Origin: Limnohabitans sp. 2KL-27
GTDB taxonomy: Bacteria > Pseudomonadota > Gammaproteobacteria > Burkholderiales > Burkholderiaceae_C
Assembly: GCF_001269345.1 (NCBI RefSeq)
Contig: NZ_CXOP01000002.1
Location: 310,853-374,852, forward strand
Direction: 5' to 3'
DNA: 64,000 nucleotides
This document shows positions 1 through 64,000 of this stretch, one piece after another (position 1 is the first letter of the stretch; every line of letters starts with the position of its first letter). Under the pieces are notes generated by a model. That model made no database searches and had not been told where the DNA came from. It worked only from the letters and a program-made list of their open reading frames with translations. The position numbers and the translations under genes are program-made.

Positions 1-2
1 AC

Positions 3-863
3 GACAGCGTGCACGGCCGCTTTGATGGCACGGTGGACTTCACCGAAGACACCCTCATCGTCAATGGCAAAAAGATCAAGCTCTCGCACGAGCGCGATGC
101 GCACAACCTGCGCTGGGGCGAGATGGGCGTGCACACCGTGCTCGAATGCACGGGCCACTACCTGACCGAGCCCACCAGCCAGATGCATTTGGCCGCGGGC
201 GCCAAGAAAGTCGTGATTTCGGCCCCCTCCAAGGACAGCATCCCGATGTTCGTCTACGGCGTGAACCACAAGCAATATGCGGGCGAAGCCATCATCTCCA
301 ACGCTTCTTGCACCACCAACTGCCTGGCACCTGTGGTCAAGGTGCTCAACGACAAATGGGGCATCAAGCGCGGCCTGATGACCACGGTGCACGCCGCCAC
401 GGCCAGTCAGATGACGGTGGACGGGTCGTCGCGCAAAGACTGGCGCGGTGGCCGGGGCATCCTCGAAAACATCATCCCCAGCAGCACGGGCGCGGCCAAG
501 GCCGTGGGCGTGGTGATCCCCGAGATCAAGGGCAAGATCACCGGCATGGCTTTCCGTGTGCCGACTTCGGACGTGTCGGTCATTGACTTGACCGTCGAGT
601 TGAACAGCGACGCCAGCTACGCCGACATCTGCGCCGAGATGAAGGCGCAAAGCGAAGGGGCTCTGAAAGGCGTGCTGGGTTACACCGACGAGAAAGTGGT
701 CTCCACCGACTTCCGTGGCGAGTCCTGTGCCAGCGTGTTCGATGCAACGGCCGGTATTGCGCTGGACAAAAGCTTTGTCAAGATCGTGGCCTGGTACGAC
801 AACGAATGGGGTTACGCCAAGCAGTGCCTGGAGATGGTGCGGGTGGTGGCCAAGAAGAAGTGA
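3..863 (+). CDS. gap: Glyceraldehyde-3-phosphate dehydrogenase, type I (5' truncated by window)
   Basis: This is the phosphorylating NAD-dependent GAPDH of glycolysis, converting glyceraldehyde-3-phosphate to 1,3-bisphosphoglycerate in the cytoplasm. The open frame runs from the window edge (DSVHGRF), so roughly the first 45-50 residues, including the Rossmann dinucleotide loop, lie outside. The catalytic segment SNASCTTN is present, followed by the TTVHA motif, the GAAKAVG phosphate site, the S-loop region and the C-terminal WYDNEWGY signature, so the visible part is intact. A second, closely similar gap gene lies 3.5 kb downstream at 4398. The gene ends just before a long inverted repeat and a rho-independent terminator. 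Confidence 0.97.
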
Positions 864-875
864 GCTGAACGGGCA

Positions 876-955
876 GGCAGCTTCAGGGCTCCCCGCAGGG
901 GCTCAGAGGCGCTTCGCTTTGCCACATCGCCCCTGCGAGGAGCCCTGAAGCTGCC
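876..955. repeat. Long near-perfect inverted repeat (27-nt arms)
   Basis: The arms at 876-902 and 929-955 are complementary at 26 of 27 positions, separated by a 26-nt loop. The repeat sits immediately 3' of gap and upstream of a conventional terminator. It has no T-run of its own, so it may act as an mRNA-stabilising 3' hairpin or be a small REP-like element. Confidence 0.85.
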
Positions 956-969
956 ATGGGACATCGCTC

Positions 970-992
970 AAAGCGCCTTCGGGCGCTTTTTT
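970..992 (+). terminator. Rho-independent terminator after gap
   Basis: The stem AAGCGCC-TTCG-GGCGCTT at 971-988 has a stable TTCG loop and is followed by a run of T to 992. It lies between the convergent gap and GMC oxidoreductase genes, whose stop codon overlaps the T-run. Confidence 0.85.
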
Positions 993-2593
993 CATGGCCG
1001 ACTGCCGCGTATCCAATCCGCCGCCTTCTCGGCAATCATGATCGTTGGGGCGTTGGTGTTACCGCTCACGATGCGCGGCATGACCGACGCGTCGACCACG
1101 CGCAAGCCCGGCACGCCATGCACGCGCAACTGCGCGTCCACCACGGCCATGTTGTCCTGGCCCATGCGGCACGTGCCCACCGGGTGGTAGACCGTGTCGG
1201 CGTTTTGGCGAATCCAGTGGTCGAGTTGTTCGTCGGTGCGGGCATCGGCCGACGCCGCCCACTCTTTGCCATACGCGGCCAAAGCGGGTTGGGCCAGGAT
1301 GCGCTGGGCTTGGCGAACGCCGTCGCGCAGCCGCTGCAGGTCGCGCGGCGCGCTCAAAAACTGCGGGTCGATCAGCGGCGCACTGTTCGGGTCGCGGTCG
1401 GCCAATTGCACGCGGCCTCGGCTGTCCGGTTGCAGCAAACACACATGCAAAGAGTAACCATGCCCCAGCGTCAGTTGGCGGCCGTGGTCCACCAGTTTGG
1501 CCACCACAAAGTGCAGCTGGATGTCCGGGTGCGCCTCATGGGGACGGCTTTTGTAAAACGCACCGCCTTCTGCGAAATTGGTGGTCAGTGCCCCTTGGCG
1601 GTGTTGCCGCCAGGCCCACAGCGCCTGCAAGGTGTGCCATGCCCCCCGGGGCGAGACGCCGATCAAATCGGTCTGCCCCGGCGCATCGGCCACCAGCACG
1701 GCGTCGGGGTGGTCGTGCAGGTTCTCGCCCACACCGGGCAGGTCGTGCAACACATCGATGCCCAGGCTTTGCAGGTGCGGGGCCGGCCCAATGCCTGAAC
1801 GCATGAGGATGGCGGGCGACTGGAAAGCGCCCGCACTCAAAATGATCTCGCGCCGAGCGCTCAAGGTCTGGGCCTTCCCACCTTGCACGGTGTGCACCTG
1901 CCGCGCCACGCAATCCACCAAACCAATGCGGTCCACGGTGACGCCGGTCATGACGTGCAAATTGGGGCGCCCCAAGTTCGGCGTGAGGTAAGCCTTGGCC
2001 GCGCTGAAACGCTCGCCTGAGCGCTGCGTCACCTGGTACAGGCCCACACCTTCTTGCGTGGGGCCATTGAAGTCGGTGGTGTGCGCCAAACCGGCTTGTA
2101 TGCCCGCCTCGACAAAGCGTTGTGAAAACACGTTGGGGCTTTGCAAATCGGCCACGTTCAAGGGGCCGTGTTGCGCATGCCAGCCGTTGTGGATGCGCTC
2201 GTTGTGCTCGGCCTTCAAAAAGTAGGGAAAAACCTCGGCCCACGACCAACCCGAACACCCCATCTGGGCCCAGGTGTCGTAATCGGCTTGTTGGCCACGG
2301 ATGTAGGCCATCGCATTGGTTGAGCTGGAGCCCCCCAAGGTGCGGCCACGCGGCTGGAAACCGATGCGGCCGTTCAAGCCGGGTTGCGGCACCGTGTTCA
2401 AGCCTTGCGTGACGATTTCGGTGCGGGCCATGAGCGCGATGCCCGCGGGGCAATGGATCAGCGCACTGGTATCGGGCGGCCCGGCCTCGAGCAGGGCCAC
2501 CTGCACGGTGGGGTCTTCGCTCAAGCGGCTGGCCAGCACACACCCGGCCGAGCCGCCGCCCACGATCACGTGATCAAACTCCAAACGGTCCAT
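992..2593 (-). CDS. GMC-family FAD oxidoreductase (choline dehydrogenase-like)
   Basis: This 533-aa flavoprotein belongs to the glucose-methanol-choline family, which oxidises primary alcohols using FAD. The N-terminus carries the ADP-binding motif [15 protein letters not shown] (about residues 12-26). The first GMC signature follows near [18 protein letters not shown], and the second is [17 protein letters not shown]. The C-terminal catalytic region has HPVGTCRMG and the [18 protein letters not shown] block, with the expected His and Asn. Length is normal for BetA/AlkJ-type enzymes. No betaine-aldehyde dehydrogenase or BetI regulator is nearby, so the substrate cannot be assigned; an aliphatic alcohol is as likely as choline. 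The gene is convergent with gap. Confidence 0.93.
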
Positions 2594-2611
2594 GGCTTTT
2601 TCTCCTGCGCT

Positions 2612-3883
2612 TCAAGGCGCAATATAAACCGGAGAAAACCCGCCGCCCGGTGTTCTGAAATTGGTGGTTTGGCCTTGGTACAAACGGGCAGCCAGCGACT
2701 GCACTTGGCCGTCGTACACGTAGTTGCGCACATCGAACTTGAGCACCTGCGCCGAGTCGCCGCCCGAGATGGTGCGCTCACCCGGCGCCACCCAAGCTTG
2801 AGCGATGTAACCGCCTGCCGCGATGTCGGCCCAGACACGGTGTGTCAATTTGTCGCCCCGGTAAGTGGCCTTGCCGCCGTAGCCTGCAAAGGGTTTGAAG
2901 AAAAACTGTTTGCGCGCGGCCCAAAAACGATCGGCATTGGCGGGTGTCACCACCTCGGTGTGCGGAATACCCGCCAACAACAATGATTGCGCTGCTTCGG
3001 GCACACCCATGGTCTGGAGTGTGTTCACGTTGCACAAGAGGGCCAGGTTGCGCTTGTCGGCCCACAGCGCATGGGCTTGCGGATGGGGCGTGAGAACAAC
3101 CGCGTCCTGTACATAGGCTTCACGCAAGTGAGCATGCGGGGGCTCGCTCAAGTCAAAGTCGGTCAGGCGGTTGTAAACCAAATCGATGGCCACACCCTCA
3201 CACCAAAGCTGCTGATCACGCCACGCCAATTGCGCCGGGTCGGCCACGAAGGCCGCAATGCCATGACGCTTGAACAAGGACTGGAACAGCAAGAATTCGG
3301 GATACAGGTATTGCTGCTCGGGTGCGGCGTCCACGATGGCCACGGTTCGCAAGGGACGACCCGGGTGACAGAGCTGCCACTCGCGCTCGAACATGGCCAC
3401 CCAGGCCGCTTCCAAGGCATCCACTTGGGCGTTGGTGGGCACCAGCGATTCGATCTCGGCGCAGCAAGCTCGCTGCGCTCTGGCCAGCAAAGCGTTGAGC
3501 AATGCGCCGCCGGCATTCGTGTTGACCTCGATCAGGCCAAGCCCCGCGTCATTGACATGAAAGTCATAGCCCATGAAGACACCTTTGGCGCGGGTCGGGT
3601 GGCGGGCAATCGGCGTTGAACGCGACAGGACCTCCTCGCGGTAAGTGGGCAAGGCCACCACAGATTCCAGCGCCGAAATCAGCTGCGCCATGCCCTGCAC
3701 TTGGGCCTGTGACAGCACCACGGGCCGCGCTGAAAACAAGGAGGGCAGGCGGCCCTGCACCCACTCAAACAAAGCCGGGTCCCCGATCTCTGTCGCCATG
3801 CTGCGTCGCAAAGCTTGCTCATCGAGGCTGATGCAAAAGCATTCGCGGTTGAAATGGTCGGCGTTGAGGTGTGCGGTGTTCAC
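2612..3883 (-). CDS. Uncharacterised ATP-grasp-like protein
   Basis: About 423 residues from a GTG start at 3883. The frame is open to a GTG at 3970, but that codon lies in the tail of a terminator hairpin (3973-4004) that ends the upstream gene, so a shorter start is preferred; neither has a convincing Shine-Dalgarno sequence. The protein begins with an HFNRECFC motif. It contains GLIEVNTNAGG, resembling an acidic/Asn metal-ligand segment, and a late FFFKPFAGYGGKATYRG stretch like the glycine-rich loop of ATP-grasp ligases, suggesting a permuted or divergent ATP-grasp fold. The C-terminus SLAARLYQGQTTNFRTPGGGF is also typical of such enzymes. Function is unknown; an amide- or peptide-bond-forming ligase is an inference. 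It lies 18 nt upstream of the GMC oxidoreductase on the same strand, so cotranscription is likely. Confidence 0.7.
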   Translation of the reverse strand: MNTAHLNADHFNRECFCISLDEQALRRSMATEIGDPALFEWVQGRLPSLFSARPVVLSQAQVQGMAQLISALESVVALPTYREEVLSRSTPIARHPTRAKGVFMGYDFHVNDAGLGLIEVNTNAGGALLNALLARAQRACCAEIESLVPTNAQVDALEAAWVAMFEREWQLCHPGRPLRTVAIVDAAPEQQYLYPEFLLFQSLFKRHGIAAFVADPAQLAWRDQQLWCEGVAIDLVYNRLTDFDLSEPPHAHLREAYVQDAVVLTPHPQAHALWADKRNLALLCNVNTLQTMGVPEAAQSLLLAGIPHTEVVTPANADRFWAARKQFFFKPFAGYGGKATYRGDKLTHRVWADIAAGGYIAQAWVAPGERTISGGDSAQVLKFDVRNYVYDGQVQSLAARLYQGQTTNFRTPGGGFSPVYIAP

Positions 3884-3972
3884 GAGATGGCATTGCAAGA
3901 AGACATGTCCGAATTGTCCACCCGGCTGGAAACGCTTAAGACGCCTGCCGACCGGGCGAAGGACGCCCACAT

Positions 3973-4004
3973 GAAAAAACCATCTGCCCTGGTGAGGCAG
4001 ATGG
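3973..4004 (-). terminator. Rho-independent terminator of the 64-aa gene
   Basis: A 9-bp stem CCATCTGCC/GGCAGATGG (3980-4004) with a 7-nt loop is followed, read on the minus strand, by six T residues (the A-run at 3974-3979). It ends the transcript of the small gene at 4029-4223 and separates it from the ATP-grasp-like gene. Confidence 0.88.
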
Positions 4005-4028
4005 CTCCTTCACAGGTCTGACCACGCC

Positions 4029-4223
4029 TTATTTGGAGGCGGGCATGCCCTTTTTGGCCAACTCCATGTGCTCTTGCGCTTTGGCAAAGTGTTCGCCAGC
4101 CACTTTGGCATGGGTCTGCGCTGCAGCGTGGTCGTTGGCACCGATGAGCTTGGCCACTTCTTTGTGTGACTTGGCAGCCAGCTCCAGGTGCTCTGCGACT
4201 TTGCTGTGGTGATGTTCAGACAC
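4029..4223 (-). CDS. Small His/Ala/Lys-rich helical protein
   Basis: A 64-residue protein from a GTG start at 4223, beginning (M)SEHHHSK, with a purine-rich AGGCGGA about 11 nt upstream. It is almost wholly alpha-helical in character, built from His, Ala, Lys and Glu with loosely repeated H-x-x-x-A units (AEHLELA, AGEHFAKA, AQEHMELA) and no Cys or Trp. It has no signal peptide and no recognised domain. The composition resembles small stress-induced helical proteins, but function is unknown. It has its own terminator and is divergent from gap at 4398, sharing a promoter region with it. Confidence 0.75.
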   Translation of the reverse strand: MSEHHHSKVAEHLELAAKSHKEVAKLIGANDHAAAQTHAKVAGEHFAKAQEHMELAKKGMPASK

Positions 4224-4258
4224 GCACTGTCTGTCCGCCTGCACACGCAACAGCCATC

Positions 4259-4338
4259 GGGTTACAAAACCAGAACAATCGCGCCACACGGCCGGATCAT
4301 GTAACAAAATTTCAATATTTGGCATACGATGGTTACAT
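4259..4338. promoter_or_regulatory. Divergent promoter region with GTTACA repeats
   Basis: Between the 64-aa gene and the second gap, the hexamer GTTACA occurs at 4261-4266 and 4332-4337, and its complement TGTAAC at 4300-4305. ATGTAAC (4299-4305) and GTTACAT (4332-4338) form a perfect 7-bp inverted repeat about three helical turns apart, spanning an AT-rich stretch that could hold the gap promoter (TACGAT at 4325 as a possible -10). This may be an operator for a sugar-responsive regulator; which one is not known. Confidence 0.4.
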
Positions 4339-4397
4339 CTCTGACCCATCCAGCCTTGCCGGGCTTGCGCCTGCACCTCCAAGAAAGAGAGCCCCAC

Positions 4398-5405
4398 ATG
4401 ACCACACGAATTGGCATCAACGGCTTTGGCCGCATCGGGCGCATGGTGCTGCGTGCAGCCACGCAAAACTTCAGGGACGTTGAAATCGTCGGCATCAACG
4501 ATTTGATGGCGCCCGATTACCTGGCCTACATGCTGGAATACGACAGCGTGCACGGGCGCTTTCAGGGCACGCTGACGGTGGAGGGTTCAACGTTGATCGT
4601 GAACGGCCAGCGCATCCGCCTCACGCAAGAGCGCGACCCGGAAAATCTGAAGTGGAACGAGGTAGGCGCGGATGTGGTGATCGAAGCCACCGGCTTGTTT
4701 CTGGACCAGGACAGCGCGGGCAAGCACTTGAGTGCGGGTGCCAGAAAGGTGGTGATGTCAGCCCCCTCGAAAGACGACACCCCGATGTTTGTGTATGGCG
4801 TGAACCATGCGTCCTATGCCGGACAAGCCATCGTCAGCAACGCCAGCTGCACCACCAACGCGCTGGCGCCCATCACCAAAGTGCTGAACGACAAATGGGG
4901 CATCCGGCGCGGCCTGATGACCACCGTGCATGCCACCACCGCCACCCAAAAAACCGTGGACGGCCCGAGCAACAAAGACTGGCGTGGTGGCCGTGGCATT
5001 CTGGAAAACATCATCCCCAGCAGCACAGGCGCGGCCAAAGCTGTGGGCGTGGTGATCCCCGAGATCCAGGGGCGGCTGACCGGTGTGGCGGTGCGTGTGC
5101 CCACCAGCGATGTGTCGCTGGTGGATTTGACCGTCGAGCTGAGCAGCCCGGCCACCTATGCCGAAATTTGCGCCGAGATGAAAGCGCAAAGCCAAGGGGC
5201 GCTCATGGGCGTGTTGGGTTACACCGAAGCCAAGGTGGTGTCGACCGATTTTCGGGGCGAGGTGTGCACCAGCGTGTTCGACGCCGAGGCGGGCATGGCG
5301 CTGGACAGCACCTTCATCAAAGTGATGGCCTGGTACGACAACGAGTGGGGCTACGCCAACAAGTGCCTGGAGATGGCGCGGGTGGTGGGCAAGGCATCCG
5401 CCTAA
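4398..5405 (+). CDS. gap: Glyceraldehyde-3-phosphate dehydrogenase, type I (second paralogue)
   Basis: A complete 335-aa GAPDH starting [17 protein letters not shown], with ATG at 4398 preceded by AAGAAAGAG. The Rossmann motif NGFGRIGR is at the N-terminus and GINDL supplies the Asp favouring NAD. The catalytic cysteine is in SNASCTTN and the C-terminus has WYDNEWGY. It differs from the first copy in, for example, TTNALAP versus TTNCLAP and THATTATQK versus HAATASQM. It is monocistronic, followed by a 14-bp perfect inverted repeat, and divergent from the small helical protein. One copy could be glycolytic and the other gluconeogenic or induced, but the sequence does not decide this. Confidence 0.98.
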
Positions 5406-5456
5406 GCGCTCGAACTCGAGGGGGTGGGATCACAGCCCCCCTCCCTGCCCGACAAG

Positions 5457-5495
5457 CCATGACAACGCCCCTGTTTTCGATGGGCGTTGTCATGG
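5457..5495. terminator. Perfect 14-bp inverted repeat between convergent genes
   Basis: The arms at 5457-5470 and 5482-5495 are fully complementary around an 11-nt loop. The repeat lies between the convergent gap and hydroxyacid dehydrogenase genes and probably serves as a bidirectional 3' hairpin, although no T-run follows on either strand. Confidence 0.6.
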
Positions 5496-5523
5496 GCCAA
5501 TAGGGCCCAAGCCCTCCAAAACC

Positions 5524-6417
5524 TCAAGCCTTGACGATCGTGACCTGGTTGAGTTGGGCCTGCGCCTTGACCAGCGAGGGCACCATCTCGCTGCCATAGC
5601 CCAAAGCCACGGCCGTGTTCAGGGCCTGGTGCACGCTGGTGCCGATGATGGAGGGCACCTTCATGCTCTCGGTCAGGTGCGAGTAGTAACGCAAATCCTT
5701 GGCCGCATTGTTCAGCTCGAACTTCATCGCGCCGTAGTCGCCCTGCAAGGTTTTGGACATGAGCTGGAACAAGCCCGAATTGACGCCGCCCGCCGAGATG
5801 ACCTGCACCACTTTGTCCAGGTCTACGCCCGCCTTGGCCCCCACAGCGAAGGCCTCGGCTGTGGCGGTGCAAATGGCCTGCGCCACAAAGTTGTTGAGCA
5901 GCTTGACGACGTGGCCAGAGCCCATCTCGCCCACATGGAACACGTTTTCGCTGTAAGCCCGAATCACTGGCTCGATGCGGGCGAATACCTCGGGCGATGC
6001 GCCCACCATCGAGTTGAGCTTGCCCGCTTCGGCCTCGATGGGCGTGCGGGTGAGCGGCGCGTCCACATAAATCACGCCCTGCGCAGCGCACAGCGCCGCC
6101 AGACGGCGGGTGGATTCGGGCTCACTGGTGGAGGTGTCGATGACGATCAGGCCTGCTTTCGCCTTGGACAAAATGCCCCCCGGCCCAGACACCACCGCCT
6201 CGACCTGGGGCGAGCCCGTCACGCAAATGAGCACCGCATCACAGGACGCCAAGTCGGCATAACTGCTCACCTGGCGGGCGCCTGCAGCCAACAAGTCTTG
6301 CACCGGCGCGGTGCGCTGGTGGACCGAAATCGACAAGTCAAACCCCTTGGCCCGGATGTTTTTGGCCATGCCATGGCCCATCAAACCCGAAGCGCCGACA
6401 AATCCGATGTGTTGCAT
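5524..6417 (-). CDS. 3-hydroxyisobutyrate dehydrogenase-family NAD(P)-dependent reductase
   Basis: A 297-aa beta-hydroxyacid dehydrogenase starting MQHIGFVGASGLMGHGMAKN. The start was chosen because the dinucleotide-binding beta strand begins there; the longer frame adds unrelated sequence. The binding loop reads GASGLMGHGM instead of the usual GLGxMGxxM. Other family marks are present: DAPLTRTPIEAEAGKL for the substrate-binding DAPVSGG-like segment, and GSGHVVKLLNNF, which supplies the catalytic Lys and Asn. Possible substrates are 3-hydroxyisobutyrate, tartronate semialdehyde or a related hydroxyacid. It has no pathway neighbours and is convergent with gap. Confidence 0.88.
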   Translation of the reverse strand: MQHIGFVGASGLMGHGMAKNIRAKGFDLSISVHQRTAPVQDLLAAGARQVSSYADLASCDAVLICVTGSPQVEAVVSGPGGILSKAKAGLIVIDTSTSEPESTRRLAALCAAQGVIYVDAPLTRTPIEAEAGKLNSMVGASPEVFARIEPVIRAYSENVFHVGEMGSGHVVKLLNNFVAQAICTATAEAFAVGAKAGVDLDKVVQVISAGGVNSGLFQLMSKTLQGDYGAMKFELNNAAKDLRYYSHLTESMKVPSIIGTSVHQALNTAVALGYGSEMVPSLVKAQAQLNQVTIVKA

Positions 6418-6590
6418 GTGCGTCTCTGCTGTGTGGTGAAGGTCTGCCCATTTTGGAAGAAAGTGCAGGGCCAAGGTGTCACCTTCGCAGCCAACTGACA
6501 GAGCGCGCTTTTCAGGCATGGGGCACACGCTCAGCTAGAACGCCCACCCACCCTGGCACCGGCCATGGGCAATGGCTTTGGATGGCTTCC

Positions 6591-6619
6591 AAAAAAAACG
6601 CCACGTCTGGCGTGGCGTT
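6591..6619 (-). terminator. Rho-independent terminator of topB
   Basis: A 9-bp stem AACGCCACG/CGTGGCGTT (6597-6619) with a 5-nt loop is followed on the minus strand by eight T residues (the A-run at 6591-6598), 22 nt after the topB stop codon. Confidence 0.92.
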
Positions 6620-6641
6620 CAGAACCCCGGCGGGATGGGTG

Positions 6642-9569
6642 TCAGCTCAGGTGCTTGCCAATGATGCCGGCCAACTCGAACATGGTGGCTTGGTCTTTGC
6701 CAAACACCGCTTGCAGCTTGCCATCCGCCTGGATGGATCGCTTGTCTGCCGGGTTCTGCAGGTTGTTGGCCTTGATGTAGTCCCAAATTTTCTTGACCAC
6801 TTCGGTGCGGGCGTAGGTGCCGTCACCGATCACCGAGGCCAAGGCGGCGCTGGGCTTCAAGGTGCCCACAGCGGCTTTGCGGGGCGCTTTGGGGGCAGCC
6901 GCTTTGGCGACTTTTTTGGCTGCGGGCGTTTTGGCGACCGTCTTGGCCGTGGTTTTCTTGGCAGCGGCTTTGCCAAACGGCGTCTTGGTGGCCGCTGTCT
7001 TGCGTGGTGGGTATTTTTTGCCCCCTTCGCGCTGTTCGAACTCAAACGTCACTTTGCCCTCTTCGGGGTTCCAGGCCAGCATGGCCTTGAAGCTGCGGCG
7101 GGTGCGGTTGCTGACGAATTTGTCGAGCACATCGGTCTTGCCGCTGGTCAAGAGTTTGACGATTTGCTCGCGCTCCACTGGCTGCTGCAAGATGAGTTTG
7201 CCGGTTTTGAAATCGCAACTGGGTGTGGGCTGTTCGTTCGTAGGAACGGCTTTGCTGCACACATAGTTGCTGCCGTGTTCGTGCACCGGACTGCCGCACT
7301 TGGGGCAAGCACCCAGGGCCTCGTCGGTGAACTCGACGATCTCGCCGCTCTCTTCGTTTTTCTTGTCGTCACCAAAGTCGAATTCGAGCTTCCAGTTCTT
7401 GTCTTCTTCGTTGTATTTGAGGGCCATTTCGGCCACGAAGGGCCAACCGGCCTTGGAGCGGAAGCCTTCGAGCGGTCCGATTTTCTTGTCGCGCATGAAC
7501 TGCTCAACCTCGGCTTGTTCAAAGGTGCGGCCCGCAGGCGACTTGCCAAACGAGAAGCCACAGCCGTCGCTGGCGCCATCCGCGCCCGTGCAGGTGTACC
7601 TGCGGTAGTTTTCCTTGACCACTCCGCCGCAGTTGGGGCAGGGCGTGCTCAGCGTGGCGTAGTCGCCGGGCACGGTGTCGCGGTCGTATTCCTTGGCTTT
7701 CTTGACGATGTGCTCGGTCATGGCCGCGATCTCGGCCATGAAAGTGGCGCGGCTCAATTTGCCTTGCTCCATTTGCGCGAGCTTGTATTCCCACTCGCCC
7801 GTCAGTTCGGGCCGGGAGAGTTCTTCCACCTGCAGGCCACGCAGCAGCGTCATGAGCTGGAAGGCCTTGGCCGTGGGGATGATCTCGCGGCCTTCGCGCA
7901 ACATGTATTTTTCGTTGAGCAGGCCTTCGATGATGGCCGCACGGGTGGCGGGTGTGCCCAGGCCTTTTTCCTGCATGGCCTCGCGCAATTCGTCGTCGTC
8001 CACCAATTTGCCCGCGCCTTCCATCGCCCCCAGCAGGGTGGCTTCTGAATAGCGTGCCGGGGGGCGTGTCTTCAGGCCCTTGGCTTCGACCGATTCAACG
8101 CCCACTGGCTCGCCCGCTTGCACCGGCACCAGGTTCTGGCCCTTGTCGCCGTCTTTGGCGTCTTCCACCTCGTTGGCGGCTTCCTTGCCGTAAATGGCCA
8201 ACCAGCCGGGTTTGACCAGCACCTTGCCCACCGTCTTGAAGCTGTGGCCTGCGGCCACGCTGATGCGGGTGGTGACTTGGTATTCGGCGCTGGGGAAAAA
8301 CACCGCCATGAAGCGGCGCACCACCAAGTCGTAGAGCTTTTGTTCCGCCTCAGACAAGCCACTGGGCGCTTGCAGCGTGGGGATGATGGCGAAGTGGTCC
8401 GAGACCTTTTTGTTGTCGAACACGCGCGGGATCTTGCGCACGTAGTTGTTGTTCAGTGCCGTGAGGGCGTGCGGGGCCAAGTGGCGCATGCCGCTGTCGG
8501 CCAGCATCTCAAAGGTTTCCTTGGCCACGGGCACATAGTCTTCGGGCAGGTGGCGCGAGTCGGTACGCGGGTAGGTCAGGGCTTTGTGGCGCTCGTACAG
8601 GCTTTGCGCCAGCGCCAGCGTGGTCTTGGCCGAGAAGCCAAACTTGCCGTTGGCCTCGCGCTGCAAACTGGTCAGGTCAAACAGGCCGGGGCTCGCTTGC
8701 GTGGTGGGCGTGGCCTCTTCGGTGACGCTGGCGGTTTTGCCGCGCACAGCCTCAACAATGGCTTGCGCCTCCGCCGCCGACCATTTGCGGTCGGCTTTCT
8801 TTTCAGCGTCTTCTTCTTTCTTCCATTGGGGATCGAACCACTTGCCCGGGTAGGTGCCCGCGGCCGCCGCAAACTCGGCGTGGATTTCCCAATAGTCACG
8901 GCTCACGAATTTGCGGATTTGCTCTTCGCGCTCCACCACCACGGCCAGCGTGGGCGTTTGCACCCGGCCAACCGTCGTCAAGAAGAAACCGCCATCGCGC
9001 GAGTTGAACGCGGTCATGGCGCGGGTGCCGTTGATGCCCACCAACCAATCGGCCTCTGAGCGGCTGCGGGCGGCGTCGGCCAGACCCTGCATCTGGGTGT
9101 TGCTGCGCAAGTTGTCAAAGCCATCGCGAATGGCTTGCGGCGTCATGGACTGCAGCCACAGGCGCTGCACGGGCTTGTCCAGCGCCTTGGTGCCTCCGGC
9201 GTACTGCTCGATCAGGCGGAAGATCAACTCACCCTCGCGGCCCGCGTCACAGGCATTGATGAGCGCATTCACGTCTTTGCGCTTGGCTTGCCTGACCACG
9301 GCCGTCAAACGGCTCTTGGTTTTGTCCACCGGCTTCAAGTCAAAGTGCGGCGGGATCACGGGCAAGTTGGCAAAGCTCCACTTGCCGCGCTTGACGTCGT
9401 ATTGCTCCGGGGCCTGGATCTCCACCAAGTGGCCAACGGCGCTGGTCACGACGTAGCGGTCGTTCTCGAAATGGTCGTCGTGTTTCTCGAACTTGCCCGA
9501 GGTCGGGGTCAAGGCCTTCACGATGTCCTGAGCCACCGAAGGCTTCTCTGCAATTACCAAGGTTTTCAT
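6642..9569 (-). CDS. topB: DNA topoisomerase III with C-terminal SWIB domain
   Basis: A type IA topoisomerase of 975 aa that relaxes and decatenates DNA by transient single-strand cleavage. It starts MKTLVIAEKPSVAQDI at 9569. The Toprim domain carries NACDAGREGEL (105-115), and the catalytic Tyr is Y333 in LTYPRTDSRH. Two zinc-ribbon-like segments follow, CPNCGG and ACPKCGSPV, each with a further Cys downstream. Residues about 845-903 are a Lys/Ala/Pro-rich linker of histone-H1 type, and the last 72 residues are a SWIB/MDM2-like domain starting LKPSAALASVIGDG. E. coli TopB is about 650 aa and lacks both parts. The gene is divergent from a SET-domain methyltransferase at 9665 with less than 100 bp between them, and has its own terminator. 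Confidence 0.96.
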   Translation of the reverse strand: MKTLVIAEKPSVAQDIVKALTPTSGKFEKHDDHFENDRYVVTSAVGHLVEIQAPEQYDVKRGKWSFANLPVIPPHFDLKPVDKTKSRLTAVVRQAKRKDVNALINACDAGREGELIFRLIEQYAGGTKALDKPVQRLWLQSMTPQAIRDGFDNLRSNTQMQGLADAARSRSEADWLVGINGTRAMTAFNSRDGGFFLTTVGRVQTPTLAVVVEREEQIRKFVSRDYWEIHAEFAAAAGTYPGKWFDPQWKKEEDAEKKADRKWSAAEAQAIVEAVRGKTASVTEEATPTTQASPGLFDLTSLQREANGKFGFSAKTTLALAQSLYERHKALTYPRTDSRHLPEDYVPVAKETFEMLADSGMRHLAPHALTALNNNYVRKIPRVFDNKKVSDHFAIIPTLQAPSGLSEAEQKLYDLVVRRFMAVFFPSAEYQVTTRISVAAGHSFKTVGKVLVKPGWLAIYGKEAANEVEDAKDGDKGQNLVPVQAGEPVGVESVEAKGLKTRPPARYSEATLLGAMEGAGKLVDDDELREAMQEKGLGTPATRAAIIEGLLNEKYMLREGREIIPTAKAFQLMTLLRGLQVEELSRPELTGEWEYKLAQMEQGKLSRATFMAEIAAMTEHIVKKAKEYDRDTVPGDYATLSTPCPNCGGVVKENYRRYTCTGADGASDGCGFSFGKSPAGRTFEQAEVEQFMRDKKIGPLEGFRSKAGWPFVAEMALKYNEEDKNWKLEFDFGDDKKNEESGEIVEFTDEALGACPKCGSPVHEHGSNYVCSKAVPTNEQPTPSCDFKTGKLILQQPVEREQIVKLLTSGKTDVLDKFVSNRTRRSFKAMLAWNPEEGKVTFEFEQREGGKKYPPRKTAATKTPFGKAAAKKTTAKTVAKTPAAKKVAKAAAPKAPRKAAVGTLKPSAALASVIGDGTYARTEVVKKIWDYIKANNLQNPADKRSIQADGKLQAVFGKDQATMFELAGIIGKHLS

Positions 9570-9664
9570 GTCATTACAATCCGTTGTCTCGCGTGTGCGC
9601 ACGCGCCCGGGCACGCGCTCACGCGCACGCCCACATGAATTCACCATAACAAATTTTCAACGCC

Positions 9665-10324
9665 GTGGCCAAATACCCAGATTCCTCCCCCAGCCGCTCG
9701 GTCCCGAGCGCGTCCGGCAAACGCATCCAGGTGAGACGCTCCGGCGTGCACGGCAAGGGTGTCTTTGCCCTGCAGGACATCGCCGAAGGCGAGACCTTGA
9801 TTGAGTACGTGGGCGAGGTCATCAGTTGGGAGGAGGCGCAATACCGCCACCCGCATGACCCGAATGATCCGAACCACACGTTTTACTTCCATGTGAACGA
9901 AGACCGGGTGATCGATGCCCTGCACGGCGGCAACTCCTCGCGCTGGATCAACCACAGCTGCGACCCCAACTGCGAAGCCGACGAAGACAACGACCGGATT
10001 TTCATCAAGGCCATCCGAAACATTTCAGCCGGTCAAGAGCTGAACTATGACTACGGCCTGATCATCGACGAGCCCTACACCAAGAAGCTCAAGGCCGAAT
10101 ACCCTTGCTGGTGCGGCAGCGCCAATTGCCGGGGCACCTTGCTGTCGCCCAAAGAGCGCAAGGACACGCCCAAGACCCCAAGCCAGAAAAAAGCCAAGGC
10201 CAAATCCAAGGACAAGCCCAAAGCCAAGTCTGAGGACCAGCTCAAAAAACAAGCCAAAGCGAAACCCAAGCGCAAAGCGTCCAAAACGGACAAGCCAAAG
10301 AAGGCGTCCAAGGCAAAGGGCTGA
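9665..10324 (+). CDS. SET-domain protein lysine methyltransferase with Lys-rich tail
   Basis: A 219-aa SET-domain protein from GTG 9665 with no clear Shine-Dalgarno sequence. SET enzymes transfer methyl groups from S-adenosylmethionine to lysine side chains. Visible motifs are SGVHGKGVFA (26-35), IEYVGEVIS, the pseudoknot motif NHSCDPNC (96-103), GQELNYDYG (123-131) with the catalytic Tyr, and a post-SET CWCGSANCRGTLL (148-160) whose cysteines, with C99 or C103, could bind zinc. Residues 161-219 are a Lys/Ala/Pro tail like histone H1. The substrate is unknown; a DNA-binding H1-like protein or the similar topB linker are inferred candidates. The pairing with topB-SWIB is notable. Confidence 0.92.
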   Translation: MAKYPDSSPSRSVPSASGKRIQVRRSGVHGKGVFALQDIAEGETLIEYVGEVISWEEAQYRHPHDPNDPNHTFYFHVNEDRVIDALHGGNSSRWINHSCDPNCEADEDNDRIFIKAIRNISAGQELNYDYGLIIDEPYTKKLKAEYPCWCGSANCRGTLLSPKERKDTPKTPSQKKAKAKSKDKPKAKSEDQLKKQAKAKPKRKASKTDKPKKASKAKG

Positions 10325-10414
10325 CCCAGGCTGGCTTGCAGCGTTGACCCTGACAGAGGCCGCCCCTGCGGCTGATGGCTGGTGAAGCTGTTCAGACTTT
10401 GTCGAAGTGCCCCC

Positions 10415-10439
10415 ATTCGCGAGCAAGGCTCGCCCCCAC
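10415..10439. repeat. REP-like palindrome
   Basis: ATTCGCGAGCAAGGCTCGC at 10415-10433 followed by CCCCAC contains a perfect 6-bp stem GCGAGC/GCTCGC with a 3-nt loop. The head ATTCGCG and tail C-CCAC match the layout of Pseudomonas REP elements. A related copy lies at 16821-16846. It sits in the 141-nt gap before birA. Confidence 0.55.
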
Positions 10440-10465
10440 AACCAGCACGTTGCGCCACCGCCCCC

Positions 10466-11245
10466 ATGATCACGCCCACCGCTTGGCCTGCTGAAGCTGT
10501 TTGGGAACAGGTGTTCCCCCTGCTGCCCGATTTCACCGTCGAGGTGCTGCCCGAGACCGACTCGAGCAACAGCGAGCTCATGCGCCGGGCCCGTGCTGGG
10601 CAGCACGAAGCCACGCTGCTGGTGGCCGAACGCCAAACCGCAGGGCGGGGCCGCATGGGGCGTGTCTGGCAAAGCCAGCCGGGCGACTCACTCACTTTTT
10701 CGCTCAGCGTGTCCCTCCAGCCCCAAGACTGGTCAGGCTTGTCTCTGGCCGTGGGCCTGAGCCTGGCCGAAAGCCTGCACCCCGATGTGGGCCTGAAGTG
10801 GCCCAATGATTTGTGGTTCCAGGACCGCAAGCTCGGCGGCATCCTGGTCGAAGCGGCCAGCATGGGCGGGCGCAGCCAAGTGGTGGTGGGGGTGGGCCTG
10901 AACATCCGGCCGCGCCCTGCACAGGGGCTGAACACAGCCCCAGCAGCCCTCAGCGAGTTGCTGCCTGGCTTGAGCGCCTCAGCAGCCCTGCTTCGCGTGG
11001 CCTTGCCGCTGGTCCAGACCTTGCTGGCCTTTGAGCGCGACGGCTTTGGTGCTTTGCAATCCCGGTTTGAATCACGCGATGTGCTCAAGGGACGACCCGT
11101 GCACACCAGCGATGGCCAAGAGGGCTTGGCGCTGGGCGTCAGCCCCGTTGGCGCCTTGCGACTGCAAACCGACACCGGCGTGCAAGACATCCACAGCGCC
11201 GAAGTCAGCGTGCGCCCTTTTGCTGCACAGGAAACGTCCCGATGA
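10466..11245 (+). CDS. birA: Biotin--[acetyl-CoA-carboxylase] ligase
   Basis: A 259-aa biotin protein ligase that activates biotin with ATP and attaches it to the carboxylase carrier protein. The start is ATG 10466. The catalytic core shows ETDSSNSELM, the biotinyl-AMP loop GRGRMGRVW, and KWPNDLW followed by KLGGILVE, plus VVVGVGLNI. The N-terminal winged-helix repressor domain of E. coli BirA is absent, so this is a class I, non-regulatory ligase. The stop codon overlaps the start of the next small gene by 4 nt (ATGA). Confidence 0.95.
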   Translation: MITPTAWPAEAVWEQVFPLLPDFTVEVLPETDSSNSELMRRARAGQHEATLLVAERQTAGRGRMGRVWQSQPGDSLTFSLSVSLQPQDWSGLSLAVGLSLAESLHPDVGLKWPNDLWFQDRKLGGILVEAASMGGRSQVVVGVGLNIRPRPAQGLNTAPAALSELLPGLSASAALLRVALPLVQTLLAFERDGFGALQSRFESRDVLKGRPVHTSDGQEGLALGVSPVGALRLQTDTGVQDIHSAEVSVRPFAAQETSR

Positions 11246-11547
11246 TGCGTTGGTCCATGGCCCTTTTGTTGGTCTTGAATTTGCTCACGCTCGCATGGCA
11301 ATGGGACGCCTTTGCCCGCTGGGGCTGGGGCCCCAACACCGCGCGCGAACCCGAGCGCCTGCTGAACCAACTCCGGCCCGAAGCCATCCCAGTCGAAACC
11401 CCTGCGGCGGCTGCACAGCGCATGGCCAAACAAGCGGCCTCAGAGGCCAGCGCACCGACATCGCCCAACTTGGCAGCCTCCGAGCCCGCTTTGCCCGCAT
11501 CCAGCCCTGCGGCAAGTGGCCGACAAGCTGCCCCAACAAAACCTTGA
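11242..11547 (+). CDS. Small membrane-anchored Ala/Pro-rich protein
   Basis: A 101-aa protein beginning MMRWSMALLLVLNLLTLAWQW, one transmembrane segment or uncleaved signal (about residues 4-21), followed by a low-complexity Ala/Ser/Pro tail (residues 50-101) expected to be periplasmic. There is no recognised domain. It overlaps birA by 4 nt, so translation is coupled and the frame is credible. Function unknown; the arrangement resembles envelope-spanning linker proteins. Confidence 0.7.
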   Translation: MMRWSMALLLVLNLLTLAWQWDAFARWGWGPNTAREPERLLNQLRPEAIPVETPAAAAQRMAKQAASEASAPTSPNLAASEPALPASSPAASGRQAAPTKP

Positions 11548-11567
11548 TCCTTTTGACGGAGACTTTG

Positions 11568-12227
11568 ATGAGCCTGAAACTTTACTTCGCCCCGGGTGCC
11601 TGCTCTTTTGTGCCCCATGTGCTGCTGGAGATGAGCGGTGCCGAATTTGAGCCCCACATGGTCAAGCTGCACAAAGGCGAGCAAAACAGCGATGGCTACA
11701 AAGCCATCAACCCACGCGGCCAGGTGCCGGTGTTGGTGAGCCATGGCCAGCCCATTACCCAAATCGTGGCCATCGTGCTGCACCTGGACCAGGTCTTTCC
11801 CCAAATGGGTTTTCTGCCCAATGAACCCCTGGCACGGGCCCAAGCCATCTCGACGCTGGCCTGGATGAACAACACGGTGCATCCGACGTTCACACACATC
11901 TTCATGCCACAAAAATTCTCGGACCAGCCCGATGTGCAGACGGCGCTCAAGTCGTACAACACACAGCTGTTCCGCGGCATGCTGGGCGAGTTGCAAGCCT
12001 TGGTGAAGGCCGCTGCCGCTCAAGGTCAGCCCTGGTTGAGTGGCCAACGCTTTGGCCCTCTGGACGCCTACAGCCTCACTTTTGCCCGATGGGGCACGAT
12101 CGCGGGCATCACGCCCGAGGCGCATCCCGAGTTGTGGGCCTTTGTGCAAAAAGTGGCCGCTGAACCGGCCGTGGCACGTGTGATGGAACGTGAACGCCTG
12201 CAATTGAACATGGGCCAAGCCGCTTAA
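11568..12227 (+). CDS. Glutathione S-transferase family protein
   Basis: A 219-aa cytosolic GST from ATG 11568, with GGAG shortly upstream. The thioredoxin-like N-terminus reads MSLKLYFAPGACSFVPHVLLE, the beta-class arrangement in which Cys/Ser near residues 11-13 contact glutathione. The cis-Pro segment is INPRGQVPVLV. Instead of the usual glutamate-serine contact it has QPITQIVAIVLHLD (the expected E-S dipeptide is T-Q). The helical C-terminal domain ends with the N-capping region GPLDAYSLTFARWG. Substrate unknown. It lies 20 nt after the small membrane protein, at the end of the birA group. Confidence 0.9.
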   Translation: MSLKLYFAPGACSFVPHVLLEMSGAEFEPHMVKLHKGEQNSDGYKAINPRGQVPVLVSHGQPITQIVAIVLHLDQVFPQMGFLPNEPLARAQAISTLAWMNNTVHPTFTHIFMPQKFSDQPDVQTALKSYNTQLFRGMLGELQALVKAAAAQGQPWLSGQRFGPLDAYSLTFARWGTIAGITPEAHPELWAFVQKVAAEPAVARVMERERLQLNMGQAA

Positions 12228-12255
12228 GGCGGGCCATGCCCCTTCAGCCATTCGG

Positions 12256-12292
12256 CCGCTGAGGCAGCTTGCCCAAAAGGGCGCGTCAGCGG
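12256..12292. terminator. Hairpin between convergent genes
   Basis: CCGCTGA (12256-12262) pairs with TCAGCGG (12286-12292), enclosing a second stem GCCC-AAAA-GGGC (12271-12282). It lies between the GST and the convergent histidine kinase gene and lacks a T-run, so a terminator role is only likely. Confidence 0.4.
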
Positions 12293-12298
12293 CTGCGC

Positions 12299-13762
12299 TC
12301 AGGCGAGCGCGTTGAAGCGCAGCGTGAAGCATGCGCCTGGTGCGGTTTGACCGAGATGGGCGGTATCGACCGTGACCGATGCCCCGTGTTGCTGCGCGAT
12401 CTCCCTGACGATCGGCAGGCCCAAACCCGAGCCGTCCACGTTGGTGCCCAGCGCGCGGTAAAAGGGCTGGAACACCAAATCACGCTCGGCCGCAGGAATG
12501 CCCGGGCCGTTGTCTTCCACCTGCATGACCAGGGCTTTGCTGTAAGGGTCCACCAACACGCGCACAGTGACCACGCCTTGGCGCTCAGGCGTGCTCGGCG
12601 TGTAGTGCACCGCGTTCTCCACCAAATTGCGCAGCATTTCCTTGAGCAAGGTCGGGTTGCCTTGCACTTGCGCCCCCGGCGTACCAGGTTCGACTCCCTC
12701 GTAGCCCAAGTCCAGCCCCTTGTCCATGGCGCTGGGCAGGCAGTCTTGCAAAACTTCCCTGGCCAACACCACCATGTCACAACTTTGTTGCGACAGATGC
12801 ATCCCACCGCCTTCTGCGCGGGCCAGCGACAGCAGTTGGTTCACCGTGTGTGTGGCCTGCACGCTGGCCCGGCCAATTTGCTGGAGGGATTTTTTCAGGT
12901 CCTCTTCGCTGGAGCCCGAGCGCTGCGCCAGATCGGCCTGCATGCGCAAACCTGCCAGCGGGGTTTTGAGCTGGTGTGCGGCATCGGCCAAAAAGCGCTT
13001 TTGGGTGACGATGGAGTCCTTCAATCGCTCGAGCAAATCGTTCACCGACACCACCAGCGGGGCCACCTCCATCGGCACAGCCTTGTCGTCCAGTGGACTG
13101 AGGTCATCGGGCTTGCGGGCGCGGATGCGTTCTTCCAGCTCCGACAGCGGCTTGATGCCGCGCACCAGCGCCAGCCAGACCAACAACACCGCCAAGGGCA
13201 GGAGGGCGAACTGGGGCAGCATCACGCCCTTGATGATTTCTGCGGCCAACACCGAGCGCTTTTCACGCGTTTCGGCCACCTGCACCAAAGCCGGGTTTTT
13301 GCCCTCGGCATCCAGCCGTATCCAGGTGTAGGCCACACGCACTTCCAGGCCACGCATCTCGTCATCGCGGATGTGCACAACGTAGCTGCTGCCCTTGTCT
13401 TCGCCAGGCTTGGGCATGGGCAGATCGCGTTCGCCGCTGAGGTGCTCGCCGCCACCGCCTCGCACTTGGTAATAAACCAGATCGGTCTCGTCGGCCCGCA
13501 ACAATTCGCTGGCAGGTTGGGGCAGGTTGAACTGCACACGCTGGTCGGGCCCAAGCTTGACTTGCTGGGCCAATGCCTGCACGTTGTAGACCAGTGCCCG
13601 GTCAAACGGTTTGTTGGCCAGCCCCTGCGCCACTAGCCAGGTGAGGGCCAGACTGATGGGCCACAGCAACAACAGCGGCGTCAGCATCCAGTCGAGAATT
13701 TCCCCGAACAAGGACCGCTGCTCTCGCTTGAAGATGCGCACACTCCAGCCACGCGATTTCAT
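12299..13762 (-). CDS. TctE-like sensor histidine kinase
   Basis: A 487-aa inner-membrane sensor kinase. TM1 is at about 24-46 and TM2 at 180-200, enclosing a periplasmic domain of the TctE/QseC type. A linker follows, then HisKA with FLADAAHQLKTPLAGLR (His263) and a HATPase domain with NLVENAVHYTP, EDNGPGIP and GSGLGLPIV. The cognate OmpR-type regulator is encoded 50 nt upstream on the same strand. TctE relatives sense tricarboxylates, but no tripartite tricarboxylate transporter is in the window, so the signal is unknown. Confidence 0.93.
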   Translation of the reverse strand: MKSRGWSVRIFKREQRSLFGEILDWMLTPLLLLWPISLALTWLVAQGLANKPFDRALVYNVQALAQQVKLGPDQRVQFNLPQPASELLRADETDLVYYQVRGGGGEHLSGERDLPMPKPGEDKGSSYVVHIRDDEMRGLEVRVAYTWIRLDAEGKNPALVQVAETREKRSVLAAEIIKGVMLPQFALLPLAVLLVWLALVRGIKPLSELEERIRARKPDDLSPLDDKAVPMEVAPLVVSVNDLLERLKDSIVTQKRFLADAAHQLKTPLAGLRMQADLAQRSGSSEEDLKKSLQQIGRASVQATHTVNQLLSLARAEGGGMHLSQQSCDMVVLAREVLQDCLPSAMDKGLDLGYEGVEPGTPGAQVQGNPTLLKEMLRNLVENAVHYTPSTPERQGVVTVRVLVDPYSKALVMQVEDNGPGIPAAERDLVFQPFYRALGTNVDGSGLGLPIVREIAQQHGASVTVDTAHLGQTAPGACFTLRFNALA

Positions 13763-13812
13763 GGCGGCGTCATCCTGGGGGCTGTGCAGGTATCGGTCAA
13801 ATCAACAGGCAT

Positions 13813-14487
13813 TCAGCCTGGAATTTTTTCGAGGCAGTAACCCAGACCGCGCACGGTTGCAATCCGGATCGGGCCTTTTTCGATCTTCTTGCGCAAACGG
13901 TGGATGTACACCTCGATGGCGTTGTTGCTGACCTCTTCGCCCCATTCGCACAGACGTTCGACCAGCTGGTCCTTGCTGACCAGGCGGCCTGCGCGTTGCA
14001 ACAGCACTTCGAGCAGGCCCAGCTCACGGGCCGACAACTCGACCATCTTGCCGTCGATGGTGGCCACGCGGCCGGACTGGTCATAGATCAATGGGCCATG
14101 CTTGATTTGTGAGGTCGCACCCCCCATGCCCCGGCGGGTGAGGGCCCGCACGCGGGCTTCGAGTTCTTGCAAGCTGAAGGGCTTGGCCATGTAGTCGTCG
14201 GCACCGTAATCCAAACCCTTGACGCGCTCTTCCACGCTGTCTGCCGCCGTGAGGATCAAGACTGGCAACACAGAGCCCCTGGACCGAAGTCGCTTGAGCA
14301 CTTCGAGTCCATGCATTTTGGGCAAACCCAAATCAAGGATCAACAAGTCAAATTCATTGTTGGTCATCAACGCCGCGTCGGCTTCGCTGCCGCTGGCCAC
14401 GTGGTCCACCGCAGCGCCTGCGCTGCGCAAAGTGCGCAACAAACCATCGGCAAGCACCTGGTCATCTTCGGCTATCAGAATGCGCAT
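13813..14487 (-). CDS. OmpR-family response regulator (TctD-like)
   Basis: A 224-aa two-component regulator. The receiver domain has the acidic pair D8-D9, phosphoacceptor Asp52 in LILDLGLP and the conserved Lys in DDYMAKPF. The C-terminal winged helix (about residues 125-220) contains LSARELGLLEVLLQ and the recognition segment EVYIHRLRKKI, ending in RGLGYCLE. It is the first gene of the pair with the TctE-like kinase, presumably cotranscribed from the 100-nt gap after the MarR gene. Confidence 0.95.
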   Translation of the reverse strand: MRILIAEDDQVLADGLLRTLRSAGAAVDHVASGSEADAALMTNNEFDLLILDLGLPKMHGLEVLKRLRSRGSVLPVLILTAADSVEERVKGLDYGADDYMAKPFSLQELEARVRALTRRGMGGATSQIKHGPLIYDQSGRVATIDGKMVELSARELGLLEVLLQRAGRLVSKDQLVERLCEWGEEVSNNAIEVYIHRLRKKIEKGPIRIATVRGLGYCLEKIPG

Positions 14488-14588
14488 GTCTGTCTCCTGT
14501 TGTTGTGGCGGCTGCCCTGGCGGCTTATCCCGGCTGCTTGATTCTAGTGTCAGCTGTGTCCGTTGCGGCCCGTTTTGGGGTCCTCACC

Positions 14589-15092
14589 TCAATGGGCATA
14601 GGCTTCCAAACCCAAAGCGACCACGGTGGCCACATCTTTGCCCACCGCTTCGCGAAATTCAGACTCGGCCTGCGCCACCGCGTCCTTGAAAGCGTGCAAC
14701 CAAGCCAGCCCCACGGGCGTGAACACCACGCGCCGGGCCCGGGCATCCAACGGATCCGGCTCGCGCTGCACCAAGCCCCAAGCCATGCACTGGTCCACCA
14801 GATCGCCCATGGCTTGTTTGCTCATCCCCGCAGCGCGGGCCAGGTCGGTCAAACGCGAGCCTTCCAGCGCCAAATGCCGCGTGATGTGCACATGTGCGGC
14901 GCTGATCTGGTCACGCGAGGCCAGGTTGGCCAAGGCCAAGGGCACGCCTTCGTTGCCCGCCATCAGGTGCAGCACGCGCTCGTCAAAACGCCGCATCGCG
15001 TGGCCCAGCAAACGGCCCAAATGGGTTTGGCGCCAACGGTCATCCTGCAGCGCTGGGCTGCTCCAGGCGTTTGAAGCGGGGTGTTCTGACAT
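14589..15092 (-). CDS. MarR-family transcriptional regulator
   Basis: A 167-aa regulator from ATG 15092 (MSEHPASN); an upstream GTG would add nine residues. The MarR winged helix spans about residues 30-140: ITRHLALEGSRLTDLARAAGMSKQAMGDLVDQC is the helix-turn-helix and PDPLDARARRVVFTPVG is the wing with its Asp/Arg residues. The ligand is unknown. It is divergent from recA with 141 bp between starts and may regulate itself from that region. Confidence 0.88.
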   Translation of the reverse strand: MSEHPASNAWSSPALQDDRWRQTHLGRLLGHAMRRFDERVLHLMAGNEGVPLALANLASRDQISAAHVHITRHLALEGSRLTDLARAAGMSKQAMGDLVDQCMAWGLVQREPDPLDARARRVVFTPVGLAWLHAFKDAVAQAESEFREAVGKDVATVVALGLEAYAH

Positions 15093-15111
15093 GCCGGAAT
15101 GATAAGGCAAA

Positions 15112-15230
15112 CTGACCAAAAATAGTGTTTACAGCTTTATACAGCTCGTTTACAGTACTGTTCACGCATCCAGTAAACAGCGCATCCCTGCTGAACCCGG
15201 TGCCCCAAACCATTGATATTCAAGGAGATT
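15112..15230 (+). promoter_or_regulatory. recA upstream region with ACAG repeats and strong RBS
   Basis: ACAG occurs in the same orientation at 15131, 15141, 15152 and 15177, and ACAGTACTGT (15152-15161) is a 10-bp palindrome. TATACA at 15138-15143 could be a -10 box. The canonical LexA spacing CTGT-N8-ACAG is not present. The ribosome binding site AAGGAGATT is at 15222-15230, four bases before the ATG. Confidence 0.4.
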
Positions 15231-15233
15231 CCC

Positions 15234-16271
15234 ATGAGCGACGACAACAGCGAAAAGTCCAAAGCCCTGCAAGCCGCCCTGGCCCAGATTGAAAAACAAT
15301 TCGGCAAAGGCACCATCATGCGATTGGGCGAAGGCGAAGTCATTGCCGACATCCAGGTCGTCTCAACCGGTTCTTTGGGCCTGGACATCGCCTTGGGCGT
15401 GGGCGGCCTGCCCCGTGGCCGCGTGATCGAAATCTACGGCCCGGAGTCTTCGGGCAAAACCACCCTGACCCTGCAAGTCATCTCCGAAATGCAGCGTCTG
15501 GGCGGCACCTGCGCCTTTGTGGACGCCGAGCACGCGCTCGATGTGCAATACGCCCAGAACCTGGGCGTGAACCTGCAAGAGCTGCTGGTCAGCCAGCCCG
15601 ACACCGGCGAGCAGGCCCTGGAAATCGTGGACAGCCTGGTGCGCTCTGGCGCCGTGGATCTGGTCGTCATCGACTCGGTGGCGGCGCTCACCCCCAAAGC
15701 CGAGATCGAAGGCGACATGGGCGACAGCCTGCCCGGTCTGCAAGCGCGTTTGATGAGCCAGGCCCTGCGCAAGCTGACCGCCACCATCAAAAAGACCAAC
15801 TGCACCGTCATCTTCATCAACCAGATCCGCATGAAGATCGGCGTGATGTTCGGCAGCCCCGAAACCACCACCGGCGGCAATGCGCTCAAGTTCTACGCCT
15901 CGGTGCGCCTCGACATCCGCCGCACCGGCACCATCAAAAAGGGCGACGACGCGATTGGCAACGAGACCAAGGTCAAAGTGGTCAAGAACAAAGTCGCGCC
16001 GCCGTTCAAGACCGCCGAATTCGACATCCTGTTTGGTGAGGGCATCAGCCGCGAAGGCGAAGTCATCGACATGGGCGTGACCGCCAAGATCGTCGACAAA
16101 TCCGGCGCTTGGTACGCCTACCAGGGCGAAAAAATCGGCCAAGGCCGTGACAACGCCCGCGAATTCCTGCGCGAAAACCCGGCCTTGGCCCGCGAGATCG
16201 AGAACAAGGTGCGCGAATCGCTGGGCATCCGCTTGCTGGAATCGGCCATTGCCGAGCCCAAAGGCGAATAA
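15234..16271 (+). CDS. recA: Recombinase RecA
   Basis: The 345-aa strand-exchange ATPase of homologous recombination and coprotease for LexA. The ATG at 15234 follows a strong AAGGAG. Key features are the Walker A motif [10 protein letters not shown], the catalytic Glu region FVDAEHALD, Walker [13 protein letters not shown], loop L1 [39 protein letters not shown], and the C-terminal domain ending in acidic residues. Length is normal. recX follows after 6 nt. Confidence 0.99.
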
Positions 16272-16277
16272 ACGGCC

Positions 16278-16754
16278 TTGGCGAAGAGACCCCGCTTGAA
16301 CAAGCCCGGTTTTCAGCCCTCGCTCAAAGGCCGCGCCCTGCGGCTTTTGAGTCAGCGCGAGCACTCGCGCACCGAGCTCGAGCGCAAGCTGGCCCCGCAC
16401 GAGGAGGTGCCCGGCGAGCTGGCCAAGGCGCTGGACGAGCTGCAAGCGCGCGACTTCATCAACGACGGGCGCGCTATCGATTCGGTGGTGCACCGCCGCT
16501 CAGGCAAATTGGGGGCGGCACGCGTCAAGCAAGAGCTGGCCGCAAAAGGCTTGACAGGGGATGCCGTGACAGCGGCCATGGAGGGCCTGCGTGAGACCGA
16601 ATTCAGCCGCGCACTGGCTGTTTGGCGCAAGAAGTTTGACCGCCCCGCCACCGAACCGAACGAGCGGGCCAAACAGATCCGCTTTTTGATGACCCGCGGC
16701 TTCAACGCCGAGGTGGTGCGCAAAGTGGTGCAGGGCGAAGACGAGGACATCTGA
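16278..16754 (+). CDS. recX: Regulatory protein RecX
   Basis: A 158-aa RecX, which binds RecA filaments and inhibits their extension. The frame starts with TTG at 16278, only 6 nt after the recA stop; no in-frame ATG lies near, so TTG is accepted. RecX features are SLKGRALRLLSQREHSRTELERKL, LDELQARDFINDGRAIDSVVHRR, RVKQELAAKGL and the C-terminal helix repeat KQIRFLMTRGFNAEVVRKVV. It lies in an operon with recA. Confidence 0.95.
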   Translation: MAKRPRLNKPGFQPSLKGRALRLLSQREHSRTELERKLAPHEEVPGELAKALDELQARDFINDGRAIDSVVHRRSGKLGAARVKQELAAKGLTGDAVTAAMEGLRETEFSRALAVWRKKFDRPATEPNERAKQIRFLMTRGFNAEVVRKVVQGEDEDI

Positions 16755-16820
16755 GCTGCAAAAATACCAAGGGGGCTGGCTGGCCCTGAGGCCGAGTGCC
16801 CGGATCAACGGATCATCTGC

Positions 16821-16846
16821 ATTCGCGGGCAGGAGCTCGCTCCCAC
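16821..16846. repeat. REP-like palindrome, second copy
   Basis: ATTCGCGGGCAGGAGCTCGC at 16821-16840 followed by TCCCAC shares head and tail with the element at 10415 and with Pseudomonas REP sequences. The stem GCGGGC/GCTCGC has one G-T type pair. It lies in the 134-nt gap between recX and the convergent argC. Confidence 0.5.
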
Positions 16847-16888
16847 AGGGAAAACGCCCAGAAGCCAAGAGCCCACTTGGCGGGTGAA

Positions 16889-17812
16889 TTACAAACCCAG
16901 CATCAGTTGGATGTTTTGGACTGCCGCGCCGCTGGCCCCCTTGCCCAAGTTGTCCAGCCGGGCGATCACCACCGCATGGCGGGCTTCTTCGTTGGCGAAG
17001 ACCCGGATTTCCAGCTGGTTCGTGTCGTTGAGCGCCGTGGCGTCCAGTTTGGCATCGGCGGTGGCGGGCAGCACACTGACCCAGCCGCCGGCTTCTTGGC
17101 TCGCAGCGTAATGCGCGCGCAAGGCTTGGTGCAGGTCGGCGCCCGTCGGCTTGCCCGGCAAAGCGTCCAGGTGCAGCGGCAGTTGCACCAGCATGCCTTG
17201 GCGGAAATTGCCCACAGCCGGGACAAACAAGGGCCGCGAGCTCAGCCCGGTGTAGCGCATGATTTCTGGAATGTGTTTGTGCTTGAGGCCCAAGGCATAG
17301 ACCTCAAACAGGGGCGCCCGGCCTGCTTCGTAGTCTTCGATCATGCTGCGTCCGCCGCCTGAATACCCACTGACCGAGGGCAGGCACACCGGGAAATCTC
17401 TTGGCAGCAGGCCGGCGTCGATCAAAGGCCGCAAGATGGCAATCGCCCCCGTGGCATAGCACCCGGGATTGGCCACACGCTGGGCCTGGCGCACGGCCGC
17501 CAGCTGGTCCGCCGCCAACTCGGGAAAGCCAAACACCCAATCGGGGTGGCAGCGGTGCGCGGTCGAGGCGTCCACAATGCGCGGTTTTTGACCGGGCAAG
17601 CTGTCGATCATGGCCACCGATTCGATCGCGGCATCGTCGTGCAGGCACAGCACCACCAGATCGGCTTCGGCCATCAACTCGCGTTTGGCTTGCGGATCCT
17701 TGCGGCGGGCCGGGTCGATGCTCAGCACTTCGATCTGGGGCATCAGCGCCAAACGCTCGCGGATTTGCAAACCTGTGGTGCCGGCTTCGCCATCGATGAA
17801 TATTTTGGCCAT
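16889..17812 (-). CDS. argC: N-acetyl-gamma-glutamyl-phosphate reductase, short (type 2) form
   Basis: A 307-aa NADPH-dependent reductase of arginine biosynthesis, converting N-acetylglutamyl phosphate to the semialdehyde. The start ATG at 17812 gives [21 protein letters not shown], the nucleotide-binding loop. The active-site Cys118 is in NPGCYATGA, and [14 protein letters not shown] plus LKHKHIPEI match the ArgC2 subgroup. The reading frame stays open far upstream across antisense sucC, but that extension is a GC-rich shadow. It is divergent from sucC. Confidence 0.95.
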
Positions 17813-17998
17813 GGGTATGACTTTCTGAAGAATTCCGGGTCTCAACGTCATGTGAATGTAAGACGCAAGGCTCAGGATTGGTGCATTGCAGCATGATACA
17901 GTCGCGAGTTGCAGTGTCCAGAGCCTGCTGACGCGCCTGACGCTGATCGGGCAGCCTGGCAGACCGGTCGAATTACCACCCCTCTGAGAGAAGACCTC

Positions 17999-19159
<1,161 letters not shown>

Positions 19160-19212
19160 TGACTTTGCAGGACGGTGCCCAAGGCGCCGTCCGCAACTGA
19201 TTAGGAACAAAC

Positions 19213-20109
19213 ATGTCGATCTACATCAACAAAGACACCAAAGTCATCACCCAAGGTATTACCGGCAAAACCGGTCAGTTCCACACTGAGAAGTGCCAGG
19301 AATACGCGAACGGCAAAAACTGCTTCGTCGCGGGTGTGAACCCCAAGAAGGCGGGCGAGTCCATCTTCAACATCCCAATTTACGCATCCGTCAAAGAAGC
19401 GGCCACCCAAACGGGCGCGACCGTGTCCGTGATCTATGTGCCTCCAGCAGGCGCAGCCGCTGCGATATGGGAAGCTGTCGAAGCCGACTTGGACTTGGCG
19501 ATCTGCATCACCGAAGGCATTCCGGTCAAGGACATGCTCGAAGTGCGCAACAAGATGAAGGCCAAAGAAGCCAAAGGCGGCAAAAAGACACTGCTGCTCG
19601 GCCCCAACTGCCCCGGTCTCATCACCCCTGACGAAATCAAGATCGGCATCATGCCCGGTCACATCCACCGCAAAGGCCGCATCGGCGTGGTGTCCCGCTC
19701 GGGCACTTTGACCTATGAAGCCGTGGCCATGTTGACCGAAGTGGGCCTGGGCCAGTCCAGCGCCGTCGGTATCGGTGGCGACCCGATCAACGGTTTGAAG
19801 CACATCGACGTGATGAAGGCTTTCAACGACGATCCCGACACCGACGCCGTCATCATGATTGGCGAAATCGGCGGCCCAGACGAAGCCGAAGCTGCCATGT
19901 GGTGCAAGGCCAACATGAAAAAGCCTGTGGTCGGCTTCATCGCCGGCGTCACAGCCCCTCCCGGCAAGCGCATGGGTCACGCCGGTGCTTTGATCTCTGG
20001 CGGCGCCGACACGGCCGATGCCAAGCTGGCCATCATGGAAGAGTGCGGCTTCATCGTCACACGCAACCCGTCTGAACTGGGCAAATTGCTCAAGGCTCAG
20101 CTGAAGTAA
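19213..20109 (+). CDS. sucD: Succinyl-CoA synthetase, alpha subunit
   Basis: The 298-aa CoA-binding subunit. It starts [24 protein letters not shown], the Rossmann-like CoA-binding domain. [10 protein letters not shown] and [10 protein letters not shown] precede the phosphohistidine motif [10 protein letters not shown]. It lies directly downstream of sucC in the same operon, which ends at a strong hairpin terminator at 20153. Confidence 0.99.
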
Positions 20110-20152
20110 ACTGCCAGCCGCCTCCGTGCGGCTGTGGTTTGCCACAATACCG

Positions 20153-20192
20153 AAACCGGATGTCCTGCAGGACAATCCGGTTTTCCGTTTTT
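20153..20192 (+). terminator. Rho-independent terminator of sucCD
   Basis: AAACCGGAT (20153-20161) pairs with ATCCGGTTT (20175-20183), extended inward by GTCC-TGCA-GGAC with a single bulged A. T-rich tracts follow to 20192. Confidence 0.88.
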
Positions 20193-20238
20193 TGAACTCA
20201 TGTTTCATTGGCCTTGTGCCTGTGACAAAAGGAACACC

Positions 20239-20955
20239 GTGGAAGAATTTCTGACCCCCGCATTCTGGTTCGCCGTCGGCCAGATCATCATGATCGACAT
20301 CTTGTTGGGCGGTGACAACGCCGTGGTGATTGCACTGGCTTGCCGCCAATTGCCGGACCACCAACGCACCAAAGGCATCTTGTGGGGCACCGCCGGTGCC
20401 ATCGTGCTGCGCGTGATCCTGATCTTTTTTGCGCTCACCTTGCTGGCCATCCCCTTCCTCAAGTTTGTGGGGGCAGTCTTGCTCATCTGGATCGGCGTGA
20501 AGCTGCTCACCCCCGATGAAGAAGACGACCACAGCAACATCCAGGGCAGCGACAAGCTCTGGGGCGCGGTCAAGACCGTGATCATTGCCGACCTGGTCAT
20601 GAGCGTGGACAACGTGATCGCCATCGCCGGCGCTGCCCAGACTTCGGGCAACGCCGACCACCAAATGCCTTTGGTCATCTTCGGTTTGCTGGTGAGCATC
20701 CCGATCATCGTCTGGGGCAGCCAGTTGGTCCTCAAACTGATGGACCGCTTCCCAATGATCATCACCGCTGGCGGCATGCTGCTGGGCTGGATCGCGGGCA
20801 CCATGATCCAAACAGATCCTGGCTTGGTGGCCTATTTGCCACAAGACAAGGTCTGGGGCTATGGCTTGGGCATTGCCGGTGCTTTGCTGGTGCTGGCCTT
20901 GGGCAAACTGATCATGGCCCGCCGGCCTGCAAGGGCTGAAGACGCCGCCTCGTGA
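20239..20955 (+). CDS. TerC-family integral membrane protein
   Basis: A 238-aa membrane protein from GTG 20239 with AAGGA upstream. It has about seven transmembrane helices and the repeated acidic signature of TerC/YjbE/YkoY proteins: IIMIDILLGGDNAVVIALACR near the N-terminus and IIADLVMSVDNVIAIAGAA in the second half, each with paired Asp and an Asn in the membrane. A short charged loop, DEEDDH, lies between the halves. Relatives export metal ions, in several cases manganese, or deliver them to exoenzymes; the substrate here is not established. No yybP-ykoY-like riboswitch was recognised upstream. Confidence 0.9.
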   Translation: MEEFLTPAFWFAVGQIIMIDILLGGDNAVVIALACRQLPDHQRTKGILWGTAGAIVLRVILIFFALTLLAIPFLKFVGAVLLIWIGVKLLTPDEEDDHSNIQGSDKLWGAVKTVIIADLVMSVDNVIAIAGAAQTSGNADHQMPLVIFGLLVSIPIIVWGSQLVLKLMDRFPMIITAGGMLLGWIAGTMIQTDPGLVAYLPQDKVWGYGLGIAGALLVLALGKLIMARRPARAEDAAS

Positions 20956-21020
20956 GCTGAAAACAGGCCTTCGGTGGGTGAATCAATTACCATCGAGGGC
21001 CATTCACCAGGGGGAGAACC

Positions 21021-21503
21021 ATGCCAAAAAACCAACAAGGTTTGACATTGATCGAGCTGATGATCGTGATCGCGGTCATCGGTATTTTGGGGGCGCTGGC
21101 TTTGCCGGCTTACCAGGACTACACCATCCGGGCCAAGGTGTCCGAAATGCTGCTGGCGGCCAATGGCTGCAAGACAGCGGTCAACGAAGCGGTCAGCTCA
21201 GCGTCGGACGCCAATGTGTCAGCCACTTTGCCCAAGGTCTGTGAAAGCCAGGCCAGCAAATACGTGGCCAGCGTGGCCGTCGATGCCCATGGCGTGATCA
21301 CCGTGGTGGGCCGCCATGAGGCGCTGCGCGGCAGCACCAGCGCATCGGCCCATGCCATCGCTCTGACCCCGCTGCAAACCGGCGATACCCCCATCAACGG
21401 CAGCACCGATGGCGGCAAGACTATCTCCGGCTGGCGCTGTGGCCCGGCCAGCAGCAACGGCTTGCCGATCAAGTACCTGCCCGCTTCATGCAAAGCGTCC
21501 TGA
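21021..21503 (+). CDS. pilA: Type IV pilin (PilA-like)
   Basis: A 160-aa prepilin. After the 7-residue leader MPKNQQG the prepilin peptidase site is followed by [20 protein letters not shown], with Glu5 of the mature protein conserved. The hydrophobic helix continues into [17 protein letters not shown]. Two cysteines near the C-terminus (WRCGPASS and LPASCKAS) can form the D-region disulfide. The ATG follows a GGGGAGAA Shine-Dalgarno sequence. A terminator at 21522-21549 separates it from the probable pilin glycosyltransferase. Confidence 0.95.
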
Positions 21504-21521
21504 ACGTTTTTTGCACATCCC

Positions 21522-21549
21522 AACGCCCTGCTGAACCCAGGGCGTTTTT
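21522..21549 (+). terminator. Rho-independent terminator of the pilin gene
   Basis: A 9-bp stem AACGCCCTG/CAGGGCGTT (21522-21546) with a 7-nt loop is followed by a run of T to 21549. It lies 16 bp before the next start codon, so it may attenuate rather than fully stop transcription into pglL. Confidence 0.9.
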
Positions 21550-21564
21550 CATGGTGGCTGGCGC

Positions 21565-23043
21565 ATGGGGTTGAATCTCGACGGCCATCACCCCGTCAGC
21601 GCGCCCACATGGGTCCCCAGACTGGCTTTGGGGGTGCTGCTGGTTTTGCCATGGCTCGCGCCTTGGTCCCCTTCGCCGCAACCGAACACGGTGCCCTTGC
21701 TGGTCAGCTGGGCCTGTATCGGCTTGCTCTTGTTGTGGGCCACGCGCATTCAGGCCTTGGACGTGGCCCGGGCATGGGCCATCGCAGCCCTGGTCAGCAG
21801 CGTCATGGGGCTGATCCAGTATTTTGGGACGGCCGAGGTCTTCAGCCCCTGGCTGCACGTCACCGCCTTGGGCGAAGCCAACGCCAACTTGCGCCAACGC
21901 AACCAACTGGCCACCTTGCTGGCCATCGGCATGCTGGCGGTGCTGTGGTGGCAAGTGCATGGGCTCCAAACCCGCCACGCGCTGTGGATGCTGACCCTGC
22001 TGGCCATTGGCAATGCCGCCACCACATCGCGCACCGGCTTGCTGCACATGCTGCTGGTCTGCGGCCTGGTCATGTTTTGGGCCTGGCGCAGTCGTTCACC
22101 CGTGCTCAGGCTGTCCCGTCCTCTGGCGTTTTGGACATTGGCGGTGTACCTGCTGGCCAATTGGGGGCTGCCCTGGTGCTTGAGCGTTTTGACCGGGCAA
22201 GACGTCATCGATGCCCTGACCCGGATGGGCCACAACGATGGCTGTGGCAGCCGACGCGTGTTGTGGGCCAATGTGATCGAACTGATCGGGCAAAAGCCTT
22301 GGACAGGCTGGGGCTGGGGTGAGCTCAAATACGCCCACTACATCACCGCGTACGAGGGCGGTCCAGACAAAAGATTCTGCGAGATTCTGGGCAATGCCCA
22401 CAACTTGCCCTTGCACCTGGCGGTCACGTTGGGCCTGCCGATCACCGCCGCCTTGGGACTGGCTTTGCTCGCGACACTGGCCTGGGCACGGCCTTGGATG
22501 AGTGCATCGCCAACCCATCAATGGGCCTGGTCGGTGCTGGCGGTGATTGGCCTGCACAGCCTGCTGGAGTTTCCGCTGTGGTACGGCCCCTTCCAGATGG
22601 CCGTGCTGTTGTGCGCAGTGTTGTTGCTGATGCCGGCCTCCGGCTGGTCGGCCGGTTTATGGCGAGGCCTGCCACTGATCGGTGGCTTGCTTTTGGCACT
22701 CGTCTGCCTGGTGGGTGCGGACTATGCCCGTGCGCGGCAGATTTACATGCCCGCCTCGCAACGCTGGCCTGTGTGGCGTGACGACCCGCTGGGCGCCGCA
22801 CGCAGCAGCTGGTTTTTCCAGCGATCGGCCACCTTTGCCGAGCTGACCCTGACCCGCGTGACCCCAGAAAACGCCCCATGGGTGCTGGCCACCAGCCTGG
22901 AGATGCTGCATTACTCGCCCGAGCCCCAAGTGGTCAGGCAGTTGATGCTGAGTGCGCACATGCTGGGCAGGCAGGACTTGGTGGCACTGCACTCGGCCAG
23001 GTGGCAAGCGGCCTTCCCGTCCGAACCGATGCCTGGGCATTGA
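21565..23043 (+). CDS. PglL/Wzy-type O-oligosaccharyltransferase
   Basis: A 492-aa polytopic inner-membrane protein with about 11-12 transmembrane helices and a C-terminal soluble tail. Wzy_C/O-ligase features are NLRQRNQLATLLAIG, ATTSRTGLLHM and, in the large periplasmic loop, a WGELKYAHYI segment followed by LGNAHNLPLHLAVTLGLP, where the His-Asn pair is typical of PglL/TfpO transferases. SLLEFPLWYG follows, as in pilin ligases. Its position directly after pilA supports transfer of a lipid-linked glycan to pilin, probably on Ser/Thr. O-antigen ligase activity cannot be excluded. Confidence 0.82.
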   Translation: MGLNLDGHHPVSAPTWVPRLALGVLLVLPWLAPWSPSPQPNTVPLLVSWACIGLLLLWATRIQALDVARAWAIAALVSSVMGLIQYFGTAEVFSPWLHVTALGEANANLRQRNQLATLLAIGMLAVLWWQVHGLQTRHALWMLTLLAIGNAATTSRTGLLHMLLVCGLVMFWAWRSRSPVLRLSRPLAFWTLAVYLLANWGLPWCLSVLTGQDVIDALTRMGHNDGCGSRRVLWANVIELIGQKPWTGWGWGELKYAHYITAYEGGPDKRFCEILGNAHNLPLHLAVTLGLPITAALGLALLATLAWARPWMSASPTHQWAWSVLAVIGLHSLLEFPLWYGPFQMAVLLCAVLLLMPASGWSAGLWRGLPLIGGLLLALVCLVGADYARARQIYMPASQRWPVWRDDPLGAARSSWFFQRSATFAELTLTRVTPENAPWVLATSLEMLHYSPEPQVVRQLMLSAHMLGRQDLVALHSARWQAAFPSEPMPGH

Positions 23044-23073
23044 AGGCGTCAGGGGCAGGCCGATGCGGTTTTC

Positions 23074-23208
23074 ACTTGGCCGCCACAAAACTCCCCGACT
23101 TACCCCCATGCTTTTCCAGCAAGGTCACGCCGTTGATGGTCATGCCGCGGTCCACCGCTTTACACATGTCGTAGATGGTGAGCAGGGCGACTTGCACGGC
23201 AGTGAGGG
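23074..23208 (-). pseudogene. Detached 3' end of moaC (left island boundary, attL-like)
   Basis: These 135 bp match the 3' end of the intact moaC (25450-25584) at 130 positions without gaps. Read on the minus strand they encode the MoaC C-terminus (LTAVQVALL...KSGSFVAAK) with a stop codon. Four of the five differences are synonymous; the fifth changes Gly to Ala. The fragment lies 30 bp after the pglL stop, where the ancestral moaC end would be expected. It marks the left boundary of the inserted element. Confidence 0.9.
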
Positions 23209-23435
23209 AGTCATACAAATCAACAACTTACAGCACACGGCTTTCCATCGCTTGGCCTGATCCTGTGTGTTTAGTTGGACAAAATTTGGACAAGATTTCT
23301 TGCCCGATGCAAGTGTACGTTACGCGCTAAGTTTGTCTAGGCAGCTTCCAATGCCGATACTGGGTCGAATTTCACCAGCGGCCGACCCCACCGTACCCCC
23401 ACCCCCTAAATCCTGAGCAGGGACTCCCGTCTGCC
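23209..23435. other. Left arm of the island, non-coding, with TTGGACAA repeats
   Basis: No credible gene was found. TTGGACAA occurs at 23275-23282 and 23286-23293, and the same octamer is at 25398-25405 in the right arm, close to the other moaC end. They may be integrase arm-binding sites. The stretch is less GC-rich than the flanking chromosome. Confidence 0.45.
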
Positions 23436-23859
23436 CTATGCACTGTGATTCGCGTAAACGATGCGACCAGCGTGCTTATCTACGAACGTTCTCATGACCA
23501 CTTCCAACACCGGGAGATCAGGGAGTGCCCAGTCCAATGCTTGTAACTCAATTGGCTCAAACCAACCAGCTTCCTCATGGCTTGAGAGCGTGACCTCACG
23601 GTCCTTTGACGTGCACCAGTAGCACTCAAGCTGTATCTAGTACGTGTCGAGCGGTGTGGTGAATGTTCCGAGGGATGGCCCAACTTCTACCCTGATGCCA
23701 AGTTCCTCAAGGATTTCTCTTTGAAGTGCTTGTGGAGCCGATTCACCAGCCTCTACCCTTCCTCCGGGAAATTCCCACTTCAAAGCCGATCCGCCGCCGG
23801 CCGTCCTTTTCGCGGCAAAGATTTGATTACCATGCCATATGACTGCGGCGACAACCCAT
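23436..23859 (-). pseudogene. NUDIX hydrolase (MutT/NudG-like), inactivated
   Basis: Reading the minus strand from near 23859 gives a NUDIX hydrolase of about 140 residues: WVVAAVIWHGNQIFAAKR, then a complete NUDIX box of the form G-x5-E-x7-REILEELGI, and a C-terminal half with EEAGWFEPIEL and PVLEVVMRTFVDKH, ending at TAG 23438. An in-frame TAG interrupts the frame at the position following LDTY (about 23639). The putative ATG at 23859 is out of frame by one base with the rest. Intact relatives hydrolyse oxidised or modified (d)NTPs. Two lesions support a pseudogene inside the island. Confidence 0.78.
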
Positions 23860-24208
23860 AGGTCTTCCTGAAAAGTCTTCCCTTTACGCTTTGAGGCACT
23901 CTGGAATAACAGATTTGGTAATTGGTGGATTGGACCTCCTGACCAACGTTCTTATTTTTTGAACGTCCGTTGCCATGATTGAACGTCACTACGGACATTT
24001 GAGACAAGAACATGCTGCATCGGCACTTGAAAAGCTAAAGTTGTGAGCTTGTGATGAGCCATTGAAATTTATCAATGTCTATACTTTCTTGCATTACATG
24101 GTCTTTATTGCCTAAGCGGTTAAAAAGATCGTTTCGGTTAACACCGGCTTCAAGCATCGTCTGCAAGTGCCACTGAATTTGTTCACAACAACAGCCTAAT
24201 TGAATGAT
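23860..24208. other. AT-rich intergenic stretch of the island
   Basis: About 350 bp without a gene that can be supported. It is markedly richer in A+T than the flanking chromosome. An AGGAGG appears on the minus strand near 23935 with no usable start codon in the NUDIX frame. The region probably holds the promoter of the DUF2939 gene. Confidence 0.5.
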
Positions 24209-24751
24209 ATGAAAAAAATAGTCTCATTTAGCTTTGCAGCATTAATTGCACTTGCCCTTGCAGTCGGAGCATATTGGTACTACTCACCATACCTCGTAAT
24301 TAACAACATGGCTACCGCAGCCAAGATGAAAGATGCAGACAGGTTTAACGAAGGCGTTGATTACCCTCGTCTGCGAGAGAGTTTGAAGGGACAAATTTCT
24401 GCACAAATGGCAATGACTGTTGGCAAGCAATCTAGCACCCCGTTCGGGGCACTTGGTGCAATGCTCGGCATGGCTATGGTCAACCAGATAGTTGACTCAT
24501 TTGTTCGACCAGAAATGGTCATGGAGATGATGAAAGACGGAAAGGTCAAGACCACCGGGTCCTCCTCTTCTGACTCTTCAGAGACAAAAGAAGTGAATTG
24601 GGTCATCGAACGTAAAGGAGTTGATCGCGTAATTGCGATGGCTCAAGACAACAGAAAATCTGACTCAAAAGCAGCGGTTGGATTCGTTTTTGAACGGTCA
24701 GGATTCGCGACTTGGAAGGTGACTGAACTTCGCATGGTATTCCCCAATTAA
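24209..24751 (+). CDS. DUF2939 protein, membrane-anchored or secreted
   Basis: A 180-aa protein from ATG 24209 (a TTG lies 9 nt upstream). The N-terminus MKKIVSFSFAALIALALAVG is a signal anchor. The YYSPYLVINNMATAAKMKDADRFNEGVDYPRLRESLKGQ segment matches the DUF2939 pattern of a short helix-loop followed by a VDYPxLRESLK motif. A Ser/Asp-rich stretch (GSSSSDSSE) follows, and the C-terminus is beta-rich (VGFVFERSGFATWKV). Function is unknown. Its A+T content and codon use differ from chromosomal neighbours, consistent with acquisition on the island; it is the only apparently intact gene there. Confidence 0.82.
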   Translation: MKKIVSFSFAALIALALAVGAYWYYSPYLVINNMATAAKMKDADRFNEGVDYPRLRESLKGQISAQMAMTVGKQSSTPFGALGAMLGMAMVNQIVDSFVRPEMVMEMMKDGKVKTTGSSSSDSSETKEVNWVIERKGVDRVIAMAQDNRKSDSKAAVGFVFERSGFATWKVTELRMVFPN

Positions 24752-24815
24752 TAGCCGGGGGGTACAACTTGTCAAACTTCTCTTATGAATTCAACCCCAC
24801 AGGCATCGTCCAGCC

Positions 24816-25372
24816 CTAGGAATTGAAGAGCTTAAGCAATGACTTGTTCAGCGACAAAAAGAGGTCTAGGTGTTGATTGGTCAGCACCCGCGACCGTGCT
24901 TGCGGACTTTGTGGCTTACGGACCATCTGAACAGGGTTGGGCGCATTTATTCCCCATTCACGCCGAGCGTGATTGATGATGGCTGACAAATACGCCAGTT
25001 CCCGGATGACTGTTCCCGCACTGACCTCTTTAAGTCGCTCGTCTCGATATGCCGCAATACGGGCTACGCTCAGGTTCGCCATGCTCCACCGTGCAATTGG
25101 TTTGCGCATGATGGCTTTGAGCCGGATAGTGTCCTCCGTCGCACCCTTCATGGTCGGCGTAACCTCGGCCAAATACCGTGCTATCAGATCGCCCAAGGTA
25201 TTCCGCTGGGCCTCACTGACAGTAACGAACTGCCCCTTGTCGATTTCTGACTCAAGCCCCCGCGCCCACTTCTCTGCGGCGGCCTTGGTTTCAAAAGTCT
25301 TGGTTTGATCGGGGTAACCGTTGCGCAGGATACGCGCCTGCCACTTGCCGCCACGCTGCCAAAAGAAGCCAT
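24816..25372 (-). pseudogene. Tyrosine recombinase (integrase), frameshifted and truncated
   Basis: The minus strand encodes an integrase N-terminus. ATG 25372 reads MASF, but the conserved continuation WQRGGKWQARILRNGYPDQ is in the next frame from 25361, so one base appears lost in the T-run at 25361-25364. That frame continues through TKTFETKAAAEKWARGLE, the core-binding domain LGDLIARYLAEVTPTMKGA, and NHARREWGINAPNPVQMV, and stops at 24816 shortly after SRVLTNQHLDLFL. The whole catalytic domain with R-H-R-Y residues is missing. It lies just inside the right boundary at moaC, as expected for an element that integrated there. Confidence 0.85.
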
Positions 25373-25447
25373 TTCCTATTCCTCAGATGGACAGGACTTG
25401 GACAAACGACGGTTTTCCGTGCTCCTAAGCCGTTGATTTGTGAGCGC

Positions 25448-25939
25448 CTACTTGCCCGCCACGAAGCTCCCCGACTTACCCCCATGCTTTTCCAGCAAGG
25501 TCACGCCGTTGATGGTCATGCCGCGGTCCACCGCTTTGCACATGTCGTAGATGGTGAGCAGGGCGACTTGCACGGCGGTGAGGGCTTCCATCTCGACACC
25601 CGTTTGGCCGATGGTTTCGGCGGTAGCGGTGCAGACCACGGTGGATTCGGCGGGCAACACCTCAAACTCGACCGCCACCCGGGTCAGGCCGATCGGGTGG
25701 CACAGCGGAATCAGGTCACTGGTCTTTTTGGCCCCTTGAATGCCCGCGATTCGGGCAATGCCCAACACATCGCCTTTTTTGGCGGTGCCCGACGCGATCA
25801 GCGCCAGCGTGGCGGGCAGCATCTCGATGCGGCCGGTAGCGACCGCGATGCGGCGCGTGCTGGATTTACCGCCCACATCCACCATGTGGGCTTGGCCCTG
25901 GGCATCAAAATGGGTCAAGACATCGGTAGACTGGGTCAT
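25448..25939 (-). CDS. moaC: Cyclic pyranopterin monophosphate synthase MoaC
   Basis: The 163-aa second enzyme of molybdenum cofactor synthesis, converting the MoaA product into cyclic pyranopterin monophosphate. Visible motifs are [17 protein letters not shown], the active-site region [34 protein letters not shown] and the C-terminal Lys-containing GGKSGSF. It is full length and intact. The last 45 residues lie in the island-borne repeat, so the gene appears to be a chimera of the host 5' part and an element-supplied 3' end. It is divergent from the M48 protease. Confidence 0.98.
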
Positions 25940-26030
25940 GGCTGTGTTGGTTGGAACGATTTACAAAAGCTTGACAAGAATGGCGCATCATACGGCCATC
26001 AACAGGTCTATTCACAGGACATCGATCACA

Positions 26031-27557
26031 TTGAAACACCTCTTGCGTCCCTCCAAATTGATGCTGGTCTTGCTGCTGGGCACTCTGGGGTTGCAGCCGG
26101 GCTGGACCCAGACCAACGCATTGCCGTCCTTGGGCAACGGCGAGGGCATTTCCTTGGGGGCCGAGCGCAAACTGGGTGACCGCATTGCGCGGGAGTTGTA
26201 CCGCGACCCGGATTATCTGGAAGACCCGGTTCTGGACGAATACATCCAACGCCTGTGGGCACCGCTGGTCAAGGCGGCCGCCGCCCGTGGTGAGCTGTCC
26301 AGCGACTTGCAAGAGCGATTTGCCTGGCGCATCTTGCTCGGCCGTGACCGATCGGTGAACGCTTTTGCCTTGCCCGGTGGTTACCTGGGGGTGCATTTGG
26401 GCCTGATCGCGGTGGTCACCTCCCATGACGAACTGGCTTCGGTGTTGGCGCACGAACTGAGCCACGTCACCCAGCGCCACATTGCCCGCTCGATCGACGA
26501 GCAAACCAAGATGACGCCCTGGGTGATCGGCTCCATGATTTTGGGCGCCATCGCGGCCAGCAAGAACCCCCAGGCTGCGCAAGGCCTGATCGTGGGTGGG
26601 CAAGCGGCCGCGATCCAGTCGCAATTGAGCTATTCACGCGACATGGAGCGTGAAGCCGACCGGGTGGGTTACGGCATCCTGGCCGACGCGGGGTATGACC
26701 CTCAAGGCTTTGTCGGCATGTTTGCCAAGCTGCAGCAGACCGCAGGGGTGAGCGACAGCGGGGCCTATCCCTATTTGCGCAGTCACCCCCTGACCACCGA
26801 GCGCATCGCCGACATGCAAGCCCGCTTGCAGCTCAACACCGCCAGCCCACGTGCAAGCGGCGACATGGTGCAGGCCATGCTGGCCGCTCGCGCCCGGGTG
26901 ATGTCGCAAAACAGTGTGGAAGCCTTGAGGGCCTGGACCCAGGGCAGCCAGGCCCACTCGCCACCAGCCCATGCAGCGCAACAGGCGGGGGCTCTGTATG
27001 CGGCCACCTTGGCGCACCTGCAACTGCGGGACATGGCCGCTGCTGAGCGCAGCTGGCAGCAGCTGTCGCAATTGACGCCCGCCACGCCCGAGGCCAAACG
27101 GTTGGTGGTCTTGTTGCAGGCCGAGATGGCCGCCAAGCAAGAACGTTTTGCGGTGGCACTGCAAGTGCTCGAAAGCCTGGGCCAGGCCCCGTTGCCGCGC
27201 CCCGAGCTCATCGCCACCGCGCAAGCCCTGTTGCGCTTGCCACCCCATCCGGCACGCGCCAGCATCACCCAAAAACTGCGCGAACAAGTGACACAAGCGC
27301 CGCACGATGCGCAGGCCTGGAACACCTTGGCCAGCATGCTGGCCTTGCAGGGGCAGGCGCTGGCGTCGCTGCGGGCCGAAGGGGAAGCCCAAATGGCCCG
27401 GATGGATTGGACCGGGGCGGTCGACCGCTTTCGGGCTGCGCAAGACTGGGCCAAAAACAACCGGCTGCAAGCCGGTGACCACATCGAAGCCTCCATTGTG
27501 GACACCCGTTTGCGCCAGGCACAAGCACAAATACGGGACATGCAAGCCGAGCGTTGA
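26031..27557 (+). CDS. M48-family periplasmic metalloprotease with TPR region (BepA-like)
   Basis: A 508-aa protein from TTG 26031, chosen because it gives a normal signal peptide (MKHLLRPSKLMLVLLLGTLG, cleavage near TQT); an ATG at 25980 would add 17 residues. The zinc site is HELSH (141-145), with the third ligand in the downstream EREADRVGYG motif. RSHPLTTERI closes the protease domain, and an alanine-rich helical half with TPR-like repeats follows. BepA-type proteases assist or degrade outer-membrane proteins such as LptD in the periplasm; that role is inferred from architecture. Confidence 0.9.
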   Translation: MKHLLRPSKLMLVLLLGTLGLQPGWTQTNALPSLGNGEGISLGAERKLGDRIARELYRDPDYLEDPVLDEYIQRLWAPLVKAAAARGELSSDLQERFAWRILLGRDRSVNAFALPGGYLGVHLGLIAVVTSHDELASVLAHELSHVTQRHIARSIDEQTKMTPWVIGSMILGAIAASKNPQAAQGLIVGGQAAAIQSQLSYSRDMEREADRVGYGILADAGYDPQGFVGMFAKLQQTAGVSDSGAYPYLRSHPLTTERIADMQARLQLNTASPRASGDMVQAMLAARARVMSQNSVEALRAWTQGSQAHSPPAHAAQQAGALYAATLAHLQLRDMAAAERSWQQLSQLTPATPEAKRLVVLLQAEMAAKQERFAVALQVLESLGQAPLPRPELIATAQALLRLPPHPARASITQKLREQVTQAPHDAQAWNTLASMLALQGQALASLRAEGEAQMARMDWTGAVDRFRAAQDWAKNNRLQAGDHIEASIVDTRLRQAQAQIRDMQAER

Positions 27558-27606
27558 GCCGATCAACCCGAAAGCGCTATGATCGCGCTCCTTTCTCACA
27601 CACACC

Positions 27607-28074
27607 ATGGCCGGAATCCACATCACCGACATCGAAGCGGCCATCAACCATTGGCGGCTCAAGAACCCCTCACCCGACGGGATCACCTTGCCACGTGAGT
27701 TGCGTGCATTGGCCGAGGTGTATGGCTTGATGGTTTATCACAGGCAAGACCTGGCCGACGAGTTCACCCTGCCTTTGGCGGCTGCAGAAGCTTGGCAAGA
27801 CTGGTACGCCAGCACCCCCGACACGCCGTGCATCGCCATTTGCTCGACCAGCCAAGGCGATGAAACCTGCAAAGGCTGCGGCCGCAGCTTTGAGGAAGTG
27901 CAACATTGGACCGAGATGAGTTCAGGTGAAAAACGGGCCGTTTGGCGACGCATCACGGTCGATGGCACCTCCTGGCGCTTCAACCGTTATGCCGAGCGCG
28001 CCGCCGAAAATCGCCAATGGGCCAAAGCAGCGGCTGAGGCTCAAGCGAAGCTGGACCTGAAAACCGCGGATTGA
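27607..28074 (+). CDS. DUF3717-DUF1289 fusion protein
   Basis: A 155-aa protein. Residues 1-70 match DUF3717 (ITDIEAAINHWRLKNPSPDG and a YGLMVYHR segment). Residues about 75-125 match DUF1289, a small Cys-rich module: PCIAICSTS, then CKGCGRSFEEVQHW and a W/R-rich tail. The four cysteines may bind zinc or iron-sulfur. Function unknown. The gene lies 49 nt downstream of the M48 protease. Confidence 0.85.
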   Translation: MAGIHITDIEAAINHWRLKNPSPDGITLPRELRALAEVYGLMVYHRQDLADEFTLPLAAAEAWQDWYASTPDTPCIAICSTSQGDETCKGCGRSFEEVQHWTEMSSGEKRAVWRRITVDGTSWRFNRYAERAAENRQWAKAAAEAQAKLDLKTAD

Positions 28075-28082
28075 GCCATGGG

Positions 28083-28101
28083 TCCCGGATCCTGTCCGGG
28101 A
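28083..28101. repeat. Hairpin between convergent genes
   Basis: TCCCGGA (28083-28089) and TCCGGGA (28095-28101) form a perfect 7-bp stem with a 5-nt loop, directly after the DUF3717-DUF1289 stop and before the convergent yaeQ. No T-run is seen, so it may be REP-like or a weak terminator. Confidence 0.5.
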
Positions 28102-28130
28102 TCAGATGCGTCACAACCCGTGGGTTGGCT

Positions 28131-28691
28131 TCACTTCCAGCGGATCAACTCGATGTGCACGCTGCCTTTGTCGCTGCTGAAGGTGACAGCGCCTTCCTGC
28201 ACCGTGGCTTGCAACTGCATGCTGCGCTCGGCCAGTTGGGCCAATTCCTGTGAGCCCTCGGTGGGCACGCGCCAGACCTGCAGCTTTTCCAAGCGCGTCA
28301 GCTTGGTTTCGATGCCCCGCCACCAGACTTCGGCGGCATGGTTGAAGCAATACAGCAGCACTTCGTCGGCCTTTTGGCAGGCTTTCATGATGGGCTTGTC
28401 TTCGGGCTGACCGACCTCGATCCACAGGCGGGTTTGGCCCGTGAAGTCGCGCAAGCTGACGTCCGGGTCGTCCGGGTCCGACAAGCCCGCGCCAAACGCC
28501 AGCTTGCCATCGCCGTTGCACACCGCCTGCAGCTTGTAAGCATTGATGGCCAGCGCCAGCAGGCGGATCATCATGCGCTCGTCGGTTTCGCTGGGGTGAC
28601 GCGCCAGCGTGAGCTGGTGGTCTTCGTAGTAGCTGTGATCGATGTCGGCGATCGACAGATTGGCTTTGTAGATGGTGGATTTGAGGGCCAT
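28131..28691 (-). CDS. yaeQ: YaeQ family protein
   Basis: A 186-aa YaeQ protein with the family start MALKSTIYKANLSIADIDHSYY, the LARHPSETDERMMIRLLALA motif and the GLSDPDDPDV...WIEVGQPE segment that structurally resembles PD-(D/E)XK nucleases. The E and D residues in that core are retained. Its cellular role is not established; E. coli YaeQ was linked to suppression of an rfaH defect. It begins 9 nt after the purB stop and is probably cotranscribed with it. Confidence 0.94.
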   Translation of the reverse strand: MALKSTIYKANLSIADIDHSYYEDHQLTLARHPSETDERMMIRLLALAINAYKLQAVCNGDGKLAFGAGLSDPDDPDVSLRDFTGQTRLWIEVGQPEDKPIMKACQKADEVLLYCFNHAAEVWWRGIETKLTRLEKLQVWRVPTEGSQELAQLAERSMQLQATVQEGAVTFSSDKGSVHIELIRWK

Positions 28692-28700
28692 GTGAACCGA

Positions 28701-30179
<1,479 letters not shown>

Positions 30180-30222
30180 TCACCTAGAATCGGCCATCCT
30201 TATTGGCACTCACCCTTCTTCT

Positions 30223-30837
30223 ATGAAACTCATCGGCTCCGTCACCAGTCCTTATGTTCGCAAGGTGCGCATCGTCATGGCCGAGAAAAAACTGGACTAC
30301 CAGTTTGTCACCGAAGATGTTTGGTCCGCACAGACCAGCATCCACGCCACCAACCCCTTGGGCAAGGTGCCGTGCTTGGTGATGGAAGGGGGTGAGGCGG
30401 TGTTCGATTCGCGCGTGATCGTGGAATACCTGGACACCTTGTCGCCTGTGGGCAAGCTGATCCCAACGGCCGGTCGTGAACGCGCCGAAGTCAAAACATG
30501 GGAGGCCTTGGCCGATGGCCTGCTGGATGCGGCCTTGCTGGCCCGCATGGAAGCGGTCTGGACCGACCGCCAGGACAGCCAGCGCAGCCAAGCCTGGATC
30601 GACCGCCAATTGGACAAAATTCAGCACGCCTTGCGTGCCATGAGCAACGGCCTGGGCGACAAAACGTTTTGTTCGGGCATCCACCTGACTTTGTCCGATG
30701 TCGCGGTGGGCTGCGCTGTGGGCTATCTGGACTTCCGCTTCCCGCAAATCGACTGGCGCACGCCTTACCCGAATCTGCACAAGCTCTACGACAAATTGGC
30801 GCAGCGGCCAAGCTTTGTAGACAGTTTGCCGGGTTGA
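30223..30837 (+). CDS. Glutathione S-transferase
   Basis: A 204-aa GST with the thioredoxin-fold N-terminus MKLIGSVTSPYVRKVRIVMAE (Ser at the catalytic position), NPLGKVPCLV with the cis-Pro and FDSRVIVEYLD with the Asp-Ser dipeptide that binds the gamma-glutamyl group. The helical C-terminal domain carries LTLSDVAVGCAVGYLDFR. This is the widespread proteobacterial YibF-like class; the substrate is unknown. It is divergent from purB and convergent with the NTF2-like gene. Confidence 0.93.
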   Translation: MKLIGSVTSPYVRKVRIVMAEKKLDYQFVTEDVWSAQTSIHATNPLGKVPCLVMEGGEAVFDSRVIVEYLDTLSPVGKLIPTAGRERAEVKTWEALADGLLDAALLARMEAVWTDRQDSQRSQAWIDRQLDKIQHALRAMSNGLGDKTFCSGIHLTLSDVAVGCAVGYLDFRFPQIDWRTPYPNLHKLYDKLAQRPSFVDSLPG

Positions 30838-30861
30838 GCGTTTCCGCCAGCCCCTGCTCGC

Positions 30862-31296
30862 TCAGGTGTTGGCGCGTTTTTTGAGCCAACGCATCACCGC
30901 GCCCACCACCGGCAGTTTCTCGTACAGCTCTTCGGCCGCATCCCAGTAGTCGCGGTGCAAAGTCACCGCACCCCGGTCGTTGAACACCACATGGCTGGCG
31001 CCCCGCACAGCCTGCAGCGTGGTGGTGTCAAAGCGTTTGAAGCGAAAGCGAAATTCCCAAGTCAGAAAGGCCTGTGCGCCGTCCACCACCTGACCGGTCA
31101 CGACAAAGTGCGGCTGGTCCAGCGCCACGTACATGTGCCGAAATATCCGCTCGATCTCGGGCAGGCCCTGCACCTCGTTGAACGGGTCTTTGAAACGGGC
31201 TTGTGCGTCGTACAGGGTGTGCAGCTGTGCCACGCTTTGCGGCGACAGGGTTTCAAAAAATGTGGCCAAGTTTTGTGTGGCTTGTCGGGTGTCCAT
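30862..31296 (-). CDS. NTF2/SnoaL-like protein
   Basis: A 144-aa single-domain protein with an NTF2/SnoaL-like fold: an N-terminal helix (TLYDAQARFKDPFNEVQGLPEIERIFRHMY) followed by beta strands FVVTGQVVDGAQAFLTWEFRFRF and an HRDYWDAAEELYEKLPVVGAVMRWLKKR tail. The F-K-D-P-F and H-R-D-Y-W-D motifs are typical of the version found with photolyase/SDR clusters. It is the last gene of the leftward photoprotection operon, 20 nt after the SDR. Its role there is unknown; small-molecule binding or isomerisation is possible. Confidence 0.82.
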   Translation of the reverse strand: MDTRQATQNLATFFETLSPQSVAQLHTLYDAQARFKDPFNEVQGLPEIERIFRHMYVALDQPHFVVTGQVVDGAQAFLTWEFRFRFKRFDTTTLQAVRGASHVVFNDRGAVTLHRDYWDAAEELYEKLPVVGAVMRWLKKRANT

Positions 31297-31316
31297 GATC
31301 GGCTTTCAGTTCAGAT

Positions 31317-32210
31317 TCACAGCCCCGTGAACTTGCGCACCAACGGAAAGTACAGGCGGTAGGGCAACAAGCGCAGCAGTTTCAGCCAGAGCGTGAAGCG
31401 CTTGGGGAAATGGATGTCAAACTGGCCTTTGGCCCAACCCTTGAGCATTTCGCGGGCGGCTTCTTCGGGGCTGATCAGAGCGGGCATGGTGAACTGGTTT
31501 TGCGCGGTGAGCGGCGTGGCCACAAAACCGGGGTTGACCACGCTCACACCAATGCCCTGGTCTTGCAAGTCCATGTACAGCGTCTCGGCCAGATGGGTGA
31601 GGGCAGCCTTGGTCGGGCCATAGGCCAGGCCATTGGGCAGGCCGCGCCAACCGGCCACGCTGCTGAGCAGGCTGATGTGCCCGCTGCCTTGCGACAGCAT
31701 GCCGGGCAGCACCGCATGGATGACCTGCAACGCCCCCTGGTAATTGACCTTGTCGTGCTGCAGCAAGTCGTCCATGTCCATGGCCGTGGCGCGTTGGGCG
31801 CGGTAATAGCCCGCGGCATACACCACCATGTCGAGCGGGCCTTCGGCCAGCAGGGCGCGGGCCGTGGCCTGCACTTGAGCTCCATCGCTCACATCGAGCG
31901 CACGCCACTTCACCCCTGCATCCTGCGCGGCCCAGTCTTGCACACCTTGCGGGTTGCGGGCCGACACCACCACCAGGGCCCCGGCTGCACGCAGCGCTTG
32001 CGCACAGGCCAAGCCAATGCCGGTGGATGCGCCCACCAACCAGACCCGGCGGCCCTGCCAGTGGGTGATGGGCGGGTTCAGCTGCAGCCAGCTTCTGGCG
32101 GGCGCGTGCGGGGTGGGGACAGCGGTTTGCGGGCCGACTTTGGGCATGGCCATGTCGGCCGTTTCAGTGGCCAGTGCTGCCGCGCCAGGAGAGTGGGGGT
32201 TCATGCGCAT
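31317..32210 (-). CDS. SDR family oxidoreductase
   Basis: A 297-aa short-chain dehydrogenase starting at ATG 32210, whose first bases overlap the TGA of the DUF3833 gene. The NAD(P) motif is VGASTGIG, the NAAG-equivalent is VYAAGYYRA, the catalytic Ser lies in LLSSVAG, and Tyr-x3-Lys is YGPTK. The C-terminus (LKLLRLLPYRLYFPLVRKF) is hydrophobic and basic, suggesting membrane association. A role in modifying lipids together with the operon's methyltransferase is inferred. Confidence 0.9.
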   Translation of the reverse strand: MRMNPHSPGAAALATETADMAMPKVGPQTAVPTPHAPARSWLQLNPPITHWQGRRVWLVGASTGIGLACAQALRAAGALVVVSARNPQGVQDWAAQDAGVKWRALDVSDGAQVQATARALLAEGPLDMVVYAAGYYRAQRATAMDMDDLLQHDKVNYQGALQVIHAVLPGMLSQGSGHISLLSSVAGWRGLPNGLAYGPTKAALTHLAETLYMDLQDQGIGVSVVNPGFVATPLTAQNQFTMPALISPEEAAREMLKGWAKGQFDIHFPKRFTLWLKLLRLLPYRLYFPLVRKFTGL

Positions 32211-32806
32211 CAACCCGGCTTGGCCGCCAAAGGCGTGCGGCGCGTGAAGGACAAGGTGACTTCGCCCAGCTTCACGCCCCACTTGCTCATGGTGGCTTTG
32301 TTGAGCATGACGCGGTCGTCCATCAGGTACATCCAATCGTCAAAGTCGACGTGCCAAACACGGCCTTCGACCGGCAGCGCCAGCGTATAGCCCCAGCGGA
32401 ACGCGTTGCCGCTGACTTGGCCCGAGGCCTCGCCCACCACGTCGTCGGCGCGGCCGGTGTAGGTGCCGTTCGGGCCGGCTTTGAGTTTCCAGATGCGGCG
32501 CTGCTTCGTACCATCCGAGTACACAAAGGCTTCGTCCAGCACGCCTTCGTCGCCGTTCCAGCTGCAGTCCATGACCACCGTGAAGCGCTTGACCACCTGG
32601 CCGCTGCGGTCGGTGAACACGCCCCAAGCGTCGATGGTGCCGGTGAAGTAAGTGCGCAAGTCCAAGAGCGGTTTTTCTTGTGCGTACTGCTGCACCTGTG
32701 GCCCGGCGCAGCTGGCCAAAAAGGGCGTGGCCGCCGCCAGGGACAAAGCGCCCAGGCGGGTCAAGGCCGTGCGGCGTTGGATCATGGTGGGGTGTGGTTG
32801 GCGCAT
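32210..32806 (-). CDS. DUF3833 lipoprotein
   Basis: A 198-aa lipoprotein: basic RRTALTRLG n-region and lipobox LASC at about residues 30-33 (FLASCAGPQV). The body matches DUF3833 with LDLRTYFTGTIDAWGVFTDRSGQVVKRF, GRADDVVGEASGQVSGNAFRW and DDWMYLMDDRVMLNKATMSKWG, a lipocalin-like all-beta pattern. It probably sits in the outer or inner membrane and may bind a lipophilic ligand; function unknown. It overlaps the SDR and follows the MFS gene by 33 nt. Confidence 0.85.
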   Translation of the reverse strand: MRQPHPTMIQRRTALTRLGALSLAAATPFLASCAGPQVQQYAQEKPLLDLRTYFTGTIDAWGVFTDRSGQVVKRFTVVMDCSWNGDEGVLDEAFVYSDGTKQRRIWKLKAGPNGTYTGRADDVVGEASGQVSGNAFRWGYTLALPVEGRVWHVDFDDWMYLMDDRVMLNKATMSKWGVKLGEVTLSFTRRTPLAAKPG

Positions 32807-32839
32807 GGGAGGCTCCCGTGGTGTCAGTTCAAAACGGCG

Positions 32840-34180
32840 TCATACCGAAGGATGGGCCGAAGGGTGGGCCAATTCAGGCCCCGAGATCAGATCGGGGCGA
32901 CGCATCAGGCCCGCGTACAAAGCCAGTCCGGCCAGGAGCTTGAGCACGCAAGGCAGCAAGCCATAAGCCAGGCCCAGGGCCAGCACGGCATCGGCGCCCT
33001 GCTGGCCCGGGGCATAACCCCACAGGCCGAGCAAGGGCAAAGACAGCCCGGCGGCCAAAGCCAGATTGAGTTTGGTGGCCAGATTCCACCAGCCCATGAA
33101 CGCGCCGTCTGTGCGGCCACGCTCGCCGCAGCGGTCAATGAGCTGGTTGAGCAGGGCACCGGGCACCGTGAGGTCCGCGCCCAGCGCCATGCCCGACAAG
33201 GCGCACACCACCAAAAAGCCGGTGGTGTCACCCGCGCCCAGGGTGACCACGCTGACAAAGGCCAACACCGACAAAGCCATGCCGGTGGCCCAGGTGCGCA
33301 GCAAGCCGATGCGGTCGATCACCTTGAGCCACAGCGGAAACGACAGCGCCCCGGCGGCAAAGTACAGGCCCAAAAACAAGGGCTCCATGGCTTTGGGCGC
33401 TTGCAAGAGGTCTTGTACAAAAAACAGCACCAGCGTGGCGGGCACTGCGCTGGCCAGGCCGTTGAGCATGAAGACCATCAGCAGGCGGCGAAAACCCGCG
33501 TGTTGCCACGGCTGCCAAAGGCTGCCGGCCGCATGGCCCGAATCAAGCAAGGTGGACGATGCCAAGGCGCTGCGTGCCACCCGCCGCCAGGTGAACAAGC
33601 CCAGCGCCAGCATGAGCACCAGCAAGGCCGTCGTCCATGACCAACCCCACAGCGCGGGCAACGCCGACGCCAAAAGCACCCCCACCAGCGCAAAGCCCTC
33701 GCGCCAAGCGACCCAGCGGCTTTGCGCCATGCCGCCGCCGCCTTGCCGCGCCGCCCAGGCCTGGTGCAAGATGCCCAAGCCGCTGTAGGCCAGATGGCTG
33801 AGGGTGAGCGCAGCGCCCACCCACACCAGCAAACCCACAGGCGACAAAACCGCTGCGGGCGGAAAAAACAAGGCCGCAAAACCCAGCGCCACGGCCAGCG
33901 CCAACAACAGCGCTGCGACCCACACGGCGCGCCACGAGTGGCGGTAGAGCTTGTCGCCCCAACGCCCGAGCCACGGGTCCACCACCGCGTCCACACTGCG
34001 GCTGAGCAAGAGCACGGCGCCCAAAGCGGTCAAGGGCACACCGTACTGCTGGGCGTACACATTGGGCAAATGCACATAGACCGGCAAAGCCACAAAAGCC
34101 AGTGGCAAGCCCAGCAAACCATAGGCGGCCGAGGCCTGGCGCGGCAGGGTCGCCGGGGTGGGCGCGGCAGGGCCGTTCAT
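32840..34180 (-). CDS. MFS transporter (GPH/MFS_2 type)
   Basis: A 446-aa polytopic carrier with 12 predicted transmembrane helices. The first helices read AYGLLGLPLAFVALPVYVHLPNVYAQ, and the MFS_2 signature SRSVDAVVDPWLGRWGDKL follows, as in glycoside-pentoside-hexuronide symporters. The second half has PGALLNQLIDRCGERGRTDGAFMGWWN, also typical. In stress clusters of this type the carrier's substrate is unknown. The ATG overlaps the stop of the chalcone-isomerase-like gene by 4 nt. Confidence 0.88.
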   Translation of the reverse strand: MNGPAAPTPATLPRQASAAYGLLGLPLAFVALPVYVHLPNVYAQQYGVPLTALGAVLLLSRSVDAVVDPWLGRWGDKLYRHSWRAVWVAALLLALAVALGFAALFFPPAAVLSPVGLLVWVGAALTLSHLAYSGLGILHQAWAARQGGGGMAQSRWVAWREGFALVGVLLASALPALWGWSWTTALLVLMLALGLFTWRRVARSALASSTLLDSGHAAGSLWQPWQHAGFRRLLMVFMLNGLASAVPATLVLFFVQDLLQAPKAMEPLFLGLYFAAGALSFPLWLKVIDRIGLLRTWATGMALSVLAFVSVVTLGAGDTTGFLVVCALSGMALGADLTVPGALLNQLIDRCGERGRTDGAFMGWWNLATKLNLALAAGLSLPLLGLWGYAPGQQGADAVLALGLAYGLLPCVLKLLAGLALYAGLMRRPDLISGPELAHPSAHPSV

Positions 34181-34791
34181 GGCTGCAAGCCTTGCAGCAG
34201 CTGAGCGCGCATTTTGGGCTCAGAGCTGCGCTCATCGAGCCAGATGCCAAAAAACAAGCGTGCAAAAGCCAGGTCCTTGACCACCCCCACACGTTGGCCA
34301 TTGACCCAGAACTCGGCGCCCACGCCTGGCAAGTTGATGCCCGTGATGCGGTCACCCTGGCGCACATCGGGGAACAGCTCGCGCATGGCGCTCAGCCAGC
34401 TTTGCGCCTGTGCATCGCTGAACGGGCCCAAGCGCCGCATTTCGTCGATCGAGCGGCTGGCAATGGCAGCACCTTCCAACCGGCGCAGGTACTGCAATTC
34501 CAGCGCAAACGGAAACTGCGTGTAGGAACCGTGCCGAAAAACCACGGGTGTCCACAGCCGGGCGTCGTACACCTCAAAACCCCAAACCCGCAAGCGCACG
34601 GGTGCGGTCGGCACGACACCGCCCAGGTCGGCCACTTCGGGGCGTGAATAAGCCGCGTTCAGGCTGGCCACAGGGGTGCTTTGCGCCCGCACCTCAGCCA
34701 CAAGCGCGCCCAACAACAAGGCACACCCCAGCACCTGCACACCCCATGTGTGTGGGCAGCGTGCGCGGATGGTTGGAAGCGTGCCGTTCAT
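34177..34791 (-). CDS. Chalcone isomerase-like secreted protein
   Basis: A 204-aa protein from ATG 34791, with an alternative TTG at 34800 that would overlap the preceding gene. A signal peptide (VLGCALLLGALVAEVRA) precedes a chalcone-isomerase-like domain: LRVWGFEVYDARLWTP, LELQYLRRLEGAAIASRSIDEM, GDRITGINLPGVGAEFWVNG and LFFGIWLDERSSEPKMRAQLL. Bacterial members are not known to act on flavonoids; they recur beside methyltransferase and SDR genes in stress-related lipid loci. A periplasmic fatty-acid-binding role is plausible by fold analogy only. Confidence 0.85.
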   Translation of the reverse strand: MNGTLPTIRARCPHTWGVQVLGCALLLGALVAEVRAQSTPVASLNAAYSRPEVADLGGVVPTAPVRLRVWGFEVYDARLWTPVVFRHGSYTQFPFALELQYLRRLEGAAIASRSIDEMRRLGPFSDAQAQSWLSAMRELFPDVRQGDRITGINLPGVGAEFWVNGQRVGVVKDLAFARLFFGIWLDERSSEPKMRAQLLQGLQP

Positions 34792-34796
34792 CGCAA

Positions 34797-36071
34797 TCAA
34801 CCCGGTTTGGCCAAAGTGAACTGGATCACATCGATGTTGGCTTCGTCAAAAGCCGCTTCACAATAGGCCAAGTAGAACTCCCACAAGCGGATGAAGCGGT
34901 CGTCAAACTTCAGGGTCCGCACGGTGTCCAGTTGCGCCATGAAGGCCTCACGCCAGCGGCGCAAGGTCTCAGCGTAGTCGGGGCCGAAGTTCAGCTCATC
35001 GACCACCTGCAAGCCCGCTGCCTGCGCTTGTTTGCGGAACTCGCCAGGGCTGGGCAAACAACCGCCCGGGAAGATGTACTGCTGAATGAAATCGGTCGAT
35101 TGCAAATAGCGCTCAAAAAAACGGTCGTCGATCGTGATGCTCTGCACGCATGCACGGCCGCCGGGTTTGAGCATGCGGCTGATGGTCTGAAAGTAGGTCG
35201 GCCAGTATTCCTGACCCACCGCCTCGATCATCTCGATCGAGCACACCGCGTCGTAAGGCCCATCGCTGATGTCGCGGTAGTCTTGCAGTCGCAAATCAGT
35301 GCGCGCCTGCACGCCATGCGATTGCATGCGGGCATTGGCAAACGCCAGCTGCTCGGTGGACAAGGTCACGCCCGTGATGTGCGCGCCAAACTCGGTGGTG
35401 GCCGCTTCGGCCAAAGCACCCCAGCCGCAGCCGATCTCCAGCACACGGTCGCCCGGTTGGGCGTTCACCATGCGCAGGGCCCGGCGCACCTTGGCTTTTT
35501 GGGCGGCGGCCATGTCTTGGCTGTGGTCGCCTTCGAACCAAGCCGACGAATAGTTCATGGTGCCGTCCAGCCACAGCTCGTAAAAAGCGTTGCCCAGGTC
35601 GTAATGGGCATGGATATTCTTGCGGCTGTTGCTGCGGTTGTTGCGGTTGAGCAAGTGCTTGATGCGGTAGAACAAGCGGCCCAGCCAGTGGCCATAAATC
35701 GCGCTTTCAATGTGGTCGCGGTTGGCAATGGTCAAACGCAGCAAGCCTGCCAAATCGGGCGTGGTCCAGTCGCCGGCCATGTAGCCCTCGGCAAAACCAA
35801 TGTCGCCCGATTTGAGCACCTCGGCGCATACCTCCCAACGGTGGATATGCAGGGCTGCAAACGGGGCTTCGTGCGTGCCAAAAACCTGGTTGTTGCCATC
35901 GGGCGCGTGCACCGTGAGCGTGCCAATTTTCAGGCGGGTCAACAAGCTCAGCAAACGCGCAGCGGCTTTGGGCAGGCTGGCGTGGGAAATGGTGGCGGTG
36001 CGCAGGCCCAAGGCTTGGGCGTTGTCGGCAGTCTTCATGGAGGGCGGCATCCGGTGGGGTCCAGTGTTCAT
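34797..36071 (-). CDS. Cyclopropane-fatty-acid-synthase-like SAM methyltransferase
   Basis: A 424-aa enzyme of the CFA synthase family, which methylates unsaturated acyl chains of phospholipids using S-adenosylmethionine. The start ATG 36071 overlaps the DUF1365 stop (ATGA). Motifs are HYDLGNAFYELWLDGTMNYSSAWF, VLEIGCGWGALAEAA (SAM binding), VTLSTEQLAFANAR, CSIEMIEAVGQEYWPTYF and QYIFPGGCLPSPGEF, all standard. Relatives linked to DUF1365 and an FAD oxidase occur in singlet-oxygen regulons and some contribute to methylated furan or branched acyl chains, so the product may be other than a cyclopropane. Confidence 0.92.
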   Translation of the reverse strand: MNTGPHRMPPSMKTADNAQALGLRTATISHASLPKAAARLLSLLTRLKIGTLTVHAPDGNNQVFGTHEAPFAALHIHRWEVCAEVLKSGDIGFAEGYMAGDWTTPDLAGLLRLTIANRDHIESAIYGHWLGRLFYRIKHLLNRNNRSNSRKNIHAHYDLGNAFYELWLDGTMNYSSAWFEGDHSQDMAAAQKAKVRRALRMVNAQPGDRVLEIGCGWGALAEAATTEFGAHITGVTLSTEQLAFANARMQSHGVQARTDLRLQDYRDISDGPYDAVCSIEMIEAVGQEYWPTYFQTISRMLKPGGRACVQSITIDDRFFERYLQSTDFIQQYIFPGGCLPSPGEFRKQAQAAGLQVVDELNFGPDYAETLRRWREAFMAQLDTVRTLKFDDRFIRLWEFYLAYCEAAFDEANIDVIQFTLAKPG

Positions 36072-36844
36072 CGGGTCACAAAATCGCGGGGCGGCTCGGG
36101 CTTGCGCCAAAACGGTACTTTTTTCATCCACAAGAGCAGGGCATGCCAGTGGATGCGGGCCACCACACCCAGCGTGAGCAGCGGAAAGCGCCACATCACA
36201 CGGCGCAAGGCGGCTGCAGTGGCCGGCTCCAGCACACCGCTCCAGCTGGTGTCGATCAAAGGGCCATCGGCATCGCCATGGTCCACACGCGCCACGATGC
36301 GGTCTTGTCCGCCGTGTGTCACGCGCATGAAGCGGAACCGGTATTCGCCTTGTACATCGCAAAAGGGCGAAACATGAAAAACCTTGCGCGCCAACATCGT
36401 TTGGCCGTATTGCGGCTGGGGCAGCAGGTAGCAGTGGCGCTCACCAAAAGTGTTGTTCACCTCGGCCACGATGGCGGCCAAGTGGCCATCGGCGCGGTGC
36501 GCATACCAAAAACTCACGGGCTTGAAAGCATGGCCCAGCACGCGGGGGAACGCTTGGAGCCAGACCTCGCCTGTGGCGTCCTGGATGCCTTCGCGCTGCA
36601 GCAATGCATCGAGCCAGGCCAGCGCCCCACCGGTCTGGGCCGGACGGCCATCGCCATGGTCGGCGTCATGGAAGGCGAACCAGGCGCGGCGGTTGATGGC
36701 CAACTCGGTACGGCACACACCCGATTGCAAGCTGCGCATGGGCAGCATCAAGAACGCTGTCGGGTACGCGAAAGCGTGGTGCGCCGGTCGGTGGCGCGTG
36801 TGGCGCACCTGGCCCCAGCCGATGAGCACGTTGGCAGGCTTCAT
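36068..36844 (-). CDS. DUF1365 protein
   Basis: A 258-aa DUF1365 protein with the family start GQVRHTRHRPAHHAFAYPTAFLMLPM, the FYDADHG-like FHDADHGDG segment, VLGHAFKPVSFWYAHRADG and FHVSPFCDVQGEYRFRF. It is near-universally paired with the FAD amine-oxidase gene and the CFA-like methyltransferase. No catalytic activity is firmly assigned to the family as a whole. It overlaps both neighbours by 4 nt, so the three products are expected in similar amounts. Confidence 0.92.
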   Translation of the reverse strand: MKPANVLIGWGQVRHTRHRPAHHAFAYPTAFLMLPMRSLQSGVCRTELAINRRAWFAFHDADHGDGRPAQTGGALAWLDALLQREGIQDATGEVWLQAFPRVLGHAFKPVSFWYAHRADGHLAAIVAEVNNTFGERHCYLLPQPQYGQTMLARKVFHVSPFCDVQGEYRFRFMRVTHGGQDRIVARVDHGDADGPLIDTSWSGVLEPATAAALRRVMWRFPLLTLGVVARIHWHALLLWMKKVPFWRKPEPPRDFVTR

Positions 36845-38184
36845 GCGGCCAGTCTGTCCTGAACGGGGCTGGCCTGTTCATGGATGCGTTTGAGCAAAGC
36901 GCGGCCGACTTGCAGGCCCGACTTGAGGCCGTCTTCGTGAAAGCCATAACCCGTCCAGGCCCCGGCATACCAAGTGTGCTGCTGGCCTTGCAGCAAGGGC
37001 AAACGCTTTTGCGCCTCGATGGCGGCCACATCAAACACCGGGTGGGCGTAGTCGTATTCGCCCACGATGGTGGCCGGGTCGATGTCGTGCAAAGGGTTGA
37101 GCGAGACCACCACGGGCTGGGCAAACGGGATGCGTTGCAAACGGTTGAGCAGGTAATGCAGGCACACGCGCGAGGACTCACGCTCGCTGCTGGCGGCGCG
37201 TTCGTAGTTCCAGGCGGCCCACGTCTTGGGGTTGGCAGGCAGCACGCTGGCATCGGTGTGCAGCACAGCGCGGTTGTCTTGGTAGCGGATGGCCCCCAGC
37301 AAGCTGCGCTCGTCAGCGCTGGACGCGCGCAGCATCCCCAGAGCCTGGTCGGTGTGGGTGGCGATGACCACCTGGTCAAAGCGTTCGGCATGGCCGTCGG
37401 TGACGATGCGCACGCCTTGTGCGTCACGCTCGATCAAGCGCACGGGCGTGTTCAGGCGCTTGTCGTGCACGCCCGCCAGAATTTTCTCGACGTAGTGGCG
37501 CGCACCGCCCACCACGCTGAACCACTGCGGGCGGTTGGTCACCTGGATCAAACCGTGGTTGTGGCAAAACCGGATCATGGTCGCCACGGGGAATTGCAGC
37601 ATCTGATCGGTCGGGCAACTCCAGATGCAGCCGAGCATGGGCAGGAAATACCAGTCGCGAAACGGCTCGCTGAATTTGTGCGTGCGCAAAAAGTCGGAGA
37701 GTGGCTGCTGCAATTCTTTTTCGCGCTGCTCTTTGGCAATGCGGGTGCACAGGGCGTTGAAGCGCATCACGTCGGCCAACATGCGCCAAAAACGCGGGTT
37801 GATCAAATTGCCACGCTGCGCGAAGACGCTGTTCAGGTCGGTGCCGCTCCACTCCAGGGTTTTGCCGTTCAGCGCGCCCGGCACCTTGACTGAAAACGAC
37901 ATGTCAGACGGCGCGGTCTCCACCTGGAGCTCGGCAAACAGATTGATCAGGTTGGGGTAGGTGCGTTCGTTGAACACCAAAAAACCGGTGTCCACGCCAT
38001 GCGTGACCAGGCCTTGAGGTGTGGGCAGGGTGACATCGACCGTGTGGGTGTGGCCGCCAAAATAGTCGCCCGCCTCGAACAGGGTGATGTCGGCATGGTC
38101 TTTCAGGGTGTGGGCCACGGCCAGGCCGGAAATGCCCGAACCCACGATGGCCAGTTTCATGCGCGGATTGGTTGTCCCGCTCAT
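36841..38184 (-). CDS. FAD-dependent amine-oxidase-like oxidoreductase
   Basis: A 447-aa flavoprotein beginning MSGTTNPRMKLAIVGSGISGLAVAH, the FAD-binding GxGxxG loop, then FGGHTHTVDV and GVDTGFLVFNERTYPNL. The C-terminal FAD segment is HTWYAGAWTGYGFHEDGLKSGLQVG. This is the NAD(P)-binding/amine-oxidase type that accompanies DUF1365 and CFA-like genes in photolyase clusters, where it has been suggested to desaturate or oxidise acyl chains. It overlaps glutathione peroxidase at its start and DUF1365 at its end. Confidence 0.92.
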   Translation of the reverse strand: MSGTTNPRMKLAIVGSGISGLAVAHTLKDHADITLFEAGDYFGGHTHTVDVTLPTPQGLVTHGVDTGFLVFNERTYPNLINLFAELQVETAPSDMSFSVKVPGALNGKTLEWSGTDLNSVFAQRGNLINPRFWRMLADVMRFNALCTRIAKEQREKELQQPLSDFLRTHKFSEPFRDWYFLPMLGCIWSCPTDQMLQFPVATMIRFCHNHGLIQVTNRPQWFSVVGGARHYVEKILAGVHDKRLNTPVRLIERDAQGVRIVTDGHAERFDQVVIATHTDQALGMLRASSADERSLLGAIRYQDNRAVLHTDASVLPANPKTWAAWNYERAASSERESSRVCLHYLLNRLQRIPFAQPVVVSLNPLHDIDPATIVGEYDYAHPVFDVAAIEAQKRLPLLQGQQHTWYAGAWTGYGFHEDGLKSGLQVGRALLKRIHEQASPVQDRLAA

Positions 38185-38786
38185 GGCTGGGCCTTCAGGG
38201 CTTTGTCGATGGCCGACAACAGCGTTTTGCTTTCCGGTCCGGTCATGCTGCTGTAGTTGTCAATCACCTTGCCGTCGCGACCGATCAGGTATTTGTGAAA
38301 GTTCCAGCGCGGCTTCTGGCCGGTTTGCGCGGTGAGCTGCTTGAACAGCGGCGCGGCGCCATCGCCGGTGACCTGGGTTTTGGTGAACATCGGAAACTTC
38401 ACGCCAAAGGTGCTTTCGCAAAAGGCGGCGATGTCTTTGTTGCTGCCTTTTTCTTGCGAAAAGTCATTCGATGGAAAGCCCAGCACCACCAAGCCTTGGT
38501 CTTTGTACTGGGTATTGAGGGCCTCAAGGCCTTTGTACTGCGACGTGAAGCCGCAAAAACTGGCGGTGTTGACCACCAGCACCACTTTGCCCGCGTACTG
38601 GCACAGCGATTGGGGCTTTTCGTCCTGCAAGCGTTCAACGGTGTGGTTCAGGATGGCGGGGCAAGCCACTGCGTTGCTGCCTTTTTGCGGGCTGGCTTGC
38701 GCCGATTCCAACCCCAAGCCCAGCAAAGCTGCCAGCAAGGCCATCAGCAGGCTGGGACCCCATTGTTTTACCCAAGAGTGGTTCAT
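38181..38786 (-). CDS. Glutathione peroxidase, secreted form
   Basis: A 201-aa peroxidase from ATG 38786 (GTG 38792 is two codons upstream). A signal peptide (LLMALLAALLGLGLESAQA) directs it to the periplasm, unusual for the cytosolic BtuE type. The active-site Cys78 is in VVNTASFCGFTSQY; FPSNDF replaces the usual FPCNQF, so the second redox cysteine is absent here, and WNFHKYLIGRDGKVIDNY contains the conserved Trp-Asn-Phe. It is the promoter-proximal gene of the leftward nine-gene operon. Confidence 0.9.
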   Translation of the reverse strand: MNHSWVKQWGPSLLMALLAALLGLGLESAQASPQKGSNAVACPAILNHTVERLQDEKPQSLCQYAGKVVLVVNTASFCGFTSQYKGLEALNTQYKDQGLVVLGFPSNDFSQEKGSNKDIAAFCESTFGVKFPMFTKTQVTGDGAAPLFKQLTAQTGQKPRWNFHKYLIGRDGKVIDNYSSMTGPESKTLLSAIDKALKAQP

Positions 38787-38873
38787 TTGCACTTATAAAT
38801 TTATTTTGTGACTGATCAGTTTAAACTCGTTTGTGCACATTGTCACGCCAACCCTTTTTCACTGGAGAGACTC
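38786..38873. promoter_or_regulatory. Divergent promoter region with TGATCA palindrome
   Basis: ACTGATCAGT (38811-38820) is a perfect 10-bp palindrome centred between the divergent gpx and DUF2256 genes. On the minus strand TGATCA is followed after 15 nt by TATAAG (38797-38792), resembling TGATC-type -35 and TAAG-type -10 elements of ECF sigma factors in the RpoE/ChrR group. The palindrome could give a -35 element to both directions. No good -10 box was seen on the plus strand. Confidence 0.4.
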
Positions 38874-39044
38874 ATGCCCAAACCCTCGGGTTTTAAAGGG
38901 AACAAACAGGATTTGCCGCAAAAACCTTGTGCCGTCTGTGGCCTGGCCATGACCTGGCGCAAAAGCTGGGCCAAAAACTGGGACAGCGTGTTGTACTGCA
39001 GCGAGCGCTGCCGGGCCGACAAGGCCAAAGCCCCCCGTGCCTGA
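38874..39044 (+). CDS. DUF2256 small zinc-finger-like protein
   Basis: A 56-aa protein from ATG 38874 with GGAGAG upstream. It has two cysteine pairs, CAVC and CSERC, separated by the conserved MTWRKSWAKNWDSVLY, a likely zinc knuckle. DUF2256 genes are regularly found next to iron-sulfur photolyases or cryptochromes; function is unknown. It lies 36 nt upstream of the photolyase and is surely cotranscribed. Confidence 0.9.
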   Translation: MPKPSGFKGNKQDLPQKPCAVCGLAMTWRKSWAKNWDSVLYCSERCRADKAKAPRA

Positions 39045-39080
39045 CCCCTCCTGAACGCCACCGCCTAAGAAAGACAAGGC

Positions 39081-40619
39081 ATGACCCGTCACCTGATATT
39101 GGTTCTGGGCGACCAGCTCGGCTGGGACAACCCGGCTTTGGCCGACTTTGACCCTGCCCAAGACCGGCTCTTGATGGTCGAGGCCGACAGCGAAGCCGAT
39201 GAGGTCTGGAACCACAAAGCCCGGATCGCTATTTTCTTGTCGGGCATGCGGCACTTTGCCAACGAAGCGCACCGCCGCCGCTGGCCCTGCACGTATATGA
39301 AGTTGGACGACACCGAGCGGCCCCCTGACTTTGCCGGCCGCTTGGCCCAAGCGCTGCAAGAGCACCCCCCCAAAGCCTTGGTGGTGATGGAAGCCGGGGC
39401 CTGGCGCATGGAGCAGCTGATCGAAAACGCTGCAGCGCAGGCCCAGGTCCTGTTGCGCTGGGTGGGGGACACGCATTTTTTGTGCAGCCGCGCCGAATTT
39501 GCCAAGTGGGCCGGCGACAAGAAAGAGCTGCGCATGGAGTTCTTTTACCGGGAGATGCGCAAACGCCACGGCATCTTGATGGAAGGCAAAGAGCCCGTCG
39601 GTGGCCAATGGAATTTTGATGCCGAAAACCGCAAAGGCTTCGGCGCCAAGGGCCCTGGCACCGTACCACCGCCCGCCCGCTTTGCACCCGACCGCGTCAC
39701 GCAAGACGTGATCGCCCTGGTGCAAACACGCTTTGCGGGGCATCCGGGCACGCTCGACCATTTCGCCTGGCCCGTCACCCGAGAAGACGCGCTGGTGGCG
39801 CTGCAGCATTTCATCGACCAACGGTTGGAACACTTTGGCGCATGGCAAGACGCCATGTGGACCACGCTGCCCTTCGGCTGGCACGCGCTGGTGGGCAGCA
39901 GCCTGAACCTGCATTTGCTCCATCCGCGCGAGGTGATCGTGGCCGCCGAGCAGGCCTACCGCGAGCGCGGCTTGCCGCTGGCCAGTGTGGAGGGCTTCAT
40001 CCGCCAGGTGCTCGGCTGGCGCGAATTCATCCGGGGGGTGTACTGGCTCGACATGCCCCACCTGGCCGAAGCCAACCACTATGGCCACACCCGTGACCTG
40101 CCCGCCTGGTATTGGACGGGCGATACCCACATGGCCTGCATGCAAGCGACCATCGGCCAAAGCCTGCAGCACGGTTATGCCCACCACATCCAGCGGCTCA
40201 TGGTCACCGGGCAGTTTGCCGTGTTGGCTGGGCTGTCACCGCAGCAAGTCAGCGCCTGGTACCGCGCCATGTACGTCGATGCGGTGGAATGGGTGGAAAC
40301 ACCCAACACCCTGGGCATGGCCCTGCACGCCAACGGGGGGCGCTTCACCAGCAAACCTTATGTGGCCAGTGGCCAGTACATCAGCCGCATGAGCAACTAC
40401 TGCAAAGGTTGCCGCTACCAACCCGAAGTGCGCACCGGGCCCAATGCTTGCCCCATGACCACGCTGTACTGGGATTTTTTGATCCGCCACGAACCGGCCT
40501 TTGCAGGCAACCCGCGCACCGCGCTGATGGTCAAGCATGTGGGCAAGATGAGCGCTGAGGACAAGGCGCTGATCGGGAAACAGGCCGAGGGTGTGCGCGC
40601 AGGTCTGGATGCGGTCTGA
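39081..40619 (+). CDS. Iron-sulfur (6-4)-type photolyase / bacterial cryptochrome (FeS-BCP)
   Basis: A 512-aa flavoprotein of the prokaryotic (6-4) photolyase group. The N-terminal half is the lumazine-type antenna domain (ILVLGDQLGWDNPALADFD). The four cluster cysteines are C353 (HMACMQ), C441 and C444 (NYCKGCRY) and C457 (PNACPM); their spacing of 88, 3 and 13 matches Agrobacterium PhrB. FAD-site segments HPREVIVAAEQAY, REFIRGVYWLDMP and YVDAVEWVETPNTLGMALHANGG are intact. It repairs UV (6-4) photoproducts or acts as a light sensor. It is divergent from the membrane/peroxide-protection operon. Confidence 0.95.
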   Translation: MTRHLILVLGDQLGWDNPALADFDPAQDRLLMVEADSEADEVWNHKARIAIFLSGMRHFANEAHRRRWPCTYMKLDDTERPPDFAGRLAQALQEHPPKALVVMEAGAWRMEQLIENAAAQAQVLLRWVGDTHFLCSRAEFAKWAGDKKELRMEFFYREMRKRHGILMEGKEPVGGQWNFDAENRKGFGAKGPGTVPPPARFAPDRVTQDVIALVQTRFAGHPGTLDHFAWPVTREDALVALQHFIDQRLEHFGAWQDAMWTTLPFGWHALVGSSLNLHLLHPREVIVAAEQAYRERGLPLASVEGFIRQVLGWREFIRGVYWLDMPHLAEANHYGHTRDLPAWYWTGDTHMACMQATIGQSLQHGYAHHIQRLMVTGQFAVLAGLSPQQVSAWYRAMYVDAVEWVETPNTLGMALHANGGRFTSKPYVASGQYISRMSNYCKGCRYQPEVRTGPNACPMTTLYWDFLIRHEPAFAGNPRTALMVKHVGKMSAEDKALIGKQAEGVRAGLDAV

Positions 40620-40629
40620 GCACTCCGCA

Positions 40630-41526
40630 TCATTTGCGCCGACTGATTTGCTGGAGCACATGCTGCTTGAAGGCCAGCGCCAGCGGTGACAGTTTTTTGC
40701 CCGCCGGGTAAACGATGTGCCAGGCCGAGGTCAGGGGAAAGCCCTGCACATCAACGACGCTGACGCCGTTTTCTTTCTGGTGGCCGTGCAGGGCGTGGCG
40801 CGAGACCACTCCCACACCCAAGCCCCCGGCCACGGATTCCTTGATGGCCTCGTTGCTGCCCAGCTCCAGCCGCACATCGGGTCGGAACTTCATGGCGCGG
40901 AAAAACTGGTCAGCGGCCATGCGTGTGCCCGAGCCTTTTTCGCGCAAGATGAAGCGGCGTTGCGCCAACTCGTGCAAAGGCACCGAGCTTCGTTTGGACA
41001 AGGGGTCTGTGGTGGGCGCGATCACCACGATCGGGTTGGGCATGAACGCTTCATCGCCCAAGTCCATGTCTTTGGGCGGCATGGACATGATGTACAGGTC
41101 GTCCAGGTTGTCACGCAGGCGCTGCACCACCCCATCGCGGTTCAATATTTCCAATGACACGTCGATGGCAGGATGCCGCTTGCAAAAGCTGCCAATCAGA
41201 TGCGGCATGAAGTATTTGGCGGTGCTGACCACCGCCACGCGCAGCTTGCCCCGCGACAAGCCCTTGGCGGCATCCACGTTTTGCTCGAAGGTGTCCCATG
41301 TGTGTGCCACGGCCCGCGCGGTCTGCGCCAGCTCTTGGCCCACCTGGGTCAAGTAAAGCTTTTTGCCCACCAGCTCATACAAGGGCAGGCCCACGGATTC
41401 AGCGATGTCCCTGAGTTGCATCGACGCCGTGGGCTGGGTCACGTGCATCACCTTGGCCGCGGCGCTCACGCTGCCGGTTTCGGCCAGGGCCAGAAACAAG
41501 CGCAATTGGCGAAAGCTGACGTTCAT
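40630..41526 (-). CDS. LysR-family regulator (CbbR-like)
   Basis: A 298-aa LysR regulator. The N-terminal winged HTH reads FRQLRLFLALAETGSVSAAAKVMHVTQPTASMQLRDIAESVGLPLYE, and the effector domain begins GKLRVAVVSTAKYFMPHLIGSF, the CbbR/NdhR-like pattern. The TAKYFMP segment is characteristic of regulators of carbon fixation or bicarbonate uptake. It is divergent from the SbtA-type transporter, which it likely controls from the shared 84-bp region. Its stop lies 10 nt from the photolyase stop (convergent). Confidence 0.92.
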   Translation of the reverse strand: MNVSFRQLRLFLALAETGSVSAAAKVMHVTQPTASMQLRDIAESVGLPLYELVGKKLYLTQVGQELAQTARAVAHTWDTFEQNVDAAKGLSRGKLRVAVVSTAKYFMPHLIGSFCKRHPAIDVSLEILNRDGVVQRLRDNLDDLYIMSMPPKDMDLGDEAFMPNPIVVIAPTTDPLSKRSSVPLHELAQRRFILREKGSGTRMAADQFFRAMKFRPDVRLELGSNEAIKESVAGGLGVGVVSRHALHGHQKENGVSVVDVQGFPLTSAWHIVYPAGKKLSPLALAFKQHVLQQISRRK

Positions 41527-41610
41527 AGACTTTTACCTATAGTCAAGGGTTGAAGAATCGATTTTACAAGTGCCCTGTCCATTCCTATGATCGGCGCAAG
41601 GAACACCCCC
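41527..41610. promoter_or_regulatory. LysR-sbtA divergent operator region
   Basis: GACT (41529-41532) and AGTC (41542-41545) form a short inverted repeat across TTTACCTAT, placed next to the LysR start codon, as expected for a LysR-type autoregulatory box with T-N11-A symmetry. AAGGAA about nine bases before ATG 41611 is the transporter's ribosome binding site. Confidence 0.4.
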
Positions 41611-42618
41611 ATGCACAACCTGATCGACCCCGCCATCCTCTTTTTCATCTTTGGCGTGTTGGCGGGCACCGTCAAATCCAACCTCGAAATCCCGCCCGCC
41701 ATCTCCCGCTTTTTGTCGCTTTACCTGTTGATGGCCTTGGGCCTGAAGGGCGGCTTTGCGCTGTCGCAATCGGGCCTGACAACCCAAGTCGGCATCAGCC
41801 TGGCCGCCGCCGTGTTGTTGGCCATCGTCATCCCGCTCATCGGTTACGCCGTGCTGCGGCGCTTTGTCTCCGGTTTTGACGCGGCCGCCGTGGCCGCCAC
41901 GTATGGCTCGGTGAGTGCCGTGACCTTTGTCACGGCGGTGCAGACGCTGGAAAACCAGGGCGTGGCTTATGGCGGGCACATGGCCGCGGCCATGGCTTTG
42001 ATGGAGTCCCCCGCGATCATCCTGGCCGTGGTGTTGGCCAACTCATTGCGGCAAAAACAGGCCTCAGGCGCGGTGCTCCAAGCGGGCGGTGTGGCCGCGC
42101 TGGGTGGCCCTGCCGCACCTCATGGTGCGTCGGTGGGCAAAATTTTGCACGAGTCTTTCACCGATGGGGCGCAGTTGCTGCTGCTGGGGGCCATGGTGAT
42201 TGGTCTGGTCACGGGCGAAGCCGGCAAAGAAGCGATGGCCCCCTTCTCGGTGGACCTCTTCAAAGGCATGCTGGCCTTCTTCCTGCTCGACATGGGCTTG
42301 ATGGCCGCGCGCAACCTGCCGCAGGTCAAAGGCCAGTCGCCCGTGCTGATCGCCTATGCCGTGCTCGGCCCCATCGTGCACGCGGCTTTGGCGCTGGGGC
42401 TGGCGTACGGCCTGCAACTGAGCGCAGGCGATGGCGCCTTGCTCATGGTGCTGGCCGCCAGTGCGTCTTATATTGCCGTGCCCGCCGTGCTGCGCACCGC
42501 CTTGCCCGAAGCCAAACCCGCGCTGTATTTCGGCCTGAGCCTGGGGCTGACCTTTCCCTTGAACATCGTGATCGGCATCCCGGTCTATCTGGCGGTGGCG
42601 CAGGCCGTGCTGGTCTGA
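41611..42618 (+). CDS. sbtA: SbtA-type sodium-dependent bicarbonate transporter
   Basis: A 335-aa membrane protein with about ten transmembrane helices. It begins MHNLIDPAILFFIFGVLAGTVKSNLEIPP; the first half continues SRFLSLYLLMALGLKGGFALSQSG and GSVSAVTFVTAVQTLE, and the second half LFKGMLAFFLLDMGLMAARNLPQ. These are the inverted-repeat signatures of SbtA (formerly DUF897), which imports HCO3- with Na+. No SbtB/PII-like partner gene is adjacent. The function suggests anaplerotic or photosynthetic carbon supply; no RuBisCO or photosynthesis genes are in the window. Confidence 0.9.
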   Translation: MHNLIDPAILFFIFGVLAGTVKSNLEIPPAISRFLSLYLLMALGLKGGFALSQSGLTTQVGISLAAAVLLAIVIPLIGYAVLRRFVSGFDAAAVAATYGSVSAVTFVTAVQTLENQGVAYGGHMAAAMALMESPAIILAVVLANSLRQKQASGAVLQAGGVAALGGPAAPHGASVGKILHESFTDGAQLLLLGAMVIGLVTGEAGKEAMAPFSVDLFKGMLAFFLLDMGLMAARNLPQVKGQSPVLIAYAVLGPIVHAALALGLAYGLQLSAGDGALLMVLAASASYIAVPAVLRTALPEAKPALYFGLSLGLTFPLNIVIGIPVYLAVAQAVLV

Positions 42619-42642
42619 CGGTCACGGGTGTTCAGTGGGCCC

Positions 42643-43344
42643 CTAGACCGAGCGCATCAAACCGCCATCGATGCGCAGGTTCTGGCCCGTGATGTAGGCC
42701 GCGCCTTCTGAGGCCAAAAAGGCGATGGTGGCGGCCACTTCTTCGCTGGTGCCATAGCGCTGCATGGGCACACTTTGGCGGCGCTGCTCTTGGGCGGGCA
42801 GGCTGTCGATCCAGCCGGGCAGCACATTGTTCATGCGCACCTGGTGCACCGCATGCTCGTCGGCAAACAATTTGGTGAATGCGGCCAGGCCCGCGCGGGC
42901 CACCGCCGAGGTCGGGAACATCGCACTGGGCTCGTCCACCCAGGCGGTGGAGATGTTGACGATGGACCCCGATTTTTGCTGGACCATGATGGGCGCCACC
43001 AGCCGCACGGCGCGCACCACATTCAGAAAGTACATGTCGAGCCCCAAGTGCCACTGCGCATCGGTCAACGCCAGCAAAGGGCCTTTGGGGCCGTGGCCTG
43101 CGCTGTTGACCAGCACGTCGATGCGGCCCCAGCGCGCCATGGTTTGATCGACCAGCTTTTGCAGGTCTTCGCCCGACTGGTTCGAGCCGGTCAGCCCCAA
43201 GCCGCCCAACTCATGGCCCAGCGCCTCGCCCTTGCCGGACGAGGACAGCACGGCCACCTGAAAGCCATCTTGCGCCAACTTGCGCGCCGCAGCCGCCCCC
43301 ATGCCACTGCCGCCGCCCACCACCATCGCCACCTTGATGCTCAT
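42643..43344 (-). CDS. SDR-like protein with degenerate active site
   Basis: A 233-aa short-chain-dehydrogenase fold protein from ATG 43344 with AGGAG upstream. The dinucleotide loop VVGGGSGMGAA and VNSAG are retained, and Ser132 (NISTAW) occupies the catalytic Ser position. The Tyr-x3-Lys motif is replaced: aligned on the following helix, Tyr becomes Ser146 and Lys becomes Arg150 in SAVARAGLAAFTK. Catalysis by the usual mechanism is therefore doubtful. The start overlaps the RND gene's stop by 4 nt, so it is translationally coupled to the efflux operon. A binding or regulatory role is possible. Confidence 0.85.
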   Translation of the reverse strand: MSIKVAMVVGGGSGMGAAAARKLAQDGFQVAVLSSSGKGEALGHELGGLGLTGSNQSGEDLQKLVDQTMARWGRIDVLVNSAGHGPKGPLLALTDAQWHLGLDMYFLNVVRAVRLVAPIMVQQKSGSIVNISTAWVDEPSAMFPTSAVARAGLAAFTKLFADEHAVHQVRMNNVLPGWIDSLPAQEQRRQSVPMQRYGTSEEVAATIAFLASEGAAYITGQNLRIDGGLMRSV

Positions 43345-46300
43345 GTCTTGCTCCTGGTTTGTGTGAATTTTCGAAACATCCGGCCTGACCACTGCCCCAG
43401 ATCGTCCAAGTAAGTGAACACCACCGGCACCACCAACAAACTGAGCACGGTGCTGGTGAGCAGGCCACCGATCACGGCAATGGCCATGGGCGAGCGGAAA
43501 CTCGCGTCTGCCGCGCCCCAACCCACGGCAATGGGCAGCATGCCCGCGCCCATGGCAATCGTCGTCATGACGATGGGGCGCGCGCGCTTGTGGCAAGCGT
43601 CCAGCAAGGCGTCCCAGCGGCTCATCGGCGGCACGGCGGGGTGATCGCCCTCGGCGGGTTTGCCGCGCCGCGCTTCGATCGCGTACTCCACCAGCAAGAT
43701 CGAATTCTTGGTGGCGATGCCCATGAGCATGATGAGGCCAATGAGCGAAGGCATCGAAAAGCTCTTTTGCGCGATGAGCAAGCCCACGAATGCGCCGCCC
43801 AAAGACAAGGGCAAAGCGGCCAAGATGGTGATGGGGTGCAAGAAGCCCTTGAACAACAGCACCAGCACGATGTAGATGCACAGCACACCGATCATCATGG
43901 CCAGGCCAAAGCTGGCAAAAAGCTCGCCCATGACTTCCGCATCGCCCACTTCCACGATCTTCACGCCCGGCGGCAGGCTTTGCAGCGCAGGCAGCTTTTG
44001 CACTGCCGCTGTCACGTCGCCCAGCGGCATGCCCGACAGCTCGATCTCGAAGTTGATGTTGCGTTGGCGGTCGTAGCGGTCAATCACCGCCGGGCCGCCT
44101 GCCACCTCGATGCTGGCGACTTGGCCCAGCATGACGGGGCCGCGGCTGCCGGGCACCAGCAGGCGCTCGAGCGTGGTCAGATCTTGCCGGGATTCATCGC
44201 CCAATTTCACGACGATGGGCACCTGCCGCTCGGACAGGTTGAGCTTGGGCAAGGCCGCGTCGTAGTCCCCCAAGGTGGCCACGCGCAAGGTGTCGCTGAT
44301 CGCGGCGCTGGTCACCCCCAGGTCGGCGGCTTTGGCAAAGTCGGGGCGAACCGCGATCTCGGGGCGCACCAGACTGGCCGTGGAGGCGATGGAGCCCAAG
44401 CCCTGGATGGTGCGCAAATCGCGTTCCACCGCCATGGCCGCGGTCTGCAGGGCCTGCGGGTCTTCGCCCGTGAGGACCAGCACGTATTTCTCGCCCGAGC
44501 CGCCCAAGCCCACCTTGGTGCGCACACCGGGCAATTGCTGCAAAGCCGTGCGGATGTCGTTTTCAATGGCCTGTTTGCGCGGGCGCGTGCCGCGCTCGGT
44601 CAACTGGATGGTGAGCGTGGCCTTGCGCACCTCGGCCGCGCCGCCGCCGGCAAACGGGTCACTGCCGGCGCTGCCGCCACCGATCGTGGTGTAGACGCTT
44701 TTCACGTTGTCCACCGTCATCAAGAGCGTGCGGGCGTGGTCGGCGCTGGCCTGGGTCTGGGCCAGCGTGGCGCCAGGGGGAAGCTCCACATAAACCTGGG
44801 TTTGGGAGTTGTCGTCCGGCGGGATGAAGCCCTTGGGCAACAAAGGCACCAGCATGATGGAGCCGATGAAAAACAGCGTGGCCAACACCATGGTGAGCAA
44901 ACGGTGCTTCATGCACCAGGTGGCCCAAACCATGTAGCGCTTGAGCCAGCCGGGTTCGTGCGCGGCCGTGACGATGGGCTTCAAGATGTAAGCGGCCATC
45001 ATGGGCGTGAGCACCCGCGCCACCACCAGCGAGGCGAACACCGCCAGCGACGCGGTCCAGCCAAACTGTTTGAAGAACTTGCCCGGAATGCCGCTCATGA
45101 AAGCCGTGGGCAAAAACACCGCGATCAGGGTGAAAGTGGTGGCGATCACCGCCAGGCCGATTTCGTCGGCCGCTTCCATGGCCGCTTGGTAAGGCGACTT
45201 GCCCATGCGCAAATGGCGCACGATGTTTTCCACCTCCACAATCGCGTCGTCGACCAGCACCCCAATCACCAAGGACAGCGCCAGCAGAGTCACCACGTTG
45301 ATGGAAAAACCCAGATACGCCATGCCGATGAAGGCCGGGATGACCGACAGCGGCAGCGCCACGGCCGACACAAAGGTGGCCCGCCAGTCGCGCAGGAACA
45401 GCCACACCACCAGCACCGCCAAAATGGCGCCCTCGTAGAGCAAGATGAGTGAGCCCTTGTATTCCTCTTCCACCGGGGTCACGAAGTCAAAGGCCTCGGT
45501 GATCTCGATGTCGGGGTTTTGCAAGCGGTAATCGGCCAGCGCCTGGCGCACCAGAAGGCCCACGGCCACTTCGCTCTCGCCCTTGCTGCGCACCACCTCA
45601 AAGCCCACCACCGGCGTGCCGTTCAGACTGGCGGCCGAGCGGGCATCGGCCAAGGTGTCGGTCACCGTGGCCACTTGGTCCAGGCGCACGCTGCCGCCCC
45701 GCGATGTGGCCAGCTCAATTTGTCCGACTTCTTGCGCCGTTTTGACGGTGGCCAAGGTGCGCACGGGCTGCTCGCCCGCACCCACATCCATGCGCCCACC
45801 CGAGCCTTCTTGCTGCACCTGCTTGAGCTGGCGCGAGACTTCGGCGGCCGTGATGCCCAGCGCCTGCAAACGGTTCACATCGAGCGCCACACGCACCTCG
45901 CGGGTCACGCCCCCCACGCGGTTGACCGCGCCCACGCCGCGCAGCGACAAGAGCTTGCGGGTGATGTCTTTGTCCACCAACCACGACAGGGCCTCGTCGT
46001 CCATGCGCGCAGAGCGCACCGTGTAGGCCAGCACAGGTGTGCCGGCGAGGTTGAGCTTTTGCACCACCGGGTCGCGCAGGTCACCGGGCAAGTCAGCCCG
46101 CACCCCCTGGATGGCCGAGCGCACATCGTCCACCGCCTCTTGGCTGGGTTTCTCCATGCGGAATTCGGCGGTGATGGACACCACGCCGTCTTGCACTTTG
46201 GTGGTGATGTGTTTGAGGCCTTGCAGCGGGGCCAACGCGTTTTCGAGTTTGCGGGCCACATCGGTTTCGAGCTGCGAGGGCGCGGCGCCGGGCAAGCTGG

Positions 46301-46448
46301 CGGTCACGGTGATGGTGGGCACATCCAGATCGGGAAAGTTCTGCACTTTCATCGCGCCAAACGCGATCATGCCCGCCACCGTCAGCAGCACAAACAGCAT
46401 GACCGCCGGGATCGGGTTGCGGATCGACCAGGAAGAGACGTTGAGCAT
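43341..46448 (-). CDS. RND efflux permease, HAE1-type
   Basis: A 1035-aa inner-membrane proton/drug antiporter with two 6-TM halves and two large periplasmic loops. It begins MLNVSSWSIRNPIPAVMLFVLL and continues VQNFPDLDVPTITV and GAAPSQLETDVARKLE. The TM4 proton-relay segment is ALSLVIGVLVDDAIVEVENI with the Asp pair, and GMPLGDVTAAV and IGVLCIYIVLVLLF mark the second half. Its periplasmic adaptor is encoded 9 nt upstream. No outer-membrane TolC-like gene is present, so a shared TolC is expected. The substrate is unknown. Confidence 0.95.
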   Translation of the reverse strand: MLNVSSWSIRNPIPAVMLFVLLTVAGMIAFGAMKVQNFPDLDVPTITVTASLPGAAPSQLETDVARKLENALAPLQGLKHITTKVQDGVVSITAEFRMEKPSQEAVDDVRSAIQGVRADLPGDLRDPVVQKLNLAGTPVLAYTVRSARMDDEALSWLVDKDITRKLLSLRGVGAVNRVGGVTREVRVALDVNRLQALGITAAEVSRQLKQVQQEGSGGRMDVGAGEQPVRTLATVKTAQEVGQIELATSRGGSVRLDQVATVTDTLADARSAASLNGTPVVGFEVVRSKGESEVAVGLLVRQALADYRLQNPDIEITEAFDFVTPVEEEYKGSLILLYEGAILAVLVVWLFLRDWRATFVSAVALPLSVIPAFIGMAYLGFSINVVTLLALSLVIGVLVDDAIVEVENIVRHLRMGKSPYQAAMEAADEIGLAVIATTFTLIAVFLPTAFMSGIPGKFFKQFGWTASLAVFASLVVARVLTPMMAAYILKPIVTAAHEPGWLKRYMVWATWCMKHRLLTMVLATLFFIGSIMLVPLLPKGFIPPDDNSQTQVYVELPPGATLAQTQASADHARTLLMTVDNVKSVYTTIGGGSAGSDPFAGGGAAEVRKATLTIQLTERGTRPRKQAIENDIRTALQQLPGVRTKVGLGGSGEKYVLVLTGEDPQALQTAAMAVERDLRTIQGLGSIASTASLVRPEIAVRPDFAKAADLGVTSAAISDTLRVATLGDYDAALPKLNLSERQVPIVVKLGDESRQDLTTLERLLVPGSRGPVMLGQVASIEVAGGPAVIDRYDRQRNINFEIELSGMPLGDVTAAVQKLPALQSLPPGVKIVEVGDAEVMGELFASFGLAMMIGVLCIYIVLVLLFKGFLHPITILAALPLSLGGAFVGLLIAQKSFSMPSLIGLIMLMGIATKNSILLVEYAIEARRGKPAEGDHPAVPPMSRWDALLDACHKRARPIVMTTIAMGAGMLPIAVGWGAADASFRSPMAIAVIGGLLTSTVLSLLVVPVVFTYLDDLGQWSGRMFRKFTQTRSKT

Positions 46449-46457
46449 GGCGTCCCT

Positions 46458-47573
46458 TTATTTGGTGGCGGGAGCGGCTTGCGGGGCTGGCGCCTCCACC
46501 ACACGCACGGTGTCGCCGTGGTTCAGGAACGCGCCCCCACTGGCAACAACGCGGGCATCGGCTTTGAGGCCACTGCTCACCTCCACACGGCCATCGCTTT
46601 GGCGTCCGGTTTGCACCTTGAGCTGACTGACTTTTTGGTCAGCCCCCACGGTGTAGACATAACTGAAGCCGTCACGCACCACCACGGCCGCCTGAGGCAC
46701 CGTGAGCGCCTGGCTCTGGCCCACCGCGATCTGGCCTTGGGCATACATGCCTGCGCGGGCGCTGCCGGTGGCCGCGGTCAAGTCCACGTACACGATGGCG
46801 TTGCGGGTTTGCACATCGACCGATGGGGCCACCATGCGCACCTTGCCTTGCAGCATCTGGCCGCTGGCGGCTTTGATCTGCACCGGAGCGCCCACCTGGA
46901 TGCGACCGATTTCGGCGGCAGTCACTTCAGCGCGCCACTCCATGCGGCCTTGCCGAATCAGGCGGAACAGCTCGGTGCCAGCGCCCACCACGCTGCCCAC
47001 GGTGGCCTGCCGCGCCGAAATCACCCCCGCATCGGGCGCACGCACCTGGGCTTGCGACAGGCGCACGTTTTGCAACTGCACCATGGCACGGGCGGACTGC
47101 ACGCGGGCCATGGCCGAGGCCTCTGTGGCCAGCGCTTGGCTCAACTGCGCATTGCTGAAGAAACCTTGCTGCTGCAGGCTGCGGGCGCGCTCGGCTTGGA
47201 CTTTGGCTTCTTGGGCGCTGGCAGCCGCTTCGGCCAACAGGCCTTCGGCCTGCGCCAACTCAGCCCGCACGCTGTCGGCCTGCAAAACCGCCAGCACATC
47301 GCCGCGCTGCACCCGGTCGCCCACGTTCACGCGCACCTCGGTGATCTTGAGGCCATTGGCCTCGGCCCCGATGACCGCTTCTTGCCAAGCGGCCAAGTTG
47401 CCGTTGGCGCTGATTTTTTGCGCCAGACTGGTCGTTTGGGGGGTGGTCACCGTGACCGTGAGGGAAGGTTTGGGGGCGCTGGGGGCTTTGCCCTCTTCAG
47501 CGGCAAAGGCCACAGGCCCCGCAATGACCCACACCCATGCACTTGCCCATACCCAAACACCGCTTTTTTTCAT
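46458..47573 (-). CDS. RND periplasmic adaptor (membrane fusion protein)
   Basis: A 371-aa secreted adaptor: signal peptide SGVWVWASAWVWVIAGPVAFA, lipoyl-like halves (AEANGLKITEVRVNVGDRVQRGDVLAVLQ and MVQLQNVRLSQAQVRAPDAGVIS), an alpha-hairpin rich in Ala/Gln (LAQAEGLLAEAAASAQEAKVQA), beta-barrel segments (VGAPVQIKAASGQMLQGKVRM) and a C-terminal VRVVEAPAPQAAP tail. It links the RND permease to an outer-membrane channel and is the first gene of the three-gene operon. Confidence 0.94.
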   Translation of the reverse strand: MKKSGVWVWASAWVWVIAGPVAFAAEEGKAPSAPKPSLTVTVTTPQTTSLAQKISANGNLAAWQEAVIGAEANGLKITEVRVNVGDRVQRGDVLAVLQADSVRAELAQAEGLLAEAAASAQEAKVQAERARSLQQQGFFSNAQLSQALATEASAMARVQSARAMVQLQNVRLSQAQVRAPDAGVISARQATVGSVVGAGTELFRLIRQGRMEWRAEVTAAEIGRIQVGAPVQIKAASGQMLQGKVRMVAPSVDVQTRNAIVYVDLTAATGSARAGMYAQGQIAVGQSQALTVPQAAVVVRDGFSYVYTVGADQKVSQLKVQTGRQSDGRVEVSSGLKADARVVASGGAFLNHGDTVRVVEAPAPQAAPATK

Positions 47574-47698
47574 GACACTTCCCTTGACTGCACGCCAGGC
47601 TGACGCTCAACAAGTTTAGCGGTTGACCATGCCTGCTCGCATTGCACTTGAACGCCACAAGGTCATGGGCCGCCATGGCAGCGCCTCCATAAGCTGTG

Positions 47699-50443
47699 TC
47701 AGTGCATCACGAAATGCCACAGCGCCAAGACCGCTTCGCGCTCAGACGCAAGCTGCTCCAATGGCACGTCGGTGAGCTCTTCGTTCAAGCGGGCACGGTG
47801 CTGCACGCGGCGCAACTCGCGGTAGGCGTTGGCGGCGGCCTGACCCATGCCTTGCGGCAGCAGACCCACGGCTTCGGCGCGGATCAACAAAGCGATGTTG
47901 CCCACGTTGTCGGCCAGCTCGGGGTGGGCGGCGGTGTGCAGCAGCACCAGGTATTGCACGGCAAACTCGGCGTCCACCATGCCGCCGGGGCTGTGTTTGA
48001 CGTCAAAGCGATCGGCCTTGACCGGGTGGCCCTGGCGCACTTTGTCCCGCATGGCCACGATTTCGGCTTTGAGGCTGGCCGCATCGCGCGGGGCGCTGAT
48101 GACGGCGTGGCGCACCGCGTCAAACTGCGGGGCGAGGCTTGGCAGCCCCATCACAAAGCGGGCGCGCGTCATGGCCTGGTGTTCCCAGGTCCAGGCGGTG
48201 TTGCTGCCGCGCTGCTGCTGGTAGTCGGCATAGGCTTCAAAACGTGTGACCAACAGACCCGAGTTGCCATTGGGTCTGAGTGCCGTATCGATCTCATACA
48301 GGTCGCCATCGGCGGTTTTCACGGTCATCCAGTTGATCAGTTTGCGCACATAGGCGGCATAGATTTCCTGTGCGCGTTCGTCCTCGTCTTCGTAAACGAA
48401 CACGATGTCCAGGTCGCTGCCGTAACCCAACTCTTTGCCTCCGAGCTTGCCGTAACCAATGATGGCAATGGCCGGTTCTTCGCGGTGGCGGGTTTTCAGG
48501 CGGCTCCAGCACCAGCGGGCTGTGACGCGCAGCACGGCATCGGCCAAAGCGCTCAGATCGTCGGCCACTTGCTCCACCGTGAGCACGCCTTCCACGTCAC
48601 GTGCCAAGGTGCGGAACTGCTCGGCATGGTGGGCACGGCGCAGCAAATTGAGCAAGCTTTCCTCGTCGTCTTCGCCTGTGCGCTGCAACGCCGCCAGGCG
48701 GGCCTGCAACTCGCCCTCGAATTCAACCGCATCAAAGCGGCTGTCAAACAAATTCCCTCCGGCCAGCTCGTCGATCACCCCCGGGTGTTGCAGCAGGTAG
48801 CGGGCGGGCCACTTGGCCGCACCCAGCAGGCGCAGCAGGCGTTCGTGCACCGAGGGTCGCTCCAGCATCAACGCCAGATAGCTTTCCCGGCGCAGCAAAG
48901 GCTCGATCCAGTCGGCCATGCGCAGCACGGCTTCGTCGCTCACGCGCCCAACGTCCAGCCACTGGGCGGTGCGCTGCAGCAGACGCATCAGGCGTCCCCT
49001 GGCATCGTCGCGCAGGGACTGCACGCGCGGGTTGTCGGCCCACTGCGCCAAGCGCTCGCGCACCCGACCCTTGAAGTCGCCCAGCACCGCGTCCAGCTCG
49101 GCATGCTCGCGGTTGTTTTTGCCGTTCTTGCCGTTGCAGGTTTTGCATTCCCGGTCGCCGCCCAGCAGGGTGTCGAACTCTTGCGCCACCACCTCGCGGT
49201 GCGCGTCCAGCTCGCTCAAAAAAGCACAGGCGTTGGCGTGTCCCAGGGTCTGCGCGATCCAGGCCAGGTCGTCGTCTCGGGTGGGCAGCACATGGGTTTG
49301 TTGGTCGTCCAGATACTGGATGCGGTGCTCGACCTGGCGCAAAAATACATAGGCCGCGCCCAAGGCATCGGCGGTGGCCTGGGGCATGAGCCCGGCCTTG
49401 GCCACGCGCTGCAGGGCGTCCAGCGTGGGGCGGGTGCGCAGTTCTGGAAACTGGCCGCCGCGCACCACTTGCAAAAGCTGCACCGTGAACTCGATCTCGC
49501 GGATACCGCCGCGTGAGAGTTTCACGTCATTGGCGCGTTCGGGATGGCCCGCGCTGCGCTTGGACGCGTGGTCGCGGATTTGCTGGTGCAGGGTGCGCAG
49601 CGACTCGAACACGTTGTAGTCGAGGTAACGGCGGAACACAAAGGGCAACACCACACCGCGCAAGGCTTGGGCCGAGCCCTTGAGCACCGCTGTGCGGGGG
49701 GCGACCACACGGCTTTTCATCCAGGCAAAGCGCTCCCACTCGCGGCCCTGTACCAGCAAGTACTCTTCCAGCGCATCGAGCGAGACCACACTGGGGCCAG
49801 AGTTGCCGTTGGGGCGCAAGGCCAGATCGACACGGAACACAAAGCCGTGCTCGGTGGTGTCGCCGATCAGGGCGTACATACGCTTGACGGCGCGGGTGAA
49901 GTACTCTTGGCACGAGACCTTGTTGCGGCCCTCGCTGTTGCCCAAAGTTTCGCCGTCTTCGTCGTAAACATAAATCAGGTCGACGTCACTGGACACATTC
50001 AACTCGCGGGCACCGAGCTTGCCCATACCGATGATCCACATCTCGGCGCGCTGGCCGCAGGCCTTGGTGGGCGCGCCGTGCAGGGCGTCCAGATCGGCCA
50101 TCACTTGCTGCCAAGCGATGTCGAGCGTGACTTCGGCAAGCCACGTCATGCCGTGCGTGACCGCCGACAAATCGGCTTGGCGGCTGCAGTCCAAAAAGGC
50201 CAGGCGCTCCAGCGTGAGCTGTCGCAGCACGCGCAAGGCCGCGCTGGTGTCCAGGCCCTTGGCTTGCAAAGCGGCATAGGCGGTGTTCAGGCTGTCGCGT
50301 GTGGGGGCCCCGGGCGGCAAAAGGGGCAACTCGGCACCATAACGGCGATGCAAACGCTGCACAAAACGTGAATACAGAGGCAAATCGACCAGACTGACAT
50401 CGTTTGCGGCGGGTGCCTCATCCATGGGCTGGCTGCGAGTCAT
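47699..50443 (-). CDS. glnE: Bifunctional glutamine synthetase adenylyltransferase/deadenylase
   Basis: A 914-aa nitrogen-control enzyme that adenylylates and deadenylylates glutamine synthetase according to PII and glutamine. It has two nucleotidyltransferase domains. The first contains IGMGKLGARELNVSSDVDLIYVYDED and the second IIGYGKLGGKELGYGSDLDIVFVYEDED, each with the paired Asp of the active site, separated by helical PII-responsive regions. The start ATG 50443 has AGGA upstream. It is divergent from yhdP, with only 25 bp between start codons. Confidence 0.98.
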   Translation of the reverse strand: MTRSQPMDEAPAANDVSLVDLPLYSRFVQRLHRRYGAELPLLPPGAPTRDSLNTAYAALQAKGLDTSAALRVLRQLTLERLAFLDCSRQADLSAVTHGMTWLAEVTLDIAWQQVMADLDALHGAPTKACGQRAEMWIIGMGKLGARELNVSSDVDLIYVYDEDGETLGNSEGRNKVSCQEYFTRAVKRMYALIGDTTEHGFVFRVDLALRPNGNSGPSVVSLDALEEYLLVQGREWERFAWMKSRVVAPRTAVLKGSAQALRGVVLPFVFRRYLDYNVFESLRTLHQQIRDHASKRSAGHPERANDVKLSRGGIREIEFTVQLLQVVRGGQFPELRTRPTLDALQRVAKAGLMPQATADALGAAYVFLRQVEHRIQYLDDQQTHVLPTRDDDLAWIAQTLGHANACAFLSELDAHREVVAQEFDTLLGGDRECKTCNGKNGKNNREHAELDAVLGDFKGRVRERLAQWADNPRVQSLRDDARGRLMRLLQRTAQWLDVGRVSDEAVLRMADWIEPLLRRESYLALMLERPSVHERLLRLLGAAKWPARYLLQHPGVIDELAGGNLFDSRFDAVEFEGELQARLAALQRTGEDDEESLLNLLRRAHHAEQFRTLARDVEGVLTVEQVADDLSALADAVLRVTARWCWSRLKTRHREEPAIAIIGYGKLGGKELGYGSDLDIVFVYEDEDERAQEIYAAYVRKLINWMTVKTADGDLYEIDTALRPNGNSGLLVTRFEAYADYQQQRGSNTAWTWEHQAMTRARFVMGLPSLAPQFDAVRHAVISAPRDAASLKAEIVAMRDKVRQGHPVKADRFDVKHSPGGMVDAEFAVQYLVLLHTAAHPELADNVGNIALLIRAEAVGLLPQGMGQAAANAYRELRRVQHRARLNEELTDVPLEQLASEREAVLALWHFVMH

Positions 50444-50468
50444 AATTCCTGCTGACTTTCTGATTCAA

Positions 50469-53400
50469 ATGTTTGTGTCCTCTTTGCCCATTTTTGCCCG
50501 CCTGACCCTTGTGCTGTCCCGCTTGATGCGGGCCGTGGCCTGGGTTCTGTTGGCGCTGGGCGTCTTATTGGGGATGGCCTGGGCTGCCTTGCATTTTTGG
50601 ATTGTGCCGCGAATCGGGGAGCACCGTCCCGCGCTGGAGCGCTTGGCCCAACAAAGCATCGGGGTTCCGGTCAAGATTGGCGAGATCTCGGCCGAGTCAA
50701 CCGGCTGGGCGCCCTCCTTTGAGTTGCGCAACATCGAACTGCTCGACCCCGAAGGCCGCACCGCACTGCGACTGCCCAAAGTCACGATCGCGATCAGCGT
50801 GCGCTCGGTGCTCGACTTGAAACTGGAACAGCTCGTGCTGGATGGGCCCGAACTCGATGTGCGGCAGATGGCCAACGGCCACTGGCGGGTAGGGGGCCTC
50901 GATTGGACGGCGCAAAAAGGCGGTGACAAGGCCGCAGCCGATTGGTTGTTTGCGCAGCGGGAAGTCATCGTGCGGGGCGGCACGCTGCACTGGAGCCGCG
51001 AAAAAGCAGCCCAAGACCCGACACAAACAGACACGGCGGCGGCCAGCCTGTCACTGCGCGACCTGGATCTGGTGCTGCGCAATTCGGCCCGACACCACGA
51101 CGTGCGCCTGGACGCCACCCCTCCCGACAATTGGGGTGAACGCTTTGTCACCATCGGTCGCTTCAAACGCAACCTCTTGTCCATGCACCCCGGCCAATGG
51201 GCCGACTGGACGGGTCAGGTCTACACCTACTTCCCGCACGTTGATGCCGCGCAGCTGAGCCCCTACATGCCCGGAGAGATGAAACTCATGTCGGGTCAAG
51301 GCAGCATGCGCCTGTGGAACGACGTGAACAACGGCCAATGGGCTGGCGGCGTGGCCGATGTCCACCTGACGGGATTAAAGACCACCCGCCCAGAAGGTGA
51401 AACCCCCCTGGGCTTTGAGCGTTTGTCGGGGCGTTTGGCGGGCCGCGTCCATCCACTGGGCTTTGAGGTTTCGACACAGCACTTGGCCTTTGTGAGCGAC
51501 CAAGGCCTGGCCTGGCCTGGTGGCAATGTCACGCTGACCTATACCCATCCACAAGGCAACAACCCGGCAAGCGGTCAGCTGCAAGCCGATCAGCTGGACT
51601 TGTCGGCCCTGCGCGATGTGGCCTTGCGCCTGCCTTTGCCTAACGATTGGCATCAACGGCTGCAACACCAAAAGGTCACCGGACAGGTCGACGCTTTGCA
51701 GTGGCGCTGGCAGGGCGACTGGCAAACACCACAGCGCTATGACGGACAGCTCACACTGCACGGTTTGTCTTTGCCACCATCGACCGCACGCGCAAGCGAC
51801 ACCTCCCCGCAGCGGCCCGGCGTGCAAGGCGCACAGGTCCAACTGAAATTGAACCAAGATGGTGGTCGCATCGAGGTCAACATGGCCAATGACGGGGCCG
51901 TGTTTCTGCCTGGCGTTCTGGAAGACGCCGAAGTGCGCATTCAGTCTTTGCATGCGCACGCGGTGTTCAAACGCGAGGCTGCACAGTGGCACGTGCCCGA
52001 CTGGAAGCTTCAGCTGGCCAATGCCGACCTGCAAGGGGAATGGCAAGGCCAATGGCACCCCACACCCGAAGGCCATGGCCCGGGCGTGCTGGACCTGCAG
52101 GGCAAGATCAAACGAGCCAATGCCGCAAGGGCTTACCGCTACCTGCCCCTGTCAGTGCCCGCAAACGTGCGGCAATACGTGCGGGACGCGGTGCTCAAAG
52201 GGGTCTATTCGGACGTGCAAGTGAAGGTCAAAGGCGATCTGGCCAAACTGCCATTTGCCAACCCCAAAGCGGGTGATTTCAGGTTGGCTGGCCGCATCCA
52301 GGACGTGGAGCTGGATTACATTCCTGCGGCCTTGCTGCCCCCGAAAAGCCTGCCCTGGCCACGCTTGCACCAACTGACGGGCCAGCTCGTCTTTGACCGC
52401 CTGGGCATGAAACTGAGCGACGCCTCCGCCCGCGCGGGCGATCCACGCACCGGTCTCACGCTGAGCGCGGGTCAAGCCGACATCGCCGACATGCTCAATA
52501 ACCCTGTGCTGAATGTCTCGGCCGAGAACAAAGGCGCAGCAGCACAGGTGCTGACGCTGGTGCAAAATTCGCCTTTGGATGCCATGCTGTCGGGTGCTTT
52601 GCGGCAAACCCAGGCCACCGGCAATGTGCAAACCCGCTTCAAACTGGCGGTGCCCCTGCTCACACCCCAGAACACCAAACTGCAAGGCTCGGTGGTGCTC
52701 AGCAGCAACGATGTGCGCATGACGGCCGACACACCACTTTTGGAAAAACTCCAAGGCACGGTGCAATTCAGCGAATCTGGTTTCAGCCTGAGCGGCACTC
52801 AAGCGCGCCTGTTGGGTGGGGCGGTTCGGATTGAAGGCGGCATGCGGCCCACCCCGGGTGCGTCCAACACAGAGACCTCGCTGCAGTTGCGTGCCCAAGG
52901 CCAAGTGACGGCCGAAGGGCTTCGCCAAGCCAAAGAATTCAGCCCGCTCAATGAATGGGCGCAACACGCCAGCGGTGCCACCAGCTTCAGCGCACAACTG
53001 GGCTGGCGCCAAGGGCAACCCGAATTCGCGCTGCAAAGCCAACTGGAAGGCCTGGCCCTGAAATTGCCCGCCCCACTGGGCAAGGCAGCGAACGCGAGCT
53101 TGCCCGTTTCACTGCGCACGCGCGTGCAAGGTTCAGGCAACGCCTTGCGGGACCAATTGCAGCTGGAGTGGGGCACCGTGGCCTCGGCCCTCTATGTGCG
53201 TGATCTGTCGGGCGCAGAACCCGTCGTCTTGCGCGGCAGCCTCACCCTGGGCTTGCCGGCGGCGCAAGCCCCCACATTGCCCGCCACTGGGGTCAGCGCA
53301 GCGGTGGCGCTGGACCGTTTTTCGCTCGAAGACTGGGAAAGCCTGCTGCCCGCCGATCAAGGTGCAGCAGGCCAAAAAGCCACGGGCAAAACAGCGTGGT

Positions 53401-54548
53401 CAGCCTATGGCCCCACACGCATCGGTCTGCAGGCCAACACACTCACCGCCGATGGCCGCACCTTGCACCAAGTGGTGGCAGGTGGCTTGCGCGAAGGCAA
53501 CTCGTGGCGGGTCAATGTCGATGCCCGAGAACTCAATGGCCACGTGGTCTACCGACAGCCCAGCGGCGACCAACTGGGCCACCTCTTCGCACGCCTGTCG
53601 CGCCTGATTTTGCCGCCTTCCAGCGTGGCCGAAGTCGAAGGTCTGCTCGAAGCACCACCGGCCAACCTGCCTTCTTTGGACATTGTGGTGGAACAGCTGG
53701 AGCTGCGCGGGAAAAAACTCGGGCGCATCGACATCGAAGCCCTCAACACCGAGCCGCCCAAAACCCGGGGCAAAGCCAACCTCGAATGGCAGTTGAACAA
53801 ATTCAACATCACCGTCCCCGAGGCCAGCTTTCGCAGCACCGGGCGTTGGCTGACCACGGCCGATGGGGGCCAGCAGCGCAAGACAGAAATGAATTTCAAG
53901 CTGGACATTTCAGACGCTGGCGCATTGCTCACGCGCCTGGGCACGCCCAACGCCTTGCGTGGCGGGGCGGGTCAACTCGAAGGTGCTGTGAGCTGGCAAG
54001 GCTCCCCCTTGGCCTTGCATTACCCGAGCATGTCCGGCCAATTTGCCGTCAAGATGGGCCGAGGTCAGTTCCTCAAAGCCGACGCCGGGGTCGCCAAGTT
54101 GTTGGGGGTTCTGAGTCTGCAAGCCTTGCCGCGCCGCCTGTTGCTGGATTTCCGCGATGTGTTTTCTGAAGGCTTCACTTTTGATTCGGTGCGTGGCGAC
54201 GTCAGCATCGCCCAGGGCATCGCTTACACGCGCAACCTTCAAATCAAGGGCGTGAACGCCTTGGTTCAACTCGACGGATCGGCCGACATCGCTCAGGAAA
54301 CCCAAAAGCTGCGGGTGGTGATCCTGCCTGAGCTCGATGCGGGCACGGCGTCATTGGTGGCAGGCATTGCGGTCAATCCCGTGGTGGGCCTCACGTCTTT
54401 TCTGGCGCAGTTGTTCTTGCAAAACCCCTTGGTCAAGGCCAACACCCAGGAATTCCTGATCGATGGCAGCTGGGCCGACCCCCGGGTCACCAAAGTCAAC
54501 AGCGCGGGCGATATCAAAACCCCTCCTGCTGGCATGAACCCGCCTTGA
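50469..54548 (+). CDS. YhdP-like AsmA-family envelope protein
   Basis: A very long (1359-aa) single-pass protein: an N-terminal transmembrane anchor (AVAWVLLALGVLLGMAWAALHFWI) and a periplasmic body of repeated beta strands, as in the TIGR02099/YhdP family. The C-terminal AsmA-like segment (FRDVFSEGFTFDSVRGDVSIAQGIA and ELDAGTASLVAGIAVNPVVGLTSFLAQLFLQNPL) is diagnostic. YhdP, TamB and YdbH are thought to form hydrophobic grooves that carry phospholipids to the outer membrane. The ATG has no strong ribosome binding site; an ATG at 50526 is an alternative. Confidence 0.92.
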   Translation: MFVSSLPIFARLTLVLSRLMRAVAWVLLALGVLLGMAWAALHFWIVPRIGEHRPALERLAQQSIGVPVKIGEISAESTGWAPSFELRNIELLDPEGRTALRLPKVTIAISVRSVLDLKLEQLVLDGPELDVRQMANGHWRVGGLDWTAQKGGDKAAADWLFAQREVIVRGGTLHWSREKAAQDPTQTDTAAASLSLRDLDLVLRNSARHHDVRLDATPPDNWGERFVTIGRFKRNLLSMHPGQWADWTGQVYTYFPHVDAAQLSPYMPGEMKLMSGQGSMRLWNDVNNGQWAGGVADVHLTGLKTTRPEGETPLGFERLSGRLAGRVHPLGFEVSTQHLAFVSDQGLAWPGGNVTLTYTHPQGNNPASGQLQADQLDLSALRDVALRLPLPNDWHQRLQHQKVTGQVDALQWRWQGDWQTPQRYDGQLTLHGLSLPPSTARASDTSPQRPGVQGAQVQLKLNQDGGRIEVNMANDGAVFLPGVLEDAEVRIQSLHAHAVFKREAAQWHVPDWKLQLANADLQGEWQGQWHPTPEGHGPGVLDLQGKIKRANAARAYRYLPLSVPANVRQYVRDAVLKGVYSDVQVKVKGDLAKLPFANPKAGDFRLAGRIQDVELDYIPAALLPPKSLPWPRLHQLTGQLVFDRLGMKLSDASARAGDPRTGLTLSAGQADIADMLNNPVLNVSAENKGAAAQVLTLVQNSPLDAMLSGALRQTQATGNVQTRFKLAVPLLTPQNTKLQGSVVLSSNDVRMTADTPLLEKLQGTVQFSESGFSLSGTQARLLGGAVRIEGGMRPTPGASNTETSLQLRAQGQVTAEGLRQAKEFSPLNEWAQHASGATSFSAQLGWRQGQPEFALQSQLEGLALKLPAPLGKAANASLPVSLRTRVQGSGNALRDQLQLEWGTVASALYVRDLSGAEPVVLRGSLTLGLPAAQAPTLPATGVSAAVALDRFSLEDWESLLPADQGAAGQKATGKTAWSAYGPTRIGLQANTLTADGRTLHQVVAGGLREGNSWRVNVDARELNGHVVYRQPSGDQLGHLFARLSRLILPPSSVAEVEGLLEAPPANLPSLDIVVEQLELRGKKLGRIDIEALNTEPPKTRGKANLEWQLNKFNITVPEASFRSTGRWLTTADGGQQRKTEMNFKLDISDAGALLTRLGTPNALRGGAGQLEGAVSWQGSPLALHYPSMSGQFAVKMGRGQFLKADAGVAKLLGVLSLQALPRRLLLDFRDVFSEGFTFDSVRGDVSIAQGIAYTRNLQIKGVNALVQLDGSADIAQETQKLRVVILPELDAGTASLVAGIAVNPVVGLTSFLAQLFLQNPLVKANTQEFLIDGSWADPRVTKVNSAGDIKTPPAGMNPP

Positions 54549-54554
54549 AGCCCC

Positions 54555-56636
54555 ATGAAAATGCTCGGCGCCACTGGCCTGATGAACGCTTGGCACAAGC
54601 ACCGGAACAGGATCCGTGCCCAACTCGATGAAGCTTTGCCTTGGGGATCAGGGCGCCGCTCTTTGTGGGCGGCGCTGATCGCCTTGGTGCTGGCTGTGCT
54701 GACCACACTGGTTTGGCTGGCCGGCCGCTACGAAGCCAGTCAGGTGCAAGCCGAGCTGGAACGCGACACCGCCGATGCCGTAGGAGATTTGCGCAGCAGC
54801 CTGTCACGGCAGATTCAGGCCTTGCAAGCCTTGCAATCGGGGTCTTTGTCACCTGCCAGCTGGCCGCCTTCGGCCTTGGATTTGTTGCGCAACAACCGCG
54901 ACTGGTTGCGCGTGGAGTGGCGCGACAAAGCCTGGCAACTGCAGGCGTTTGCCGACTCACCCCTGCGTGCACCGGCGTTTGAGCGCATTGCGCGCAGTGA
55001 CGTCCTGAACGAGGCCAACCAAGCCTGCCAACGGGCCAAACGCCTGAATGGGCCCGCTTATTCCAGCACCTATTTCCTGCCCCAAAACGACGGCCTGGGC
55101 ATCGAAGTCATGGAGCTTTGTCTGCCGGTCACACAAAACGGGGAATGGTTGGGCTTCACTGTGGTGACCTACAGTCTGCAGGAGTTGCTGAACGAGCGTC
55201 TGGGCAGCACCTTTGGGCGCAGGAACGAATTGTCTTTCGTTGAGCCGGACGGGACACGCTTGGCCATTGCCGGTGCCCAGCGGCGCGAGCGGCGTGTGTT
55301 CACCAGCCAGCAACTGGTCGATTTGCCAGGCAACACTTTGCTGCTGCGCATGGACGGCCGACGCGGCGAGCCGGCCCTGTTTCCCAATGTGCTCACCGCC
55401 TTGGTGACCGGCATGTCGATGGCGCTGATCACGGTGATGGTTTTGCTGACCAAGGATGCACGCCGGCGCCAGAAGGCCGAACGTGATCTGGCCGATGCGC
55501 TGGCGTTTCGCAAAGCCATGGAAGACTCTTTGGTCACGGGCCTGAGGGCCCGCGATCTGCAAGGCTGCATCACCTACGTGAACCCGGCGTTTTGCCAAAT
55601 GGTGGGTTGGGAGGCCGACGCCCTGATCGGCCAGAACGCCCCCATGCCCTATTGGCCCCCCGAAATGGTGGACGAATACCAACAGCGCCAGGCCATCCGC
55701 ATGGCGGGCAATGCCTCGCCCAGGGAAGGTTTCGAATCGGTCTTCATCCGCCAGGACGGCACGCGTTTTCCGGTGCTGATCATCGAAGCGCCACTGATCA
55801 GCGTGCAGGGCGAGCAGACCGGTTGGATGGGCGCGGTCATCGACATCAGCGAGCAGCGGCGCATCGAAGAGCTGTCGCGGGCCAGCCAGGACCGCCTGCA
55901 AGCCACCGCTCGCCTGGCCACAGTGGGCGAGATGGCGTCCTTGCTCAGCCACGAGCTCAACCAGCCTTTGGCCGCGATCGCCAGTTATGCCAACGGCTCG
56001 CTCAACCTGCTCAAGGACCCGCAGGCCGAACCGCAAACCCTGGACGATGTGCACATGGCCTTGCGCCGCATCGCCGAGCAGGCCGAGCGCGCCGGACGCG
56101 TCATCAACAGCGTGCACGACTTTGTGCGCCGCCGCGACCAGGCCCGCGAAGCCGTGCAACCTCAGGCCCTGCTGGACGCCATCGCGCCGCTGGTCAACCT
56201 GCAAGCGCGCAAACTGCAGGTGCGCGTGCACATGCGGGCGGATGCCCGACTGCCTGCCGTGTGGTGTGACCGCACCATGGTCGAGCAGGTCCTGCTCAAC
56301 CTGGCACGCAACGGCATGCAGGCCATGGATTGGCCAAACTGCCGCGACAGGGTGCTGGTGCTGCAGGTGCAACTGGCCTCGCCTGAGCAGGGCCACGTGG
56401 GCGTGGCTTTTTCAGTCACGGACCTGGGCGCGGGCATTGCGCCCGATGTGGCCGCCCAGCTGTTCAACCCCTTCTTCACCACCAAGCCCGAAGGCATGGG
56501 CTTGGGCCTGAGCCTGTGCCGCACCGTGGTCGAACAGCACGGGGGCCAGCTGGAATTTGAGCCACACAAGCCCAAGGGCACCGTGTTCCGCTTCACGCTG
56601 CCCGCAGCGGGCGGCCCTGCCATGCACAGCACCTAA
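54555..56636 (+). CDS. PAS-domain sensor histidine kinase (FixL/DctS-like)
   Basis: A 693-aa membrane sensor: TM1 at about 37-57, a periplasmic domain at 58-277, TM2 at 278-298, a PAS domain at about 320-436 (ITYVNPAFCQMVGWEADALIG), then HisKA with SHELNQPLAAIASYANG (His466) and a HATPase with NLARNGMQAM, DLGAGIAPDV, FFTTKPEGMGLGLSLC. The PAS region lacks the heme His expected in true FixL. The arrangement most resembles DctS/TtrS-type sensors. It starts 6 nt after yhdP and precedes its regulator by 9 nt. Confidence 0.93.
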   Translation: MKMLGATGLMNAWHKHRNRIRAQLDEALPWGSGRRSLWAALIALVLAVLTTLVWLAGRYEASQVQAELERDTADAVGDLRSSLSRQIQALQALQSGSLSPASWPPSALDLLRNNRDWLRVEWRDKAWQLQAFADSPLRAPAFERIARSDVLNEANQACQRAKRLNGPAYSSTYFLPQNDGLGIEVMELCLPVTQNGEWLGFTVVTYSLQELLNERLGSTFGRRNELSFVEPDGTRLAIAGAQRRERRVFTSQQLVDLPGNTLLLRMDGRRGEPALFPNVLTALVTGMSMALITVMVLLTKDARRRQKAERDLADALAFRKAMEDSLVTGLRARDLQGCITYVNPAFCQMVGWEADALIGQNAPMPYWPPEMVDEYQQRQAIRMAGNASPREGFESVFIRQDGTRFPVLIIEAPLISVQGEQTGWMGAVIDISEQRRIEELSRASQDRLQATARLATVGEMASLLSHELNQPLAAIASYANGSLNLLKDPQAEPQTLDDVHMALRRIAEQAERAGRVINSVHDFVRRRDQAREAVQPQALLDAIAPLVNLQARKLQVRVHMRADARLPAVWCDRTMVEQVLLNLARNGMQAMDWPNCRDRVLVLQVQLASPEQGHVGVAFSVTDLGAGIAPDVAAQLFNPFFTTKPEGMGLGLSLCRTVVEQHGGQLEFEPHKPKGTVFRFTLPAAGGPAMHST

Positions 56637-56645
56637 AATCGCGCC

Positions 56646-57296
56646 ATGCACCCCCCTTTTGACAGCATGGTCTACATCGTCGATGACGACATCGGCGTGC
56701 GCGAAGGCATGGCCTGGCTGTTGCGCACGCGGCGCCTGCTCAGCGAGTCCTATGACAGCGCCGAGGCCTTTCTCGACATGCTGGAAAAAGCCGCTTCCGT
56801 GGCCAACGCCTCGCCCCTGCCCCAACAGGCGGGGTGCATCTTGCTCGATGTGCGCATGCCGGGCATGAGTGGTCTGGTCTTGTTTGAACACCTGCAAGCC
56901 AGCGGAATGGCGCAGGCTTGGCCTGTGATTTTCCTGACCGGTCATGCCGACGTCCCCACCGCGGTGGACAGCGTCAAGCGCGGGGCGTTCGATTTTTGTG
57001 AAAAACCTTTCTCGGACAATGCCTTGGTCGACCGGGTGGAGCAGGCCCTGCGCCTGTCCCAGGATCGCCTGAATGCACGCACCCAGCAGGGCTTTTTGCA
57101 ATCGCGCCTGGGCGAGTTGACCGACCGAGAACGCGATGTGATGCGCTTGGTGGTGGAAGGTCTGCCCAACAAACTGATCGCCGACCAACTCGACATCAGC
57201 GTGCGCACGGTCGAGGTGCACCGCTCGCGCGTTTTCGACAAAATGGAAGTCAAGTCTGCCGTCGAATTGGCCAACCTGATGCGAACACTGACATGA
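56646..57296 (+). CDS. FixJ/DctR-family response regulator
   Basis: A 216-aa regulator. The receiver domain has the acidic cluster VDDD (12-15), phosphoacceptor Asp68 in LLDVRMPGMSG and the Lys in FCEKPFSDN. The LuxR-type HTH is LTDRERDVMRLVVEGLPNKLIADQLDISVRTVEVHRSRVFDKM. It is the partner of the PAS kinase just upstream. Its stop overlaps the NlpC gene start by 4 nt, so the envelope protein next to it may belong to the same operon. Confidence 0.95.
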   Translation: MHPPFDSMVYIVDDDIGVREGMAWLLRTRRLLSESYDSAEAFLDMLEKAASVANASPLPQQAGCILLDVRMPGMSGLVLFEHLQASGMAQAWPVIFLTGHADVPTAVDSVKRGAFDFCEKPFSDNALVDRVEQALRLSQDRLNARTQQGFLQSRLGELTDRERDVMRLVVEGLPNKLIADQLDISVRTVEVHRSRVFDKMEVKSAVELANLMRTLT

Positions 57297-57865
57297 GGCA
57301 GCCGACCCACAACGCGCGCCCCATGCAGGCCCTGGCCCGCACAAGCCTGATCACCGTGCTCACGGGCTTGGCCTGGCTTGTGGTGGGCTGCTCGTCTGCC
57401 CCGGTGCGGACAGACCAGCGAACTGCGCCAGTGGCGGCGTCAGAGATGCCTTCTGCATCACAGCCTGCTGCCAGCACCGATTACCACCCCAAACGCAATG
57501 ACCTGGCCTTGTTTGCCATGTCCTTGCTGGACACGCCTTACAGCTGGGGAGGTCGAGGGCCGGCCACAGGCTTTGACTGCTCCGGTCTGGTCTCGCATGT
57601 CTACCGTGAAGCGGCGGGCTTGCCAGTCAAAGGCAGCTCGGCCGACTTGGGCCAGAAATCACGCCCCATCGACCGCGCCCGCATCCAACCTGGCGACCTG
57701 GTGTTCTTCAACACCTTGGGGGCGCGGCATTCGCATGTGGGCATTTATGTGGGCGATGGCCGCTTTGTGCACGCCAGCAACCCCCGCACCGGCGTGCGCA
57801 TGGACCAGCTGAACAACCGCTACTACGCCCAGCGCTTTGAAGGCGCCGGCACACTGCTGGACTGA
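57293..57865 (+). CDS. NlpC/P60 (C40) peptidoglycan endopeptidase lipoprotein
   Basis: A 190-aa lipoprotein: lipobox VVGC near residue 33 after a hydrophobic segment. The C-terminal NlpC/P60 domain has GGRGPATGFDCSGLVSHVY (catalytic Cys), ARHSHVGIYVG (His) and FVHASNPRTGV (third polar residue). Relatives cleave cross-links between D-glutamate and meso-diaminopimelate in cell-wall peptides. It overlaps the response regulator by 4 nt and is convergent with the 45-aa membrane protein. Confidence 0.94.
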   Translation: MRQPTHNARPMQALARTSLITVLTGLAWLVVGCSSAPVRTDQRTAPVAASEMPSASQPAASTDYHPKRNDLALFAMSLLDTPYSWGGRGPATGFDCSGLVSHVYREAAGLPVKGSSADLGQKSRPIDRARIQPGDLVFFNTLGARHSHVGIYVGDGRFVHASNPRTGVRMDQLNNRYYAQRFEGAGTLLD

Positions 57866-57887
57866 GCCCGTTTCGCCCCCCGCCCAG

Positions 57888-58025
57888 TCAAGGCTTTGGA
57901 TCGTCTGGGTCTTTGGGGTCGACCGGTGGCAATTCACCCTTGTTTCGGCCAGAAAACATGGTCCACCACACAATCACGACGAACAGCACCAGGGCCAACA
58001 AGGCTTCCAGCAAAATAAGCGCCAT
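57888..58025 (-). CDS. 45-aa single-pass membrane protein
   Basis: [20 protein letters not shown] is a transmembrane segment, followed by WTMFSGRNKGELP and an acidic proline repeat (PVDPKDPDDPKP). The topology is probably an inner-membrane anchor with an acidic tail. The start codon at 58025 overlaps the mltA start on the other strand (CATG), and a GGAAAC lies about 10 nt upstream. Similar small proteins are, to my recollection, common in Comamonadaceae; function is unknown. Confidence 0.68.
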   Translation of the reverse strand: MALILLEALLALVLFVVIVWWTMFSGRNKGELPPVDPKDPDDPKP

Positions 58026-59184
58026 GATCAAGTTTCCATTTCTTCGTGTTGGCCGCGCAGGTCCCCGCTGGCTGTTGGTTGCGATTGTAGGCAGCCTGAG
58101 CGCTTGCGCCGTTGCTCCCGTGCTGGATGAACCCAGCCGCGCCGGCCCATTGGCCGCGCCTGCCGCAGTGGCTGTCGCGCCACTGCCCCCTGTGATCATG
58201 CAAGCGACCAGCCGCTGGGTACCGGTGCCCTGGTCCGATCTGCCTGGACTGGAACAAGACGCTGTGCACGAAGCCTGGCCCGCATGGGTGCAAAGCTGCA
58301 CCCGGCCCAGCCCACCTTGGGCCGCCCTGTGCCCGGAGGTTCGGCAGCTGGCCCAAGCCAGCGTGCAAACGCAGCGCCAATGGCTGCGCGAGAGGTTACA
58401 ACCTTACCGCGTGGAGTCACACACCCAGCAAAACGAGGGCTTGTTGACGGCTTACTATGAGCCCGTCTTGAAAGCCGAGCGCCATGCGCGCCCAGGCTTC
58501 CGTGTGCCGCTGTATGGCCCACCCGACGGTCTGAGCAAACGCAAACCCTGGTACACCCGGCAAGAAATCGACACCTTGCCTGCGGCTCGGGCTGCACTGC
58601 GCGGCAAGGCCTTGGTCCATTTGGCCGACCCGGTCGATGCCATGGTGCTGCACATCCAGGGCTCAGGCTTGATCGACGTGCGCGAACCCGATGGCCGCCA
58701 ACGCAGGGTGCGCCTGGCGTTTGCTGGCACCAACGACCAACCCTACAAAAGCATTGGCCGCTGGTTGCTGGACCAAAACCTGATTCGCGACGCCTCTTGG
58801 CCCGGCATCAAATCGTGGATTGACCGCAATCCCTCGCGTGTGAACGAGTTGCTCTGGCAAAACCCCCGCGTGGTTTTTTTCAAGGAAGAAGCCTTGCCTG
58901 TCGGCGATGTGCCGCCCGGCCCCAAAGGTGCACAAGGCGTGCCCCTGACCGCAGAGCGCTCCATCGCGGTCGACCGCAGCAGCATTCCCTATGGCACGCC
59001 CGTGTGGTTGAAGTCCAGCGGTCCGCAAACCCGACTTGACCGCTTGGTGTTGGCCCAAGACACCGGCACCGCCATTGTGGGCGCGGTGCGTGCCGACTAT
59101 TACGCGGGCTCCGGCCCGGCAGCCGGTGAATTGGCCGGGCGCATGAAGCAGCCTCTGCAACTGTGGGCCCTGTGGCCACGCTGA
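58024..59184 (+). CDS. mltA: Membrane-bound lytic murein transglycosylase A
   Basis: A 386-aa lipoprotein that cleaves the glycan strands of peptidoglycan with 1,6-anhydro formation. The start ATG 58024 gives a signal ending at the lipobox LSAC. MltA motifs are [45 protein letters not shown] and the C-terminal 3D domain [27 protein letters not shown], which carries the catalytic Asp. A YkgJ-like gene follows after 5 nt. Confidence 0.95.
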
Positions 59185-59189
59185 GCCCC

Positions 59190-59465
59190 ATGCCTTTGTC
59201 CTGCCGCCCCGGCTGCGCCGCGTGCTGCACCGCACCGTCGATCTCCTCGCCCATTCCAGGCATGCCCCATGGCAAACCTGCGGGCGTGCCCTGTGTGCAG
59301 CTGGACGCCCAACTGCGCTGCCGGATTTTTGGGCACCCTGAACGCCCGGCCGTTTGCGGGCAACTGCAAGCGTCCCTGGAAATGTGCGGGCCGCAGGACG
59401 ACCAAGGTCAGTTTGCGCGCGCTTACCTGACCCGACTTGAAAAGTTGACCCGCCCTGATGCCTGA
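59190..59465 (+). CDS. YkgJ-family cysteine-cluster protein
   Basis: A 91-aa protein with the CxxCxxxCC-like cluster CRPGCAACC near the N-terminus (residues 5-13), a central [20 protein letters not shown] and a C-terminal [11 protein letters not shown], the pattern of the zinc/iron-chelating CxxCxxCC domain. Function is unassigned in the family. It starts 5 nt after mltA and is probably cotranscribed. Confidence 0.88.
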
Positions 59466-59552
59466 ATCTGCTTTCGGTGAGCCAGTCTCCAAGACGTCAT
59501 CCGGCTCGGCTGTTCATGGGTAAGCTGAGTTTTTTGTCCCCGGAGCATCGCC

Positions 59553-60338
59553 ATGGCGTTTGAGATTCCCTCTTTGAAAGACAGCGTTCACCCCGATGAA
59601 TGGCAACTGCGCCTGGACTTGGCCGCGTGCTATCGGTTGGTGGCGCTGTATGGCTGGAGCGATCTGGTGTTCACCCACATCAGCGCCAAACTGCCCGCAT
59701 CGGTGGCGGGCGATGAGCACCAGTTTCTGATCAACCCCTACGGCCTGATGTTTGACGAAATCACCGCCTCCAGTCTGGTGAAGGTGGACATGCAGTGCAA
59801 CAAGCTGCAAGACAGCCCCTTCCCTGTGAATCCGGCAGGCTTTGTGATCCACAGCGCAGTACATGAGGCACGGCCCGATGCCGGTTGCGTGCTGCACACC
59901 CACACCCGGGCCGGGGTGGCCGTGAGCGCGCAGGCGCACGGCGTGCTGCCCATCAGCCAGCAAAGCACTTTTGTGCTGGCCTCGCTGGCCTACCATGGCT
60001 ACGAGGGCGTGGCCATTCGCGACGAAGAAAAGCTGCGCCTGCAGGCCGATCTGGGCTCGGCCAATTACCTGATGCTGCGCAACCACGGCTTGCTCACTGT
60101 GGGCAAAACCATTGCCGACGCTTTCTTGTCGATGTACACCTTCGAGAACACCTGCCGCATCCAGGTCGATGCGCTAGCAGGTCAAGCAGGCCCCAAAGAC
60201 CTGACGGCGGTGGACCCACAAGTCCTGACCGGCGTGGCCCACGCCATGCGGGTGCAAACCGGTGGCTTGGGCGGCGCCTTTGTTTGGCCTTCGCTGCTGC
60301 GCAAGCTCAAGCGCGAAAGCCCCGATTACACCCTTTGA
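59553..60338 (+). CDS. Class II aldolase/adducin family protein
   Basis: A 261-aa protein of the L-fuculose-phosphate aldolase/adducin fold. The expected metal-ligand set is visible: LHTHTRAGVAVSAQ gives the two His, MLRNHGLLTVG the third, and a Glu earlier in the chain. The N-terminus reads LAACYRLVALYGWSDLVFTHISAKLP. Substrate cannot be named from sequence; many members without sugar kinase neighbours act on hydroxyacids. GGAG precedes the ATG. The OYE gene follows after 7 nt. Confidence 0.9.
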   Translation: MAFEIPSLKDSVHPDEWQLRLDLAACYRLVALYGWSDLVFTHISAKLPASVAGDEHQFLINPYGLMFDEITASSLVKVDMQCNKLQDSPFPVNPAGFVIHSAVHEARPDAGCVLHTHTRAGVAVSAQAHGVLPISQQSTFVLASLAYHGYEGVAIRDEEKLRLQADLGSANYLMLRNHGLLTVGKTIADAFLSMYTFENTCRIQVDALAGQAGPKDLTAVDPQVLTGVAHAMRVQTGGLGGAFVWPSLLRKLKRESPDYTL

Positions 60339-60345
60339 GGACCCC

Positions 60346-61479
60346 ATGCACGCCTTGTTTGAACCCTGCCAAGTCGGCAGCATCGCTTTGGCCTCACGCA
60401 TCGTGATGGCCCCGCTCACGCGCAACCGCGCACCCGGCTCGCTGGCCAATCCCCGCATGGCCACCTATTACCGCCAACGCGCCAACCCAGCCACGGGGGC
60501 GGGCCTCATCGTCACCGAAGCCACGGCCATCAGCCACCAAGGCCAGGGCTATGCCGATGTGCCCGGCATCTGGAGCGCCGAACAAGTGGCTTCATGGAAA
60601 CAGGTCACCGATGCGGTGCACGCCGAAGGCGGCAAGATCGTGATGCAGCTGTGGCATGTGGGCCGTGTCTCGCACACCAGCTTGCAGCCCGGTGGCGCGG
60701 CGCCTGTGGCGCCATCGGCCCTCACGGCCGAGACGAAAACCGTCCTGCTGGTGGACGGCCAAGCCAAGTTCTTGCCCGTGTCCGCGCCGCGTGCGCTCGA
60801 CGCCGCCGAGCTGCCAGGCATCGTGCGGGATTACCGCCGCGCTGCAGCCAACGCCATCGCCGCCGGGTTTGACGGTGTGGAAGTGCACGCGGCCAATGGC
60901 TACCTGATCGACCAGTTTTTGCGCAGCAGCAGCAACCACCGCACCGACGCGTATGGCGGCTCGGTCGAGAACCGCGCCCGCTTTTTGCAAGAGGTGATGC
61001 AAGGCATCGTGGCCGAAGTGGGTGGCCCGCGCACAGGCATCCGCCTGTCGCCCGTGACGCCCGCCAACGGGGTGAGCGACGATCGGCCTCAGCCTCTGTT
61101 TGAACATGTGGTGCGCTTGTTGGCCCCCATGGACTTGGCCTTCTTGCATGTGATTGAAGGCTCCACTGGCGCCGCACGCGACCACCAGCAAGGCGATCTG
61201 CCATTTGACTACGCTGCTTTGCGCCAGGCCTACACCCAGGCGGGCGGGCGGGGCGCATGGATGCTGAACAACGGCTACGACCTGAGCTTGGCCACGCAGT
61301 CTCTGGCAGGTGGCGCGGACCTGATCGCGTTTGGCCGCCCCTTCATCGCCAACCCCGACCTCGGCGCACGCCTGCGCCAAGGCGGCCCCTTCAACACGCC
61401 CGACCGCGCCACTTTTTACGGTGGCGGCGATGCGGGTTATACCGACTACCCCTTTTTGTCATCACAAGGCCCGACATGA
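60346..61479 (+). CDS. Old yellow enzyme family ene-reductase (NemA-like)
   Basis: A 377-aa FMN flavoprotein that reduces activated C=C or nitro groups with NAD(P)H. The TIM barrel begins EPCQVGSIALASRIVMAPLTRNRAP; the FMN- and substrate-binding motifs are IVMQLWHVGR, FDGVEVHAANGYLIDQFLRSSSNHRTD and LIAFGRPFIANPDL. NGYLIDQF supplies the conserved His-Asn region. It is placed between an aldolase and a secreted protein whose start overlaps its stop (ATGA). Confidence 0.96.
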   Translation: MHALFEPCQVGSIALASRIVMAPLTRNRAPGSLANPRMATYYRQRANPATGAGLIVTEATAISHQGQGYADVPGIWSAEQVASWKQVTDAVHAEGGKIVMQLWHVGRVSHTSLQPGGAAPVAPSALTAETKTVLLVDGQAKFLPVSAPRALDAAELPGIVRDYRRAAANAIAAGFDGVEVHAANGYLIDQFLRSSSNHRTDAYGGSVENRARFLQEVMQGIVAEVGGPRTGIRLSPVTPANGVSDDRPQPLFEHVVRLLAPMDLAFLHVIEGSTGAARDHQQGDLPFDYAALRQAYTQAGGRGAWMLNNGYDLSLATQSLAGGADLIAFGRPFIANPDLGARLRQGGPFNTPDRATFYGGGDAGYTDYPFLSSQGPT

Positions 61480-62129
61480 GCACCCAAAACCAATGGTCCC
61501 AAGTCCTGTTTCTGTTGCTGGGCTTGAGTGGCATGTTCAGCGTCCAAGCTGGTCGGCCATTGACCGTGGACGACGCCAGCGTGAACGATGTGGGTGAAGG
61601 CCACGTGGAAGGCTGGTGGACACGCGCACCCCATGGCTCGCGCAGCTGGACCGTCGCCCCAGCTTATGCGCCCATGCAAAACGTCGAGCTGGGTGCAGGC
61701 CTGGCGCGTGAACAAAAAACAGGGCTTGAGACCTTGAACGTTCAGGCCAAGTTCCGCATCACCCCGTCGCAAGAAAACGGTTGCAATGTGGGCGCTGTGT
61801 TGGGCACCGCCCGCACCACGGGTGAGGCATCCAAAGGCTATGTGAACGCCTTGTTCAGCTGCAACCACGCCACACTGGGCAGCTTGCACACCAACTTGGG
61901 GGCGCTGGATGTCACCAGCCACCAACGCATCGGCACATGGGGCTTGGCTTGGGAGCGTGCGTATGGCGATATCACCGCCCATGTGGAGGTTTATGGCCAA
62001 CAGCAGGGCAAACCCACCTGGGCCACAGGTTTGCGCACCAGCATCTTGCCCAAGCTGCAGCTGGACACCAGCATCGGCCGTCAAGGCGGACAAAACCTGT
62101 TGACGCTCGGAACCAAGTGGATGTTTTGA
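61476..62129 (+). CDS. Secreted beta-rich protein, probably outer-membrane
   Basis: A 217-aa protein with a signal peptide (VLFLLLGLSGMFSVQA) followed by beta-strand-rich sequence with alternating polar/apolar residues and many Gly, for example GAGLAREQKTGLETLNVQAKFRI and GLRTSILPKLQLDTSIG, ending in an aromatic residue (KWMF), the usual signal for outer-membrane barrel assembly. There are two Cys. No family is recognised. It overlaps the OYE stop by 4 nt, so it is coupled to the reductase. Confidence 0.72.
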   Translation: MSTQNQWSQVLFLLLGLSGMFSVQAGRPLTVDDASVNDVGEGHVEGWWTRAPHGSRSWTVAPAYAPMQNVELGAGLAREQKTGLETLNVQAKFRITPSQENGCNVGAVLGTARTTGEASKGYVNALFSCNHATLGSLHTNLGALDVTSHQRIGTWGLAWERAYGDITAHVEVYGQQQGKPTWATGLRTSILPKLQLDTSIGRQGGQNLLTLGTKWMF

Positions 62130-62130
62130 C

Positions 62131-62153
62131 AAGCGCGCAGCTTGTGCGCGCTT
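62131..62153. terminator. Bidirectional hairpin terminator
   Basis: AAGCGCGC (62131-62138) pairs with GCGCGCTT (62146-62153) around a 7-nt loop, between the convergent secreted-protein and copper-ATPase genes. Only a short T-run follows, so termination may be modest. Confidence 0.6.
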
Positions 62154-64000
62154 TCAGGGTTTCCAGCGCTTGAGCAACAAGGCATTGGCCATGACGCTGA
62201 CCGAGCTGAGCGCCATGGCCGCACCCGCCATCATGGGGTTGAGGTAGCCCAAAGCGGCCAAGGGAATGCCCGCCACGTTGTAGGCAAAGGCCCAAAACAG
62301 GTTCTGCCGGATCTTGGCCACGGTGCGGGCCGAGATGTCGAGCGCCGCGCCCACCAAAGCCACATCGCCGCGCATGAGGGTGATGCCGGCTGCGTGCATG
62401 GCCACATCGGTGCCATTGCCCATGGCCATGCCCACATCGGCCGCGGCCAAGGCGGGTGCATCGTTCACCCCATCGCCCACCATGGCCACCACCTGGCCAC
62501 CCGCGCGCAGTTTTTGCACCTGCGCCGACTTGTCGCCGGGCAGCACATCGGCCAGCACCTCTCCTGCTTCGGGGCGCAAGCCCAGTCGGCGCGCCATGGC
62601 TTCGGCGGCGGCTTGGTTGTCACCGGAAATCATCACCAGCTTCAGGCCCCGCTCGCGCAATGCGGTCAAGGCTTGAGCAGCGCCCGCTTTGGGCTCATCG
62701 CCAAAGCCCATGAGCAACAGGCCGCGCAAGCCCACGTCGGTGCGCTCGGCCAAGGCCGACAGGCTGGCGCCTTGTGCCCGCAAGGCTTCGATGTCGTGCA
62801 GCCAAACGCCGATGTCCAAACCTTCTTCTTGCAGCCAGCGCAAGCTGCCCAACAACAACTGCCGACCATCCACCGTGGCCAGCACGCCTTTGCCGGGCAC
62901 CGCCTGCAGGTCTTGGGCAACGGGGCCTGCCAGGCCCTGCTGTTCAGCCGCGCTCACCACCGCACGGGCCAAGGGGTGTTCGCTGCCGCTTTGCACGCGT
63001 GCGGCCAATGCCAGCGCCATGTGCGCATCGTGTCCGGGCGCGGCCACATGGGCCAGCAAGCGCGGTTGGCCCACAGTGAGCGTGCCGGTTTTGTCAAAGG
63101 CCACGGTTTGCACGCGGTGCGCCAACTCCAGCGCCTGCACGTCCTTGATCAAGATGCCGTGCTTGGCCGCCACGCCCGTGCCCGCCATGATGGCCACGGG
63201 CGTGGCCAAGCCGAGGGCGCAGGGGCAAGCAATCACGAGCACGGCCACCGCATGAATGAGCGCCGTTTCAAAATCGGCCCCCGTCGCCATCCACGCACCC
63301 AAAGTGAGCAAGGCGATCAACAGCACCACGGGCACAAACACTTCGGCCACTTTGTCCACCAAACGCTGAATGGGTGCTTTGGCCGCTTGCGCGTCTTCCA
63401 CCAAGCGGATGATGTGCGAGAGCACAGTTTCATGCCCCACGGCTGTCACGCGCATGAGCACACGGCCTTCGCCATTGATGGAGCCGCCCGTCAAGGCCGC
63501 GCCCAGCGCCTTGGCTACGGGCAAAGGCTCGCCGGTCAGCATGGATTCGTCCACCTGGGTTTGGCCTTCGACCAATTCGCCGTCCAGCGGAAAACGCTCG
63601 CCGGGCCGCACCACAATCCGGTCGCCCACCAGAATTTCGTCCACCGGCACATCGACTTCGCCGTCTTGGCTCATCCAATGCGCCTTGTCGGGGCGCAAGG
63701 CGTGCAGGGCGCGGATCGCCTCGGTGGTTTGACGCTTGGCACGTGTCTCCAGCCATTTGCCCAGCATCACCAAAGTGATGACGACGGCCGAGCCTTCAAA
63801 GTACAGGTGTGGCGCGTGCCCCTCGTGCGCTGTGAGCCACAGCCAGACGGACAAGGCCCAACCTGCGGTGGTGCCCAAGGACACCAGCAAATCCATATTG
63901 CCCGTGAGCGCCTTCAGCGCGTGCCAGCCGGCTTTGTAAAAACGGGCACCCAACACGAACTGCACAGGCGTGGCCAGCGCAAATTGCAACCAAGCGGGCA
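62154..64000 (-). CDS. copA: Heavy-metal P-type ATPase, copper type (N-terminus cut by window)
   Basis: About 614 residues of a P1B ATPase, open to the right edge. The sequence begins in the membrane region ([25 protein letters not shown]), so the metal-binding domain and first helices lie outside. [11 protein letters not shown] is the actuator [21 protein letters not shown] the transport CPC motif, [13 protein letters not shown] the phosphorylation site, HPLARAV the HP motif, and [16 protein letters not shown] the hinge. The C-terminal helices [25 protein letters not shown] carry Y-N and M-S residues of Cu(I)-ATPases. It exports monovalent copper to the periplasm. Confidence 0.95.

Follow-up and report, generated by a model that had tools for sequence, protein, structure and literature searches.

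The window analyzed here, a stretch of 64,000 nucleotides from Limnohabitans sp. 2KL-27, carries an intact moaC followed by a small insert and, beyond it, a second copy of the moaC 3' end next to pglL (Table 1). The two copies form a direct repeat of 135 nt with 130 identities and no gaps at a spacing of 2376, and a genome search retrieved the second copy at 96% (E 2.2e-58). The proximal copy holds the last 45 codons of moaC and provides the present MoaC C-terminus, and the distal copy has kept its reading frame, its stop codon lying 28 nt from that of pglL. An earlier note had described this arrangement, and recomputation bore it out in each of these respects as well as in the character of the five differences between the copies, of which four are synonymous and the remaining one exchanges Gly and Ala. 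At the three differing 3' sites, the five nearest element-free genomes matched the distal copy 11 times and the proximal copy twice. The 2.24 kb between the repeats has a low GC content of 49.8%; among 229 other sampled 2241-bp segments of the window the minimum was 57.4%, with none at or below 51%.

Table 1. Features of the moaC island and its flanks (window positions)
Feature	Position	Strand	Remarks
pglL (O-antigen ligase family)	21565..23043	plus	PF04932, PF11846, PF15864; convergent with displaced moaC end
Distal (displaced) copy of moaC 3' end	23074..23208	minus	In frame, TGA stop
Distal arm-type pair TGTCCAAATTTTGTCCA (candidate)	23276..23292	minus	Motif search and relatives
NUDIX pseudogene	23481..23879	minus	PF00293 E 2.7e-16, one internal stop
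C-terminal tail of second, unrelated tyrosine recombinase, inverted	23882..24043	plus	54 aa, one internal stop
DUF2939 gene, intact	24209..24751	plus	PF11159 E 4.2e-23
moaC-type integrase remnant	24816..25372	minus	Beside moaC; Int_N region kept, catalytic domain missing
Proximal arm-type pair TGTCCAAGTCCTGTCCA (candidate)	25388..25404	minus	Motif search and relatives
moaC, intact	25448..25939	minus	163 aa, PF01967 E 4.6e-57
Proximal copy of moaC 3' end, present functional C-terminus	25450..25584	minus	Ends in TAG
Candidate strand-exchange segment GACATGTG	25539..25546	minus	Codons before Lys135; distal counterpart 23163-23170

The broken integrase reported within the insert proved to be a genuine remnant, but one of two, which belong to different integrase families. 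The remnant beside moaC (PF24624, E 1.5e-7) is 86% identical to the intact integrase of relative G419, and its ATG at 25372 is in a different frame from the body. The inverted tail further downstream was considered as a piece of the same integrase and rejected, as intact moaC-type integrases leave it unmatched and it matches another family; it shares 65–67% identity with 392–424-aa ORFs in G413 and G469 and gave no Pfam match at 0.01. The NUDIX pseudogene and the DUF2939 gene are present as claimed, the latter being the sole intact cargo gene recognized in the island. Its product matches the PADLOC defence candidate PDC-S55 (PDLC05037, E 6.3e-38), the only strong match in a PADLOC scan of 10 element proteins, in which an HNH protein of G464 matched PtuB/PDC-M01B weakly (best 7.5e-8) and a Sel1 protein of G216 marginally. 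No match to the DUF2939 gene was found across the other 89 genus genomes searched, nor any paper linking DUF2939 with phage in the PMC literature, and no primase or replication gene was recognized in the window island. Lacking the catalytic half of its integrase, the island is a dead remnant that cannot move by itself.

Searches for other integrases beside moaC, a check proposed in the earlier note, yielded 29 genomes or contigs in which a relative of the broken integrase adjoins moaC (10 from the genus, another 9 from the family, 2 from the order and 8 additional named contigs), and the moaC site is used in three families of the order (f1, f26 and f47). Within Limnohabitans, occurrence is sporadic: the integrase family lies within 150 nt of the moaC stop in 10 of 84 moaC-bearing genomes, and seven further genomes with weaker matches (at most 43% identity) carry the integrase elsewhere. 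Among 30 integrase loci detected by tblastn in 399 genomes of the family, all 10 with at least 50.5% identity adjoin moaC, and the 20 with no more than 46.3% all lie elsewhere. For the named contigs, the proportion adjoining moaC was 15 of 32 loci. Identity alone is no predictor of the site outside the family, since two order-level integrases at 51–53% (L142 and L143) are not at moaC; a tRNA gene (Val, Met, Asn, Pro, Ala or Arg) lies within 250 nt of the integrase in 10 of 30 related non-moaC loci. The 22 moaC-adjacent integrases of 230 or more residues form an exclusive clade among 78 sequences, with an SH-aLRT of 95.3 and a FastTree support of only 0.66. The moaC-type integrase is intact in G419, G401, G412, G464, G469 and others, and in an alignment of 15 integrases, including 10 of the moaC type, R199, K224, H279, R282, H305 and Y314 never vary; the window integrase stops short of these catalytic residues. 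In the structural model, the N-domain comprises strands at 2–7, 10–15 and 23–27 and a helix at 30–45, and the best match over the whole model among solved structures is lambda Int (1z1b, E 7e-12).

We compared the paired moaC ends of 15 elements, the window and 14 others. The shared blocks span 113–203 nt in 14 of them and 106 nt in G454, with an upstream limit falling within about 9 codons in 13 of the 15 pairs. Eleven paired elements with an intact integrase have spacings of 5.7–9.8 kb; in G451 and G473 the integrase is present and a distal moaC copy is not detectable. Codon differences between proximal and distal copies number 75 synonymous to 13 nonsynonymous in 14 pairs, which extends to these pairs the argument, first made from the window, that both copies were under protein-level selection. 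The relatives have replacement ends that keep the frame, together with displaced fragments, and their end sequences match wherever both ends could be located, upholding the proposal of an element that inserts in moaC and restores its 3' end; the exception to in-frame regeneration is L194, a MAG in which the moaC frame is broken. When host-end and element-end origins were compared over eight elements, the 3' zone gave 216 for the distal against 120 for the proximal copy and the 5' zone 90 for the proximal against 71 for the distal copy. This polarity fits the element model only when pooled, as single elements run in the opposite direction in the 3' zone (G412, G469) or the 5' zone (G401, G464). 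At positions covered by at least 12 pairs, the 15 proximal/distal pairs are free of differences over 7 nt or more only in GACATGTG, which is most likely the segment at or near which strands are exchanged. Examination by eye for inverted half-sites around a 6–8-bp overlap at this core yielded none that was convincing, only the shared identical octamer. The conserved MoaC lysine beside it is presumably catalytic; no paper on MoaC with K131 and cPMP was found in the PMC literature.

In each of the 15 elements whose distal copy was usable, a pair of 11-bp-phased repeats reading TTGTCC[A/C]A or variants was recognized by eye inside both ends, and a strict version of the pattern recovered 11 of the proximal and 13 of the distal pairs. 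The distances of the pairs are fixed, in many cases at 43 nt precisely beyond the stop. Across the 84 genus loci (1.81 Mb, both strands), all 20 strict matches fell downstream of moaC in sense orientation, with a strict proximal pair in 11 genomes (81 of the 84 loci extend at least 120 nt behind moaC), and in the 2.97-Mb host genome the pattern occurs exactly twice, at the island's two ends. A blind search of the 399 family genomes with the distal pattern matched four, all with a moaC integrase, and through one of these matches the distal moaC end that had been missing in G308 was located on a different contig; the strict pattern gave no match in 6 of the 10 family genomes in which the integrase is known. 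The variable base is the same at both ends in 12 of 12 cases, and residue 16 of the integrase is Arg in 12 of 12 C-type and 0 of 10 A-type elements, with one decayed exception outside the counted set. Because the variable base agrees between ends and tracks residue 16, the end repeats look like arm-type sites of the integrase. Sequence and model together point to candidate arm sites and a separate N-terminal domain predicted to bind them. We judge the chances even that base N of TTGTCC[N]A is read by residue 16, which lies at the edge of the N-terminal sheet; on this reading Arg would specify C, a non-Arg residue A and perhaps Gln T, residue and base would have co-switched about eight times in the clade, and the code would prevent cross-recognition of ends at the same moaC site, allowing tandem elements.

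The earlier note held that a duplicated moaC end in relatives without any integrase would speak against such an element. G442 and G459 present this case in form, as a second moaC end occurs in both although no integrase was called; however, they keep the end repeats and the start of the integrase and are therefore decayed elements. Weaker second moaC ends without an integrase call were also seen in G087, G435 and G444. The suggested search for an uninterrupted pglL-moaC junction found no clean, never-occupied one in the genus, where the retrieved stretch included pglL at 23 of the 84 loci. G460, with a gap of 178 bp and moaC cut by the contig end, was considered as an empty junction and rejected as a scar, since it still bears the proximal pair of end repeats and the beginning of the integrase; G408 proved to be another scar.

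Based on the repeats, frames, end pairs, integrase family, clade and covariation read from these sequences, the insert is very probably a dead member of a small mobile-element family whose lambda-type tyrosine integrase uses the moaC 3' end as its chromosomal attachment site. We infer a circular intermediate that would carry a copy of the last ~35–65 moaC codons within attP. Integrase N-domains would bind the paired repeats inside both ends and bring the ends to the core, and strand exchange at or near GACATGTG, beside the invariant-lysine codon, would fuse the body of the host's moaC with the 3' end supplied by the element. MoaC would thereby stay whole, and the host's own moaC end would be displaced to the far side, next to pglL. 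Neither a circular form nor an attP was found in viral contigs (one 24% relative, no end-motif match), phage collections (matches all <60%) or plasmid collections (matches <60% except one record in the 60–80% band, where the match among our queries was confined to the C-terminal third).

One alternative is that the moaC end was simply duplicated, in tandem or as part of a segment, that other DNA was later inserted between the two copies and that the integrase is there by coincidence. The second moaC ends without an integrase call in G442 and G459, and weakly in G087, G435 and G444, would suit such an origin, but the first two retain element parts, and a duplication does not account for end repeats at both ends of every paired element, an integrase that occupies a constant position behind moaC in all 29 genomes or contigs, the synonymous excess, the low GC of the insert or the recovery of the G308 end by motif search. 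We therefore give it hardly any credence, and a chance repeat was rejected on the same evidence. Scarcely more probable is homologous recombination, in which a plasmid or phage with a moaC fragment enters by a single crossover in shared sequence and the integrase has no role. A single crossover yields the same geometry, and the shared blocks are long; against this stand the constant orientation, the narrow upstream limit of the shared block, the arm-like pairs at fixed distances and the dedicated integrase clade.

How the elements travel is a separate matter. They may be P4- or PICI-like phage satellites, relying for replication on a primase-helicase of their own and for packaging on the capsids of a helper, moaC being merely their site, a reading to which we give slightly less than an even chance and which, concerning transfer and not integration, is compatible with integration at moaC. 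Primase-helicase or AAA replication domains in G419, G401, G412, G442, G469, G397, G350, G611, L195 and Loclat, the element spacings and the lack of recognized structural genes among the scanned proteins are consistent with it. On the other side, no AlpA/Stl regulator or packaging gene was recognized among the scanned proteins, no helper is known, and the large proteins of G216, G049 and YR2 have no Pfam match. G464, alone, encodes a Mob_Pre relaxase instead, suggestive of a mobilizable element.

Integration that restores the coding gene it enters is a familiar phenomenon. The earlier note took it to be much rarer than integration at tRNA genes, which is contradicted by the TIGER survey, where coding-sequence sites account for 43.4% and tRNA sites for 33.8% of islands (PMC12424338). 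Its remark that it knew of no described moaC attachment site holds for the PMC literature, the sole literature checked, in which we found none; within the limits of our searches, moaC as a target is new, and so are the integrase clade that uses it and the proposed arm-site code. The locus offers a dedicated protein-gene attachment site, with its own integrase clade, where the most strongly conserved part of a cofactor enzyme is encoded, each integration replacing the enzyme's C-terminal ~30–45 codons by an element-borne copy. The matched variation in end sequence and integrase residue provides natural variants for testing DNA choice by arm-binding domains, and moaC elements and their scars can be recognized cheaply by the end motif.

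Several known systems bear comparison. The moaC elements resemble phage satellites (PICI, P4-like) in being small and in combining an integrase with primase-helicase-type genes in about ten relatives, but differ in having no recognized regulator or packaging module and no helper. Lambda attachment involves a set of arm-type sites. The modelled integrase shares with that of lambda, its best structural match, an N-terminal three-stranded sheet and helix, and short repeat pairs lie at both ends of the elements; identity in the 1z1b alignment is, however, 23%, and the moaC elements have one pair per end. Islands of the GIsul2 and ICERspD18B type have their site at guaA. Like the moaC elements they are integrase-bearing and tied to a housekeeping gene, but that gene is guaA instead of moaC and the cargo is resistance genes, which set them apart. 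The icd prophages and islands likewise have a site inside a housekeeping gene and an attP that brings the replacement sequence, so that icd stays functional; they differ in target gene and integrase, and the moaC elements are far smaller, with no phage structural genes recognized. As in tRNA-gene islands of the Islander type, whose ends are marked by a regenerated target and a displaced fragment (PMC4383910), both marks are found at moaC, but here the target encodes a protein, and what is replaced is coding sequence constrained at the protein level.

The genome of Limnohabitans sp. 2KL-27 (two contigs, 2.97 Mb) carries, between two copies of the moaC 3' end, an insert of 2241 bp with a GC content of 49.8%; none of 229 other 2241-bp segments sampled across the window had a GC content of 51% or less. 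The distal copy retains its frame and stop codon and lies 28 nt from the pglL stop. The earlier note had read this insert as an island that restores moaC, and comparison with relatives gives good support for its being a fossil of an element family that targets this gene.

Features of the island at moaC (numbers give the order within the insert, from moaC outward)
Feature	Position	Strand	Remarks
Direct repeat of moaC 3' end	23074-23208 and 25450-25584		135 nt, 130 identities
moaC	25448-25939	minus	Intact; ends in the proximal copy
1. Short-repeat pair			Followed by the integrase remnant
2. N-terminal part of tyrosine integrase	ATG at 25372		ATG out of frame with the body; Int_N, E 1.5e-7; catalytic part absent
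3. DUF2939 gene			Intact; opposite strand to the integrase remnant
4. Tail of second integrase			Inverted
5. NUDIX pseudogene			One stop
6. Second short-repeat pair			Adjoins the distal moaC end

With the integrase remnant as query, matches were found in 17 of 90 genus genomes, lying directly behind moaC in 10 (the host included) and elsewhere in the other seven, which showed at most 43% identity. The MoaC C-terminus retrieved moaC in 84 of the 90, and a survey of one neighbourhood per genome (n=84, the host being represented by the window) placed an integrase within 150 nt of the moaC stop in 10: G000 (the host), G401, G412, G419, G430, G451, G454, G464, G469 and G473. A second moaC end lies downstream in eight of these, that of G430 being decayed, and was undetected in the neighbourhoods examined of G451 and G473. 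Second ends without an integrase call were found in G442 and G459, with weak ones in G087, G435 and G444; a match in G403 (29% identity) is probably due to chance.

In the family, an intact integrase matched 31 of 399 genomes at E 1e-60 or better. Among the 30 loci returned, all 10 with at least 50.5% tblastn identity adjoin moaC (G349, G397, G216, G254, G308, G049, G350, G260, G348 and the host's own) and none of the 20 with at most 46.3% does, five of which stood at 50-51% in the shorter alignments of the initial family search. A search at order level gave matches at 1e-70 in 31 of 399 genomes; of 29 loci besides our own, G611 (58%) and G728 (49%) adjoin moaC and 27 do not, two of these at 51-53% identity. 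The genome_contigs collection contributed 32 named loci, of which 15 are next to moaC (one in a Methylophilaceae MAG) and 17 lie elsewhere. Seven of those 15 belong to genus genomes included above, so the moaC-adjacent places total 29 (10 + 9 + 2 + 8). The 22 moaC-adjacent integrases of at least 230 residues formed an exact split from 56 others in the tree (FastTree support 0.658; IQ-TREE fast SH-aLRT 95.3). A tRNA gene was found within 250 nt of the integrase in 10 of 30 non-moaC loci scanned. In the plasmid collection, one record matched the integrase over its C-terminal third, with 60-80% identity.

DUF2939, the sole intact cargo gene recognized in the window island, matches the PADLOC candidate PDC-S55 (E 6.3e-38) and had no match in the 89 other genus genomes. 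About ten relatives encode replication-type domains (VapE-like helicase, Prim-Pol, PriCT, AAA_25, D5_N, DUF5906); also present are a Mob_Pre relaxase (G464), RadC (G419), an acyltransferase (G454), an RTX protein (G469) and Sel1 proteins (G216, L195). One small protein (L084:12848-13321 and relatives), in which an HGG..TGPKT motif is visible by eye, clusters over seven elements (G349, G397, G401, G454, G469, L195, YR2) and had no Pfam match in the two copies scanned. In G444, a caspase-domain protein (PF00656; L100:5932-7440) is flanked by moaC on one side and by a second moaC end, now decayed, on the other. Locus L195 (831-11566) holds tandem elements, the second integrase beginning behind the first element's second moaC end, and in G397 (L260) additional partial moaC ends lie ~10.6 and 12.4 kb beyond moaC.

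Just inside each element end lies a repeat pair with 11-bp spacing, a candidate arm-type site: TTGTCC[A/C]A..CTGTCC[A/C]A ahead of the integrase start and TTGTCC[A/C]AATTTTGTCC[A/C]ACT ahead of the distal moaC end. By eye, the pair is present at both ends of all 15 elements compared, and the strict pattern TGTCC[AC]N5TGTCC[AC] matches 11 proximal and 13 distal ends. In G728 both ends carry TGCTCCAA and in G397 both carry a GGCCC variant; G454 and G459 have degenerate proximal pairs. A scan of both strands of the 84 genus loci (1.81 Mb) found the strict pattern 20 times, always downstream of moaC in sense orientation, with none in 68,675 nt upstream. The host genome contains it twice, both at the island ends (reversed control, one match). 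Of the 399 family genomes, the distal pattern matched four, all of them with a moaC integrase (control, none), and missed six others known to carry the integrase; the G308 match, on a separate contig, runs directly into a moaC 3' end and is the previously missing distal border. G460 and G408 are scars, since both retain the proximal pair together with an integrase start that has degenerated. G434 and G414 show a looser proximal-type pair at the usual 43 nt after the moaC stop without an integrase call, and are probably older scars. Non-moaC relatives (L134, L130, L135, L163 and others) often have 11-bp-phased pairs, for example TTGGGACA and TTGGCACA, 60 nt ahead of the integrase start, of the same motif kind in opposite orientation.

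In all 12 elements whose pairs are strict at both ends, the variable base is identical between the ends (1 in 792, permutation). Among the 22 integrases of the tree, residue 16 is Arg in 12/12 C-type and 0/10 A-type members (Fisher 1.5e-6). For six of the 22 the arm type was a matter of judgement, their motifs being variant or degenerate; without four of these (L117, L177, L141, L178) the counts are 9/9 and 0/9 (p 4e-5), and without L110 and L085 as well, 7/7 and 0/9 (p 9e-5), none of these values being blind because the rule was noticed first and tested afterwards. Shared ancestry does not account for the association, as base and residue each change eight times on the tree and shuffled arm labels average 7.5. 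It was the only perfect one in 1289 residue tests, residues 9 and 10 coming next. The rule also fits outside the tree in G442, G459, G451, G473, G348, WB6, RE17 and the second L195 element (the only case first encountered after the rule was noticed), as well as in the window remnant (Leu, A-type); G430, a decayed C-type with Lys, breaks it. The second L195 element is C-type and the first A-type. The three outgroup loci scored (L042, L143, L158) have T at the variable base and Gln at residue 16. In the integrase model (pLDDT 86.8, pTM 0.59), the N-terminus forms strands at 2-7, 10-15 and 23-27 and a helix at 30-45, so that residues 9, 10 and 16 are predicted to sit where the second strand begins or finishes.

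In the 15 elements with a usable distal copy, the shared moaC block has its 3' limit at or near the stop. As read from the alignment, its start lies ~80-108 nt ahead of the GGKSG codons in 13 elements and farther away in G412 and G442. Codon differences over 14 pairs comprised 75 synonymous and 13 nonsynonymous changes, the latter undercounted in the last ~10 codons because local alignment clips divergent tails. Four of 18 pairs were omitted: G430, G454 and G349 with decayed distal copies (together 18 synonymous, 20 nonsynonymous) and L194 with a broken frame (0 and 0). Where at least 12 pairs give coverage, the sole difference-free stretch of at least 7 nt is GACATGTG, directly ahead of the codon for Lys135; in the alignment this lysine corresponds to residue 131 of E. 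coli MoaC, presumably a catalytic residue. Element-free genomes likewise show little variation at the octamer's codons, so the octamer constrains the site of strand exchange without proving it. When eight elements were each compared with their five nearest element-free genomes, the latter were closer to the distal copy on the downstream side of the octamer (216 vs 120 agreements, pooled) and to the proximal copy on its upstream side (90 vs 71), the pattern predicted by exchange at the octamer. The window fits (11 vs 2 downstream, 3 vs 0 upstream), as do G419, G442 and G454 (86 vs 12); G412 and G469 are contrary downstream, and G401 and G464 upstream. In L194 (9481-9920), a MAG locus with an integrase remnant, the moaC frame seems broken inside the repeat region; either a faulty assembly or a failed restoration may be the cause. 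MoaC tails GGKSGSWTA or GGKSGSWSA (L083, L085, L229) occur in the element-bearing or scarred G419, G454 and G460, as well as in G478, where the contig stops shortly after moaC; they are possibly a lasting mark of past integrations.

We found no report of moaC as an integration or attachment site in the PMC literature searched, nor is one described in the portions consulted of PMC7019866 and PMC5406005. Taken together, our results provide good support for a new moaC target and integrase clade inside a known kind of mobile element. The best solved-structure match of the integrase model is lambda Int, and islands that restore their target gene appear in the parts consulted of PMC10111431 and PMC12884075. 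Among 1.76 million islands, coding sequences account for 43.4% of the sites and tRNA/tmRNA genes for 33.8% (PMC12424338).
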